Under the pieces are notes generated by a model that had not been told where the DNA came from, searched no databases, and worked only from the letters and a program-made list of their open reading frames with translations. 64,000 nt of DNA from Lobosporangium transversale (Eukaryota > Mortierellomycota > Mortierellomycetes > Mortierellales > Mortierellaceae), in contig NW_019028984.1 in NCBI RefSeq assembly GCF_002105155.1, forward strand, positions 62,001 to 126,000, written 5' to 3'. Made by a program: the position numbers and the translations under genes. Shown piece after piece: positions 1 through 64,000 of this stretch (its first letter is position 1; the number at the start of each line of letters is the position of its first letter).

Positions 1-1995
1 TGATACAGGAGCAGCAGCAGAGCCTTCAAAAGCTGGAGATTAGTAGCGTAGCATTACTCAGTGGAGGAGCTATCACACGAGGAACAATCGACGACGTGGC
101 CGATGGGAAATATAGGGCTGTTTTCATGACGCCAGAGATTATCTTCGACAGCCCTATTCTGACGAAACTCTGGTCAATTCCAAAATGGCAAAAGCGGCTA
201 CAGGCAGTTGTCTTGGATGAGGCTCACTGTGTTTGCGATTGGGGCAACAATTTCAGGACTTCCTATGGCCGTATTGCGGAGCTACGCTCAAAGGACCCCC
301 GTGGTGTAGCTTTCATCGCTGTTTCAGCTACCCTTCCATCAATGGTTCTAGAGAAGCTCAGAAGCTTGGTTCAATTCAAACCAGATGTCAAGATCATCAA
401 CGTCGGTAACGATCGCCCCAACATCAGATTGGAAGTCCGGCATCTTAGCTCCAAGGATAAGTCCAAGCACCTTGCTTTTCTCCTCCTTGATCTTAAAAAA
501 ACTATCATCTACTTTCAGACCAAGGACGAGATTAGATATTGGTATAAACATTTGAAACAGTTAGCAGAGGACAAGTTCAAGATCGCTGAATATCACGCCG
601 ACTTTTCCGAAGGTTACAAGCAAGAAACTATGGAACACTTCAAGCGTGGCGATATCCTCATTTTGCTGGCTACAGAAGCTGCCGGGATGGGGTGTGCCAT
701 TAGTGATATCCTTCGTGTTGTGCAGTACAAGTGCCCATCCACAATCTCGACTCTTGTACAGCGCCTTGGTCGTGCAGCTCGCAACCCGCAACTTCAGGGT
801 CAGGGTATATTATTGGTACCACCACCGTCCGTTGATACCAAGTTTCCAGACGAGAACCTCGCCAATTACATTATGACTAAAGGATGTCGGCGGAAAGTCC
901 TCAATGACATCTTTGACAATAAGCCCCAACCTAATGAGAACTGTTGCGACATCTGCCATCCAGTTCCTGAGCCGCTGCAACTTTCTTGCAATGAAATTCG
1001 TGTTGATACAGTACCAAAGGTTCGGCGTACGGCAGAACAGAAGGAAGCTGCCAAAGAGGCTATTAAGAAGTGGAGATTGATGGTTTACAAAAGGGATTAC
1101 GAGCCAGCTTGGCCATGGTTAAGGCTTTCTTGCGTGCTGACGGATGCATTGGTCGATAAACTAGGCGAAAAGTTTGGCAATGTTACGTCGCCCGAATCGG
1201 TAACATCAATTACCGGTTGGACCTTTATAAACGACGACATTTTAACGGAACTTGCCAACCTCCTTATCAATTTAAATAAGGATATCGATAGTGTATGCCA
1301 GCCTAAAATGCAACCGCAGCTCCAAAAGAAGGAGTCCCATATTGACCGGAATGGCCGTGTTCAAAAACCACGGCCTACCGCAAAGCCAAAGATCGCGCTC
1401 CATAACATGACCTCTTTCGACTTCTCTAAACGTGGAAACCCCAATAGCAGCTAACATGGTGTCATCACTTGTCCCAACTGATTGTTGAAACATTTTAGTT
1501 TGTAGTAATAAAGCGTACCAAATATCAGAAATCCATCCGGGGAAAAAGCCAAGCGTACTTTTAGTTTCCACAGTTAAAAAAAAAAAAAAAAAAGACACAT
1601 TTTGTTACGCTTCATACAGTCCTCCTCTTAGGGCTGTTCCAACAGAGTCTTCTCAAGCTTTGTTAAAAATCAGAAGCTTTGAGCAGAACCCAATTTCTAT
1701 TCAATAATGGATTGGATCCTTTTTGTTGAGACAGCAATTAATTTGTGCTTCGACTATTTTTGCCGTTCACTCCTCATCTCACCATGTCACACCTTGGCCA
1801 ACATAATTGTTGTGTGTGGTGAATATCTCGAATTTGACTTGTAGTTCTTGTGGAAGAGCTGTTATTCACGTTAAACAAAAACAAAAAAAAAAAAAAAAAG
1901 ACGAGAAAAGAGAAAAGAGAAAAAAAAAGAGTTATTCACCCATTCAATAAAGCTCTCTTTCTTTTTGTGAAACTCCCTTTCGCACCATTTAACGA
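1..1995 (+). repeat. Left arm of a large inverted repeat
   Basis: This stretch is the reverse complement of 5683-7679. Position 1 pairs with 7679 and position 1995 with 5683. The only differences I found are two homopolymer lengths: 18 A at 1576-1593 against 19 T at 6086-6104, and 17 A at 1883-1899 against 18 T at 5779-5796. The helicase coding part translates identically in both arms. The left arm is cut by the window edge, so its true length is unknown. Confidence 0.97.
3..1454 (+). CDS. RecQ-family DNA helicase, copy A (5' part outside window)
   Basis: An open frame from the window edge to a stop at 1454 encodes the C-terminal 483 residues of a RecQ-type ATP-dependent 3'-5' DNA helicase. 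Visible motifs are DEAHC (motif II), SATLP (III), TIIYFQTKDE (IV region), LLATEAAGMG (V) and QRLGRAARNP (VI). A Cys-rich stretch (GCRR then CCDIC) resembles the RecQ zinc-binding subdomain. The Walker A part lies upstream of the window. No HRDC domain is seen. The protein is identical to the corresponding part of copy B at 6226-7860. Known relatives of this kind include the telomere-linked helicases of fungal subtelomeres. Whether this copy is complete and expressed cannot be judged here. Confidence 0.88.
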   Translation: MQEQQQSLQKLEISSVALLSGGAITRGTIDDVADGKYRAVFMTPEIIFDSPILTKLWSIPKWQKRLQAVVLDEAHCVCDWGNNFRTSYGRIAELRSKDPRGVAFIAVSATLPSMVLEKLRSLVQFKPDVKIINVGNDRPNIRLEVRHLSSKDKSKHLAFLLLDLKKTIIYFQTKDEIRYWYKHLKQLAEDKFKIAEYHADFSEGYKQETMEHFKRGDILILLATEAAGMGCAISDILRVVQYKCPSTISTLVQRLGRAARNPQLQGQGILLVPPPSVDTKFPDENLANYIMTKGCRRKVLNDIFDNKPQPNENCCDICHPVPEPLQLSCNEIRVDTVPKVRRTAEQKEAAKEAIKKWRLMVYKRDYEPAWPWLRLSCVLTDALVDKLGEKFGNVTSPESVTSITGWTFINDDILTELANLLINLNKDIDSVCQPKMQPQLQKKESHIDRNGRVQKPRPTAKPKIALHNMTSFDFSKRGNPNSS

Positions 1996-2514
1996 AACTC
2001 GCTTTCACACCATTAAGTGAAGCGCCACTGCAGGCTGCCACTTTGTGAAACCCTGCCTTCTTTTCCTCTCCCTCTTTTTATTGTGCCAAAAAGAAAAAAA
2101 AAAAAAAAAAAACCTACATAATCGGCCTGTGCAACTGATATTTTACTTTTGAAAAAAGAACTCTGCATTTGCTCATGAAAGTTTGCAAGGATCAAAATAA
2201 ATGACAAGAATAAAAGTAAGGCGATGTTTAACAGCGAATGAAAAGGATATTTCACTACCAACAGAGCACATGTTAGAGGCTTCTTCAGACAACAAAGCAA
2301 ACCCTAAGAGCTGGTAGCACTTCAACTTCCGCACTGCGTTCTACTTGGCCTCGATTGCCCTTGTGTACCAAAGTGCTCAAGCCCTATCTGTCGCAAGCGA
2401 ATCGCTTTTCAGCAAAGTAGGACATCTTCCAAGCGACAAAAGAGCAAGCTTAAACTTTTACGTCTTCACCAATCAAGGAGTTGAAGAAAAGGCCAACTTC
2501 TTTTAATATTATTA
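1455..2514. other. Non-coding end of left arm and spacer edge
   Basis: The first 540 bases are the 3' flank of helicase copy A and belong to the inverted repeat. They carry two poly-A runs (1576-1593, 1883-1899). From 1996 the sequence is unique to this side. It contains one and a half reverse-oriented relatives of the 25-bp unit found at 5316-5413, and a poly-A run around 2094-2111. No convincing gene is seen. Confidence 0.7.
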
Positions 2515-4345
2515 TTAATAAGCACTCCCTATAAGAATATCATCCAGATATTGTTCCACAGCACCATTAGGGCGGGAGAGGGATGCTGTCGCATGTTGCG
2601 CAAATACTGACAATACGTTGTTCAGTTCCTTATTTCCAATGATGGGAATCGCAGCGAATGGTGTCTCATCAGGGAAAAGATTTAAGACTCTCGTGAATGA
2701 CAGCCTAAGATCAGTGGGCATGGTATTGGAGCACCCGAGCTTACAATCCGTGACTTCATGACGGCAAAGAACGGCTTGGTCCCCGTTTACTATCACATTT
2801 ATCGCGATTGATTGGAGGAGCTTACTAAACTGAAAAGCACTGCCTCGATCGGTCTGATCATAATCAACCAATGTGAAAACCGAATAAGGTATTGAGACAC
2901 TACTTTGCATCAACGGGCCCCAGGCGCGGCATTGATAGTAAGTGGAGGGATGATTAAAATACGTTCTCAGTTGTCTAAGCTGATGGGTTGCTTTGCCGAT
3001 GTGCGCACGCCTCGTAGTTTTGTCGTGCGCCATTGCAATAGCCATATTTAGAGACTCCTTGTCTACGAAGATCCTAGTTTCCTTGGTCCACTCGTCCTTG
3101 ATCTTAAATGTGCTGGTAGTTGCTCCAACAGAGTGTCGACTTTCACCCTTGAAATGAGCATCTAAACGAGTAGAGCAGGTCACCAATCCATCAAATACGG
3201 TTGTACCAATAATCAGCTTTGAACAACTATCCCCTGCCTTCGCCCAGAGTCGATGGCATGACACCAGGGTAATAAGCCTTTGAAGCATTAGGCAATGATC
3301 TTGGGGTCGGTGTACTATTGAAGACCTCTCGGTGAATGTCTGTGGTCCGGCCCCTTCCATAGACCTCAATCGAATGCACTAGGACCGCTTGGCCACTCTT
3401 CATGTTGAACACCAAGCAACAAGCCAATAACCGAGCACAAGCAAATCGATATTGGGGATTACACTGCCAATCCTCGTTCAAAAGGCTGCACATCTCATCT
3501 GACAGCTCTTCGAAATTACGGCCAAGCAAAACCTACCTGAAGGGCGACAACGAGATCATGCTGTCCAGCTTGAAGCATGTTGACAACTTTGATGTGGGTG
3601 GACAAGAACAATCTTTTTCTAGGAATGCGCTGGTGCTGCGATTAGGCACAAAGACACTTGAGTTGATCCCGGATCTGACAATGGGTTCGACCACATTGCG
3701 GTGCGCGAGGGCATTGAAAACCTGTTCTTCCTCATTAAAGAATGAAAATGGAGTCACTTTGAGGGACTCCACGCCTAACAACGCCGTTCTTTTCTTGGAC
3801 TCGCCTTTATGCTGCTTCTGGCAGGCCTGAAATATGGCTTCGTCGTACGATGGCAGCTCCATTTTGGATCGAGGACCAGAAGCCGGCGGCACACAGGACA
3901 TCGCTGGCAAATATGGTGTCAGTCCTAGGTCATGAATAGGGTCCTCCTCTTCGTTCGTATTTTCATTACTATCCACATCCTCACAGCCATACCGATCCTT
4001 GTCCCCATCATTCACTCCTTGTTCGCTCTTGTCAGCATCTTTGTATAGAAGACATACTGTGTGAATATGCCTCCGCATGCCCGATACTTTTAGATATGAA
4101 ACATTGCATGTCCCGCAACTGAAAGTTTGGCCATTTCGTCTCACTTCAACCATCTCGTTGTTGAGTTTGGTTCTAAACGAAGCTTGGTGGCATTGAAAGC
4201 GATGGTATTTGAGGGTGCCCTTAGTCCAAAAGCCCTCTGAACAATCCTGGCACTCCCAAGAGGGTTTGGTTTGGCTCGTCTTTTGTTTTTTGTTTACGGA
4301 TTTCGATGATGTTGCTTGATGACTCGTTTGATTTGATTCCTCCAT
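2515..4345 (-). pseudogene. C2H2 zinc-finger protein gene, broken by a stop and a frame change
   Basis: A minus-strand frame starting best at ATG 4345 (an upstream in-frame ATG lies at 4480) encodes an N-terminal Lys/Ser-rich stretch and two zinc fingers of the pattern C-x2-C-x12-H-x4-C/H (CQDC...H and CGTC...H), followed by an acidic Asp/Asn/Glu region. The frame meets a TAG at 3533-3535 and then continues in the same frame (VLLGRNFEELSDEM) to 3227. Coding resumes in another frame from about 3330 to 2515, with a globular-looking end (YLDDILIGSAY). The TAG sits in AG|GTAGGT, which resembles a splice donor, but I see no acceptor at a reasonable intron length. I read it as a decayed or partly spliced gene. 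Its place between two RecQ helicases suggests one mobile or subtelomeric module. I do not recognise the family with certainty. Confidence 0.6.
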
Positions 4346-5033
4346 TTTTATGAGTGAAGCCTTGTGATGAATGGGTAAAGAAAGTAAGAAAGAAAGCTGA
4401 GTGGATACAACAGGAAAAGAGTTGGCCTGTAAAACATGTCCACTTTTTGGCGAGGACTCTTCCATCTCGTTCACACGCACGCCCCCATTTTAAACATCAT
4501 GCAGGCTCAAATCTTTGTGATGTGGTTTGGTTTCACTGAATGGCCTGAAAAGAGGGGGTTGCCCTGAGAAATGGTTCGAGTCTCTCTCTCAAGGAACAGA
4601 CATGAACCTTCATGAGTTGTTGATGATGAGGATGAAAAATCTTGTCAGTCAAAGAATACCAACAAACCAAACCAACGAAGGCAACAATGCCAAGATGATC
4701 AACATTTAATTCGTTAATTTTGCTTAACATTCCAAACGATTTTAGTGAGTCGACCGCATGCTTTTGCGCCTCAACACTGCAGCTTCGTGAAGTGCGGGCA
4801 CATCAAGGGGAGAAATGCTTTTTTTTTTTTTTTTTTTTTTTCGACCAAAGGAGAAATACAGTTTTTTTTTTTTTTTTTTTTTTTGGTTTTTCACCGGGCA
4901 GTGGTGTGAAAGGAATTTCATTCATCGTTGTTGCATATTTCACAGTTCACGGGAAACAATAAAATTAAAATTAATAAATTAATATGTGTGTTCAAGAAAA
5001 AAGATAATGGAGTTTTTGTATACGAGATCTGTT

Positions 5034-5217
5034 TCATGCACAAAATAATACACAAATGACTTTGTATCATAAAACCTCGCCCCATGTGTAAATAGTAACG
5101 AGCAGGGAGCACGGTGCAAGCATTGAAGGGGCGTGGTGATTATTCACGTTTGCACCATGGCTACTCCATGTATGGTTCCTGTAGACAAGGACGTGATGTG
5201 TGTTCCCACATCTTATT
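5034..5217 (+). repeat. Direct repeat copy 1 (diverged)
   Basis: Shares blocks such as GCACAAAATAAT, CCATGTGTAAATAGTAAC, TTGCACCATGG and GTGTTCCCACATCTTAT, in the same order, with 5452-5682. The match is imperfect, with small indels. Confidence 0.8.
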
Positions 5218-5315
5218 CTCTTATTCTCACTTGCTTCTGTCCCTGATTACTACTTGTCTGTTTAAATTTTTCAATCACCATATTTAAAGCGTAAAAGGGA
5301 GGGAGGAGTTTTTGA

Positions 5316-5413
5316 ATGGCGTGAAAGGGAGTTTCATTAAATGGCGTGAGAGGGAGCTTCATTAAATGGCGTGAGAGGGAGTTTCATTAAATGGCGTGAA
5401 AGGGAGCTTTGTT
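5316..5413 (+). repeat. 25-bp tandem repeat, about four units
   Basis: Units start at 5316, 5341, 5366 and 5391. The unit reads ATGGCGTGARAGGGAGYTTC followed by ATTAA. The last unit is partial. Related sequences lie at 5691-5720 (same strand) and, reversed, at 1963-2015, next to the inner borders of the inverted repeat. Confidence 0.9.
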
Positions 5414-5451
5414 GCTTTTATGGAACACGTGTTGCATAAAAATTAATATCT

Positions 5452-5682
5452 GTGTGCACAAAATAATATGTACAAACAGTTGAATGTGATAAAAGCACGC
5501 CATGTGTAAATAGTAACAAGCAGGTGGGGGTGCAGTGCGAGCGTAGTGAGGGCGTAGTAATTATACACGCTTGCACCATGGTTACTTAATGCTTAGTGCC
5601 CGAAGACAAACTTGTAGTTACACATTGATACGGTTTTGAATAAATACCGCATGGATGTTTTGTGTGTTCCCACATCTTATCA
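5452..5682 (+). repeat. Direct repeat copy 2 (diverged)
   Basis: Second copy of the unit at 5034-5217. It carries an extra stretch of about 45 bases before the shared GTGTTCCCACATCTTAT end. It stops exactly where the right inverted-repeat arm starts. Confidence 0.8.
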
Positions 5683-7679
5683 TCGTTAAATGGTGCGAAA
5701 GGGAGTTTCACAAAAAGAAAGAGAGCTTTATTGAATGGGTGAATAACTCTTTTTTTTTCTCTTTTCTCTTTTCTCGTCTTTTTTTTTTTTTTTTTTGTTT
5801 TTGTTTAACGTGAATAACAGCTCTTCCACAAGAACTACAAGTCAAATTCGAGATATTCACCACACACAACAATTATGTTGGCCAAGGTGTGACATGGTGA
5901 GATGAGGAGTGAACGGCAAAAATAGTCGAAGCACAAATTAATTGCTGTCTCAACAAAAAGGATCCAATCCATTATTGAATAGAAATTGGGTTCTGCTCAA
6001 AGCTTCTGATTTTTAACAAAGCTTGAGAAGACTCTGTTGGAACAGCCCTAAGAGGAGGACTGTATGAAGCGTAACAAAATGTGTCTTTTTTTTTTTTTTT
6101 TTTTAACTGTGGAAACTAAAAGTACGCTTGGCTTTTTCCCCGGATGGATTTCTGATATTTGGTACGCTTTATTACTACAAACTAAAATGTTTCAACAATC
6201 AGTTGGGACAAGTGATGACACCATGTTAGCTGCTATTGGGGTTTCCACGTTTAGAGAAGTCGAAAGAGGTCATGTTATGGAGCGCGATCTTTGGCTTTGC
6301 GGTAGGCCGTGGTTTTTGAACACGGCCATTCCGGTCAATATGGGACTCCTTCTTTTGGAGCTGCGGTTGCATTTTAGGCTGGCATACACTATCGATATCC
6401 TTATTTAAATTGATAAGGAGGTTGGCAAGTTCCGTTAAAATGTCGTCGTTTATAAAGGTCCAACCGGTAATTGATGTTACCGATTCGGGCGACGTAACAT
6501 TGCCAAACTTTTCGCCTAGTTTATCGACCAATGCATCCGTCAGCACGCAAGAAAGCCTTAACCATGGCCAAGCTGGCTCGTAATCCCTTTTGTAAACCAT
6601 CAATCTCCACTTCTTAATAGCCTCTTTGGCAGCTTCCTTCTGTTCTGCCGTACGCCGAACCTTTGGTACTGTATCAACACGAATTTCATTGCAAGAAAGT
6701 TGCAGCGGCTCAGGAACTGGATGGCAGATGTCGCAACAGTTCTCATTAGGTTGGGGCTTATTGTCAAAGATGTCATTGAGGACTTTCCGCCGACATCCTT
6801 TAGTCATAATGTAATTGGCGAGGTTCTCGTCTGGAAACTTGGTATCAACGGACGGTGGTGGTACCAATAATATACCCTGACCCTGAAGTTGCGGGTTGCG
6901 AGCTGCACGACCAAGGCGCTGTACAAGAGTCGAGATTGTGGATGGGCACTTGTACTGCACAACACGAAGGATATCACTAATGGCACACCCCATCCCGGCA
7001 GCTTCTGTAGCCAGCAAAATGAGGATATCGCCACGCTTGAAGTGTTCCATAGTTTCTTGCTTGTAACCTTCGGAAAAGTCGGCGTGATATTCAGCGATCT
7101 TGAACTTGTCCTCTGCTAACTGTTTCAAATGTTTATACCAATATCTAATCTCGTCCTTGGTCTGAAAGTAGATGATAGTTTTTTTAAGATCAAGGAGGAG
7201 AAAAGCAAGGTGCTTGGACTTATCCTTGGAGCTAAGATGCCGGACTTCCAATCTGATGTTGGGGCGATCGTTACCGACGTTGATGATCTTGACATCTGGT
7301 TTGAATTGAACCAAGCTTCTGAGCTTCTCTAGAACCATTGATGGAAGGGTAGCTGAAACAGCGATGAAAGCTACACCACGGGGGTCCTTTGAGCGTAGCT
7401 CCGCAATACGGCCATAGGAAGTCCTGAAATTGTTGCCCCAATCGCAAACACAGTGAGCCTCATCCAAGACAACTGCCTGTAGCCGCTTTTGCCATTTTGG
7501 AATTGACCAGAGTTTCGTCAGAATAGGGCTGTCGAAGATAATCTCTGGCGTCATGAAAACAGCCCTATATTTCCCATCGGCCACGTCGTCGATTGTTCCT
7601 CGTGTGATAGCTCCTCCACTGAGTAATGCTACGCTACTAATCTCCAGCTTTTGAAGGCTCTGCTGCTGCTCCTGTATCA
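5683..7679 (-). repeat. Right arm of the large inverted repeat
   Basis: Mirror copy of 1-1995. Homology stops at 5683 on the inner side, where this arm reads into the unrelated sequence of 5682 and below while the left arm reads into 1996. The outer limit cannot be seen because the left arm leaves the window at position 1, so the repeat may extend past 7679. Near-identity implies either a very recent duplication, continuing gene conversion, or an assembly fold-back. Confidence 0.97.
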
Positions 7680-7860
7680 ATACCCTCAGAGGAGAGATGA
7701 CGATAATGATCCGATCTCTCCAAATTACAAGTGGGAGAGTGTAAACAAGGGTTTTACCCCAACCACATCCAGCAATAAGAATGCAGTCTTGACTACTGCC
7801 AATACATTCGACAACATCCAGCTGCAAAGTTTTGGGGTAACCTTGAATATCTTCTTGCAT
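6226..7860 (-). CDS. RecQ-family DNA helicase, copy B
   Basis: A 544-residue minus-strand frame holds the complete helicase core: Walker A GCGWGKT (about residue 31), VISPLRVL (Ia), DEAHC (II), SATLP (III), a motif IV region IIYFQTKDE, LLATEAAGMG (V) and QRLGRAARNP (VI). A short Cys-rich RecQ zinc-binding-like stretch (GCRR, then CCDIC) follows, then a basic tail. The HRDC domain is absent. The first residues (YPKTLQLDVVECI) fit RecQ motif 0, which normally follows more N-terminal sequence. Such sequence (start ATG 7973, ending NKAIEQCKKIF) lies just upstream in another frame, so the N-terminus may be frameshifted. The gene lies mostly within the right inverted-repeat arm; residues beyond 7679 are outside the part that can be compared. 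Fungal subtelomeres often carry helicases of this type. Confidence 0.9.
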   Translation of the reverse strand: MQEDIQGYPKTLQLDVVECIGSSQDCILIAGCGWGKTLVYTLPLVIWRDRIIIVISPLRVLIQEQQQSLQKLEISSVALLSGGAITRGTIDDVADGKYRAVFMTPEIIFDSPILTKLWSIPKWQKRLQAVVLDEAHCVCDWGNNFRTSYGRIAELRSKDPRGVAFIAVSATLPSMVLEKLRSLVQFKPDVKIINVGNDRPNIRLEVRHLSSKDKSKHLAFLLLDLKKTIIYFQTKDEIRYWYKHLKQLAEDKFKIAEYHADFSEGYKQETMEHFKRGDILILLATEAAGMGCAISDILRVVQYKCPSTISTLVQRLGRAARNPQLQGQGILLVPPPSVDTKFPDENLANYIMTKGCRRKVLNDIFDNKPQPNENCCDICHPVPEPLQLSCNEIRVDTVPKVRRTAEQKEAAKEAIKKWRLMVYKRDYEPAWPWLRLSCVLTDALVDKLGEKFGNVTSPESVTSITGWTFINDDILTELANLLINLNKDIDSVCQPKMQPQLQKKESHIDRNGRVQKPRPTAKPKIALHNMTSFDFSKRGNPNSS

Positions 7861-7973
7861 TGTTCAATGGCTTTGTTTCGATCAAAAGGCTTATTTTCGA
7901 TGGCTATTTCATTATTGCAGCCGAATAGCTCGGCCGATCCTTTAATGTCATCTTGAGTCGGCACTTGCGACAT
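7840..7973 (-). CDS. Probable N-terminal coding part of helicase copy B, out of frame
   Basis: ATG at 7973 opens a frame (MSQVPTQDDIKGSAELFG and on) that overlaps the start of the helicase frame and ends in IEQCKKIF, where RecQ proteins have the FG of motif 0. Removing the two bases AA after the TTC codon would join the frames as ...IFGYPKT. This is either a frameshift mutation, a sequencing error, or dispensable 5' sequence with translation starting at 7860. Confidence 0.4.
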
Positions 7974-10111
7974 TTTGAACAGATTCCTCAGCTGCTCTGG
8001 TGTACTAGAGATTAAGGATGAAGAAGTATATGGAAGGCAACTGTGAGATTTATAGACAATTTGATATTTAGCACTGATATTGGTAGTAAGTATAGAAAAC
8101 GAACAAGTCATGGTAACTCCTATGATCGACCAGCGAAGGAGTGTTACTAGGATTCATCGTAAGTTGTTTGTAGAGGGGTGGAGTGTAGGAAGTGAAGAGA
8201 CAAGTGTTTGAGAGAGGTAGGCCGAGAAACGAGAAAGAGAAGCGGAAGGGAAGCGATTAAGTGAGGTTAAGAAGTCAAGCCCATTCAGGTTTATGAAACA
8301 ATATCACAATATGTTACGCTGTTCAAAGTCAGCAGAACAAAAATAAACAAAGACTTTTTTTTTATTTTTTTTTTTGCTAGAAAACTATGGTACGCAGCAA
8401 GTGTGAACAGAATATCCACCTTGAGCTCAGGGATCAGAATGTGAAGGGGATTGGAGGTGGAACGCGATAGATATAAAAAAAAAAAAATAATTAATGTTGT
8501 GCCTTCTAGAGCTGTTTTTTGAAATTGAGAACCGTTTTTCATTCCTAATCAAGAGCATAAAGTTGGACCTGAGTTTTGTGGCTTGTTGACAGCAAAACAC
8601 GTCAAAAAAAAAAAAAAAAAAAAAAAAAGAGCCCAACTGTACCCTCACACTGTAAGTGTAAAAGGCCCCATTGTCCCAATCTGTATTTAAGACAATAAAT
8701 GTCATTGATTGCGAAGATAGTTTGGATTGTGCGACATGTGGTGTTATATAGTGTAAAATCTTTCTTTTTTTTTTTCTTTTTTTTTTTTCGATGACTATAT
8801 CGGGCTTGTGTGGTGCATGTAAAGTTGCTGAAGGTTCTGAGCCTTGAGATAAATAAAATACTAGGGAGGGAGCCATTCATCAAGGAACATGTGTCTGTCT
8901 AGCTGATTTTTCTACTGTCAAGTTTTTGATGATAAGATAAAAAGTAAGAGGGCTTTAATAGCGTTGAGTTTAATAGAAAGACAGATGCAACCAAAAGCAG
9001 AAAATAAGACCCAAAAAACAGCCTCAAAATGTTGACAGGGGGGTAAAGATTCCGATAATTAAAACGGTTGACGGGGGGTTAAGATTTGCCTTTCGAGAAT
9101 CTTTACGGGGGGTGCTTCGGAATTCTGACGGGGGGACGGGGGTAAGAATTCCGAGGTGACGGGGGTTTTGGGAATTCTCAGCCGGGGGTCAATTTTTTAT
9201 TCTGACGGGGGGATGCATTTTTCCTTTATTCTTTTCCCAGCCCCTTCACTTTAGGTGACTCAAAAATGGCTCGACAGGATGTCCTGATTAGTAAAAACAA
9301 AATATAGTTAATTTTATACAACTATTGATGACCAGCCACAACACTTTTTTTTTTTTTTTTTTTTTTTCCGCGTTCGTGTAACCATCATTGTGCCACACGC
9401 GCGACAAAATATGACTTTGGATTACAAGCAATTGCACTGACAGTGTTCATCACCATCATTATTGCCTTCAGCCGCAACACTTCAGCGGCTCCACTGCAGG
9501 TCCAAAATGCTCGCTATTTCGTTCTGCTATCAATATAACCATACTCATACCTGGGGCTGTCCTCGGAAAACCCCTTTTGTTAGCAGTAACAGCAGTAGTA
9601 ACAGCAGCAGCAACCACAATAGTTGTACGGAACATGGTCTTGTTTCAGCAAGCCCTACTTCATGATTGTACTCTGTACATAGTTTATTTTTCTACTTCGC
9701 AGATATTCCCTTTCAAGAGCGAAGCTACCGATATGAGCAATGAATAAGACGACAGGGCGAGATCGTATGATCCCTAATTACTCAGAAGCAAGTTTTCTAG
9801 TCTCATACATACAGCATCATCAAGCAACAAGCATAAAGAAAGGTTAAGAGAAACTCATGTTTATTTTTTATTTTTGTTATTTCATGAGGAAGGGAAAGCG
9901 GATTTAGATTACAAGTTGTACCATGTTGAAATGGATGGCTTAAGTTTAAAGATATAGGGGTACCCATGCATGCCTTCCATAAAAAAAAAAAAAAAAAAAA
10001 AAAAAGATAAAAAAGCCCATCATACTTGAGATTCGTTAGTGTTGACTCTAAGCAACGCTGTTATTCTCCAGTTCGTCAATATCTTCTTCGTTAACAACTG
10101 CAGTGATATTA
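7974..10111. other. Intergenic region with homopolymers and a G-tract array
   Basis: No convincing gene. Long homopolymers occur at about 8605-8628, 8763-8789, 9345-9367 and 9980-10004. A cluster of eight G-runs lies at 9039-9212. A short Ser/Asn-rich frame at 9462-9665 on the plus strand has no recognisable domain and is probably chance. Confidence 0.7.
9035..9215 (+). repeat. Array of TGACGGGGGG-type units
   Basis: Eight runs of five or six G start at 9039, 9073, 9107, 9130, 9138, 9161, 9184 and 9207. Most are preceded by TGAC or TTAC and separated by GAATTC/AAGATTCC-like stretches. The spacing is 8 to 34 bases. The pattern is a degenerate repeat with strong potential for G-quadruplexes on the plus strand. 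Confidence 0.9.
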
Positions 10112-13100
10112 TCACCACAAATCACCATAAACAGTTTCTTCGCCTAGAGAAACGATATTATCATGATCTAACTGTTCGCTACCATCAGTATCCTCGTCCT
10201 TAATTTCATAATTCTCATCCTCCGCTACATCTTCACTCAACTTCTCGTCTTCCCTATTGGTGTTGCCCTTACCGCCTTCACCAGGATATATAATGGTGTC
10301 GTCCGCATCGAGCTCTGACACAGTCGATCTCTCCTCTACACCGACTGACACAGATGGATCGGAGCTGTCGTCATCTGCAATACTACTATCAATGCTGTGT
10401 TCTTCTCTCATCTTTCGAAATTTTTCATCCTCCTTCTCCTGAGCTGTGGTTCGCAAATCCTCCACTACACTTTCTAAATTGCGTTTGCGACGCTGTCGTG
10501 CTCGCATAAGCCATGAACGGGAAACAGTTTCCTGATAACTTCTGGATTTCGTTTGTGCATACTTGATATACTTGGACTCAACTAGGCGGATATTTCGGAA
10601 CAAAAAGAGTCTTGTGTAGCGGATGGCTGCCATCTTACCCTCTTTGTATTTGTCAGATTGACGCTGACGAATCTGACGGATGCTGGGCATTTGCATGAAT
10701 CGGACAGAATTAAATTCTGGATCATTGACCTATTTGTTAAATAACAATAAAAATAATAACGATTAGGATGATTAAGATATAAACCTTATGGGGATCAAAA
10801 AGAAAAAAAAAAAAAAAAAATACGAATGGCTCCAACCAGAATCGTTGTGGAAATTGTGTCAAAAAATACATAAATAAATAACTAAAGCGCTAGTAGAACC
10901 TTGTTTACCTTGCGACGGCCTGCTTTACGCTTTCTTGCATCTGCTTTTTTGCCAGAACGTCCTGAAGGTAATTGTGATACTGACGCAAATGCCAATGAAG
11001 ATCCACTTCCAGTTGCTGGTAAGTCCTTGCTCTTGCTGATACGCTCTCCAATGTAACCACGACAATTAGGTGCGCCACAACGGCATTTTTGTTTTTGAGC
11101 ACCGCTGAATGATGAAAAATTGTAGTCATAACTGATCTCTGTTCCTGCAGGAATGTCTTGAGAGGCGAAAATGCCAATACTCATCTCACCATTTAAAAAC
11201 CATTTTTCAATCTGACTGTTAGGCGAGCAGCTAATAATTTATTGAAGTATAGAGTGATAGCACATTAGCCTCCATTATTCACGCAGTCCATTATTATCAT
11301 AGAATCAATGATAGGCGTACCTGTGGTTGACGAATCGAGCATTGGTGCCTTTTTGGCACGCATCGACAACCTCGCCTTTCTCATACTCAAGAAAGTAAAA
11401 ATTTTTGTTGTTTTTGTAAATAGTTTTCATCCGTCTATGACATTCATTTTGCGAAATAACTTCACCGCGATACTCAATGACCAAGCTTCCTTTCTTGATG
11501 GGCGCCATTGTCTGAATACCGAAACCTCGCTCCTGGGTCTACAAAAGCGCAGGAATATTGCGTTACAAATAAAGCCTAATTATTGAGATATATTGATACT
11601 AGATTACTCTTCATGGTCTGAAATCAAGAACTTTGAATGCTACATACCCAAATAACACGAAGATGATCTTCATCATGCTTCTTCTGGAATCGCTGGTTTG
11701 AGCATTGGTCTCCACATGGGCAATGCGCTGAGATGCACTCGTAAAACATGACGCGGTTATAGCAGTCTTCACCACATCCAACTTTTCCTGCTCCTGGAGG
11801 CGGTGGTGTACAATGACACACCATAGGACTCGTTTCTGTCCGGCGCTTCCGTTCAACAAATATATCTATAAGCAGTAGGAGATCATAAAAGCATTAATAA
11901 GCGCTAAAGCTTCCTCTATCGGCTTGAGTTTCTAAATATAAAATAAAATAAAGAAAATACACCACATACTGCTTCGAATTTTGATGAATGGCTCTGGTTG
12001 CATAGCCTTCCGCAAGAGACCTGCTTTCCATGCTTGCATGATGTCAAAGGGGAGACAGAAGTCGCTTTGGTTAGACATTAGCACCGCACCGTAGTTGATA
12101 GGTAGTTGGAAGAAGGATCCTGAACGAGCCGGACCGACGCCCCTGGCTCCTCGCCTGGTCAAGGCCTTCGAGGTCTGTGATTGCTTAGATGCTTTCTTCA
12201 GAGTTACAGACAGTTTGGTGTTGTTGACGGGATTGACTTTTAGATCAGCAGAATAGAGTCCAGATTTAAGATAGACTTTTTTGACCAATCGTGCTTCATC
12301 TGCTTTTGCCCCTGCAACCGAATCATCCTAAAATAGAGAAAAAGAATGTGAGTCATGTGACATATACAGTGTCATACAGTTTCCATGTAATACAATACAT
12401 ACGTCTGATGAGTCTTCGACGACATGCTCGCCCTTTACACTCTTGGCCTTATTTGAGTCACGACCACGTTTTGAAGGTATAGTCGAAATTGTAGTGGATG
12501 TTTTTAATTTCTCAGATTTGCTCTTGCCTTTGTCTACTTTTGCTGGTTTGGCTGGGATGGGTTGTAAATCCTTCTTCGATGCATTAGTGGGTCGACCTAC
12601 AGTTCGTTTGGCTACAGATCCCTTTACTACTGTTGGCGCAGCTGCGGCTGTGGCTGTAGCTGTTGCTCTCGTCGCTCGACCTCTCCTTGCTGAACCAACC
12701 AGGTTCAAGTCATTCGTCTTTCTTGACGGCGAACCTGCGCTCGTCACCTCATTTGCACTGAGATCATCCTCTGATACATTGCCTTTATTGGAGACACCAT
12801 TCACTTTTTTGTATCCAGTTTGGCTGCCTCTGGTCCTTCGTTTACTTTCATATAGACTTGGATCATATTTTTGAATAGGAGCCAACGCAGCATGCCTCTT
12901 GGCTCGTCGCTCAATTATGTTTTGACTTGATACGTCACTAGGACTCGATGTACGTCGCCGCTTGACCCCTGCAGATGCTGATCGGGTTGGTTCTACTGAC
13001 GCGGATGCTGTAGGCTCTGTAGGCGCTGTAAACATTGAGGGCGATGTGGGCGTTGTGGATGCTGTTGATGCTGCGGGTACTGTGGGAGTTGTGGATGCTG

Positions 13101-15130
13101 TGGTCACTGTGGGCGTTGTGGGCACTGGAGTAGGTGTGGAGTTCCTTGCCGTGATGGAAGCTGCCTCCCTAGTGAGCGCGTCCAATTGAGTGTAACGCTG
13201 CGTTGGACGTGGCTTCTCTGGCGCGACAGCCAGGCCTGCAGCTACTGCAGCCGCCAGTGCGGCAGCAGCTTCCGCTTTTGCCTGCTGTCGGGCTTCTCGC
13301 ACAATGATAGTAGGTCGATCTACGGTGCCACTGCGATCACATGGTATTTTCGCCTTGGCACAGCGAGCACAGACTGTATTAAAGTCACATCGACGATGCT
13401 GAGTTCTGCAGTAGGCACACGAAGTTGGTCCCAAAAAATAACCAGGAGGTCTTCCAGGACGGCGTCTAGGTTGCTGTGGTGCAATGGCTGTTGGTGGGGC
13501 ATAAGTGCTTCGTGCCTTTTGTTGAATTAGTGTTTTAGTAAGACGAGGTTGAATAAGAGCAGCAATTGGAATATCGAACGACGATCCGTTTGAAGAAGGA
13601 CCAACCTCAACTTCCCCAGCAGGTCGCAATTTGACAGAAATATTGGGGGGTGTACTAGGGTCGGATGCAACAGGCGGATCTGAAATAACAGATGCAATAA
13701 AACCTGTTGAAGTGCCTGATGTCGCTGAAAGCCCTCTTCCAGATTTTGCTGGTCGTTTTAAATCGCCTGTTAAGTGGTATTCAGCATCGCCAAGGATTGA
13801 TAGCTCTGCATCATCGTCAACCTTGAGAAGACCTGATCGGAGCAATGAAACTATAGATCGCTTTGAAGCTGGAGGTAAAGCGCTATCTGCATCAAAATCC
13901 GAAGCAACCTTGTTGATGAAATCATAATCATGAAGTCGGCATTCTTCTTGCTCCTGAGGATCGATCATCTTTTGCATACTATGCACCGTCAATTTTGCAA
14001 GCTTCAGTTCTCCATTCTGTTTCTTTGATCCTTTGATGGGTTTTGATTCTATGCCATTGATATTGATTTTAGCCCTGTCCGTGGGAGAAGATGATGGGCC
14101 CATAGAGGGGTTGAAGCGTATTTCTGATTGAAAATAACAACGATATCATTGTAGGGCAGGAGAGATGTTTAGTACAATGTATTAAAGTTGGATGATAGTC
14201 ATGTTAGGTGTATGCATGCAGAATATGAATAGTTATGATCGCGATTGAATACAATTGTGTGTAGATGTGACAAACAAAGAGAACACTAACTAACCTCGAC
14301 TAACCCGCGTTTCTGCCAAAGAGGGTGATGTAATTTCGGTGGCATTCGTCTGTCTTTGACTAGTAGTTATGGCTCTTACTGATTGAGCAGAGTGGCTGTC
14401 ACTACTATCACTACTGCTATCATTACAGCTGCTATCACGAGAGGAGTGGTCTGAGAGATCTGTTTCCTCTGTGTTTTCCGAATATCTTGAAGAGGAGCCA
14501 TTCACTTTATGCTCGACGCTGACTGCTCCGTTTACAGAAGCAATATTTGTGACATCTTCATTTGAAACCTCCAACGCCACCAAAACTGGTGGCATTTCCG
14601 TTGAGGCAATAGTTGCTGTGTTAGTCGTTAAGGGTTCATTAGTGCTGTTGCTTTCGAGGATCTTCTTTGCAAAAGTCAGAGCTTCTTCCCTGTCCACTTG
14701 CTTCAACAACCGGTTGGCTGCCAGCATCTCTTCTTCCTGACGCTGCAACTCACTTTCATCGGTCGCTGTGTTGACGATGGTCGTTGTAGTGGCGACAATA
14801 CTAGTGGTAGAGGCGATGGTTTGTAAGATTAATTCATCCTGATCCTTATTTGTGGTGGCATTAAGTTTCCTTTAAAAAAAAAAAAAGCATGAATGGGGAT
14901 GAAACCGATGTAGAGTCAGATTAAGTCGTAATAGTGGAATGAAAACATCTCTTCTTCGTTAATAGGCTTCCGCGACAGTGCGGAATAAATTGTTCATGGC
15001 ATTTTTTGTCACAAGTTCATTCCAAATACTTTTGCCCTTCCTGCAATGTAAAACATGTGCTTCAAAAAAAAGGACGAGTCACACGAGATGTCTTGTTCAT
15101 TTATTACCTTTTCTTTGTCTTGACAGCCAT
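10112..15130 (-). CDS. ASH1-like SET-domain histone lysine methyltransferase with AT-hook and Zn2Cys6 cluster
   Basis: Predicted chromatin enzyme, probably for H3K36 methylation by analogy with ASH1. Exons read as 15130-15108, 15040-~14977, ~14844-14295, 14123-12403, 12327-11970, 11865-11648, 11538-11321, 11230-10909 and 10729-10112, giving about 1363 residues. The junction between exons 2 and 3 is uncertain; an alternative acceptor is 14869. Domains in order: disordered Ser/Thr region; AT-hook RRRPGRPPG (~435); Zn2Cys6 cluster C-x2-C-x6-C-x5-C-x2-C-x6-C (~447-475); Thr/Ala-rich linker; AWS (CHCTPPPPG...CGEDC...[11 protein letters not shown], ~918-965); SET with GFGIQT, FVNH|SCSPN and [10 protein letters not shown] (~980-1095); post-[16 protein letters not shown]. 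The YDYNF and AWS features favour ASH1 over SET2. The C-terminus is basic then acidic and lacks the BAH, PHD and bromodomains of animal ASH1. The Zn2Cys6 cluster is unusual in this family. Confidence 0.9.
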
Positions 15131-16839
15131 GAGCAAGAAAAAGACTAACCAGTGTGCCCTAGGATGGATCGGGAGAATTTAGGATGCGTGTATGTTTCGA
15201 AGGTGAATTTTGTCAGAAGGTAAAATAAAAAGAAGAATTGACAGCCAGTGAATGAATTAAACTCTTTGGATTGTAAAAAAAAAAAAAAAAAAAAATGAAA
15301 GAGGAAGGTTAAGAAAAGCTGTGCCTACAAGGACACAGGGGCAAGCGGAATAAAGAAAAAAAAGCTTTGCCAATCGTTAAAAAAAGTGTAGGAAATAACA
15401 ACCGAGGGAAAACCCAATTGTCCGTATCAATGGATTTTTTTCCTTCCAAGGCAGAGGAGCACTTAAAAATAAAATAAATAAAATAAAAAAGACACAACCT
15501 AATAGCACCACTAAACTAACACAAACAATCGAATTAAGATGGAGAAACTAAATGAAAACAATGAATCGAATGGAGAAAAAAGAAAAAAGGAGTGATAGAA
15601 TAAGAGCCAAAGATAACGAGATGATGCCATCGATAAATCCTCAGACAGAAGATATCTGAAAAATGAACAAGCTCTGATAGATTGCTGCGACTGTCCTGAT
15701 GGGATAACGGTAGCTGATCTCAGGCAGGTCCAGAGCTGGAATTTCGAGAAAGTCCAGAAATATGGTCCAGAGATGGCTTTGAAAGATGAATCCAGATATA
15801 ATCCTGGTTCCAAGTAATTCTTGCCAAAGTACACTAAAGTATCGCCTTGAAAAAAAAGAGTCTAAGATCGTCTGGGAATAAGGGAAAAGTATTGGATGAA
15901 GTCCAAGCGGAGTAAATAGGAAGGAAAAAAATAAGAAAGAGGAAGAAAAGTAAAGAGAGAATAGGTGTAGGGAGCAAATTAAAAATGAGAAATATGTGTG
16001 GTGGCGATTGGGATCATAAGGAGATGCAGTAGTGATTTTTTATTTGTTGGCAAAACTCATTGTCTAGGAAGCTCACAATGACGCTGGACTGCTCGAACAA
16101 TCACTATTCCTTTTCCCCGCTATACCTTTCTACTTTTTAGTGGAGACCATATCACCATCTTTTATTTATTTGATTCGATCTCGTCATACGCGACTTGTCA
16201 TTTAAAGAAAGAAAAGGGTTGATGGAGCTGAGAAAGTGAGAAAGTGAAAAATGTAACCATGCTTACTTGTAATCATGGTATAGATTTACAAGGAACAGGC
16301 GAACCTTGATAATCTCATCCATCATTCTTTTCCCGAAAACTTAGCCCTTAACTTGTGTAAAAGCCATCTAAAGCTAAAAAAAAAAAAAAAAAAAAAAAGG
16401 TATCGTTGTGCCGAACATAAATATCTGAGTGAGAATAGGAGAGGAAGGAGAGGAGAGAAAGAGGGCTCATAGCACACACTTGTAAGTACACTTGTAACAT
16501 CCGTAATAACAATCAGCATGAGGACGGGACAGCAGAACAAGCATTATTTGAATTCATTATGCATGGTCGCATTTTCAGCCTCCCAAAGAGATTACGCCGA
16601 GCCCATGCTTACCCTCTCACCCTCTCATATTTTAGTCCGCAAGAACAAGAAAAGGCCTGAACCTTGGATCACTATTGATTGACCTATTGACACAGAATTT
16701 GGAGGATATCTGAACAAGAAACATTCGAGATATACAAAGGATGTTGTGCTACTTTAATACTCGCAGTGTAGGCTGTACTATATGCTATACCGACCGAGAA
16801 ATAAGATAAGGTCAAAATAAAATAAAACAATTGGTATTT
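15131..16839. other. Intergenic region
   Basis: AT-rich sequence between the SET gene promoter and the 3' end of the kinase gene. It holds poly-A runs at 15274-15295 and 16377-16398 and purine-rich stretches around 15900-15960. Short frames here are rich in Phe/Ser and look random. I see no gene. Confidence 0.65.
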
Positions 16840-19439
16840 TTACAGGGTGCTTCGGAAAGTCTTAAAAAAGGTAGCCATAAAATCATTACTTCCTCCACTA
16901 TAATCTGTTTCGCCAACATGGCTTCGAACTACTCCGCTATCGGGACCACCTGCCTTGCTGTTGTCTTCATTAGTGCCCAGACACCATGAACTATCTCGAA
17001 CTTGTCCGATCCGCCATCGCTCCTCAGGTCGACATCTAAACATATTTCTTAACAAATTCAGTGCCTCTGCACTGCACCCCGTCGGTTCTTCATATCGTCC
17101 GTTCAGAATATGTAGACGCAACCTCGGTTCATATTCATCTTGGAACGGTAATCGCCCTGTAAGCATCGCATACAAGACCACACCAAGTGACCACACATCC
17201 GACTGAGGACATCGCAGTGGCTTGTGACACCGTAATTGTTCTGGCGAGCTGTAGGCAAGCGACCCTCCTGCAATAGCGCCCTCCTCCACATCTTCTTGGT
17301 CACTATTCATTATTGGATCTCCTCCTTGCCCTTCACCTTGATCTCCCCCACAAGACGGCGATGGCTGCGTTAGCTTCAAAGTCGATTCACGTCTTGGTAG
17401 TGTAAACAATGTATCGCCAAAGAGTTCCGCAGCTTCTTCATCTTGATACTCTGCTAATCCGAAATCGCATATCTTCCAGGCTCCACTCTCATGCTGCAAA
17501 ATATTATCTAGCTTGATATCCCTATGAATAATTTTCTTCTCTTCATGCAAGTATCTGACAGCATCTGCGATTTGGTTGAAGATACTCCGCGCATGCTCTT
17601 CGTCCAAACCTGAGGGCTTGCTAGAACCTGAAGGATAAATCGCTGCTATTGATGTGAATCCCTGCTGCTGCCGTTGTTGCTGATGCTTTGTCAAGTAATG
17701 CAGGAGGTGCCCACCTGTACACAACTCACAAAAGATAAATATTCCTGTTGGTAGCCTCTCGACCGCAATGAATGACAGTACATTTGGGTGAGAGATCTGA
17801 CTCCAGATGGTAATCTCCTTGTTCAATGTTCTCTGGATCCGACCATGATCAGCTGTTCCTGATTGTATCTTCACGATTTTGACTGCAACTCGTCGTAGAT
17901 CACTCTTACCATCAGAGGCCTGAACAGTTGTCATGTCTGTCATATACGCCTCGCGCACAACTGAAAACCCTCCATAGCCAATCACTTTACCCAAGATATA
18001 ATCTCCTATGATGGACCCCTCTTCATCTGGCGCTGGCTCCGGTACTGTTGCATCCGCTAGACTGGAAAGAAAAGCGACCGCAGGGCTATAGGGAAGAGAG
18101 CTATATGATGACGATGTGATCATGGGTGTTGATGCTGGTGTGGATGGATAGTTGGAAGATGATGGATGAGACGAGAAAGACCGAGCCCTGGAGAAATGCG
18201 ATGGGTGTGAAGATATAGATGTGGGATAATTAAAGCGATTGATAGGAATACCGGGAGTACTAAACGGACGGCTACTACCGCTACCACTGTCATTGCTAAG
18301 TTCTCTGTTACAATCAAGTCTTTCATGTTCTTTCAAATTATCTTCGGGGCCAAGCTGTAGTTGTAAATCTACATTATGGCCACCATCAGAAACCACGGTG
18401 GTGTGTGAGGACGGTGATGCCTTGTTAAAAGCCATACAACTCTGCCTTTGAGCGGATGTTGATGGTGTTGTAAAAGCCGCACTTTCAAATCGTGATGGTA
18501 GTGATGGCAATGGCTCTTTGATTGGTATAGCAGTCGGTATGGAGAATGTTGGACTAGAAGTTGTGGATGTGAATGGTGACGATAGCAAGGGTGATGGTTG
18601 GACAGACGAAACTATTGGTGGAGGAGATGACGGGGAATGCGGTAGTGATGGTACCACGGATGTAGTCAACCAAGGCTCTGTGTGGGTATGGAGCGTGCTA
18701 TTGGTGGCCTTGTCCTTGCTTAGGTCAAGGGAAAGTTCTCTTTTGACAACATTCGAGCCTTGTGTCCATGTAAGCCATTCCCGAGCTTCTTTTTCTTTTG
18801 ATAGCGACTTCCTATTTTGTTCAATAGATGGTGGTGTATATGGGTCGGTGTTATCAGTATAATGATCATGGATAGTAGGAAGTGTGCTCTGAAGCCATCG
18901 CCACTGCAAACCGGAGGGTGATGTGTCGATCGGGGATACCATCGGTCGACGCTGCTGATATCTTGTCTTGTCTTCTCCGTCGCCTGAAACGTCTGTGCCT
19001 AAATTCGCTCTCCCGGTCTTGCTCTGTGATACATCAGTGTCCAAATAAGAATTTTGTTAGACTTAAAGACGTAGTAGGAAGATGAAGTCCAGGTGAATGA
19101 ATGCTCAAGCAAACTGACCTGCTCTATCACCTTCATTGCACCATCCTCGTTTCCTGTGGATGTAATTGAACTGTACTGAGCACAGTTTGGATATGTTGGG
19201 TTGAACACTAGCCTTTCAGGCTCACTTCGCTGTCTATGTTGATAACATGGCACTTGTTCAGACATCCAATCATGAGATATATCTGTAATAGTAGCTCCTA
19301 AAGAATCATTGATTGGTGAAGGCAATAATGATGATAGAGAGGGGAATTGAATACCAAGTGTAGAGGCCGTAGAGGTTGTAAAGGAATAAACAGGGTTCAT
19401 GGGGTTAATGCCAAATGTCGTGAGCAAGGTCATTATCAT
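16840..19439 (-). CDS. Serine/threonine protein kinase
   Basis: Two exons, 19439-19119 and 19023-16840. The 95-bp intron has donor CAG|GTCAGT, a CTAAC branch-like site and acceptor CACAG, and gives 834 residues. The first 440 residues are Ser/Pro/Thr-rich and disordered. The C-terminal catalytic domain shows GYGGFSVV (Gly loop), VAVKIVKI (ATP lysine), HRDIKLDN (catalytic loop), DFG, SSPE in place of APE, and SDVWSLGVVLYAML. It is active by motif. Two inserts are present: a Gln-rich one before the alphaE helix (HQQQRQQQ) and an acidic Gly-rich one of about 60 residues between DFG and SPE. The overall look is CAMK/Snf1-like, but I cannot name the subfamily. The start was chosen as the first ATG of the exon-1 frame. 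Confidence 0.88.
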
Positions 19440-20138
19440 TGGTTCCTATGAAGATGTTGCCAATACCAAAATTGTTTGTGCTGTCATCGCCAGAGCCATC
19501 TACGGTTTTGCATGCTTGTGTAGCCATCAATAGAGGATTTGGGTCTGATTAGTGGATTGAACGGGGCAATATTTGGTTGCGGATGAGGTTCAGAATACAA
19601 TAGGAAATTGGTCGAAAGAAGAGAACAAGATCGAGAAAAAGAATTTACGAGAATATTAAGACAAGCTAACGAAAGGCGCAAATGTTCGGCCTGCACAAAT
19701 CACTGCCAAAGACAAAACAGGTCTGCTGATCCATTTTATAGACCATTGACCGCCCTCTCATCGGTTAATGTTTGTCACAAACGTTGCCACCAAGAGATGC
19801 TGTCCGATGTTTATTAGCTAAAAGTCAAAGGGTATGAATGAGGCTCTGATTGCATAACTACAGCATTTCAAATGACGTTCATCTTTACTTAAAGATAAGG
19901 ACACATAGAAACATGACCTATTGGTTAATATCATCATTAACGTCATGTTGGATGTAATTACATGTGGCTGTCTTGGTTGATGCCCTGATACATGTCATCG
20001 ATTCATTCAGTCAAGTTGTCTTAGATTGAAAATTGTATTGGCAAATCATATTTTACATATAATGGACTATTGTACATAAAAAAACATCAAAACCGGAAAA
20101 GACTAACATTTGCGTAAAAAAAAAAAATAAAAGAAATA
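19440..20138. other. Intergenic region between kinase and DP gene
   Basis: Contains the kinase promoter and 5' untranslated region and the 3' end of the DP gene. Repeated ACATGT/CATGTC-type sequence occurs around 19905-20005. No additional gene is supported. Confidence 0.6.
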
Positions 20139-23100
20139 TTAAGAGGAGGCAGAAACACCTTCACTAGCTGCGCGCACAATCTCTCGCTCAAATCCACCTC
20201 GAACAGTGATACACGTGGGACCAGACATCATGTCTGCATCACCATCTGTTGCTGTCATGGTCGAATCACCATCGGTTGTATCAGAAGCTGCTGCGGCTGA
20301 CAAGAGCATATCCTCAGAAGCTCTCATACGCCTATGACCGCGAGGCGACCGATTGTGGCGTTCCTCGGAATTGACTGTGTACTTGACAGCGTCAATCAAG
20401 TTCTTGGGCAGCATCGTTTCCAGTTCATCCATCGTGACAGTGTTGAAACCAAGATCACCAAGGATTTCAGTGTCAGAGATAATGCTCAGTTCATCTTGCT
20501 GAGGAATTTGGATCTCAACCATGGTTATTTCCTGGCCAGTTGACTCACAACGACGTTTGCTCTTGGAGCTATAGATGGATATTGATAAAAAGAAAAAAGA
20601 ATGTTTTAGTTTAAGGTCATCTAAAGGAAATTTATAAAAAAAAAAGAAAGCATGCCAAATTACATACCCTCTCTTGGGCTTCTGTTCTTCGCGAACACGG
20701 CGTACAACCGAAATATTCGATTCAGAATCAGAGCTCTGGCCAGCATATCCAGGCATACGCACCACAACCATAGGCAGAGGAAGTCTCTCCTGCTCCCTGT
20801 CACGCCTGCGTTGTGCTCTTCTCTCCTTGCGCTCACGTCTTTCGCGTCGCTCCTGTTTGCGTCTCTGTCTGGCTTCTTCATCCTCTTCTTCTATATCTAA
20901 ACCGTTTGCATCAACACCATTGGCAGTAGCATCTCCAGAGGTATGACGAGGAGACCGATGACGTCGGTGACGCTCTGATCGACGTTGCACCTCTTCATTG
21001 AGATCACTTGAGCCCTGTGGTCCTACATCGGTCATGGCTTGGTCTTCATCCGTGGCTCGAGCACGCCTCTCCTTCCGTAGTCGTCTACGCTCTGCACGCT
21101 CCTCTTCTTTAGCTTCCCTCCGCTTGTTCCGTTTCACAAGATTCAGAACTTGCACATGCTGTGATGGTTATACAAAACAAAAGATTAAGGTGAAGAATTA
21201 GTATTCAAAATTTATTAAAATTCAAAATTCAAAAATAAAAAATAAAAAATAAAAAATAAAATAAAATAAGGACTTACTCGTGTGAGTTGATCTTGAAGTT
21301 TAGCCTGTTCAAGCTCAATCTCCAATTTCATGGCATCAACTTTTTTCTGTGATAAGAAATGAGATACAAAAAGCACAAAAGGTTAATCAGGGTTCATTTA
21401 ATAATGCCTCATGATGCGACAGGGCCATTTTTTGCTCTGGAGATCAGTACCTGAAGCTTTTCAATCTCCATTTCATCATCTTCTGGTTCTTCACTCTCAT
21501 CATCTCCTCCATCCTCAGGTGGACCACCATTTGTAGTCAAAGTCGCAGCAGCTTGACAACTTGTCACTTCCTGAACAATTGGAGACTCTTCAATACCGAC
21601 CCAGCGGATGTCTTTGTTGTCAAAAATAATAATACCCAAAGCCTTCAGAACATTGAGAACATCATACACGCGTCGACGGATATTCTATACAAGAAAATAT
21701 GTTCCGTAAAAGTGTCTGGATGTTAGATTCGGGTGTTGAAGCCATATATCAATTAGGGAGAAAAATGGGGTTTAACAGAGGACATTCTGAGCTGTGCATA
21801 AAATAGAATAAAAATAAAAAAATAAAAAAAAAAAAACGGGAATGTATGTTGACATGCATGCCATTGGAAACAGGAGGGGGGGAGGTTTGTTTTACCTCTT
21901 GTTCTTTCTCAGTTTGTGCTGTGTCTACATTTCCTCCTTGTTCAGCAACATAAAGTTCTTGTACAAGCTAAAGAAGAAATCTACGGTTAGCATACACATG
22001 TTTTTTTTTATCCATTTTCAAAAGCGAGACGGTAGACAAAAGAAACAAGAGAGATAATTGACTTACCTCACTGTAAAGTGTGGAGCCCAGGGCTTCAACT
22101 CGTTCATACACACGTTGTGCAAATGCACGGAGTCCTTTCTCAGACTGTGACCCACTCTTAACTTGCACCTCATCTTCAATTCTATAGTTTAGTAATACAT
22201 GTAAAGAAAGTATGGTATGGCATGTGGGATGAACAAAAAAGATCTGCGCAGGAGGTGTCACATCGCATCTTGTACTTTTATGCTTGCATTTTTAGGTGCA
22301 TGATCTCCCCCCTCCCAAGAACATGAAAAAAGGAGTGAAAAAACTAAACTTACTGATCAATGACTTCCCCCATGTTAGTCGGGAAAGAGGCGCGGCGAGG
22401 ACCTCGTTTCTGCGGCTTCGTTTTGGCTTTTTTTGCCTTGGTAGCCGAAAGTGATCGCTCATCTCCATTGACGCTTCCAGAATCGCTCTGTTTACGACTA
22501 CTAGGATTTGATGTCAAGTGACTTCCTTGAGCGTCTTCTTCTCCATCATCTTCTGTTTCGTTATCGACACTGCTCTTTTTTATGCCTCGGGAAGGCGATG
22601 TCTTCCTAAAGACCGGTGGTCGAGTATCCATACCGGATACTTTTTGCTTCTTGGCCCGGTTGTCCATCATAGCGTAATCATCTTCACCATGCTCTTCATT
22701 CACTTCTCTTCCTTCTCTAATGTATCTATGTTCACGCTCATGAACATCGTCCCGCTCAGAGCAATGCTCCATCTCGTCTTCACGAAGGTCATACTTGCCG
22801 CGTAAGCTGCTAGCAATCGTATGTCCGAAATGACTTGGTTCCCGGTAGTCAAAAGGGGATTCTGTAAAGACATGTGGAGCTGAGATAGGAGTGCGGAGGT
22901 AGGAGCCATGAATCTGCACAGATCGGGGTGTTGCAGGCGATATCCTACTGTCTGCACTACGGTACCCGGATGTGTAGCCCGAGCCACTGTGGTAAGAGAA
23001 GGGTGGACATCCACGCGACATGTCGTCGGTCCACTTTGTCTGAATGGGCGGGGGTTTTTGATGGGGCATAGTCTCTTGCCGCTCGGTTGATTCGCGATGT

Positions 23101-24074
23101 GAGCTGTCTGGACGTTGATGATGATGCTGTGATAATGGCCTCTGATGAGTATATGAATGGTCTTGTGGATTTGTGTAGTAATTTTGCGTCGGCACCGATT
23201 CTTGTGAGTGTGCCTGTTTGGAAGCATGATATGAATGTTGATACTCATCAGAGTAATGACGATGATGCTGTAAAAGAAACGGTCGCTGTTGATCTCGATG
23301 CGACCTATGAGAAGGTGTCATGGGGTACGAGTACTCTGGCAGATTACTGCTGATGTTACTAAAGCCGTTGCTATTGTGGTTGTTAGTTCTTGGTATTGTG
23401 TCGTCGTAACTGTGTGAGTGAGTGTATCCGCTGCTTTTTGAAGTAGGTGAAGGGCCAGGAGGAGCCTGATGAGAGTGGGGGTTTTGCCGAGGAACGGATG
23501 GAGGATAATAAGAAGAGGGACTTGGTGGCTCATGATGGGGGTGAACGTATCTTTCCTTGTCGTAGGCAGGAGATCTGGCAAAAGTACGAGGGAGTGAATC
23601 TGCAGGTAGTGACGATGAGTAAAGATAGTGGCGTTGTGGTGCAGGAGGAAGGTGTGAGTATGTAGACTGTGGCTCTCCATAATGTGATTGAGAATGTTGT
23701 GAGTGGAAATAGCTAGATGGCGATTCGCTAGCGTCTACGGGCGAGTGTGCAGCAGAAGCCGAGGCAACAGAAGCAGGGGGTGAGTGTAAGTGATTGAAGT
23801 TGTGGTTACCATGGCTATGAGTATTCGCGTGGGCATGGTTATGAGTACTCGCGTGGGTATGATGGGTGTGAGAGTGTGAAGGAACAAGAGAAGGATGTGA
23901 GCGTGAATGTGAGTGTGGATGACCAATGGCGCCAGCCTGGGCATGGAGCGCATGTGGATGTTCGGATATAGGACTTGAAGCCGAAGCTCCATTGGTGCGG
24001 TGCGTAGGTGTGGCGGCAGAACCGACGGGCGCGGCAGCACGAGGCGTGGAGGTAGCAGTAGCCGAGACGGTCAT
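20139..24074 (-). CDS. DP-family transcription factor (E2F dimerisation partner)
   Basis: Seven exons: 24074-22354, 22181-22067, 21967-21896, 21684-21451, 21346-21278, 21158-20668 and 20568-20139; 1043 residues. The spliced winged-helix DNA-binding domain (~585-660) reads KGLRAFAQRVYERVE...LYSE|LVQEL...NIRRRVYDVLNVLKALGII...IRWVGI, matching DP proteins (RRRVYDxLNVL). A coiled-coil dimerisation helix follows (EIEKLQ|KKVDAMKLEIELEQAKL). LPMVVVRMPG and ISDTEILGDLGF then correspond to the conserved DP C-terminal fold, interrupted by an Arg/Glu-rich insert. The N-terminal 570 residues are His/Ser/Pro/Gln-rich with no domain. DP binds E2F proteins to control G1/S genes; no E2F gene lies in the window. 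ATG 24074 is the first real ATG of the frame. Confidence 0.93.
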
Positions 24075-27000
24075 GAGCAACCAAATAGTGAGACCGATGG
24101 TTTAAAGTTGGATATGTGGATGTCTTTATGGATTGAAATGGTAGTGGAAATGTGAATAGGGTGTATAAGAATCTGCCAAGGATAAGAGAGCTTCAGGGTC
24201 GTGCTTATCTCCACTTCTGTAGACAAGCAAAGCGAGCCCTGCTTGTATCCGAATAGAACACGCTGTTGGGAGAGGTATGTCTAGGATCTGAGAGAAAAAA
24301 CAAGCTGTGCAATGAACGTAGAAAGAAAAAGAAAAAGAAAAAGAGGAGGAAGGGGGAGGAAGATATTGGGTTAGATAGGGGTGTATGCCATGCAGGTTAG
24401 GACGAGGATATGGAAACGAGGATAGGTGAGAGAGAGTGAGAGCGTTGCGGAGGGGTTTAAGTGAGGATGAATATGGACAAAAAAAGGAGACAAGACGAAT
24501 GTGGTTTTATTTTATTTCAAATGAGGACGAACGAATGCACAAGAATGAATGTATATGAATGGGGATGTGAATGGATTAATGCAATGGCAAATTGTAAAGA
24601 AAAGAAAGATGAAGTGAGAGTGAAAAGGGGATAAGAATTTTTTTTTTTTTTTTTTTTTTTTTTCAGATGTGCATGGTATGCATGCCATTGCCATCCATGG
24701 GAGAATAAAGAGATGAGAAGCAAAAAGGTCACGGTTTTTTTTTTTTTTTTTTCATAGTGGGAATAAGAAAGGGATGGTACAAACTGTTAATGTGAACCAT
24801 CACAAACAAACAAAAAAAAAGTTTCTCTCCAAAGCATGGTCGCATGGACATGGCCTACGAATGGTCAAACGCTGAAGCATGTTCCATGTTACATGCTATT
24901 ATTATTCATTTTGCAAAAAAAAAAACTACAATGCCAATGCTGCAGCATGTACTACAACATGCCATTAATGAAGGGGGAGTCTATCTGAGTCTAGAGGCCT
25001 AGCGCAAAAAAAAAAAAAATTAAAAAAAATGACCGAACAAAAAAAAAGGGCCGACCAAACGAAAAAGAAAGAACCAGTTACACAACGCACACGTTCCCAT
25101 AGACATCACCATCAAAGAACAAAGAAAATGAAAAAGGGCGAAAGTGAAGGAAAAAAATGGACAAAGAAAACTACAGTGAAGTATGAACGCATGGTTGTGC
25201 TTAGCCAATGCGGTAGAAAATGGGGCCTGTGTGTAGCGTGCATTTGTTTTTGCGTTGTTGCTGGCCTGATAGAACATGCTGTGTGTATGCGTGTAAGTTC
25301 AAAAAAAGAAAAGGGATCCCGTTGGTTGCGCATTGTGCATGGTTCATGGTGCATGGGGAAGGGAATGGGGAGAGGGAGATTCCACGGTTGTCGCCCTTTA
25401 CCCTCTGTTGTTGACATGCGGATTTATTTATTTTTGTCAATTATATATCCCATGCCTCTCCTTTTTTTTTTTTTTTTTTGCCCCGCAGACTGCTGCATAC
25501 GAAGCGGGACGGAATTCATTGTTTGCATATCTCGCATACTCGCATTGTGTACACTGTACAGCAGAAACCTTAGTAGTAGAAACCTTAGACTGTACCGCAC
25601 AAATAGACGATATCGTGGATAATTGATGCGATGCATTGGATATGTTTATATTTCATGGCTTGCATCGTGAGGATAGCAGGGTCGGTAGGATGAGTAAAAT
25701 TGTCAATCTTTCTTTCAAAGTCAACCATCTCCTCCTTCCCAATGTGTTTGCTCAAAGAGGTTTAACGCTCTCTTTACTGTCTTTCGAGATGTTATCATCT
25801 TCGGAACGAACCCATAAAAGAAAAAAAAAAGAGATGAGGGGGCGAGAGTGAGGACACGCGCGCAGTGGACAGTAAGAGTGCCTTGGAGGAAGCGGAGCAA
25901 TTAAAGAAGATGTATTTAGCCCAAAGGATTCGGTTCATTGGATAGAAACCATGCCTTGGGAAGCTGGAAAGGAAAATGTATAGGAAGAATGTGCGAATAG
26001 AACAGCGAGTAGAAGTTGCGTTGAAGGATCTTTTTTTTTGTTGTTGAATCACTAGTCTGCCAAAATAGTCCACAGGATATTTGTCGTTACCTGTCCGCGT
26101 TTCCTTTTCTTATTTGGTCGGAATAAACAAGGAGAGAAGAAGAAAAAAAAGAAAGACACCAAGCAACAACTGTTGGGGATGCAGAGCAAGAAAAGTAAAG
26201 TTGGACAGAACGAGTGAAAAGAGACAAGAGTAGAAGGAAGGAAAAAGGAGAAGAGGCGAATGGAATTTTATAATTTTTTTCAAGCATCGGACCATGAGCA
26301 TGCGAATGTACCTTTCATACAGAATAGGGAAGTAAACAAAAAACTAGCCTCGCAGTCCTTGCTTGAACTTCCAAACCCAAACCCAAAAAAAAAAAACCAC
26401 GGCAGTATAACCTTGAGTGTTATATCCAAAAGGGGGGACTGTAAAGCACATACCATGGGATTGTGGACATGGGTTGGGATCCAAGGGAAATGCATGGCAG
26501 TATATTGATGGAAGATTATTCAGAGAGGCGAAGCGCTTGCTCTACACCTTAATCATGATCCCTTTAAAGCGCGAAATACAAAAAGAGCAAAAAGGGGAAA
26601 AAAAAAAAAGTCAAGTAATGTCTACAGTGACCATCACTCCACTTTTTTTTCAAAGTCATGTATTCATAAATTGTAAATACCGTACAATATGTAGATGCCC
26701 AAGTAAGTTATAGCATCAAGACATGTGGCCATGGACAGGTCCGCGGAGAAGGTGAGACAATATTCATAATATAAACAGGACCTGGAGCCTTTTAAACGAT
26801 TCATGCGTAACCATACTATTCCTTTTAAGCCCCAGCATGAACATTGAATATAATAAAACAATATTCTGTCATTCCAATACAGTGCAGACAGTTGGGTTGT
26901 TTTTGCCTGCTTTCTTAAAAGGGCTCATCTTTAATAGGATTTACAAATATTTGTTTAGATCCAGCTTATTCTATTTTATTCCTGCAAATTGCTTGCGGTG

Positions 27001-28815
27001 GCGAGCCAAAACAAATCGTTTGCTGACCTGTTGAGTCCATTGATTTCCCGTCGGTGCACGGATATCCAGCTCTCATTTGTTTCATCCCCAGAATACAAGG
27101 ATGATGCTCACCGTTGATCTTTTTATTCTCTCTTTCACTTTTCATTCATTTCACTTTCTCTTTTTCGCTTAATTCTGCTATTCTTCTTTCTTTCTAGCGA
27201 TACGAGGGTAACTTAGCAGCTTGAATGTGCATGTGATGTGATACGGAGTAATAATAATGGATCGGGGTATAATAGGACATGCGCCATTTTTGCTATGCGT
27301 GGCATCTGTCATACTCGACCTTGATGAATTTAACACTCCAATCAGAGTACATACAATTCGCTTGAAAAGGTAGGGTTTGTACCAACTATCAATCACTCCC
27401 CGCCTTTACATTTTAGCTTCTATACAGGAAACAAACTAAAGGAAAAAAAAGGGGGAGAGTGTGAGGAAAAGGAGAAGGAGAGAAGGGAAAGGAGAAGGTT
27501 AAAAGTATAAATTCAAATGAAGTTGCCGATAAAGAATGCTGTGCATGCGCATCAAAGATATATACTTGAAGGTTAAGAAGAACAGTAAGTAGACGGGCAC
27601 ATTGGCATGTTCATGAAGATTTAAAACTTTCCATCTTACACATACTTCTTTCACTCTCTTGGTTTTGTTTACATGATGAGGTAAGCACAGCTTCTTCATC
27701 GAATCGTTTGTTTGATTGAGCGATGCGCATTGGTCAGTCTGAAGGTTTATCTCATCCTATATGATATGCACATCGTGAAGTAGTGAGCAAGATGTTTACC
27801 AGGAGTCTTTTCTATCCTTTTCTTTTTCCATTTCTGTATTCTATGACATCGATCTCCCCTTTCTTGTCTCACATGCCACATGCCATACGCCACATGTTTC
27901 CTCAAATCTTAATTGCAACCGCTTTCTTCTTTCCATAAATCTCATTGATATCCACTGCGGACTAGCTGAGGAAGAAGAGAGACGATAACCTCGATTTGTC
28001 TGTCCATATTTGGAGAAATCCTTGGTTATTGGCAGTAAGCAATGTCAATTTTGCGCGACCACCTTATCAATCTCCTAAACAAGGCTGGTAGCTTTCCCCC
28101 CCTCCCCTTTTTTTTATTCCAGTTCATACACTGCAACTTGATGTTATAACAAACTGCTTTCATCAACTGTCGTGGTCTTGATATCTGGGCTCGAAAGGGC
28201 TTCTAGCGATTAATTTAGAAGCGCGAGGAGTGGCTTACCTGATGGATAAAGACTAATACAAATACCATGGCCCATGCGTGCGAACTATTTGGGCTTGATG
28301 CTTGATGAGCTTACTGAGCTTGATGACATGGTTCCGTCTGCTTGATATACTCAATTTCATCCCTCTTCTCTCCTCGCATTTGTTACTGAAATGATGTCGT
28401 CGATTTCACAGTGCGCCACATCCTTGACGCGTAATAATATCAATAAAAGAGCCAAGAGCAAAGCCCAAAGAGAGCAGCACCATTTCCGATTTTTCCATGC
28501 CATGCGATGATATACATTTCGGAACCAAAGCCATGCATTCTTAACAATTCTACAGCCCACAATTTCTCTCGACAATCCTTTCCCTGCATCGCCCAACTCT
28601 TCATTTGCCCCCATCCTCCCTTGCCCTTGCCCAATCCTTTGCCCAATCCTTAGCCCTTGCTTCTGCTTCTGCTCCTGCTCTTGCCACTCAAGGCGCCTAT
28701 CCCATCCATCATTGCCATTCTTTCTTTTTCTTTTTTTCTTATCTTTCCTCGTAACGCCTTCTTATTCCTTAACATACACCTATTGACCTTGGTCTTGACA
28801 GAAAAAATAACAATA
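24075..28815. other. Long stretch without a supported gene
   Basis: 4.7 kb between the divergent DP and septin-like genes. It begins with the long DP leader and promoter, which is purine-rich (AAAGAAAAAG around 24330, AGAGAGAG around 24430). Homopolymers occur at 24640-24663, 24736-24752 and 25461-25479. The area 24665-24960 is rich in CATG and GCATG sequences. Several overlapping frames at 25029-25626 on both strands look like chance reading of low-complexity DNA. From 26700 to 28800 nothing recognisable is seen except a pyrimidine-rich run (28560-28770) just before the septin-like gene, which may be its core promoter. Confidence 0.6.
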
Positions 28816-31800
28816 ATGATTGCAAACAAACAAGCAGGTACTTTCAAGAACAAGCAATTGCAGCATGGCATGGTAGCATGGTAGCATGGCTCAGAATGAA
28901 GAATGACATTAGTGCTTTATGATCACTTGAATCAGCTTGACCAACACTTTATTTCATTTTTATTTTGTTTGAAAGAGCGGGTTGGACAGGAAGATACTCC
29001 TGTCACATCATTACGATTTCTACTCCTTGGTGATGTAGGAGTAGGAAAAAGTTCATTTATTGACACGTTCATTTCAACACTTGCCAACATTCACTCTAAT
29101 GAGACACTTGAAGAGTTCATTCCTAAGCCAGCAACAGCGACCTCTTATCTGTCTTCATCAGTCTCATTGAGTCCACCCGCTATCTGTCTCCCAGTGATTC
29201 AGGTCAGAACAGCGCACACTCTTCAGCACAAAACAGAGGCAGCTCGACCAGGAGAGGGTCTTACTCATGACCCACTCGGCTTATTACCGCCCAAGATTGA
29301 GATTCCTTCAAGAGAAGTGCGTTTCGTAACATTACCAGGCTATTCTTCCACAACGAACCCTTCCTCGATCTTGTCCATGACAGATGACTATCTCAATCAC
29401 CATCTACAGACAGCAACGTCTATTTTTGCGCCTTCTATATCTTCATCGCAATTGGCCTGGTTTCTGATTGCAGGTTCCGGAGCTCATTCACTTCCAACAT
29501 GCGCATTTTATTTCGTACTCTATGAACTAAAGCCTATCGATATCCTGTATATGAAACTGTTTCATGAACGCGTTAATCTGGTCCCTATCATCACAAAGTC
29601 AGACACACTCTCAGAAAAGGAGCTGTGGATTCTGAAGAAGAGAATGGTCCGACAGCTCAAGTTGAACGGCATCATTTTTCATACATTTGGCAAGGACCTT
29701 GCAACAGTGGAGAAGATGATTGAGCAACGTCAGTGGGGTGCTGCACCATTCGTTGTTAGTACGCGTCGTGACGCAGATGGTAACTTACTCAAGAGTGAGT
29801 TGGAAGCATTGGTGAAATCTTGTCTTTATGAACGTTTTCGATACTCACAAGAGGAAGCAGCCCACAAAGTTATTACCTGGAGGTAAGTAGATTACATAAA
29901 GTAGAAAGGGTGGGGGGGGGGGGGAGATGGAAACAAAATCAAACAATAGACCTGTCGAAAGATGGCAGAACGGCGCGCTCATCAATTGTTTATTATTTTT
30001 TGAATTGTTTGAATGCAATTTAGGAAGGCTTTTGGACCCTCGAGATTTTCTTTCATCACCACTCCGGAAAAGTTTTGGGGTACACAAGGGTTATTAAACG
30101 CATCAAACGCATCAAACGCATCAAGCGCATCAAACGCATCAAATATGGAAACACCATCAGCTGCAAAACCAAAACCATCAGCGCCATTTCCAGAACCAGC
30201 TCGGAATAGTCATTGTATTGTTGAATCTGATGTTGGATATACCCCATCGCCTCAAACTCCAACTCCGACTCCAGCTCCGTCTTTGCCTTCACCTCCGCTA
30301 GTACAGAATCATGTTCTAGATGCAAACAATTTTGCAACTGGATTCCATGCCAGTGTGTCAACGGCATGTACGAGTCCAACTTCACCAACCTTCGCACCAG
30401 GAAATGGGATGCTCGCATATCTTTCCCCGTCGAGTTCTGCCGCTAGTCCTACGATGACATACGTGCCCTCAACCACATATACCTCACCAGTCTTGAAGTC
30501 TATGGAAGAAAATGCGGCTGCTCAGGCCCGTTTGAGCCTAATCCAACAATCGACCGGAATGGTTGTGGACAGTTCAACTCGTCCGAATGTCATCATGGAT
30601 GACAAGAGTAAGAATACTGTTCACGCACCCACATCAGAGACCTCATATATGGGATCGTACATGCTACCGCCCTCAGCAGCCGATGGGTAAGTGTTCTGAG
30701 CCTTGCAAATTCAACTTATATGATAGACTCTCGATATCTGCAAACATTGTCATGACGTATTAATTTTCTCTTTCTTTTTTTTTATTTTTTATTACGTTTT
30801 AGATCTGAAGTCAAGGTCGAAATCCCATTCACTGCAGCATCCTATCAGCCAACAACGAGTGATAAAGGGGCTGATTCTACAGTTCATCGAACATTTCAAC
30901 AGACCCAGATACAACACACATCGTTCATTCAACCCATCAGTTATCCAGGCGCTTTCCTTATTGCGCCTTCAGCATTATCTCCAACTTCTCCTAATGAGAT
31001 CACGCCGGGTATCTGGGAAGCTGTGGAGATGGGGGATGTAGCGACTATTCAGCGTCATTTGAACAATGGAGCTTCTCCTGACCAGCGAAATAGTTCGCAA
31101 TCAACACTGCTTCACAGGGCAGCATGGCAACTCACCAAGCCTTATACAGTCATGCACCTCTTGATCTCTCATGGAGCAAATGTCAATCTCACGAATGCTA
31201 ACGGCAACTCCGTGATGCAGAACGTGTTGATGAAACATGATGATCCAGCATTAATCAAGTTACTTCTGGACAATGGGGCCGAATCTACGACACTAAATAA
31301 CGAAAATATGAATACACTGGTGGTGGCGGCGCTGTTCAACCGAATCGAGTCTGCGAAATATTTGCTTGAAAATGACTTGGCCTCTTCCGAGCCCGAGACT
31401 ATCCATAATGCAATGCAGCGTGCACAGAGTGCGGATAAAAAGGCTATGCAGGCATTACTCAAAAGCTGGCAGGGTAAAAAAGGCGAGAAGAAGCGTGCTG
31501 AACTGAAGGAACGACTCCGAATAGCTAATGGAACTGGAACGGGAACAGGAGCTGGGGGAAGCTCAAAGCCACATCATACACAATCCCCGAATCACAGTCA
31601 ATCTCAATTGAACTTGCACCAAAGAACGTTTAGTCAACATCACAATGGTGATCAGGTATATATCTCAGATGGGCCTAGTGTTGAGAGCTTTGATACGAGC
31701 AAAGGAGGGGATGGAAAGTACGTTCTTTCTTGGTTGTATCATTTGATAGCAATGATTAATGTGGGAAAAAGAACAAAAGAAAACTTGTCCTTCGGTGAAT

Positions 31801-32131
31801 TTAAATCAATTTTATTGACGTACCTCTTTTTTTAATGCGATGAATTAGCGAAGGGTCAAGTAAAGCCAGTTCTTTACACCAAGAAGGTATAGCTTGTATT
31901 TCAAATGATAAATACAACTGTCTTTTGTCTTTGAATTGAGAATGCAGTGCTAAAAAAAAAAAAAAAAAAAAATCTGTTTTTTAAGGCACTGAAATAGGGT
32001 CATCTGCAGGTGCTTCGTCTAGTACGTCTAGTATACCCGGAAGCACTCAAAGTAAGAACACGGCTCGATTTAATCTCAAGACAATGCGAGCTGCTGCTCC
32101 GTCCATGTCTAATCTTTTCACTCGGAAGTAA
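28816..32131 (+). CDS. Septin-like GTPase domain fused to ankyrin repeats
   Basis: Six exons are read: 28816-28837, 28976-29882, 30024-30686, 30803-31717, 31850-~31886 and 31986-32131, about 896 residues. Exon 1 (MIANKQA) joins in frame to GAG CGG at 28976 through donor CAG|GTACTT and acceptor TTTGAAAG. Without this intron the start would be ATG 28903 with an odd hydrophobic leader. The N-terminal G domain has GDVGVGKSS (P-loop, ~23-31), TLPGYSS at the switch II/G3 place and ITKSD (G4), like septins and related GTPases. The middle is Ser/Pro/Ala-rich and includes an NAS repeat. Residues ~600-730 hold about four ankyrin-type repeats (TLLHRAA, LLISHGANVN, LIKLLLDNGAES). The Asp normal in G3 is missing. 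Septins act in cytokinesis and cortical scaffolds; the role of this fusion is unknown. Confidence 0.82.
30092..30144 (+). repeat. 9-bp tandem repeat coding for Asn-Ala-Ser
   Basis: The repeat unit AACGCATCA occurs about five times, with small changes, inside exon 3 of the septin-like gene. It encodes NASNASNASSASNASN. Confidence 0.9.
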
Positions 32132-32402
32132 TCCGCCATCTGCGCCCCTACAAATTGAAACAATACTGTGATTCATTCTTCCATATGCGTTTCCATTTTA
32201 ATAAAATATATTCCGATTGCATGCATATTATTAGTGCACAGACCCTTCATTTGAAAAGGGGCAAATACACTTGCTTAGGTTGTCTTTGGGGGGACGCTTC
32301 TGGCTTAAACTTCATTCACTCTCATTCATTTGGGCAACCCCATTTCACAACTTCAAATAGTATCACAAAAAAAAAAAAGTTAACAAATAATAAAAAAAAA
32401 AA

Positions 32403-35376
32403 ATGACAAGTCGACTCCCAATAAAAGGTCAGCAGGATGGTCCTTCAAGGAAGAGTCTCCTTCAACTGATCAGTGAGTTAAATGAGAGAAGTAATGACGA
32501 GAACAATAACATGAACAATGCCACAGACAACAGCAATGGCAATTCTAATCGCTACAGCGACGATATGAGTCCTGAGGCCAGTGAGCGAACGCCACTTTTA
32601 CAGGCACACAACGGAAGCACATCATCAACACTTGCACCAACACCAGCACCGGCATCAGCACCGGCAGGTTCCCCCTATAGTCAAAGCAATAGCTACAACA
32701 ACAATAGTGATGTGGAACAAGGCCTTAGTGGCACAGCTGTATCTCCTCAGATACCTACTGCAACACCAGCAGCTATAATAACAACACGTCCCCGTCAATG
32801 GAAAAAAATTTACTCCGACTCCATCGTGACCATTGGTCTCCTCTTACTATTGTGCTTCCTTACTGTTGCTATTGCATCATGGATCTCTCAAAGAGTCCTT
32901 GACAATGCCTTGATCCTCAACATTCAAAAGACAAGTATACATGATATGGATGACTCTGGATTCCAGATTGATATAAAGAGTGAAATCCTTTTGGATTCCT
33001 CAAATGACGGTTTCTTTGGTCTAACAGGCCTGGTCCAACAGGCATTCCATCCTACCGTGACCTTGCAGCCCACCACCTTGACATTAAGCACACCTTCCAT
33101 GCAAAACGATATTTTCATGGCAGAATTCGATGTAGAGGAACAGCGAATGCCATTGGGTCAAAGCTTGCAACTTGATATATCTGCATATGTCCGTGTGACC
33201 AATTCATCACTCATGGCTGATTTCTTTAGCCGTACACTCCAACAATCAACAGCGGATTTGGTGATCCGTGGGCCGATTTATACTAAACTCGGTTTATTGT
33301 GGTACACGAAGCTGCGGCTCGACCGTGTCGTACCAATGGATGGACTTCAGGGTATTCAGAATGCAGCGCTGACTTCCATGGAGTTGCCTGAAAACAATCC
33401 ACTAGGCGGGATATCTATGTCGGGCATTGCACGGATCCATAACCCATCCAAAGTGCTTTCGATGCAGATGGGAGCTGTTACGTTTGGGATTTATCTACCT
33501 TCAAAGACTCATCCTGAAGTAGATTTCTACCAAATCGCTGAAGTAAGCACATCTCAATTAGAGCTGAAGAGTCATCAGTCGAATGATATTGAGCTCTCGG
33601 GCCGACTCTTCCATCTTGACGACTGGCATAAGACAACGATGGGACAAGAAATAGCTCATTTTGGATCTATATCTGAAAAGCAACTGCTCCTAGGGCAGCT
33701 GTTATCGCGGTTCATTCAGGGCGATAACTCAACCATCCAAGTACGTGCCCTTTCCAAGGCCCCCAACGTCCCACCATGGCTCTCGGAGGTCTTTAAGAGT
33801 ATTGTCTTGCAAATGATCTTTCCCGGATCACCCAACAAGGATTTCATCCAATCACTCGACATGAACGAGCTTGATTTTGGATTCTCAGACAATAAACGTC
33901 AGGCTCTTTTGAGTGGACAGTTGTCAAGTGTTCTGCAGTTGCCACCCAATGTCACTTTCCCCATCAAACTACTTCGAATGAAGCCAACTGCGTGGATCAA
34001 GGCACCGGGAGGCGATAAGCACATGGCGTCATTAGGCATCTCTGCTTTCCTACCGACAATCAGCCGACAGAATGGTGATACATTAGAAGTGTATTTGGAT
34101 ATGAAGCAAACGCCACTGGAGGTGGAGTCTGGCCAGATGGAAGCCTTCTATCAGTTTTTGAATTCATCCTTTACACAGGATTGGATTCATTTGGGTATTG
34201 TGGGAGAAGCAGTGGCAGAGGTCGAAACTGGGCTTGGCACATTTGAGCTTGGTCCTATCCCATTTGATGTTATTACGACTCAACGAGGTAATGATTCATT
34301 GCCGTTTTAAACTGTATTTTGACGATTTTTTATTTTTTATTTTTTTTTTTTTACTTTTTTATTTTATTTATCTAAATATACTTGTTGATCATGGATGGTT
34401 AGGACTTGGTGGTCTTGTGGGTGTGGCTCCATTGCTTGAAAAGTTGGATGTTATCGGTAGTTCAGAGAATTCTTTGACTGTCGAAGCCACATTAGTGCTC
34501 TGGAATCCTTCTAATATCAGTGCGACGCTTGGAGATTTGTCCTTTTTATTATCTCACGGGGGTTACATCATTGGAATGGCTACAGTCACGGATGGGCAAG
34601 TTCTACCGGGCAACAATACAATCAGGTGTATTGGTATCATGGACCCATCCATTGACTGTAAGCGCAAACATAGTCCCAACTGTAATATGGAGCCTGCGAG
34701 GAATGCGTCGCGTGAGTTCATTTCAAAGTATATCTCTGGTATGGCTTTTTTTTTTTTTTTTTTTTTTACGTGTTAATTCACTATCCCTGACCTCAAAAAA
34801 AAAAAAAAAAAAAAATCGATCCTACAACTAATAACTATACAACTAATAGGAGATAATACGACGACTCTTGACGTTCTGGGACATGCTAATTCAACTCACA
34901 TTCCACTATTACAGCCTATGCTCTCTACGTTCACTATTACCTCGTATTTACCCGCGATTGAACAAGATTTCCTTCTCTCAGCGACAATGTACCTTCTCTC
35001 ACACTCCCTTGTTCTCGAACTTCTCAACCCGCTTGATGCTATGATCACAGTCCTTTATCTGAATGGCACGGCCTTCTATAAGGATGAACCACTGGGTCAT
35101 ATCTTGGTCAATTTTGAACATGATATCGGCAGCCCGAAGCCAATCCTCATCCCTGCTAACGATCATCAGAACGAAACCTCGGGTTATGCCAGGACCCCTC
35201 GCTTACCCGTGACCCTTGAATTGTTTTCAGCTGGGTATGAAGCTCTGAGGAAGGCCTTGGGCGGTACATTGGAGGTCGATGTACTTTGCCATATAAAGGC
35301 CAAAGTTGGAAACATGCCAATGTGGGTCGATTTTTACAAAGACGGTCTTAGTGCCAACGTACGGAAGGGCTTTTAA
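32403..35376 (+). CDS. Tag1-like vacuolar membrane protein (DUF3712-type)
   Basis: Three exons: 32403-34287, 34403-34738 and 34850-35376; 915 residues with both introns in frame. An Asn/Ser/Ala-rich cytosolic head contains ERTPLLQ, a dileucine-type sorting signal. One membrane segment follows at ~140-163 (IVTIGLLLLLCFLTVAIASW). The rest is a large lumenal part made of repeated beta-rich LEA2/DUF3712-like modules, with phrases such as SGIARIHNPS, LSGQL and ATLVLWNPSN. Several N-glycosylation sites are seen (VTNSS, GDNST). Yeast Tag1, a vacuolar protein reported to act in ending autophagy, has this layout. Assignment rests on topology and general sequence feel, so the family is likely but the function is inferred. 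A stop follows in an A-rich region. Confidence 0.75.
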
Positions 35377-35493
35377 AAAAAAATAAAAAATAAAATAAAA
35401 TAAAAAAGGCTCCTGTAGTATGCTTATTGTTGTATAATATATTGCTATCTGATGATCTGTTTTTTTTTTTTTTTTTTTTTTTTGCTTTTTGTT

Positions 35494-38400
35494 TTAAACT
35501 ATCCGAACAGACAGGACCTGGGTGACTTCTCTAACCACTCGACTCAGGATGATCAACACTGCTACGACCACCAACACCAAATCCATCATTAACAATGCAC
35601 TCGCTTGCAACATAAACCTCGGTGCAAATACCTTCCACACCATCAGATGACGTCTAAACATTCCTCCGGTGAAAAACATGTTCGCCACCAGGACTAACGA
35701 TTGGTGCATCATCATCATCAAACAAAGTCTTGTGAGCTCTGGGAACAACACAATCTTGCCTAACCTGTCAGCTTTTGGTGGCAACTTCCACAACACTACC
35801 AAGGGCAGTGCCACTGCACATATCAAGAACGGACCCAATGTATTCACAACCACTAAGATCGGTGAAAAGACGTAATTGAGCGTAGGCACTCCAATAAAGG
35901 CTGATGACCATTGAATGGATGATAATGTCGCTTGATGGCCCGTCGCAAAGAATAAGAGGTTGCCCATCAAGGATAAAACCACCGTTGGCAACAATAAATT
36001 CAGCGTTGGAGGCTGTGGATGCTGGGCCAATACCTCTGCCGTTACAGAATCTGAAGAAGACTCTTGACTATTTGCTGTCGCTCCCCCTCCTGTTGCTGCT
36101 TGTGCTTGTGCTTCTGTCTCGGCTTGAATCCTCTCCACAATCCCAAGTTGCCAGACCGCAAAATCCGCATCCCTCCAAATATCTACCATTTCGACCAAAC
36201 ATGCAATCTGTGCTAACCCAACTGTCAACACGATTACTCCTAAGGGCTTCTGAGTCAAAATTACGAAAAGGAACACCATCGTCAATGCCACAAAGTAACT
36301 AGCCCCAAAGGCGTTGGCATATCCATAAATATATACCCGACGTTGTGTTGCAGGCGCCGATGTCGCAGAAGACGATGCAGAAGACTTTTTGTTGTTACGT
36401 TTCGTAGCTGCTGCCGCTGTTGTTGTTGCTGAGGGGACATTAGAATCCACAGGAACATCCACAGTCTGGATATCCATACACAGAGGACTTGCCCACCAAG
36501 CCGCTGGGCCGACTAAAAGCGCAAATCCAAATGCAATCCGGACCAGAGTTGTTTTTGCCCACATGTACTTGCCCCCTTCCTGATTCATTTCAGCCATCAA
36601 CGGATCAAACGCATTTCCTTCTCTTGCGCCCCTTGAGCCTCCAGTTCCGTCAGAGTCGACCAAAGCCTTTGTCCCTTCATGATCTAATACTGCATACAAC
36701 GTCCCCAAAATGATTCCCAATCGGAGTCCATAATCAATCCATAGCAACGCAATTCCATTCATGGATTTCGTCATACTCAAGAGCCGGCGGATCAAATATG
36801 GCGTCACTGCTCCACTGGCTACCAAGGCTACTAGCGACCACTGTGATGGCACAGATTGTTGAGCAGATGCATAATACGTAGGTAAACACAGATCCCCTTG
36901 CTCTTCACGACAGACTGTTGATGCGGATAAGACCCGGGTCATGACCATAAATGACAAGGACAGGATCACGGCTTTTATCCTAGCTGCCTTGTTAGGAACT
37001 CGCAGTGAGAACAAAAGTCCAATAACCCCAAAAGTCTGCAAGAACCCAATTACGAATGTACTCTCGTGAACAATATACGAATTCGACGCAAAGATCAAAC
37101 AGTTCACGAAAATGAACAGGCAAGCCAAGAATCCTGATAATGGTGGCCACCACCATCGCCGCCTTGATTTAGCAAAGCTAGTGAAGCTCCATGAGCCTTG
37201 CTTAGCCAACTCCTTTCCTTGCATGATCATACTCAGAAGAAATCCCAAGATGGAGAATGTTGCCATAGAAAAGATCATGATGTCGAGTAATCCCAAGGAC
37301 GATTCTTGAACAGTCTGAATCTGAAGCAACAGAGGTTTCAGATGTCGTGATAGTGTAATACCCAAAAGTGTTCCGCCTGCCAGAAACTTCTCCAAGTTGG
37401 GAGCCATGCCCACAGATTTGAAGAGCGTGATATGAAGTAACAGACATAGACAACTCGCTAATAAGATCCCTCCACCAGCAGCCATCAGTGGCACATCAAA
37501 ATGAGCCCAAATCCGCTTACAGGATGTCAATGAAGTTCGAAGGTATTCTGAATACAGTGTTAATGCTTCAACTAGTTGCTTTGTTGTTTGTCGGTGATGA
37601 TCTTGTCCAGAAAACATTTCCTTCATGAATGTTTCTGCATGCTCAAACAGAGCTCCAAACTCGGTCTCCATGGCCAGTGCAATATCGGATGTCGGATGAA
37701 GCGCCCTATAAGACTGGAAATACGTCGCTACCTGAGCTGCATTCAGACGCATGGCCCGCAACAGATCCCGAATAGCTTGATCAGGGTTCTTTGCTGAGAG
37801 GAACAACTCTGGAATGACAGCTCCCAAGTTATTGAACGGAATGGGCAACCCCAAGAGTAAAGAAAGAGTTGGAACCAAATCAATCTGGGTCACTGTCCTG
37901 TAAACACGACCTCCAACCGGTTTTTTAGAGTACTGTAAGATGTCCTTGCCCAATGAGAACTTATCCAACAGGCCGCGGTTATTGACTAGCTTGCGTTTGG
38001 AATAAATCACTAATCCTGCCTCAACCTCATCATCACTGTCTCCACCATGATCCCCATGTCCATTCATACCGTGATCACCCATAATCACCACCAATGTATC
38101 GTCCGAGATACTTTGGATGACCTTCTCGATTTGTTCATTCATCTGAGTCAATTTGATTTCCATATGAGGGTCATCTGGTCCATATGTATGTCCACAGTGA
38201 TCTACGCCCAAGAAATGAGCAATCAACAGATCCCACTTTGTAGTGTCTTCCAATGCGGGGCCCAATGCCTTCATAACACCATTATCGAGTGTATCCAGAT
38301 CATGTGTATCAAATGATGGGAAGGCGTGTGAATTATTGACAGTCAAGACTTGTGGAAACAATCCTGTCCAGGTATCATCGCCCATGAACAAGATTCGATC

Positions 38401-39226
38401 CCGACCTCTTGAAGCCTCAAATTGAGAGAGCCAATTGTCCTCTTTAAGGGCCGAGGAGGCAAAGTTGGATCCAGCATCGATAATGGTCGGTAGTGTACCT
38501 GTGGTCAGGGCTTTGAGACGTTGAAGAGTTGTTGTTGGTGGGTCTGCTACGAATTGAAAGACTAGGGTGTTGTCGGGCTGCTTTTGGAGCAAGTTGTGGA
38601 TCGCCGGCAATTTGTTGATATAATAGGGCTCGCGTTGATCATTCTCATGTAGTTCATGATGGGGCACTACAAAGCTATCCCAATAAAAAGAAAATAATTA
38701 CTAAAGAGTTTTAGCTTACATTCTCTTTTCAAATAATAATAATAGTAATAAAGGCAGAAAGGGCGAGGAGGAGGAAGAAAGAGGCGGGGCGAATCCTTTC
38801 TGGAAACAAAACTTACTCGAACCGCAACGCGTCAATGACGATGATTACAGCTTTTTTGTATTGCTGTGGGTACCAGCACTCATTTCCATTTCCATTTGAA
38901 TGAGTACGAAAGTATGCATCGTCATAGAAGGATTCATCCACTACAGTGTTGTTGCATTCACTTTTGGAATCCAAGACTGATCTGGAAAGGAGAAATCCTC
39001 GAGTGAAGAGATAGATGGCACCCACATGAATCAGCAGGACCCACAGTAATAACTTTGCAAGACGCGTACTTGGTAATCGTTCCTTATTATGTAGGTTTCC
39101 ATTTCTTGTAAACCTTTGTCCTGGTCTTGGTGGTGGTGTTGCTGTTGATTCTGTTGTATTGGTAGTAGAACGCGATCTTATCGTGGTATTAACACTCTGG
39201 CCCTGCGGTTGCTGCTGTGAGGCCAT
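35494..39226 (-). CDS. GPI13: GPI ethanolamine phosphate transferase 3 (PIG-O / Gpi13)
   Basis: Two exons, 39226-38817 and 38674-35494, 1196 residues. This ER membrane enzyme adds phosphoethanolamine to the third mannose of the GPI anchor, the group later joined to protein. A signal-anchor segment lies at ~55-77. The alkaline-phosphatase-like catalytic domain begins IIVIDALRFD, with the Asp completed across the splice (GA|C). It continues with PTTTLQRLKALTTG (catalytic Thr region), FMGDDTW, HFLGVDHCGHTYGP and IMGDHGMNGHGDHGG, the metal-binding signature. The C-terminal half has many hydrophobic membrane segments. Length and motif order match Gpi13/PIG-O better than Gpi7 or Mcd4. A low-complexity Ala/Thr insert (TTTAAAATKRNNKKSS) lies in one loop. 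The donor GTAAGT and acceptor ATAG are canonical. Confidence 0.95.
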
Positions 39227-39630
39227 GGCGTTTTTTATTTATGGGCTGACTGCCTCACACTTTGGAGACAATCGCTTATAGAGGAACGAAAATAAAAAAA
39301 ATAAAAAATGATGGTGGTTGTGGGTGAAAGAATGGCAAGTATGCGAGTGAATGTAGAGGGGGATATAAGTTCTAAAAAGAATGAAAAAGAAACAGAGAAA
39401 GAGAGTTGACCTTGGAAAACGAGCGCTCACTTTATTTTTAAAAATACACTTCCTTATAACATCTTCCCACACTCTGCATCAATCTTCTCATCTTTCTTTT
39501 GCTCCTTCCCTTCTTTTTTCCTTCTTTTCTATTTCTCTCATTTACCATCTCAATACATTATCTGGGATTCTGCAAATTATTTTTCTTTAATTAGCAGTAT
39601 GGATGGCTTTTTTTTTATTATTATTTTATT
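39227..39630. other. Short intergenic region between tandem genes
   Basis: About 400 bases separate the Atos gene stop from the GPI13 start. It holds a pyrimidine-rich stretch (39476-39560) and A/T-rich sequence. It presumably contains the GPI13 promoter. No further gene. Confidence 0.6.
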
Positions 39631-41295
39631 TTAAATTCCAATGATCTGGCTCTTATCTTTACGGCCAATCGCAAGATACGCTGCCGCTGCCGCTGCCACT
39701 GTAGATGTAGAGGTCGATGCGGTCGTCGTTGCCGCCGTCAAGATTGGTGAGGTCAATGGCAAGGCCAGTGGAGATGATACCGCACTCGTACTATGAGACG
39801 ATGTCAGGATCGGTGACGAAAGACTACTTGTACTTGATCCAGCCATGGGTATTGGCATTGGCATGGATATGGGCTTGTGCTTCAGACATGGGGACATTTC
39901 GGGCGATTTGACTAGGGTGCTTCCACCATTAGATAATGGGCTCATGCGATAATAGCCTATAGCTCCATCACCGTCTATTTTCTCCATATTTAAGGAATTC
40001 ACTGATCCAAATCCCGATCCAGACCCACATCCAGAGACAGTCCCTCGTCTCGATTCACCTGCTACAGTTGCAGCATTGGTTGCATTAGTCGTTGTAGCAG
40101 CCGTCAAGGTTGACGGCATCATAAAGGGGCCTGCACTTCCTGATCGACTAAGATCACTGATCTCAAATGTTGATGCGTCCATACTCTGACTTTTGTTCAC
40201 TATGCCCATGCTTTGACCTATGTCTATCCCAGTATGATATGGTGCGTTGCTGACATTGTTCGATGGTAATGGTTGTCCATTAAAATCCAATATCTGCTCA
40301 GGTAGATGCTGATTATACTGATGTTGATGACGGGTATGTTGGAACGGAGAAGAGGAGTTGTTATTATTGCTCTCATTGCTGTCACTGTATGGAGCATCAT
40401 GAGGATGCATTGAAAGATGATTATTTGATTCAAATCTCAGTCCAAGTCCTAACCCTAGTCCCCGTGGGATCGAAGCCAGTGCTGGAGAGGATGCTGGCGG
40501 TTGAGATATTAATGGCAGCAATTCTCCATCCATTGACATAGACATGGTCATAGACATCTCTGGCTCCAGCTCCAACTCCTTTTCCTTCTTGCGCTTACTT
40601 GCACAGAACATCACTTCGCCTTTACGCATTTTCACATACCGTTCCTCCAGTTTCCTGGGAGTTGGAGTTGATGTACTCGAAGGAGTAGTGGAAGTAGTGA
40701 AAGCAGCTGTAGAGGTTGTAGAGGTGGCTGCTCCAGTATCTCCAGCAATCGTCCTAGACCCCATTCCTAGCCCTTCTAACACCACACGCAAATTCTCTTT
40801 GCCATCCGGAACACGGTTTGCAAATACGACGCGGATGCTGCGATACAGGTATACATACCCTGGTGCTGGACAACAGAACTGTAAATGGATCGCATATCGT
40901 AGAGTCCCGCTGCTGCTATTATTGCCATTATTGCTATTCTGATTACCACTACCGCTGTTTGGGTTAACGACAGCAGAGGCAGTAGCAGAAGCAACACCCA
41001 ATCCAGGGCTCCCCATTAAATAGTACTTTTGGCGTAAAAACGTCTTGGTTCCTGCAGGCATATCAGTAAAATCGTAAGGGACCAAAAACACCTTTACCAC
41101 CGTCTTATTTGGATTCTTGATCATCACTTGTACCTGTCCTCGTAATGGGATCCGCATTCCGCCCGGCATCCTTGCAAACCGTTTTGATCCCCTGAATCCA
41201 CTGTCCAAGTCTAAATTCCCAACGTATGGCAAAATTGGCTCGTCCTGTGCTGTCAGGATAGCAGTAGTATGCGCATGTGTCAATGTCTGGTGGTT

Positions 41296-41326
<31 letters not shown>

Positions 41327-44300
41327 GAGGATGGGAACGAGCCCGGCTTTGATCCGGAGTTGTTCATAGCGGATGAAAAGTAAGAGTTCAAGGCTGGGGA
41401 GCTCGAATACGATGACCCTGAGAGAGGATGATGATGTGATGATGGGCTGATGGGCGGATAATGATGACTATAAGAATGAGCTCCTTTGGAATGAAACGAA
41501 TGTGAATGATGCAGTTGATGGCTATGTGAATGTGAGTGATTATGATGGCTATTATGTCCGCCATTAAAAGAACTTTCATAATCATAAAAGACTGCCGGAA
41601 ATTCAAGTTGAACATGTTTAGGACATCGTAACTTGGGTGGACAGTCCTTGTAATCTTGGTTCGCAAGGACTCCGATCTGTGCTGTAAAGATCAGGGGCTT
41701 CGATGGCAAGGTCGACATTCTTCCTGACAAGATCGATTCCTCATACGACCCTACTAATGATCCAAACAAATCGCTATGGTTAAACGAGGATGACAGCGTC
41801 GGGTTTAAAGAACTCCTGCGAAGGAATTGTGAGCGTGTCGGGGATTGGCCGAGAGGTGGTTTAGATGCATGATTTTGTTCCTGAAGTGAGCTACGCCTGC
41901 GAAACTGCAGTATGGCCGAATTGGGTGGTGGTGATGCATCTCCATCCTGGGAATCATCATTATCATCTGCTGCTGCCAGTGGACTCTGTGGTTTGGCTGT
42001 TGCACCAGGCGAGTCATCATTACACGTCATGACGATCGAAAGCCTAGACGACCTCCTTCGAGTAACCACGCGTGCTAGAGGGGATGTCGGGGATGGACTA
42101 TGAGAGTACTGATATGAAAAAGGCGTTGGATGTATATATGGTGGGCTATGCTGGGAATGAAAACGATTTGAAAACGGAGCAAATCCCGAATGGATCGGTG
42201 TTTTTGATAAACCAGAGTCAAATGAGGGTGGCGACAATGGTGTTGTAGTAGAAGGGTCTTCTCCAGCACTCACGCTCGTTTTCCTTGGTAGTGGGATCAA
42301 GAGTGGAGGTGATGGAGGTGGCGGGAATTGGAATGTCTGTATCTGTTGCTCTTGCCTCTTCGTCATGCTCTCAGCACCATCACTTTGCTTGGGTATAGGA
42401 GACTCTTCCAAAACGCTTTCATGTAGTGTTTTTCCTTGTTCAGAGTCCTTTACCGGGTTTTTTGGCAGAGCGGTAGTGGTAGATAAAGATGAAGCGAGCG
42501 AAGAGAACAGCTTATCACTATTTCTCTTCAATGATTCAAGCGGTGCTCGGAATAAATCTTCTGATACTGAGCTTGGATTTGATTTCGGTGACGACGGCGA
42601 TGATGGTAAATCCTGTCGTTGCTGTTGTGAAATTGACGATAGAGAGGGCAGCGCAATAGTGTCATTGATCTTTAGACCGTCGCTCGAGCTCTGCTGTTGT
42701 TCTTGATGTTGCTCTGAGGAAGACGTTCTCGCCAATGTTCTTTGCAGCTCGCTAAATGGAGTAATAGCCGAATTTCTGTCCGAATGCCTAAAGACTGATA
42801 TATCTTCTTTGATAGGCTGACACTCAGATGCCCATGACGATGGTTCTATAGACTCCTTTTGCTGCTGCTGTTGTTGTTGTTGTTGGCGTTTGGCAGTAGC
42901 CTTGAATTCCAATGAGGATCCCGAAAGGGAGCTTTTACTTCGAGAATGTCGATGCTTTTTCTTATGGATTTTGATCGAGTCCTGGAAATGCTCGGGTGAA
43001 ATTCGTCCTCCTACAGACTCATCATACATCCCCGTCACTCGTACACACCCCCACTGCATATGGGATGCCTCAAAGTTGATGACTTTGAGAGAAGCCGTTT
43101 GAACAAACTCAAGGGGTAGATCTGATTTAAGAGAAGATGTAAATCCAGAATAAAGATTTTCTGAGGGATCTGTAATAGGTGCATCATCATCAGTAATTTG
43201 TGAATGATATCCTCTACCATGACGTGACAGAGTAATGTCTTCATGAGCTGAGGTGGCCGAATAAGCGAGATCTGCTTTCGTCAGTTTTGCCTTTGGCTCG
43301 CCAAAGGCTGTCAGACAATTCTGTAGCGGAAGCGATCGGATCTGGGTATAAAGAGATTGTAAAAGAAGGATGAGATCTGTTGTGTCCTTGGGTGGTACTG
43401 AAGCTGATGTTGACGGAGAAGAAGAGCCCGATGCAGATGGTGATGAACGTGTAGATTGAGTCTGTAGGTGCTTGTTGGCCTTGGGTGAATGATAACTGGT
43501 ATACGAACTTTTTGAGCCTCTAAATATGAGTCAAGTGAGAAGAAAAGATGCAAAAGCATGGTATGGTAAGGTAATGGCATGGTATAAAAGGAAAGTACAA
43601 ATAAAAGAGTGATACACCAGGAAAATCAAGAATGGCCATGTGGGCAAAGCAACAAAAAATAAGTGGAAGGTTAGCAAGCTGCTCAGAAAGAAAGAAAAAA
43701 AAAAAAAAAAAAAAGAAACTTTACTGAATCACGCGAGATGAAACTTATTTTGGGTCATATTAGGGGTCTCTTTTCTTGAAAGTGATAATGATGATAATAT
43801 TACCTTGCAGAATCAGCCGTACAAGCCATTAAACCGGATGTTGATCCAGTTGCAGGTGTATATGAGATCACCCATCGCTCCAGCAATGCATGTTGAGCAG
43901 CGTGGAAGATGTTAATATGCACTGGTGTATTATTACGCCAAAGGTCCATGTCCTGAAGTACCAGCTCCAGGTTCTGTTGTTGAAGTAAGACCGTATGGTA
44001 ATGACTGTTCTGAACCATGTCTGATGCCGACCCTGCCGAATTTGATAGCGATGGAGATGGCTGCTCAAACGAGATGGGAGGAGAAGTTGTTCTTGCCTTG
44101 ACAATAATCTGACCAATCTTGGATATGAACTCCATTACCGCTGGATCAGGACCTGGCTGTGTACTGTGAGTAGGAGTACGACCACGACCATGAGCGTGAC
44201 CATGGCTATGAGTGAAACCTTGAAGATGTTGAAGCGAATATGACGAGTGCATCGACTGATGGCCATGTGGGTGCTGTTGCTGTTGCTCATATTGTTGCTG

Positions 44301-44492
44301 ATGTTGTTGAGGATTCAAATGCGAATATAGATCTCGAAAGAGAGGTGTACTTGTCTCTTTGACACTGCTATTGCTATTATTATTATATACAGACTCTACA
44401 ACATCAGCCTTTGAAACAGAGATGCCGGAAATCCCAGGAAAGGCAGCCGAGGATTGCTGAGCATTGCTGTAGATAGCATTTGGCGTTGGCAT
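39631..44492 (-). CDS. Atos/FAM214-like protein
   Basis: Two exons, 44492-43804 and 43519-39631, 1525 residues; the splice AG|AGGC keeps frame. The conserved Atos core is split. First comes SYEESILSGRMSTLPSKPLIFTAQIG, then DCPPKLRCPKHVQLEFPAVFYD. Later come LPYVGNLDLD, RIPLRGQVQVMIKNPNKT, VKVFLVPYDFTDMP and KTFLRQKYYL, and finally LRYAIHLQFCCPAPGYVYLY with RSIRVVF. These match the DUF4210 and 'chromosome segregation' domains of animal Atos/FAM214 proteins and their fungal relatives. Between them lie disordered tracts rich in His (ten in a row), Ser, Gln and Thr. The N-terminal exon has a compact region (FISKIGQIIVKARTT, LLERWVISYTP) typical of this family's start. Animal Atos acts as a transcription regulator; the fungal role is unknown. 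A CTTAG just before the ATG suggests an intron in the 5' leader. Confidence 0.85.
41296..41326 (-). repeat. (ATG)n trinucleotide repeat coding poly-His
   Basis: Ten ATG/ATGA-type units on the plus strand encode a run of ten His in the Atos-like protein. Confidence 0.92.
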
Positions 44493-47459
44493 GGTGTCTA
44501 AGAAAAGAAAAGGACACAAACATGGACACAGAGTATGAGAATATAATTATTAGAGCAAGAAACAAGAAAAGAAAAAAAAAGGAAAAGGAGGTTTGAAAAA
44601 AAAAAAAAAAAAGAAGGGGCAGGTGGGGGAATGGATACTTCTTCTGGTGCTTCTGGTGCTTCTGCATCTGCTTTTTCTTCTGATTCTTGATATTTGCAGC
44701 AAACAACTATCCCTTTACTTTTTACTGTTGGTGCAATGTGCTCTTGTGGGCTAATCTCTTCTCCGATTAAGGATTTCACACCACACATCTGCCATACCCA
44801 TGCGACCCCTCAGACATTTTAACGCAGGGCTTATATTGAAGAAAAAGTAAACAACAACAACAACAACAAAAAAAAAAAAAAAATCATCCAATGGGTGCCT
44901 TCTCTTCTGAGGTGCTTACCCTTTGAAACCAAGAAATAGGCTCTGCACAGGGAGCAATGAGAGAATGGCACAGTCCGAAGGCGATGAAACTGTGGAGAGA
45001 AAGAGGTAAGGATGAAGGTGTGATCGATAATCAACAGTACTAACTGTCGTTGCTGCCACGTCTGCTTCCAGTGCTACTGCCAGTGCCAACAGCGGTTAAT
45101 TTCAGATCGTGATGATGTTCGTTGATGTTGGCTGCGACTATAATTATCAAAGCTGCTGTTGCGAATGCTTTGCTGTTGCTACAAAACAAGAAGAAGAAGA
45201 AGAAGAAGAAGGAGAAAGTGTGCTTCAGAATAAGAGAAAGAGAGATCCCACAATTGGGGAGTTATTATTAAGTGTAGATTTGGTTAAGAAGGATAGATGG
45301 GACTGTGGATGTGCCAATGATCCACGGACTGAGGGTTAGTGTGGCTAGTGTCAGTAATGGTGGTGATGATAAGATAGTGACAGTAGAAAAGCAATGTAAA
45401 TGGTTATGCGTTAGTGTTTTTACTGTTTCAATAGTACAAAGGATGTTCTGCTAAGGGTGTAAGCAGAAAAAGAAAAAAGAAAAGAGAAGCAGAAGCAGTG
45501 GATGCTTTACTATGGATAAGAGAATGCTAGGGAGGAGTACGAGGAGGTCGAAGAGGAAAAAGGAAAGTATTGAACATAGACATTGACTTTGGGGAATTCA
45601 CAGTGTGAAAGTGAATGAAACAAACAAAGAAATCTGAACCCAAAAAAAAAAATAAAATAAAATAAAATAAGAAAAAAAAAAAAAAAAAAAAAAAAAAGTC
45701 AGAAAGATGTAAAAAAAGGAAAAGGGAAGAACCAAAGTTTGCGAATGACGATTTGATTCTGCAAAGAGCAAGAAATAAAAAAGCGGTAAGAAATGAAGAT
45801 GACAAAAAACTGAATGAGTTTTAAAGAGAATGCAAGAAAAGGGGTGTGTTTGTGTTGCTTGTATTGCTCGTTTCGTTCATGCCAGGAAAGTTTGGGCATG
45901 TTAATTTGTATTGTGCAATAAATTATACATGGACACATGTACAAACACAAAAATGACAAGTCCCGATGAGACTCAGACCATTATGCATATTGATGTTGGA
46001 GGGGCCAAGATCTTGTTGCCCTTTGTTGTGCCCATTCTTCGCCATTATCATTATCGCTGCCATATTCACTATCACATTCACCCCCTCCATTCACTTATTC
46101 ATGATTGCACTATTCCCTTGCCTTGTTGTTGACATGACGATGATCTGCCTTCAACTGCGAATCCAATGAGTCAGAATGGCTTTTTTTTATTTTTTTATTT
46201 TATTTTTTAACGTAATACTGATGATGCCATGATACCTCCTTTGGGTTCAGTTGGAACATACCCTCTTCTTGTTCTTGCATTGGCTTCCTTCCCCTTTAGG
46301 ATATCAGTTGTGCGGTCTTATAAATAGCTTGAGCTATTTGCATGTGGATCCAGCTCACAGCCCAGCGTTCTCTCTTCTGACGTCCAGCTTGGTAACATAT
46401 TTTATACCGCTCTTTAAACCTTTTCTTTCTTTTTGTTCATTGTGTTTACTCCGTTTGTCTCTTTAGATGGAAGAAATATCACCCCAGTGGTCCCGTATAG
46501 ATCCATATCAAGCAAATCATCACAAGGACTTCTGCTGCTGGTTTTCTTTCCTATTTTATAGATTGATCTATGCGCAACATCTGCTACAAGTTTAAGCAGG
46601 AGAGGCAATAACTATCACCTATAATCACCACAATATCACAAGCATCTACCATATCAGTGAAAACATTCATTAATAATACAATACTCTACCTAAACAAGTA
46701 TTGTCCATTGCTAGCTCTTCCTTCCTAGTTACTCCTCATTTTCCTTTCCTCCACCGGGAACAACAGTCCCTACTTAGAGTACCTCCTTTTCTGCCACCAA
46801 ACTCTTCTCAATCTCATCTTCATCACTTCTAATATTTGTATTGCTTGTCAGGATTACCCTTTCGCGATCTCTATCTGTTCACCCTCACATTTCATCTGTT
46901 GATACCAAATCTATCACGACTGTTCAACCTTTCTCGACTACACTACTCCACCACTGCTCCTGTGGGAGCAAAGGTCAGCATCCAGTCCGGTTACTTCAGC
47001 CAAGGGCCATCAGAGCAGCAGCATCAACAACAAACAGCAAACGAGGACAGTAACTACGACCAATGCGTTGATCATTGGTTGAAGCCTCTCAAACATGCCG
47101 TACATGACCTCATCCACAGAACAACCAGTCTATTTGGCTTGAGCCCACCAAGCAACGAGCTATGCCTCTTAAGGACTCTATTTTCAAAGTTGTTAACGAT
47201 ATCTTTTCTTTTTTTTTTATCAAGGAATACATTAAAGCTTTGATGTTGTTGTATTGTTGACTTGAGAGAATGCGCCACCAAAAATAAGGTTTGAGACTTC
47301 CAATAGGAAGCGACGGAAGGGAGGACTGTGCGTCTCAAATAAAATAAAAAAACGCAAAGCCCAATCATTCACTTTGGAGAGAAAAATCCAATGTCTCCTT
47401 TTCCATGTTTTTTTTTTTTTTTTTTTTTTCCCTATTTTATTTTATGCTTCATTCTGCTA
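44493..47459. other. Intergenic region with one doubtful small frame
   Basis: Mostly AT-rich. Homopolymers lie at 44597-44612, 44869-44882, 45673-45697 and 47409-47429. A (GAA)n run at 45188-45212 and TTTTATTTTA-type runs at 46182-46210 are also present. It contains the Atos promoter and 3' flanks. Apart from the doubtful frame at 46836-47243, I see nothing. Confidence 0.6.
46836..47243 (+). CDS. Hypothetical small protein (doubtful)
   Basis: A 135-residue frame (MYCLSGLPFRDLYLF start) has no recognised domain. The middle is Gln-rich, the end hydrophobic. It overlaps another frame from 46841 with a basic, Ser/Thr-rich start, so the true frame is unclear, and splice-like GGTCAG sequence lies inside. 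It may be chance. Confidence 0.2.
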   Translation: MYCLSGLPFRDLYLFTLTFHLLIPNLSRLFNLSRLHYSTTAPVGAKVSIQSGYFSQGPSEQQHQQQTANEDSNYDQCVDHWLKPLKHAVHDLIHRTTSLFGLSPPSNELCLLRTLFSKLLTISFLFFLSRNTLKL

Positions 47460-47810
47460 TTAGTGCGACGTGTCCATATGACTATCTTGACGTTCCCAGA
47501 GTGGCTGGATAAAGGAAATACAGAAAAGAAGAGGAAAGAAAAAAAAAATTAGTTCCTATAGTCTGGATCAAGAAGTCAAGAAGTTAATCAGTAGCGCATA
47601 TAGCTAATCGAATAATACCTGAACATAAGCCAGGACATTCGGGGTCTCTTCCACTTTCAGTTTGTATCTTCCTCCACTGAGCCTGGCGGCATCCGAGACA
47701 AGCTTGGCATATATTTCCCTTATTGACATCTACAAACAAACAAATAGAAAAAGACGAAAATGGATTTTAGTAATATGTTTTCATTTTCACTATTCTTCTT
47801 TCAAAAGAGG

Positions 47811-47842
<32 letters not shown>

Positions 47843-49425
47843 TTCAAAAAGCTGATTTACATCTTTCTCTTGACCAATACTAGCCGTTGGGCGGTTAACA
47901 AAGAGTGTCTCTATCCAGCGACCCAGATTCATGAATGCTTCCCCAATAGGACCTGCCCTGCCTGATGAGGCCACAAGGCTAAAAGCCTCACTCAAGAAGC
48001 CGATCGCCTGCTCGTGAACTGAACTATCAAGCGCTGCAGCTGGTAAAAGGAATTCGTTCATGATCACTGTTTGCCATTTGCGGACCATCAAGAATCGAGT
48101 CAACAATGTTTGGCGGAGTAGCATCCCTAAAAAGGAGTAGAAGAATGACTGATAGGTCACATGAAGGCTGTCCAGAGTAACTGATTGGTAGTCATATGGC
48201 GAGTTTCGACGAAGGCTGTTGACAATGACCGGTAATGTTCTCGCAAGAGCATGAATGTCCTGATTCGCTAATTTACTAAGAATGTAATGACACAAAATCT
48301 AAAGAGTTGACAAATGTAAATTTTTTTTAAAAAAAAAAAAAAAAAATTAGGACGCTTTTTTTCCCCAACCCTCGATTCCCAAGGCCAGTCGGATCGTATC
48401 CCTTGCTTAAAGAGGAGAGGAGCATGAACCATTATTTACCTTCCGGGCTACTTCACTGTCATCCAGTGCCACAAGGTTATCTTCTGTGAATTCGACCTCT
48501 TCGTACTCCAGATTCTCGTCTACATCCTGTTTCAACATGCCTAGTGTATCATCGAGAATACAATTGGAAAGCGTAGTCATAAACTTTTCAGACACATTCG
48601 AGTCGACTTTTGGGATCCTAAACTTTTGATTTTGAATGATTCTCCTTGCATGCGCGCCAAGATTAAGCATTGTAGCTGTCCATGTAAGAGTAGAATCTGA
48701 CTGTGGGGCCCTTCCGTTTTGAGTTGCTTCATTCAGTAACGCCAGTAGTCGTGATGTGATCATATTGGAAGTGAATGGATCGTTCAAGATCATAGCAATA
48801 TCTCTATTGATAAATAGAAAAAAAAAAAAAAATAAAAACTATTAGGAACCATGAAGAAAAAAAAAAAAAAAAAAAAAAAGGAAAGAAGCATTGGGTTTTA
48901 ATTGATGATTTACCAAAGCAAAACGTCAAGCTACAAGCGTCACCTACCCATGTACTGGATCATCACGGTCAACTTTGTCAAAGAATTTACGAATGTTGTC
49001 CACACGTCTCTCATCCATGGACAATGTCCTGTTGCATGCATCCAGATTCCAAACAAGCTCATGACATGGATCGACTTTTGTAATCTAGAGAAAGTTTAAA
49101 GCGTGATGAATTGAAAGCGGACTTTTTTTCCCCCCTAGGATTATCGGTTTTTGCTAGAGCAGTAACGATCGATGTAGATTGATTGTAGATCAAATGTCGA
49201 CTTACAGATCCAAGGTTTGCCTCGTGCATTGCCATCAACAGATCAAAACGCAGGGTACAATAAACCGCCTCGTTTGTTTGAATGAAAAGTGATCGTAAAT
49301 ATGTTCCGATGTGATTGTACAGCTTTAGGTTCCCGCCCACAATATCCATCAATTGCTTTATACTTGGGTGGCTTCGTCTACAGAATCGCATTTATAAAAA
49401 TAGGAAGGAATTAGACTTTTCTTTT

Positions 49426-49466
<41 letters not shown>

Positions 49467-50233
49467 CTTTCCTTTCATCAGACTCTGGGGTTACCTTTGG
49501 TTAATAACTTTGGTTGGATGTTCAATGCTCATTTCTTTTGCTAAGTTAATGATCTCTGGGTCTGTTCTGTACGCTTTGACAATCGGAATGACATCGTCTC
49601 TGAATTTGTTGGGATTTGACAACCATATCCTGCGCTGCACTTCTGTTGGTGCAATCTATGCCCATAATTGAAGAAAGTAGGGGGAAAAGGAAAAGGAAAA
49701 AGAAAAAGCAGATGTATAGTCGATAGGATGAGCCAGTCTGTTGAACTAGTCCCTTACATTGCCACTATCCCATGGTTATATTGAGCATTTCGTTTTGACA
49801 AGTATAATGAGGGTGGCGTGACGGCATACTTTGAATAGCTCTTCATTTTCACCAATTTTGTCAATAATCTCCTTGGTCATCCTGTCTGGGAATCGTCCAA
49901 GTAGAGTCAATGGTAACTCCTGAAGCCCTTGAACGTCTATATATTGAAGCATTGATTCCAGTACAGAGTCAAACCTATTTGTGATGTTGAGAAGAAAGAG
50001 GTTAGAATAGAATAAAATAAAATAAATAAAATAAAAACAAGAAAAAGAAAAGAAAGTTAAGCGTGTTATGTTGAATTTCAATGTACCTAGCATTGTCCAT
50101 TGGGGCCGTCTCAAGCCTTTGTAACAACTTAGCCTTTAAAGCTCTCATGCAACTCGAATGAACTTCGTATCGGGTTTTGCCATGGTGATCAAGCAATGGG
50201 TAGATTGCACCGATATCTGGGAGTAATAGGTTT

Positions 50234-50268
<35 letters not shown>

Positions 50269-50568
50269 CGCGCAGCAGCAAGGTCATACGATATCTCATA
50301 GCATTTGCCCATGCGAGGCATTTATAAAGTGGATTAAATATATAGCATACGAAAATAAAATAAAATCAAACTTGGATATCCATATCCTGAGATCAAAATA
50401 ATAATAATAATAATAATAAAACATTTAAAGAGTATTATTGTTGTTGTAGTTGTTATGATTCAGGCCATTTCTTTCTTGAATTTGCCGGATAGCCATGCCA
50501 GGGTTTTGTTTGACAAGCATGTCACGGATCTTTTCGCCTGCGCGAGGTCCTAGTAGTCTTTGTTCCAT
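47460..50568 (-). CDS. Negative elongation factor B (NELF-B/COBRA1) homologue
   Basis: Ten exons: 50568-~50466, 50216-50087, 49974-49830, 49655-49495, 49377-49206, 49084-48948, 48803-48440, 48298-47861, 47729-47619 and 47504-47460, about 601 residues, close to the roughly 580 of the human protein. Residues follow animal NELF-B along most of the length: LLDHHGKTRYEVHSS, LPLTLLGRFPDRMTKEI, VQRRIWLSNPNKF, GGNLKLYNHIGTYLRSLF, VYCTLRFDLLMAMHEANLG, VDPCHELVWNLDAC, and DIAMILNDPFTSN. NELF holds RNA polymerase II in promoter-proximal pausing. It is absent from the well-studied yeasts. All introns are in frame with GT-AG ends except the first, where the best fit is a GC donor (AATG|GCCTGA) or an unseen alternative. 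Several introns carry runs of 15 to 33 A or T. Other NELF subunits are not in the window. Confidence 0.9.
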
Positions 50569-51450
50569 TTGTGATTACTTTCTGTCCACAATGTTATATT
50601 ACTATTATTGTTGTTGATATTCTTCCCGGACTTGGTTGGAAGTTGAATGAGTCCTTGTTCCTGACCAAAGTAGAATGAAGATTGGGGTAAAAAAAAAAAA
50701 AAAAAAAAAAAAAGACCCGATTACATGATGTTTCGGTGGCCCTAAAATCACGTGATTATATCCAAGAACACAACATAGCAAAGAATGCCTACAATGAATG
50801 TGTGAATGTGTGAATGTGTGAATGTGTGCTTGCTCTTTGCTATTCAATTGGACAGAACCTTTTGGACGTTCTCGTTCAAGAAATGAAAAGGCTGTACTAC
50901 AACTTTTTTTTTTTATTTTTTTTTTAATCGCGTTTATTATCCTGTCAATGTTCTTATCCCATCTTTCATTTATCAACTTTCTTTTGTTTTTTATCACTCT
51001 GCTATGGCATGTCATTGTTCGTTATTCAATTGAAGGAAAAAAAAAAGCGGATTTTGTAAACTAAAAGAAGACCCATTTCATTCATGGCTCGGTTTCAAAC
51101 TGTTTTTTTTATATCATTTTGACCAAAATAAAATAAAAAAAAAAAAAAAAAAAAAAAAAACATTTGGAGTCAAGGTGTAAACCAATTTAGTCTCTAATAA
51201 GAAACCCTGGATTAAAAAAAACTGTTTGAAGGGAAGTGGAACAATTCTTCTTCCTCTTCTAATTCATCCCATCCTAACGTTCATTCAATTATCATTCTCT
51301 TTTTTTTGATTTTTTTTTTTTATTTGTTCAACCCGATTTAACCATTGTTTCGTCATTTTCCTCTCCATCCCCTATTCTTTCATCCATCATTCCTCATCCC
51401 ATACCCTCCCCCTGCTGCTCATCCATTGAAATTTCTTTCATCTGCATCGA

Positions 51451-51486
<36 letters not shown>

Positions 51487-51830
51487 CCTTACCATCCTGT
51501 TTACCCTATCCTAACCAAATTGTCAATCTCCCTACCTTGCTTGTCTGCATCAAATACAACTTTCCCACTCTATAGCCAGCGTACTATCTATATCCGGTTA
51601 GAATCCATTCAATTGGGTCACCTTTATCCAAGAAGCAGAACGTTTAGCAATCTCAATCCACATTTTTATTAAGAGCAACAGTAACACCAAGAGTAGCAAC
51701 GGCAGTAACGACAACAGTAATAGCAACAAAAAAAAGCTCATTAACGACAAATACCAAAAGTTGTGAAGAAGAAAGAAAAAAAAAAGATATATATCTACAG
51801 TGGTTTTTGAAGGGATAAAAATATTAAGCC
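50569..51830. other. Divergent intergenic region
   Basis: Shared promoter region between the NELF-B gene and the K+ channel gene. Homopolymers occur at 50690-50713, 51131-51160 and 51452-51486. A four-fold 9-bp repeat (TGTGTGAAT) lies at 50794-50828. CT/TC-rich stretches at 51239-51450 precede the channel gene. No gene is seen. Confidence 0.65.
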
Positions 51831-52564
51831 ATGTGGAATCCACGGCTGCCTGATCTTCAGATCAATCTCGATCGAGGGCGTGGATCCACTCGTGCTCACC
51901 CCTATATTCCTCCCCATGGGACCTCCATTGGGCTTCCTTCCTCCGTCAATCATCATATGGAGAATGCAATCCAGTCACCTCGGCCAAGCTTAATAAAAGA
52001 TCAAAACCCCTCTCCGTTGTCGCAAGACAATGACAACAATGGCATCAGTAATAACAATAGCAACACCCCATATGGAAACACAATACAGCCAAACAACAAC
52101 AACTACAACAATGATAACCATCATCATAGTAGCAGCAACAATATCCATAACTTTGGACAACGAACCGTTACCACCGGAGGAATACCTCATCCTCGATTAG
52201 AAAAAGTAGGTCCGTATCTGATGATCGCCACCTTACAGGCCTATACCATTCTCACCGTTGTCCGTTGCCTTGCAGATCCGATTTGGATTGTACTCCGATC
52301 AGGCGAAAGCAAGACTCATCTGGCCGAGATCGGAAAGATGGAGAAGGTATTCTTGGCATGTGCGATTGTTTTTACGATGCTTAGCTGTATCGGTGTTACA
52401 CTCCGTATCATGGACAGGGCGCCATGGCTTCGACGTATCCCTGTCATCACAGCGTATCTCGAAGGTAAAGAGACCGGGAATAACAAACAAACAAGTTGCA
52501 TGAAGTTTAATGAACTTTAAGCATATGCTTTTTAAATCCTCTCTATCATATAAGGACATGTATT

Positions 52565-52602
<38 letters not shown>

Positions 52603-55600
52603 ATCATACCCACTCTTCTCTTCCATTCTTCCCTCTCTTCCCCTCCCTTCCTTTACAATATTCACTTTCCTTCTTTGGCTAACAATCTGCACGGTCCGGT
52701 TTATGTGTGTGACAATTTAAACTTTTGTCTCTCCAGCTCTGTTTTGTATTGCGGCTTTAATATCATTCCTTAGTACCCATACACTACCACCAGATGGTCA
52801 ATTCTCTCATGGATTCCTCGCCTGTATCATCACCGCTATATTTGCATCCATTGTCGCGATCATGTTGACAATTGACTGGTGGCGAGGTTTCCCTTCCGCA
52901 GGACTCTCCGCCACACTTAAAGCACTCATCATCTCCTCGTTCGTCATGACCATCATCATCATCATCGGTGCTGCTATCTACTCCTCACTTGAGGAATGGT
53001 CCTTTGACGAGGCTGTTAATTTTTGCATCGTTTCATTTGCTACCATTGGTAAGTAAGCAAAGGAGGAATAGGAAATGGTCCCTCCCTCTTTTCTTCTCAT
53101 TGTTATAGTCGCTGTTATTATTCTTATCGCTTCATTCTCTCATCACCTTTGCTCGCTGTATACTAATGTTTTTATTATTATTATATTATTATTATATTAT
53201 TATTATTATATTATTATTATTATATTATTATTATTATATTATTATTATTATTATTATTAATGTTTCCTCTAAAAGGGTATGGTAATCTCAGTCCAAAAAC
53301 TGCCGCAGGTCAAATCATCTTTTTCTTTTACGGACTCTTGGGAATCAGCTCTGTGGGATTCTTTGTGGTCTCGCTCCGCAATGCCGTCATTGAGCAGTTT
53401 CATTGGCGATTAGTCGATCGTTTTTCTAAGCCTGCCCATCTGACCCGAGTACAAACTCGGATGTCAGCCAAAGATATCTCGTTCCCCCTAGCACGGTTTG
53501 AAGAAGAACAACGCGTCAAACGCGTTGTGAAACGCAAGATGATCCTTCGTATGATCTGTATTTGGATCGTCATGTGGTTCGGAGGCGCTGGTGTCTTTTG
53601 TGCTTTCGAGCCCTGGACCTTTTTAGAGTCTTTGTACTTTTGTGTATGTCTCTCTTGGAAATTTATTATTTTTATTTTTATTTATTTTTTTACATTATTT
53701 TCTCTATCACTTCTGTACATCTGTACATACTATCTTGTATATATTCTTAACCATTGTCTTTTCTATATATATATATATATATATATGCATGTAGTTCGTC
53801 ACCCTGACCACAATTGGGTTTGGGGATTATGTCCCCAAGGAGCCAGGTTCCATTGAGTTCTGGAGCGTCTATGTATTTGTCGGTTTAGCAGTCTTTGCTT
53901 ATATCCTCTCCTTGTCATCAGAATCAATGGCTGCACATATTCATTTGGTGGATGATCAGGATGAAGACGATGATGCATCTATGTATGGATGGGAGCGCAA
54001 CGAAGATCCAAACGCCCCCTTGACTACCCGAAGTGCTATTTTAGGATTAGAGGGCTTAAAATGGCTCAATAATCAACACTTGATTCAACAGCAAGGATCC
54101 AACCCAGACTTGCAGATCACAGATGGAGATAGTAAAACTGTTAATAGTAATGCAGTTGTTAACAGCAGCAATGGCCCAGACAGCAATAGTACCAACAATG
54201 AAACAAACACCAATCCAAATGATGAATTCTATGGAACAACGCCATCACCACTTCAACGCGAGCGTGCCAATACCAACACCAACACTGGTAATCGAAAGAA
54301 CTCTTCGGGTCGTATCTTGATGGTCTCTGCCAAGGAGCGGAAACAGATGCTGCAGGCAGAATACTATGCGGCACAATCTTTACCGACTGCTGCAATTCGG
54401 TTTGTGGATATCAAGGGTATGCCGCATCAGAGGACTATCCGCGGAAGCTTTTCTGGACCTAGTGGTAGTGGCAGTGGTAGTGGAACCGACGCCCTGGATG
54501 ACGCAAAGCAGCAGCAACATACCCTGCAGACGTATGGAACTATGGGCTATTTTGGCACTTCTGGACAACGAGATTTGGCACAGGCAAGTTTGCCACGATG
54601 GAATAGTCTTCGTTCCTTTGGAAATGAGGCCGGAGCTAGAACCGGGATTGGAGGGGCAGGTACTGATCAGAGTGGTGACATTTATGGCCCTAGCGTCCAA
54701 AATACAGTCCAGACACGCCAACTTCAACATCGACCACTTATCAAGTTTGGAGCACCTGGTGATAGTCTACAGCGAGGCGGTGGGTTAGGAGGTGGTTTGA
54801 CAGGTGGCCATGGGTATATTCAATTGGATTCCTCAGAGTATGATAGCCGGCGACGGGAAAGTGCGTCTGAGTCTAGATCTGGATATATCCCATCATGTAT
54901 GGATCTCTTTCGGCAAAATAACTTGCCAAACAACACGAGCAGTAGAAGTGTCATTGATCAGAATAACAATAGCACTCAAGATTTATCCGTAGCTCAAGGA
55001 GAAGGAAAAGGAGGAGAACAGTCCAATACTCAAGTCCGTTCAAATAGTTGGGATCAATCCGCATCTCATCAACGTTCAGGACCCTCTCAGAATGAGATTC
55101 ATCGGATCTCAGAAGACGCGAACGCTTTGCAAGGACCTACCTTCAATCCTACTTTTACCTCACATCCCAGTGATAATAGTGACAACGTCAAAATGGACAA
55201 CTCTCCAGACCATGGCAATACAGCATCATCATCGATACCTGAAACGGCTCTTTTGCAAAAAACAAACACGGAGAACTTTGCTTTCACTCCTATCACTACA
55301 GAAGAAAGCAACACTGGTTTCCCACGGGCCCAGCCAACGTCAGCATCATCCTCAGGCGCGGCATTAGAACCATTCAGTCATAGAGAAGAGCGAGTAGCAC
55401 CTGATGAAGCATCACGATCTTACACACCAGCACCACCATCGGTATCTAACACCAACCCCAATAATTTATTCTTAGGTGGTGGCGCCGGCGCAGGCTATGG
55501 TCAACATGCATATGGCGTTCCACGTTTTGATTCAAAGCATGCTGCTACCAACAACGCTACCAACAACGCTACCGCTACGGCCGCCAATACCGTTACAGCC

Positions 55601-56251
55601 AATGACTCTAATCATGGGAATGCTGCTCCTCAGATAGCACACTTTGATGACGATGATGATAACAACAACGACAACAATAGGTACACCATGCATGCTCCTT
55701 CAACTCAGGCTCCATTATCTCTCTTTTCAAACCATCCGCAGTCAACTCTGAACAATGTGCGGCCTTCTCCTGCAGGGTCAGCTCGATCCTCTAGACCATC
55801 CTCAGTTTTGATGACTATCTTTGATGAGCCTGTTATCATGGAGAACATCCCAGGCTCATCCGCATCCAGATCGAGGCCTGGTTCTAGAACGATCTCGAGG
55901 AATAATTCTAATTCCAGGACAGCAGCAGCGGCAGCAGCGGCAGCAGTAGCAGCAACTCGCTCCAGATCCTCTCGGTCGAGCTCGGATGCAATGTTACAAC
56001 AACAGAACGTTACTACTCATCCCACACCATCCAATATCGAGAGCATGGACGTAGGTCCTTTTAATGAAGTCCGCTATCCAGGCGAGTTGCCTCAATTCGA
56101 GGATGACGTGGACCTGAACCATATAGAGCCTAATTCACAACAGATCCAAAATGAGCAAGAACGACAACAAGAATTATCACGACGCGAGCGAGAGATTGAA
56201 GCCAGATTGGCACGTCTTGGAGCTAAGGGAAGGATGGAATCTTATCAATAA
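51831..56251 (+). CDS. TOK1: TOK-type two-pore potassium channel
   Basis: Four exons: 51831-52464, 52737-53048, 53276-53643 and 53795-56251; 1256 residues. The protein has the fungal TOK layout of several N-terminal membrane helices (YLMIATLQAYTILTVV; FLACAIVFTMLSCIGVTL; and two in exon 2) followed by two pore loops. The first selectivity filter, ATIGYGN, is formed across the exon 2/3 splice. The second, TTIGFGDYV, starts exon 4. The role is outward-rectifying K+ efflux at the plasma membrane. The N-terminus is Asn/His-rich, and the C-terminal tail of roughly 780 residues is disordered (Asn, Ser, Gly, Ala runs), ending in a Glu/Arg-rich helix (RREREIEARLARLG). Yeast Tok1 is shorter, at about 690 residues. 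The introns contain CT, TTA and TA microsatellites. Confidence 0.93.
52567..52600 (+). repeat. (CT)n microsatellite in channel intron 1
   Basis: Seventeen CT units in the first intron of the K+ channel gene. Confidence 0.95.
53170..53259 (+). repeat. (TTA)n-rich microsatellite in channel intron 2
   Basis: Interrupted TTATTA/TTATA repeats fill the 3' part of intron 2, close to the acceptor at 53274-53275. Confidence 0.9.
53764..53787 (+). repeat. (TA)n microsatellite in channel intron 3
   Basis: About twelve TA units just before the acceptor GTAG at 53791-53794. Confidence 0.95.
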
Positions 56252-56252
56252 A

Positions 56253-56258
<6 letters not shown>

Positions 56259-56288
<30 letters not shown>
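56259..56288 (+). repeat. (GA)n microsatellite after the channel stop codon
   Basis: GA repeat directly downstream of the TAA at 56249-56251, in the short gap to the convergent gene. Confidence 0.95.
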
Positions 56289-56292
<4 letters not shown>

Positions 56293-56480
56293 ACAAGAAA
56301 AGCGCATGGATCATTTGTATTTTAATAAATAGATTGCTATATACCCAATACATTTCAAAAGTTTGTTTGTGCTGTATCTTTCGAAATAATAATAATAATA
56401 ATAAAGTCTATTTTTCTATGCTTATGTTTTTTGATGGGTATGATTTACAATATTTTTTATTTTTTTTAAAAAGAACTTTT

Positions 56481-59400
56481 TTACACCTTGACATGTCTTG
56501 TCAAGAAGGATGGGACAAAGGGTGTATAAGAGACAACAGTGCTCAACAAGGGTGGGACCGAACTCTTGACCTTGGACATGGACATGGATGGTACAGCAGA
56601 AACAGCAGAGACAGCAGAGACAACAGACACAGCCGAGGACAAGGCCGCGGTCGCGGTCGAGACAGTTGTTGAAGTGGCAGTTGCAGTCGAAACAACTTCC
56701 TTTGCCTTCTTCAAAACGGTTGAGGTTCGATCCTCACTCTCCCACCAATCGACCACTTGATCCGCTACACTGTCCAAGGTCTCGAGTTTCTTCTTTGTAT
56801 CTAAATAATCACCACAACGACGTGTGATTGACATCTCCCCTACGGTTGCTCCTACTTGGCCGACCCTCTGGCCGATCCAACTGCTTCCGACTCGACGGAC
56901 TACAGTCTCCAAGGCCACAGGACAGTTGGCCTCCAAGACTTTTCCAGCGCGATCCAAACCTGACAATCTCTTGTGTGGGTTATTGATGTTGTTGTGGATT
57001 TCGACGATGGCTTGAGCTTGCTGCTTCAGCTTTTCCATCTCCAGATCCTTCTTCTTTTGCCTCTCATCTTCCTCTAGCTCCTTTTGCTGCTGCAAAAGTT
57101 GTTGTTGAAGCTGTAGTTGGATCTGTTGCTGCTCCATCTCATCCATGTACTCCACCCATTGTGTGGTCGAAAGGATAGTATGGGGAGGAGGGGAAGGATA
57201 AGGCTGGAGATCCAGGCCCAAGAGAGTCATTCCGTTTGCAACCCCTCGAATGGTCTGATCAAGAGCTGAATCCAACAAATGTTCACACCATCCCTTGAGT
57301 TGTTCTTGATGCGATTGGACCTTATCGGTCCACTGCTTGCGAGCATCCAACAGAATCATGGAAGCCTCTTGGGTCCATTGCTTGCGAGCGTCATACAAGA
57401 TCATGGAAGCCTCATCCCAAGAAGTAGGCAAACGATCCTTCATGGTCATCAAGGAGGAGGAGGACGATGAAAGGAAGGCGATCAAACTTGTGGGTCGGAT
57501 GGCACTATACCGTTTGTGGCGAGCATAGTAGCGGTAGGATCGTTGTTGAAGGGATGCAACCACGTTTCTGGCGGCTGTGGTGGTGGTCGAGGGCAAAGAG
57601 GATGGTGAAAAGTTGGATAAAGTAGAGGACAGGTTGGAGAGGGAAGAGATGGAGGTAGGGATCAAAGACATGGGGATTTCTGGCTCGCCATTGGGACAGC
57701 TCTTCAACAGGCCCGACAGTCCTTGCATACTTCCATACTGCGTCAGATACAAGCCCTCTCCAAGGTCCATACGCTTCCATGTGCCGTCCTTTTGAAGGTC
57801 AAAATCAACAAGGGTTGTCTTGGAATTGATCACCACCATGTCGTCCAACTCCATGTCCATATCGAGGTCTGTCTCCATCTCGAGATAACCCTCATCATCA
57901 TCGCTGGTGGAGTCAACATAGGGTGAGTTGGAACGAAGCTGGCTCTTGTTAACTGTAGCTGTGGCGGTGGTGGCGGCGGCGGCGGCAGTGGCAGTGGCAG
58001 TGGAGGTGGAGGCGACGACGCAAGCAGTGGCAGAATCAGAGACAGTGGCAGTGGTAGTGGTAGTGGTAGTGGTAGTGGTGATAGCAGAAGTGGCAGCGGC
58101 AGTGGGAGTGGTAGTAGCAGTGGTAGTGGCAGTAGTAATGGCAGTGGCAGTGGCAGTGGCAGTGGTAGCAGTAGCAGCTTTGCTAGAAGGTTTATCACCT
58201 TCAATCTCAATCATTGTCAATGGTCGAACGACTAGGACAGGGCTACCATGGGCGAGCAGACCTGTGACCTCGGTCCAGGCATATTCTTGATACTCGAAGG
58301 GATCTGCTGTACGTTGAGCGGCTGTCACGGAAGGATCTACCCATTCCTCAAAGAGTTCACCTTGGAACTCGATTGTGCTTACTGTGCCCTCGGCATCGGA
58401 GTAGAGTACAGCCCTCTCGATGGCCTCTTTCCTCTTGCGGAGTTCCTCCTCATTTTCCTCACGAGTATCTCCTAGGCAGGACACATCATCATCATCGTCA
58501 TCCAAGGCCTCAACCCGCCAGCGGACACGGAAGACTGTGTAATAAGACTTGCAGATCTGGTCCAGGCTTTTGCAGAGGAGACCCAAATCCTGAGGATGCA
58601 AATAGGCCATCAATGCATTGCTGGCCATGGTTTCGATTGCGGCCCTGTTCTGGGCCAGGAACAAGGGTTGTGTCTGACTTGGCAATGAAGCCCTGTCGTT
58701 GAAGAGGGTGTCTTGATCATCTGATTGTGGGATGGCGAACGCATGATCCACAGTTCCGAAGCGAGTTACTTGAAGGATCAGCAAGCCTGGGTCAGAGAAC
58801 ATGGAGGTCAATGAAGAGACGGAGGAGCGGGTGCTCACTGTTCCGGAAGCAGGAGCAGGAACAGGAGAAGCCTCTTTCTGCGAGTCCACGATCAAGATAC
58901 CGGAATCTCGATGGGTGATGACAGGGACCTTCTTGTTCTTGTTCTCGTTCTCGTTCTCGTTCTCGTTCTCATTCTCGTTCTCATTCTTTGCTTCTGGTCG
59001 AGAGTCGTCATTAGATGGTGATGCAGGGTCAGTTATTTGTCTGTGCTCTAAATCTTGTACTCGTCGATAAAGATCTCGTCGTGCGATGAATGGCTGCTGA
59101 GGTTGTGAAAGACGGCCACTGGCTTTGATACCATTCTTGGCAGCGAGAGCCAAGCCATGCATTTCTGTGACATCTTTGATAAGATATATTCTATAACCCA
59201 GAGCGATTGAGGAGGAGGAGGTTGAAGAAGAAGAGACGGTACTTCGGTTGCAGCTGTCGTCGTCGTAGTCACTGCTGTTGCTAGTTCCCTCTAGGTCTGA
59301 GGTAGCGTCTTCAGAGAGAGAGTGAGGGGGCTGGAAGGTGGTGTGGATACAAACGTGGACGCGCCTTTGTGTTGTGGGCTTCAAACTCAGCTGCCGTTCA

Positions 59401-59849
59401 TCTACAGAGATGATAGCATCATCTGCAATTACAAAGGGCTGGACTTGGCTTGTACATTCATCATGATGGCTACTGCTATAATGTGCCAGTTGGCTGTTTA
59501 GACAAGAATTTGAATCAGGCAACAAGACCTCGGAGATATCAAGGCCTGTTAGGAAGCGCAGGGCACGGATTCGAGCGCGGGTACGTTGTTCTGGTTGTTC
59601 ATATTGTTGATGGTCGATAAGGGGGAATGTGTAGGGGGATTGTGAAAAGGTTTCGAGAGATTGTTTTTGTTGAAAGTGTTGTTGTAGGAAATGCTGATGG
59701 TAAAGGGTATCGAAGTTGTTGTAACTGGCAATGAACAGATCCAGGGCGTCAATGTCAATGTCTAGGATTCTATAAGGAGCTGTATCAGTTGTTGTGATTG
59801 AGCCAGATGTGCGCAGAGGGCAATCCTCGAAAGAATGTTCGTAGTTCAT
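56481..59849 (-). CDS. Large low-complexity protein with a PAS-like segment, function unknown
   Basis: A single uninterrupted frame from ATG 59849 gives 1122 residues. The frame stays open to 60176, but that part is homopolymer-derived (Phe/Lys runs) and an unlikely start. The N-terminal half contains a compact region around residue 400 (MAYLHPQDLGLLCKSLDQ then YYTVFRVRWRVEALD) that resembles the HPDD and FRxRxR parts of a PAS fold. A second region resembles the edge of such a domain (LGYRIYLIKDVTEM). These are separated by an (EN)n run. The middle has very long Thr/Ala runs, then a duplicated 13-residue segment (ASMILYDARKQWT / ASMILLDARKQWT), a Gln/Glu coiled coil (QQQIQLQLQQQLLQQQKELEEDER) and a C-terminal helical region with DQVVDWW. 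I do not recognise the family; the PAS reading is tentative. Confidence 0.75.
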   Translation of the reverse strand: MNYEHSFEDCPLRTSGSITTTDTAPYRILDIDIDALDLFIASYNNFDTLYHQHFLQQHFQQKQSLETFSQSPYTFPLIDHQQYEQPEQRTRARIRALRFLTGLDISEVLLPDSNSCLNSQLAHYSSSHHDECTSQVQPFVIADDAIISVDERQLSLKPTTQRRVHVCIHTTFQPPHSLSEDATSDLEGTSNSSDYDDDSCNRSTVSSSSTSSSSIALGYRIYLIKDVTEMHGLALAAKNGIKASGRLSQPQQPFIARRDLYRRVQDLEHRQITDPASPSNDDSRPEAKNENENENENENENENKNKKVPVITHRDSGILIVDSQKEASPVPAPASGTVSTRSSVSSLTSMFSDPGLLILQVTRFGTVDHAFAIPQSDDQDTLFNDRASLPSQTQPLFLAQNRAAIETMASNALMAYLHPQDLGLLCKSLDQICKSYYTVFRVRWRVEALDDDDDDVSCLGDTREENEEELRKRKEAIERAVLYSDAEGTVSTIEFQGELFEEWVDPSVTAAQRTADPFEYQEYAWTEVTGLLAHGSPVLVVRPLTMIEIEGDKPSSKAATATTATATATAITTATTTATTTPTAAATSAITTTTTTTTTTATVSDSATACVVASTSTATATAAAAATTATATVNKSQLRSNSPYVDSTSDDDEGYLEMETDLDMDMELDDMVVINSKTTLVDFDLQKDGTWKRMDLGEGLYLTQYGSMQGLSGLLKSCPNGEPEIPMSLIPTSISSLSNLSSTLSNFSPSSLPSTTTTAARNVVASLQQRSYRYYARHKRYSAIRPTSLIAFLSSSSSSLMTMKDRLPTSWDEASMILYDARKQWTQEASMILLDARKQWTDKVQSHQEQLKGWCEHLLDSALDQTIRGVANGMTLLGLDLQPYPSPPPHTILSTTQWVEYMDEMEQQQIQLQLQQQLLQQQKELEEDERQKKKDLEMEKLKQQAQAIVEIHNNINNPHKRLSGLDRAGKVLEANCPVALETVVRRVGSSWIGQRVGQVGATVGEMSITRRCGDYLDTKKKLETLDSVADQVVDWWESEDRTSTVLKKAKEVVSTATATSTTVSTATAALSSAVSVVSAVSAVSAVPSMSMSKVKSSVPPLLSTVVSYTPFVPSFLTRHVKV
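57325..57411 (-). repeat. 39-bp tandem duplication inside the PAS-like gene
   Basis: Two successive 39-base units sharing TTGCGAGC and ATCATGGAAGCCTC, with a few substitutions, encode the repeated ASMILxDARKQWT. Confidence 0.85.
58934..58991 (-). repeat. (GTTCTC)n hexanucleotide repeat, coding Glu-Asn
   Basis: About nine units, with two GTTCTC to ATTCTC changes, encode a run of alternating Glu and Asn in the PAS-like gene. Confidence 0.92.
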
Positions 59850-59885
59850 GATGGGTATTGTGTGATATGGAAAGAAATTACAAAA

Positions 59886-59923
<38 letters not shown>

Positions 59924-60217
59924 ATGTGTCAATGCAAGTGTGAGTGTTTGAGGAGGCGTGAAAGTATGAAAGAAAGAAAGAAAGAAAGAAGAAAAAAAAA
60001 AAGAAGAAGAGAGAAGTGAAGGAGTGAAGGGAATATATGCAATGAAGGAAATGAAGGAGTTGTTGAGGAATAAAGAGAAAGAGAGAGAGAGAGAGAAAGA
60101 GAGAAAGAAGTGGAAGAGAAAAGGATGATTTAAAAAAAAAAAGTTGATAATGTGTTTTAAAGGTGGATGGGATCAAGGCTCCTTTTTATTATATTACCAA
60201 TAAACTGGGACTGGGAA

Positions 60218-60254
<37 letters not shown>

Positions 60255-61849
60255 CGGGACAAAAGTTGCAATCAAATGCTTTTTTAAATTTAAAAAGGAA
60301 GTGAAAAAGAGGGAGAGAAAGAAAAGAAAAAGAAAAAGAAAAAAGTAAAAAAAAAAAAAATAAAAAAAAAGGGACGGGAAGAGATGATAACGACTGCACA
60401 GCGAACAAAAAAAGGATACATTGCAGGTCGGGTCAAATCATGCCACGAAATATAAACAATGGGTTGATTACGATTGAATTGAGAGTGAAGGTGTGTGTGC
60501 GCCGATAGGATAGGATATTGGCATTGGCATTGGCATTGACATTGGCATTGACATCAGAAAAAAAAAAAAGAAAAAAAAAAAAAAAAAGGGTTGTGTAGTA
60601 GTATAAAAGTTCATCAAAGAAGAGTGAATGAATGAAATGATAATGTTTATTATATATATTATGCATGTCCATGTCCATGTATTTGTATATAAATGTTGTT
60701 AATGTTGTTAATGGGAATGGGTCAAATGGTGAATGTGTGCCTGTGTCGATGACAATTGACTCTTATTTATTTTTATTTATTTATTTATTTATTTATTTCT
60801 TATTTTATCTTATTTATTTCCCCAACGATTTATTTAGCCTAGTTTACTCTTTTATTTATTTTGAATGTGAAAAAACATGACATGTCATGATCGTGATCGT
60901 GATCATGTTAGACGACAGACATGCGCCAGACCCATTGGCCTGAAATATACATGTACCATTTGCGCGTGAAATACCAAACATGGCTCACCCTCATGCTCTC
61001 ATTCTCACATTCACACACTCTCTCTCTCTCCCTTCTCTCTTTTCATTTCTTGTTCATTTATCTTATCCATCAACAACCTCTTTTTATCCTTTCCGTGTGA
61101 ATTAATGCAAAAAAAAAGAAAAAGAAAAAGAAACAGACTGAATGGATGGTTGTGCATGTGTCCTTGTTCTCGCGTGGCATCTACACATGGATAGTCTACA
61201 CATCCCATCGATGGATTACAGACATTGAAAACACAATAAAAAAAATGAACTTCGCTTTGGTCTTTTTCATTGATTACAACTGCTCCCAAAATTTTCAGCT
61301 GCCTGCCTGGATAAGCAGAAATACATGTACATCCAATTGAACTCTTTCTGTTTGTTTTTTCTACCATCCACTTTCATCTTCATTTTCTCTCTCTTCCTCT
61401 CTCTTTCTTTTTCTCTTTTTTTTCTTTCTTCTCCTTTTCTTTCTCTCTTGGTCTGAACTGTGTATACGTGTCTCTTCCTGTTAGACCCCACTATGGACAT
61501 TTGTATATATAAAAGTATACAACACAATGTATACAAACGTAGTCTACGTCTAGTCAACATTAGCATGCTAAATACTCTGCAGCGCTTCTGCATGTTTTAT
61601 TTATTTATTTTTATTTATTTATTTTTTTTCTTTATTTGATCCCCCAACGATTCAACAAAAAAGAACTCAGCGGGAAACATCGGTGTTCAATAATGACGGA
61701 TAACATTCAGAAATAAACCTTTGTTATATACAAGGACCTGTGCATATTTATATATATATGCATGCACAAAAAAAAAAAAAAAAAAAAAAAAACTAACGTC
61801 TTGGGCTATATTTTTTTTTTATGCATGAGTTGTAACAGAGAGAGAGAGA

Positions 61850-61880
<31 letters not shown>

Positions 61881-63600
61881 CCTTTCAGGCTCAGTCTTGA
61901 AGACACGTTTTTCTATTGAACAACTTCGGTTACAATATATTTGTAAATCTAACGGTAGCGCCCATTATAGTAAAAAAAAAAAAAAAAAAAAAAAAAAGGG
62001 TCGTGAAAGCTCCAAATTGACAAAAAGGGCTTTCAACGAACAATCGGGGATGAAGTTTGCTCCGCCGCAGTCGTTGTTGGAGTGAAGAAGGTTTAATAAG
62101 TTTACTTTTTTACTTTTTTCAACATGAGAAATAATCGTGTTGTACGAGAGGAACGCAAACAGTTCTAAAAAGGTGGAATAGAATTCCCCTTTCTCTCCTT
62201 TTTTTTTTTTTTACTGTTTCTCCAAGGTCCATTGTGGACTCATTGGATTATTTCTACTGGCTTGCGATTCATTATTTAAAATAACATCCTATCATCTTTT
62301 ATCATCCTCAATCTTTTTACTTAGCCCATTATCCCATCTGTTGGCTAGGTGTAAAAAAAGATCGCCGCACAGCATGTGCTTGGCGGTATGAACATTTCAA
62401 TAAATCTTTATTTTAAAACCATACAACAATCTCAAAAGGAAGTATTGCCTCTTCTCGTGCAATGATTAATGATAAAGACGTTATACACACACACACACAC
62501 ACACTCGCCCAATTTTTTTTTTTTTTTTTTTTTTTTAGAAAAAAAAAAAACATGGCAAGTACAGCAGCAAATTATTGTTAATTGTTATTGCTAATTGCTA
62601 CTGTTTTGTTGATGCCGTTTGCCGTTGCTACATGGATTGTACCGTTGTTGTACACCTTGAATGCATATCCTTGCGTGTGCTTCTTTGCTTGTGCTTGTGT
62701 GCTTATGCGTATTCTTGTGCTTGTGTTCACTTCCTCCCCCAGTCTCCCATCCCTCTGTGTCCTACCTGGGTATCCGCGCCAAAAAAACGGGAACGAATCG
62801 GATAAGCAATAAAAAAAAAAAATGTATAGAAATATAAAAAAAGGTTTTTGTGGCTCAGTGGGGTCTAAACGGAGGCTGATGAGGATTGAAGGTTTATACA
62901 CATGTAATCCATGCATTGAATCGGACCATTCAATCTACCTATCCAAGCGGGATAATTTTCTTCTTTTCTTTTCCTTCCCGCAGGAAATGATCCCAATAAA
63001 CAGGGTCCTTTTTTCAACGGAACTTTACGCTTTCCCCTCTTTCCCAATTCCTATCCTTCCTTTCCTTTTTCCCCCTTTCGTACCCAGTCACTTTCCTTCC
63101 TTGCGACATCCAGTCAACGCGAGCACGTTATGAGGGAGCCAAAGCTTTGTTCAAAACAAGAGATTGCATCCATCCCATAGTATATACCATAGTACCATAG
63201 TAAAGAAAAACAGGGGTCTCCTTGCCTTTTTTTTTTTGTCCCGCATTCCATTGATCCTGTCACATCCTGATCGCTAATCAAGTCTCTCTTTTTTTTTTTT
63301 TTTTTTTTTTTCCCTCTCCCTTTGCCTCTCTTGACGAGAACGATAGGGGACCCAAGATCTTCTATCCCAGAAAGTAAAAAATAACAAGATTAGACACACG
63401 ATTGATGAGGGTTGCTCGAAGCACGTTTTTAATTGAGCTGCATTAGTTTTACTTTCCACATCTCGACGACATTCCTTAACCACATTCAAAGGAAGGGGAA
63501 AAAAAAAAAAAAAAATAGGGGGACAAGCAATCTTTGAAAGATCCTTACACTCACGGAACACGCCACGAAGGTAGAATAAAGACGAAACTTCTTTTTCTTT

Positions 63601-63632
<32 letters not shown>

Positions 63633-64000
63633 TTTACCATTGCTCTCAGGCACAAACAGCACAAATGCACATTTATCGTCCCACTTTTAACAGGTGGATC
63701 TGAGACAAAAAGTAATGCATTATGCTTACTTGAACAAAAAAAAAAAAAAAAAAAAAAAAAAAGAGTCTTTTTTTTATTTTTCTTTTCCAAAGCATACAAA
63801 TGAAGAAAAGAAGCTATTGTTGACCAAGGACGGGAAAGAGAGAGAGAGAGAAAGAGAGAGAAAGAGAGAGCCATAGGAAAAGAAAGATAAAAAAAAAAAA
63901 AAAATTATGCATCAGTTTCAAGTCGAAAAATTGCTTATTTGCTCCACCATAGACATCTGTATACTTTGACGCGTTTAATGTTTGACAAAGTTAGGCCAGA
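59850..64000. other. Repeat-rich region without a supported gene
   Basis: 4.1 kb of AT-rich sequence. Homopolymers occur at 59890-59919, 60223-60251, 61768-61791, 61853-61880, 61972-61997, 62515-62536, 63291-63311, 63604-63631 and 63737-63762. It also holds AAAG/GAGA runs (59969-60115), a GGCATT hexamer run (60518-60554), TTTA runs (60766-60810 and 61597-61630), an AC run (62484-62504) and overlapping inverted repeats at 60876-60907. Short frames are dominated by Lys/Phe runs and look random. Confidence 0.65.
60876..60907. repeat. Overlapping palindromes
   Basis: CATGACATGTCATG (60876-60889) is a perfect 14-bp palindrome. It overlaps a second inverted repeat, CATGATC...GATCATG (60886-60907), whose spacer repeats GTGATC. 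Confidence 0.9.

Follow-up and report, generated by a model that had tools for sequence, protein, structure and literature searches.

The available text of PMC10591015 (2023) lists orthologues of NELFB and NELFC in Fungi and states that NELFA orthologues were not found there. The same text argues for a pausing-independent signalling role of NELFB and describes pausing as undocumented in single-cell organisms that hold NELFB and NELFC. According to the excerpted text of PMC4940160, NELF-A/C surface patches are partly conserved in Dictyostelium. Published accounts, in their accessible portions, describe the animal pause as having been built by NELF-A, and then NELF-E, joining an older NELF-B/C-D core. 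NELF-B in a fungus is thus already known, from PMC10591015 and from proteins named 'cofactor of BRCA1'. The suggestion of a preliminary description of this DNA, that some early-diverging fungi kept a pausing factor, holds in that one such fungus has more than one NELF subunit; the presence of NELF-B itself is not news. What is added here is a census of the subunits, NELF-A above all, in which our sequence-based assignment departs from the PMC10591015 statement on NELFA. A fungal NELF-A may be in print elsewhere, the literature searched consisting mostly of papers outside subscription.

The NELF-B gene in the window

The window analysed is a stretch of 64,000 nucleotides (C84:62001-126000) from Lobosporangium transversale (Mortierellomycota, Mortierellaceae), whose genome was searched in full (42.7 Mb, 127 contigs). 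A minus-strand gene at 50568..47460 joins ten exons in frame to 1806 bases, encoding 601 residues and ending with TAA. Its features, all on the minus strand, are as follows.

50457..50568, minus strand: exon 1, with the ATG at 50568 (AT-AC join; the GC-AG join would place its end at 50466); the N-terminus matches Mortierellaceae NELF-B
50223..50456, minus strand: intron 1, without a GT donor, AT...AC proposed (ATAACAAC...CCTATTAC) from the presence of GLNLPDI in 5 of 28 homologues
50087..50222, minus strand: exon 2 (start at 50216 with the GC-AG join)
49830..49974, minus strand: exon 3, GT-AG, in frame
49495..49655, minus strand: exon 4, GT-AG, in frame
49206..49377, minus strand: exon 5, COBRA1 domain
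48948..49084, minus strand: exon 6, containing VDPCHELVWNLDAC
48440..48803, minus strand: exon 7, containing DIAMILNDPF
47861..48298, minus strand: exon 8, C-terminal helical part, partly past the human sequence match and inside the fold match
47619..47729, minus strand: exon 9
47460..47504, minus strand: exon 10 and the stop TAA; the C-terminal PLWxxQ..MDTS is common to relatives

Against Pfam COBRA1 (PF06209), the 601-residue protein reaches 216 bits (E 9.4e-64, cut-off 22), and all six of its PDB matches at E<=1 are NELF-B, the best (1.3e-54) covering residues 6-432. Such a score, together with PDB matches that are NELF-B without exception, places the assignment far beyond chance and bears out the earlier identification of the gene as NELF-B, both motifs on which it had drawn (VDPCHELVWNLDAC and DIAMILNDPF) being present. 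The helical-repeat fold of NELF-B was also found, in a match that extends over nearly all of the chain of a close relative. Across the whole genome, the COBRA1 family gave matches at this locus only, in the form of three exon matches, and the NELF-B gene of L. transversale therefore appears to be single-copy.

A search of 5.8 billion proteins, in which 7997 candidates were scored, returned at least 28 relatives of the protein, a count that is a lower bound. All are fungal by name: 26 come from Mortierella-type genera, which we take to be members of the Mortierellaceae, one from Basidiobolus and one from Piptocephalis. Identity amounts to 59-89% within the Mortierellaceae (67-89% for full-length matches), 37% for Basidiobolus and 27% for Piptocephalis. 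The name 'cofactor of BRCA1' is already attached to 26 of the 28 relatives among the matches listed. None of these 28 matches is from Lobosporangium, and the window supplies one. Conservation in related fungi, on which the preliminary description had made its reading depend, is thus evident.

The preliminary description had also raised the concern that the contig might be animal contamination. We found no point in favour of contamination, or of a recent transfer from an animal, and give this explanation a negligible probability. The window sits within a contig of 994,324 bases, and the best homologues are Mortierellaceae proteins (67-89% where the match is full-length), human NELF-B being far more distant. 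Ten neighbouring ORFs in the window were scanned, of which eight have a Pfam family, including a fungal Zn2-Cys6 domain, a septin-like ORF and a GPI ethanolamine phosphate transferase. In addition, the assembly agrees with public L. transversale proteins: the NELF-A gene product described below matches one of them at 628 of 630 residues, and one of the RRM candidates (protein B) is identical to another over 541 residues. The NELF-B gene is fungal, and animal contamination is excluded.

Eight of the nine NELF-B introns have GT-AG boundaries, the exception being intron 1. No GT donor was found between the conserved end of the exon-1 coding sequence and the next in-frame stop, and the 601-residue model requires a GC...AG intron, cut after an exonic G, at this position. 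The alternative is an AT-AC intron of 234 nt (50456..50223), which yields 606 residues with ...QERNGLNLPDIGAIYP... in the protein. We propose AT...AC boundaries because this join restores the peptide GLNLPDI, shared by five homologues out of 28 (P0010, P0012, P0014, P0015 and P0021). The public models of three other relatives (P0002, P0003 and P0013) run into GLNH... at the intron 1 site, a misreading that would be expected if the GT donor were absent from their intron as well. Of the ten exons and 601 residues described earlier, the in-frame splicing and the intact TAA-terminated frame stand, while the length may have to be revised to the longer form. The missing GT donor, and the three public models that read into the same stretch, could be taken as signs of a decayed copy or of a faulty gene model built from chance exons. 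We consider this very improbable in view of the eight GT-AG introns, the open frame and the identity to relatives across nearly the full length.

Long runs of A or T are frequent in introns and between genes of this genome (in the window, for example, at 47820-47840, 49420-49460 and 50236-50265). Elsewhere in the window, an intron-poor minus-strand ORF at 6226-7863 matches the DEAD and Helicase_C families and, weakly, RecQ zinc-binding. Two further minus-strand ORFs, of 287 and 318 residues, lie at 2515-4489; the 287-residue ORF has no Pfam match, and the two may be fragments of a single disrupted gene.

NELF-C/D and NELF-A in the same genome

Two further subunit genes were assembled from other contigs.

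C38:669500-666532, minus strand: NELF-C/D gene (locus L010, C38:665500-670500), 11 exons with ten GT-AG introns
C34:637528-640030, plus strand: full-length NELF-A relative (locus L013, C34:633500-643400), six exons with five GT-AG introns, 630 residues

NELF-C/D is represented on its contig by six exon matches to PF04858. The assembled protein, of at least 568 residues with the 5' end of the gene unsettled, scores 373.7 bits against PF04858 and matches NELF-C/D in the PDB at E 3.1e-90.

For NELF-A, the genome search returned nothing at E<=0.001, the default threshold; at E<=10 it returned a single exon on contig C34, below the cut-off (E 0.0232, 19.3 bits). Assembly of the gene raised the score against NELF-A_N (PF23553) to 49.5 bits, with a cut-off of 27. 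The default search overlooked NELF-A because introns split the domain, and the rise of the score on assembly indicates that a single-exon search misses intron-split subunits.

The assembled protein matches human NELF-A in the PDB at E 8.5e-11, via N-terminal and C-terminal stretches; with a profile including 23 of 31 fungal homologues the value is 4.8e-20, and the C-terminal stretch alone gives 0.0014. When segments were compared with human NELF-A, none of 5000 shuffles was as good for the N-terminal and C-terminal segments, and one of 5000 for the middle segment, a match that is based on this one shuffle test. A Pfam scan of the protein up to E 10 did not list the hepatitis-delta-antigen-like (HDAg) family, the HDAg-like domain of NELF-A being taken here as defined in the available text of PMC11482795. 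The structure model is of poor quality (mean pLDDT 54.5), and a fold search with it gave a weak best match (E 8.4e-4), although the first three rows of that search are NELF-A chains. PF23553 is present in 28 of the 31 homologues, four of which bear the name 'Negative elongation factor A', showing that the fungal NELF-A gene is known to annotation pipelines.

At the level of sequence, one fungal genome thus encodes NELF-B, NELF-C/D and a relative of NELF-A, beside the DSIF subunit Spt5 (64.6 bits). A fungal NELF-A with the C-terminal segment suggests that the addition of NELF-A is older than stated; the step would date back to the common ancestor of fungi and animals or earlier, barring a transfer of NELF-A. 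This bears on the published account of stepwise assembly without settling the order.

NELF-E candidates and pause-release factors

Used as a genome query, the RRM and tail of human NELF-E had 15 matches at E<=1, headed by two paralogues (1.6e-7 and 1.7e-7).

C1:1831601-1833673, plus strand: RRM paralogue (locus L024)
C93:69502-67493, minus strand: RRM paralogue (locus L025)

The two proteins, of 563 and 541 residues, are 44% identical. In each, a short, basic, helix-like stretch at the N-terminus is combined with a tract rich in Arg and Ser, a single RRM and an end that is conserved (e.g., RQILRYDDL). In a PDB search with the assembled candidate, the highest NELF-E entry among 28 rows stands at row 20, and the candidate scores better with further RRM proteins, among them poly(A)-binding protein, PUF60 and TIA-1. 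Among at least 70 homologues, 'NELF-E' occurs in no displayed name and several are called 'RNA-binding protein 39'. Neither the N-terminal nor the tail profile matched NELF-E in the PDB, and in comparisons of the flanks with NELF-E 228 and 1732 of 5000 shuffles were as good, which amounts to no statistical signal. We have not filed the two paralogues as NELF-E, since generic RRMs outscore NELF-E and the flanks are without signal. The search for partner subunits that the preliminary description had proposed has yielded NELF-C/D and a NELF-A relative, with NELF-E not established.

Mortierella relatives conserve both paralogues, and the conservation extends partly to Umbelopsis. A bolder reading is that the NELF of Mortierellomycota is a complete set of four subunits, its NELF-A retaining the C-terminal region that faces Pol II and its NELF-E having diverged and been duplicated. 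The whole pausing machinery would then have existed before fungi and animals separated, and yeasts would have lost it later. We regard this as unlikely.

Searches for HEXIM and 7SK returned no match at E<=1 in the genome. The same searches were silent in all 14 control genomes, so that absence is not demonstrated, and the negatives should be weighed with the fact that intron-split genes escape a single-exon search. With neither HEXIM nor 7SK found, in searches that lack a positive control, release from any pause in Lobosporangium would probably be simpler than in animals.

Function and comparison with known systems

We consider it probable that the window encodes the single NELF-B orthologue of L. 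transversale, handed down from an ancestor shared by fungi and animals, and that it acts within a NELF complex that slows early Pol II as in animals. By analogy with the animal complex, NELF-B and NELF-C/D would form the core and NELF-A would attach through NELF-C. Together with DSIF, the complex would bind Pol II soon after initiation and slow early elongation, until a CDK9-type kinase ended its hold on Pol II. The presence of the genes is read directly from the DNA; that the complex assembles, binds Pol II and causes pausing is what the animal system would predict.

The fungal proteins could also be true orthologues whose main work is not pausing, but cytoplasmic signalling, or early termination and transcript quality control with other factors. 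This would fit the pausing-independent NELFB proposed in the available text of PMC10591015 and its remark on single-cell organisms, as well as the failure to find HEXIM and 7SK and to establish NELF-E. However, NELF-C/D, the NELF-A relative and Spt5 share the genome with NELF-B, and the silence of the HEXIM and 7SK searches in the controls deprives that part of the argument of its force. We think a principal role outside pausing unlikely, and favour a NELF complex that slows early Pol II.

Compared with known systems, the two fungal RRM paralogues resemble human NELF-E in layout, including the YDDL-type end, but score better with other RRM proteins and have flanks that gave no match to NELF-E. 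The GenBank entries named 'cofactor of BRCA1' from Mortierellaceae, Basidiobolus and Piptocephalis represent the same gene as Lobosporangium NELF-B, which differs from them in its unusual intron 1. With human NELF-B (COBRA1), the Lobosporangium protein shares a COBRA1 domain scoring above the cut-off, the sequence match noted above, and a fold match that covers nearly the entire chain, as computed on a close relative; it differs in that identity in the fold alignment is about 23-24% and the last third has no sequence match to the human protein. In the fungal NELF-A relative, the parts that match human NELF-A (the N-terminal domain, the middle stretch and, at the C-terminus, the segment EMNxxTGxW) are separated by a long helix rich in Glu, Lys and Arg and by linkers rich in Ser and Gly. 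Human NELF-C/D (TH1) finds its counterpart in the fungal protein by both the PF04858 score and the PDB match given above.
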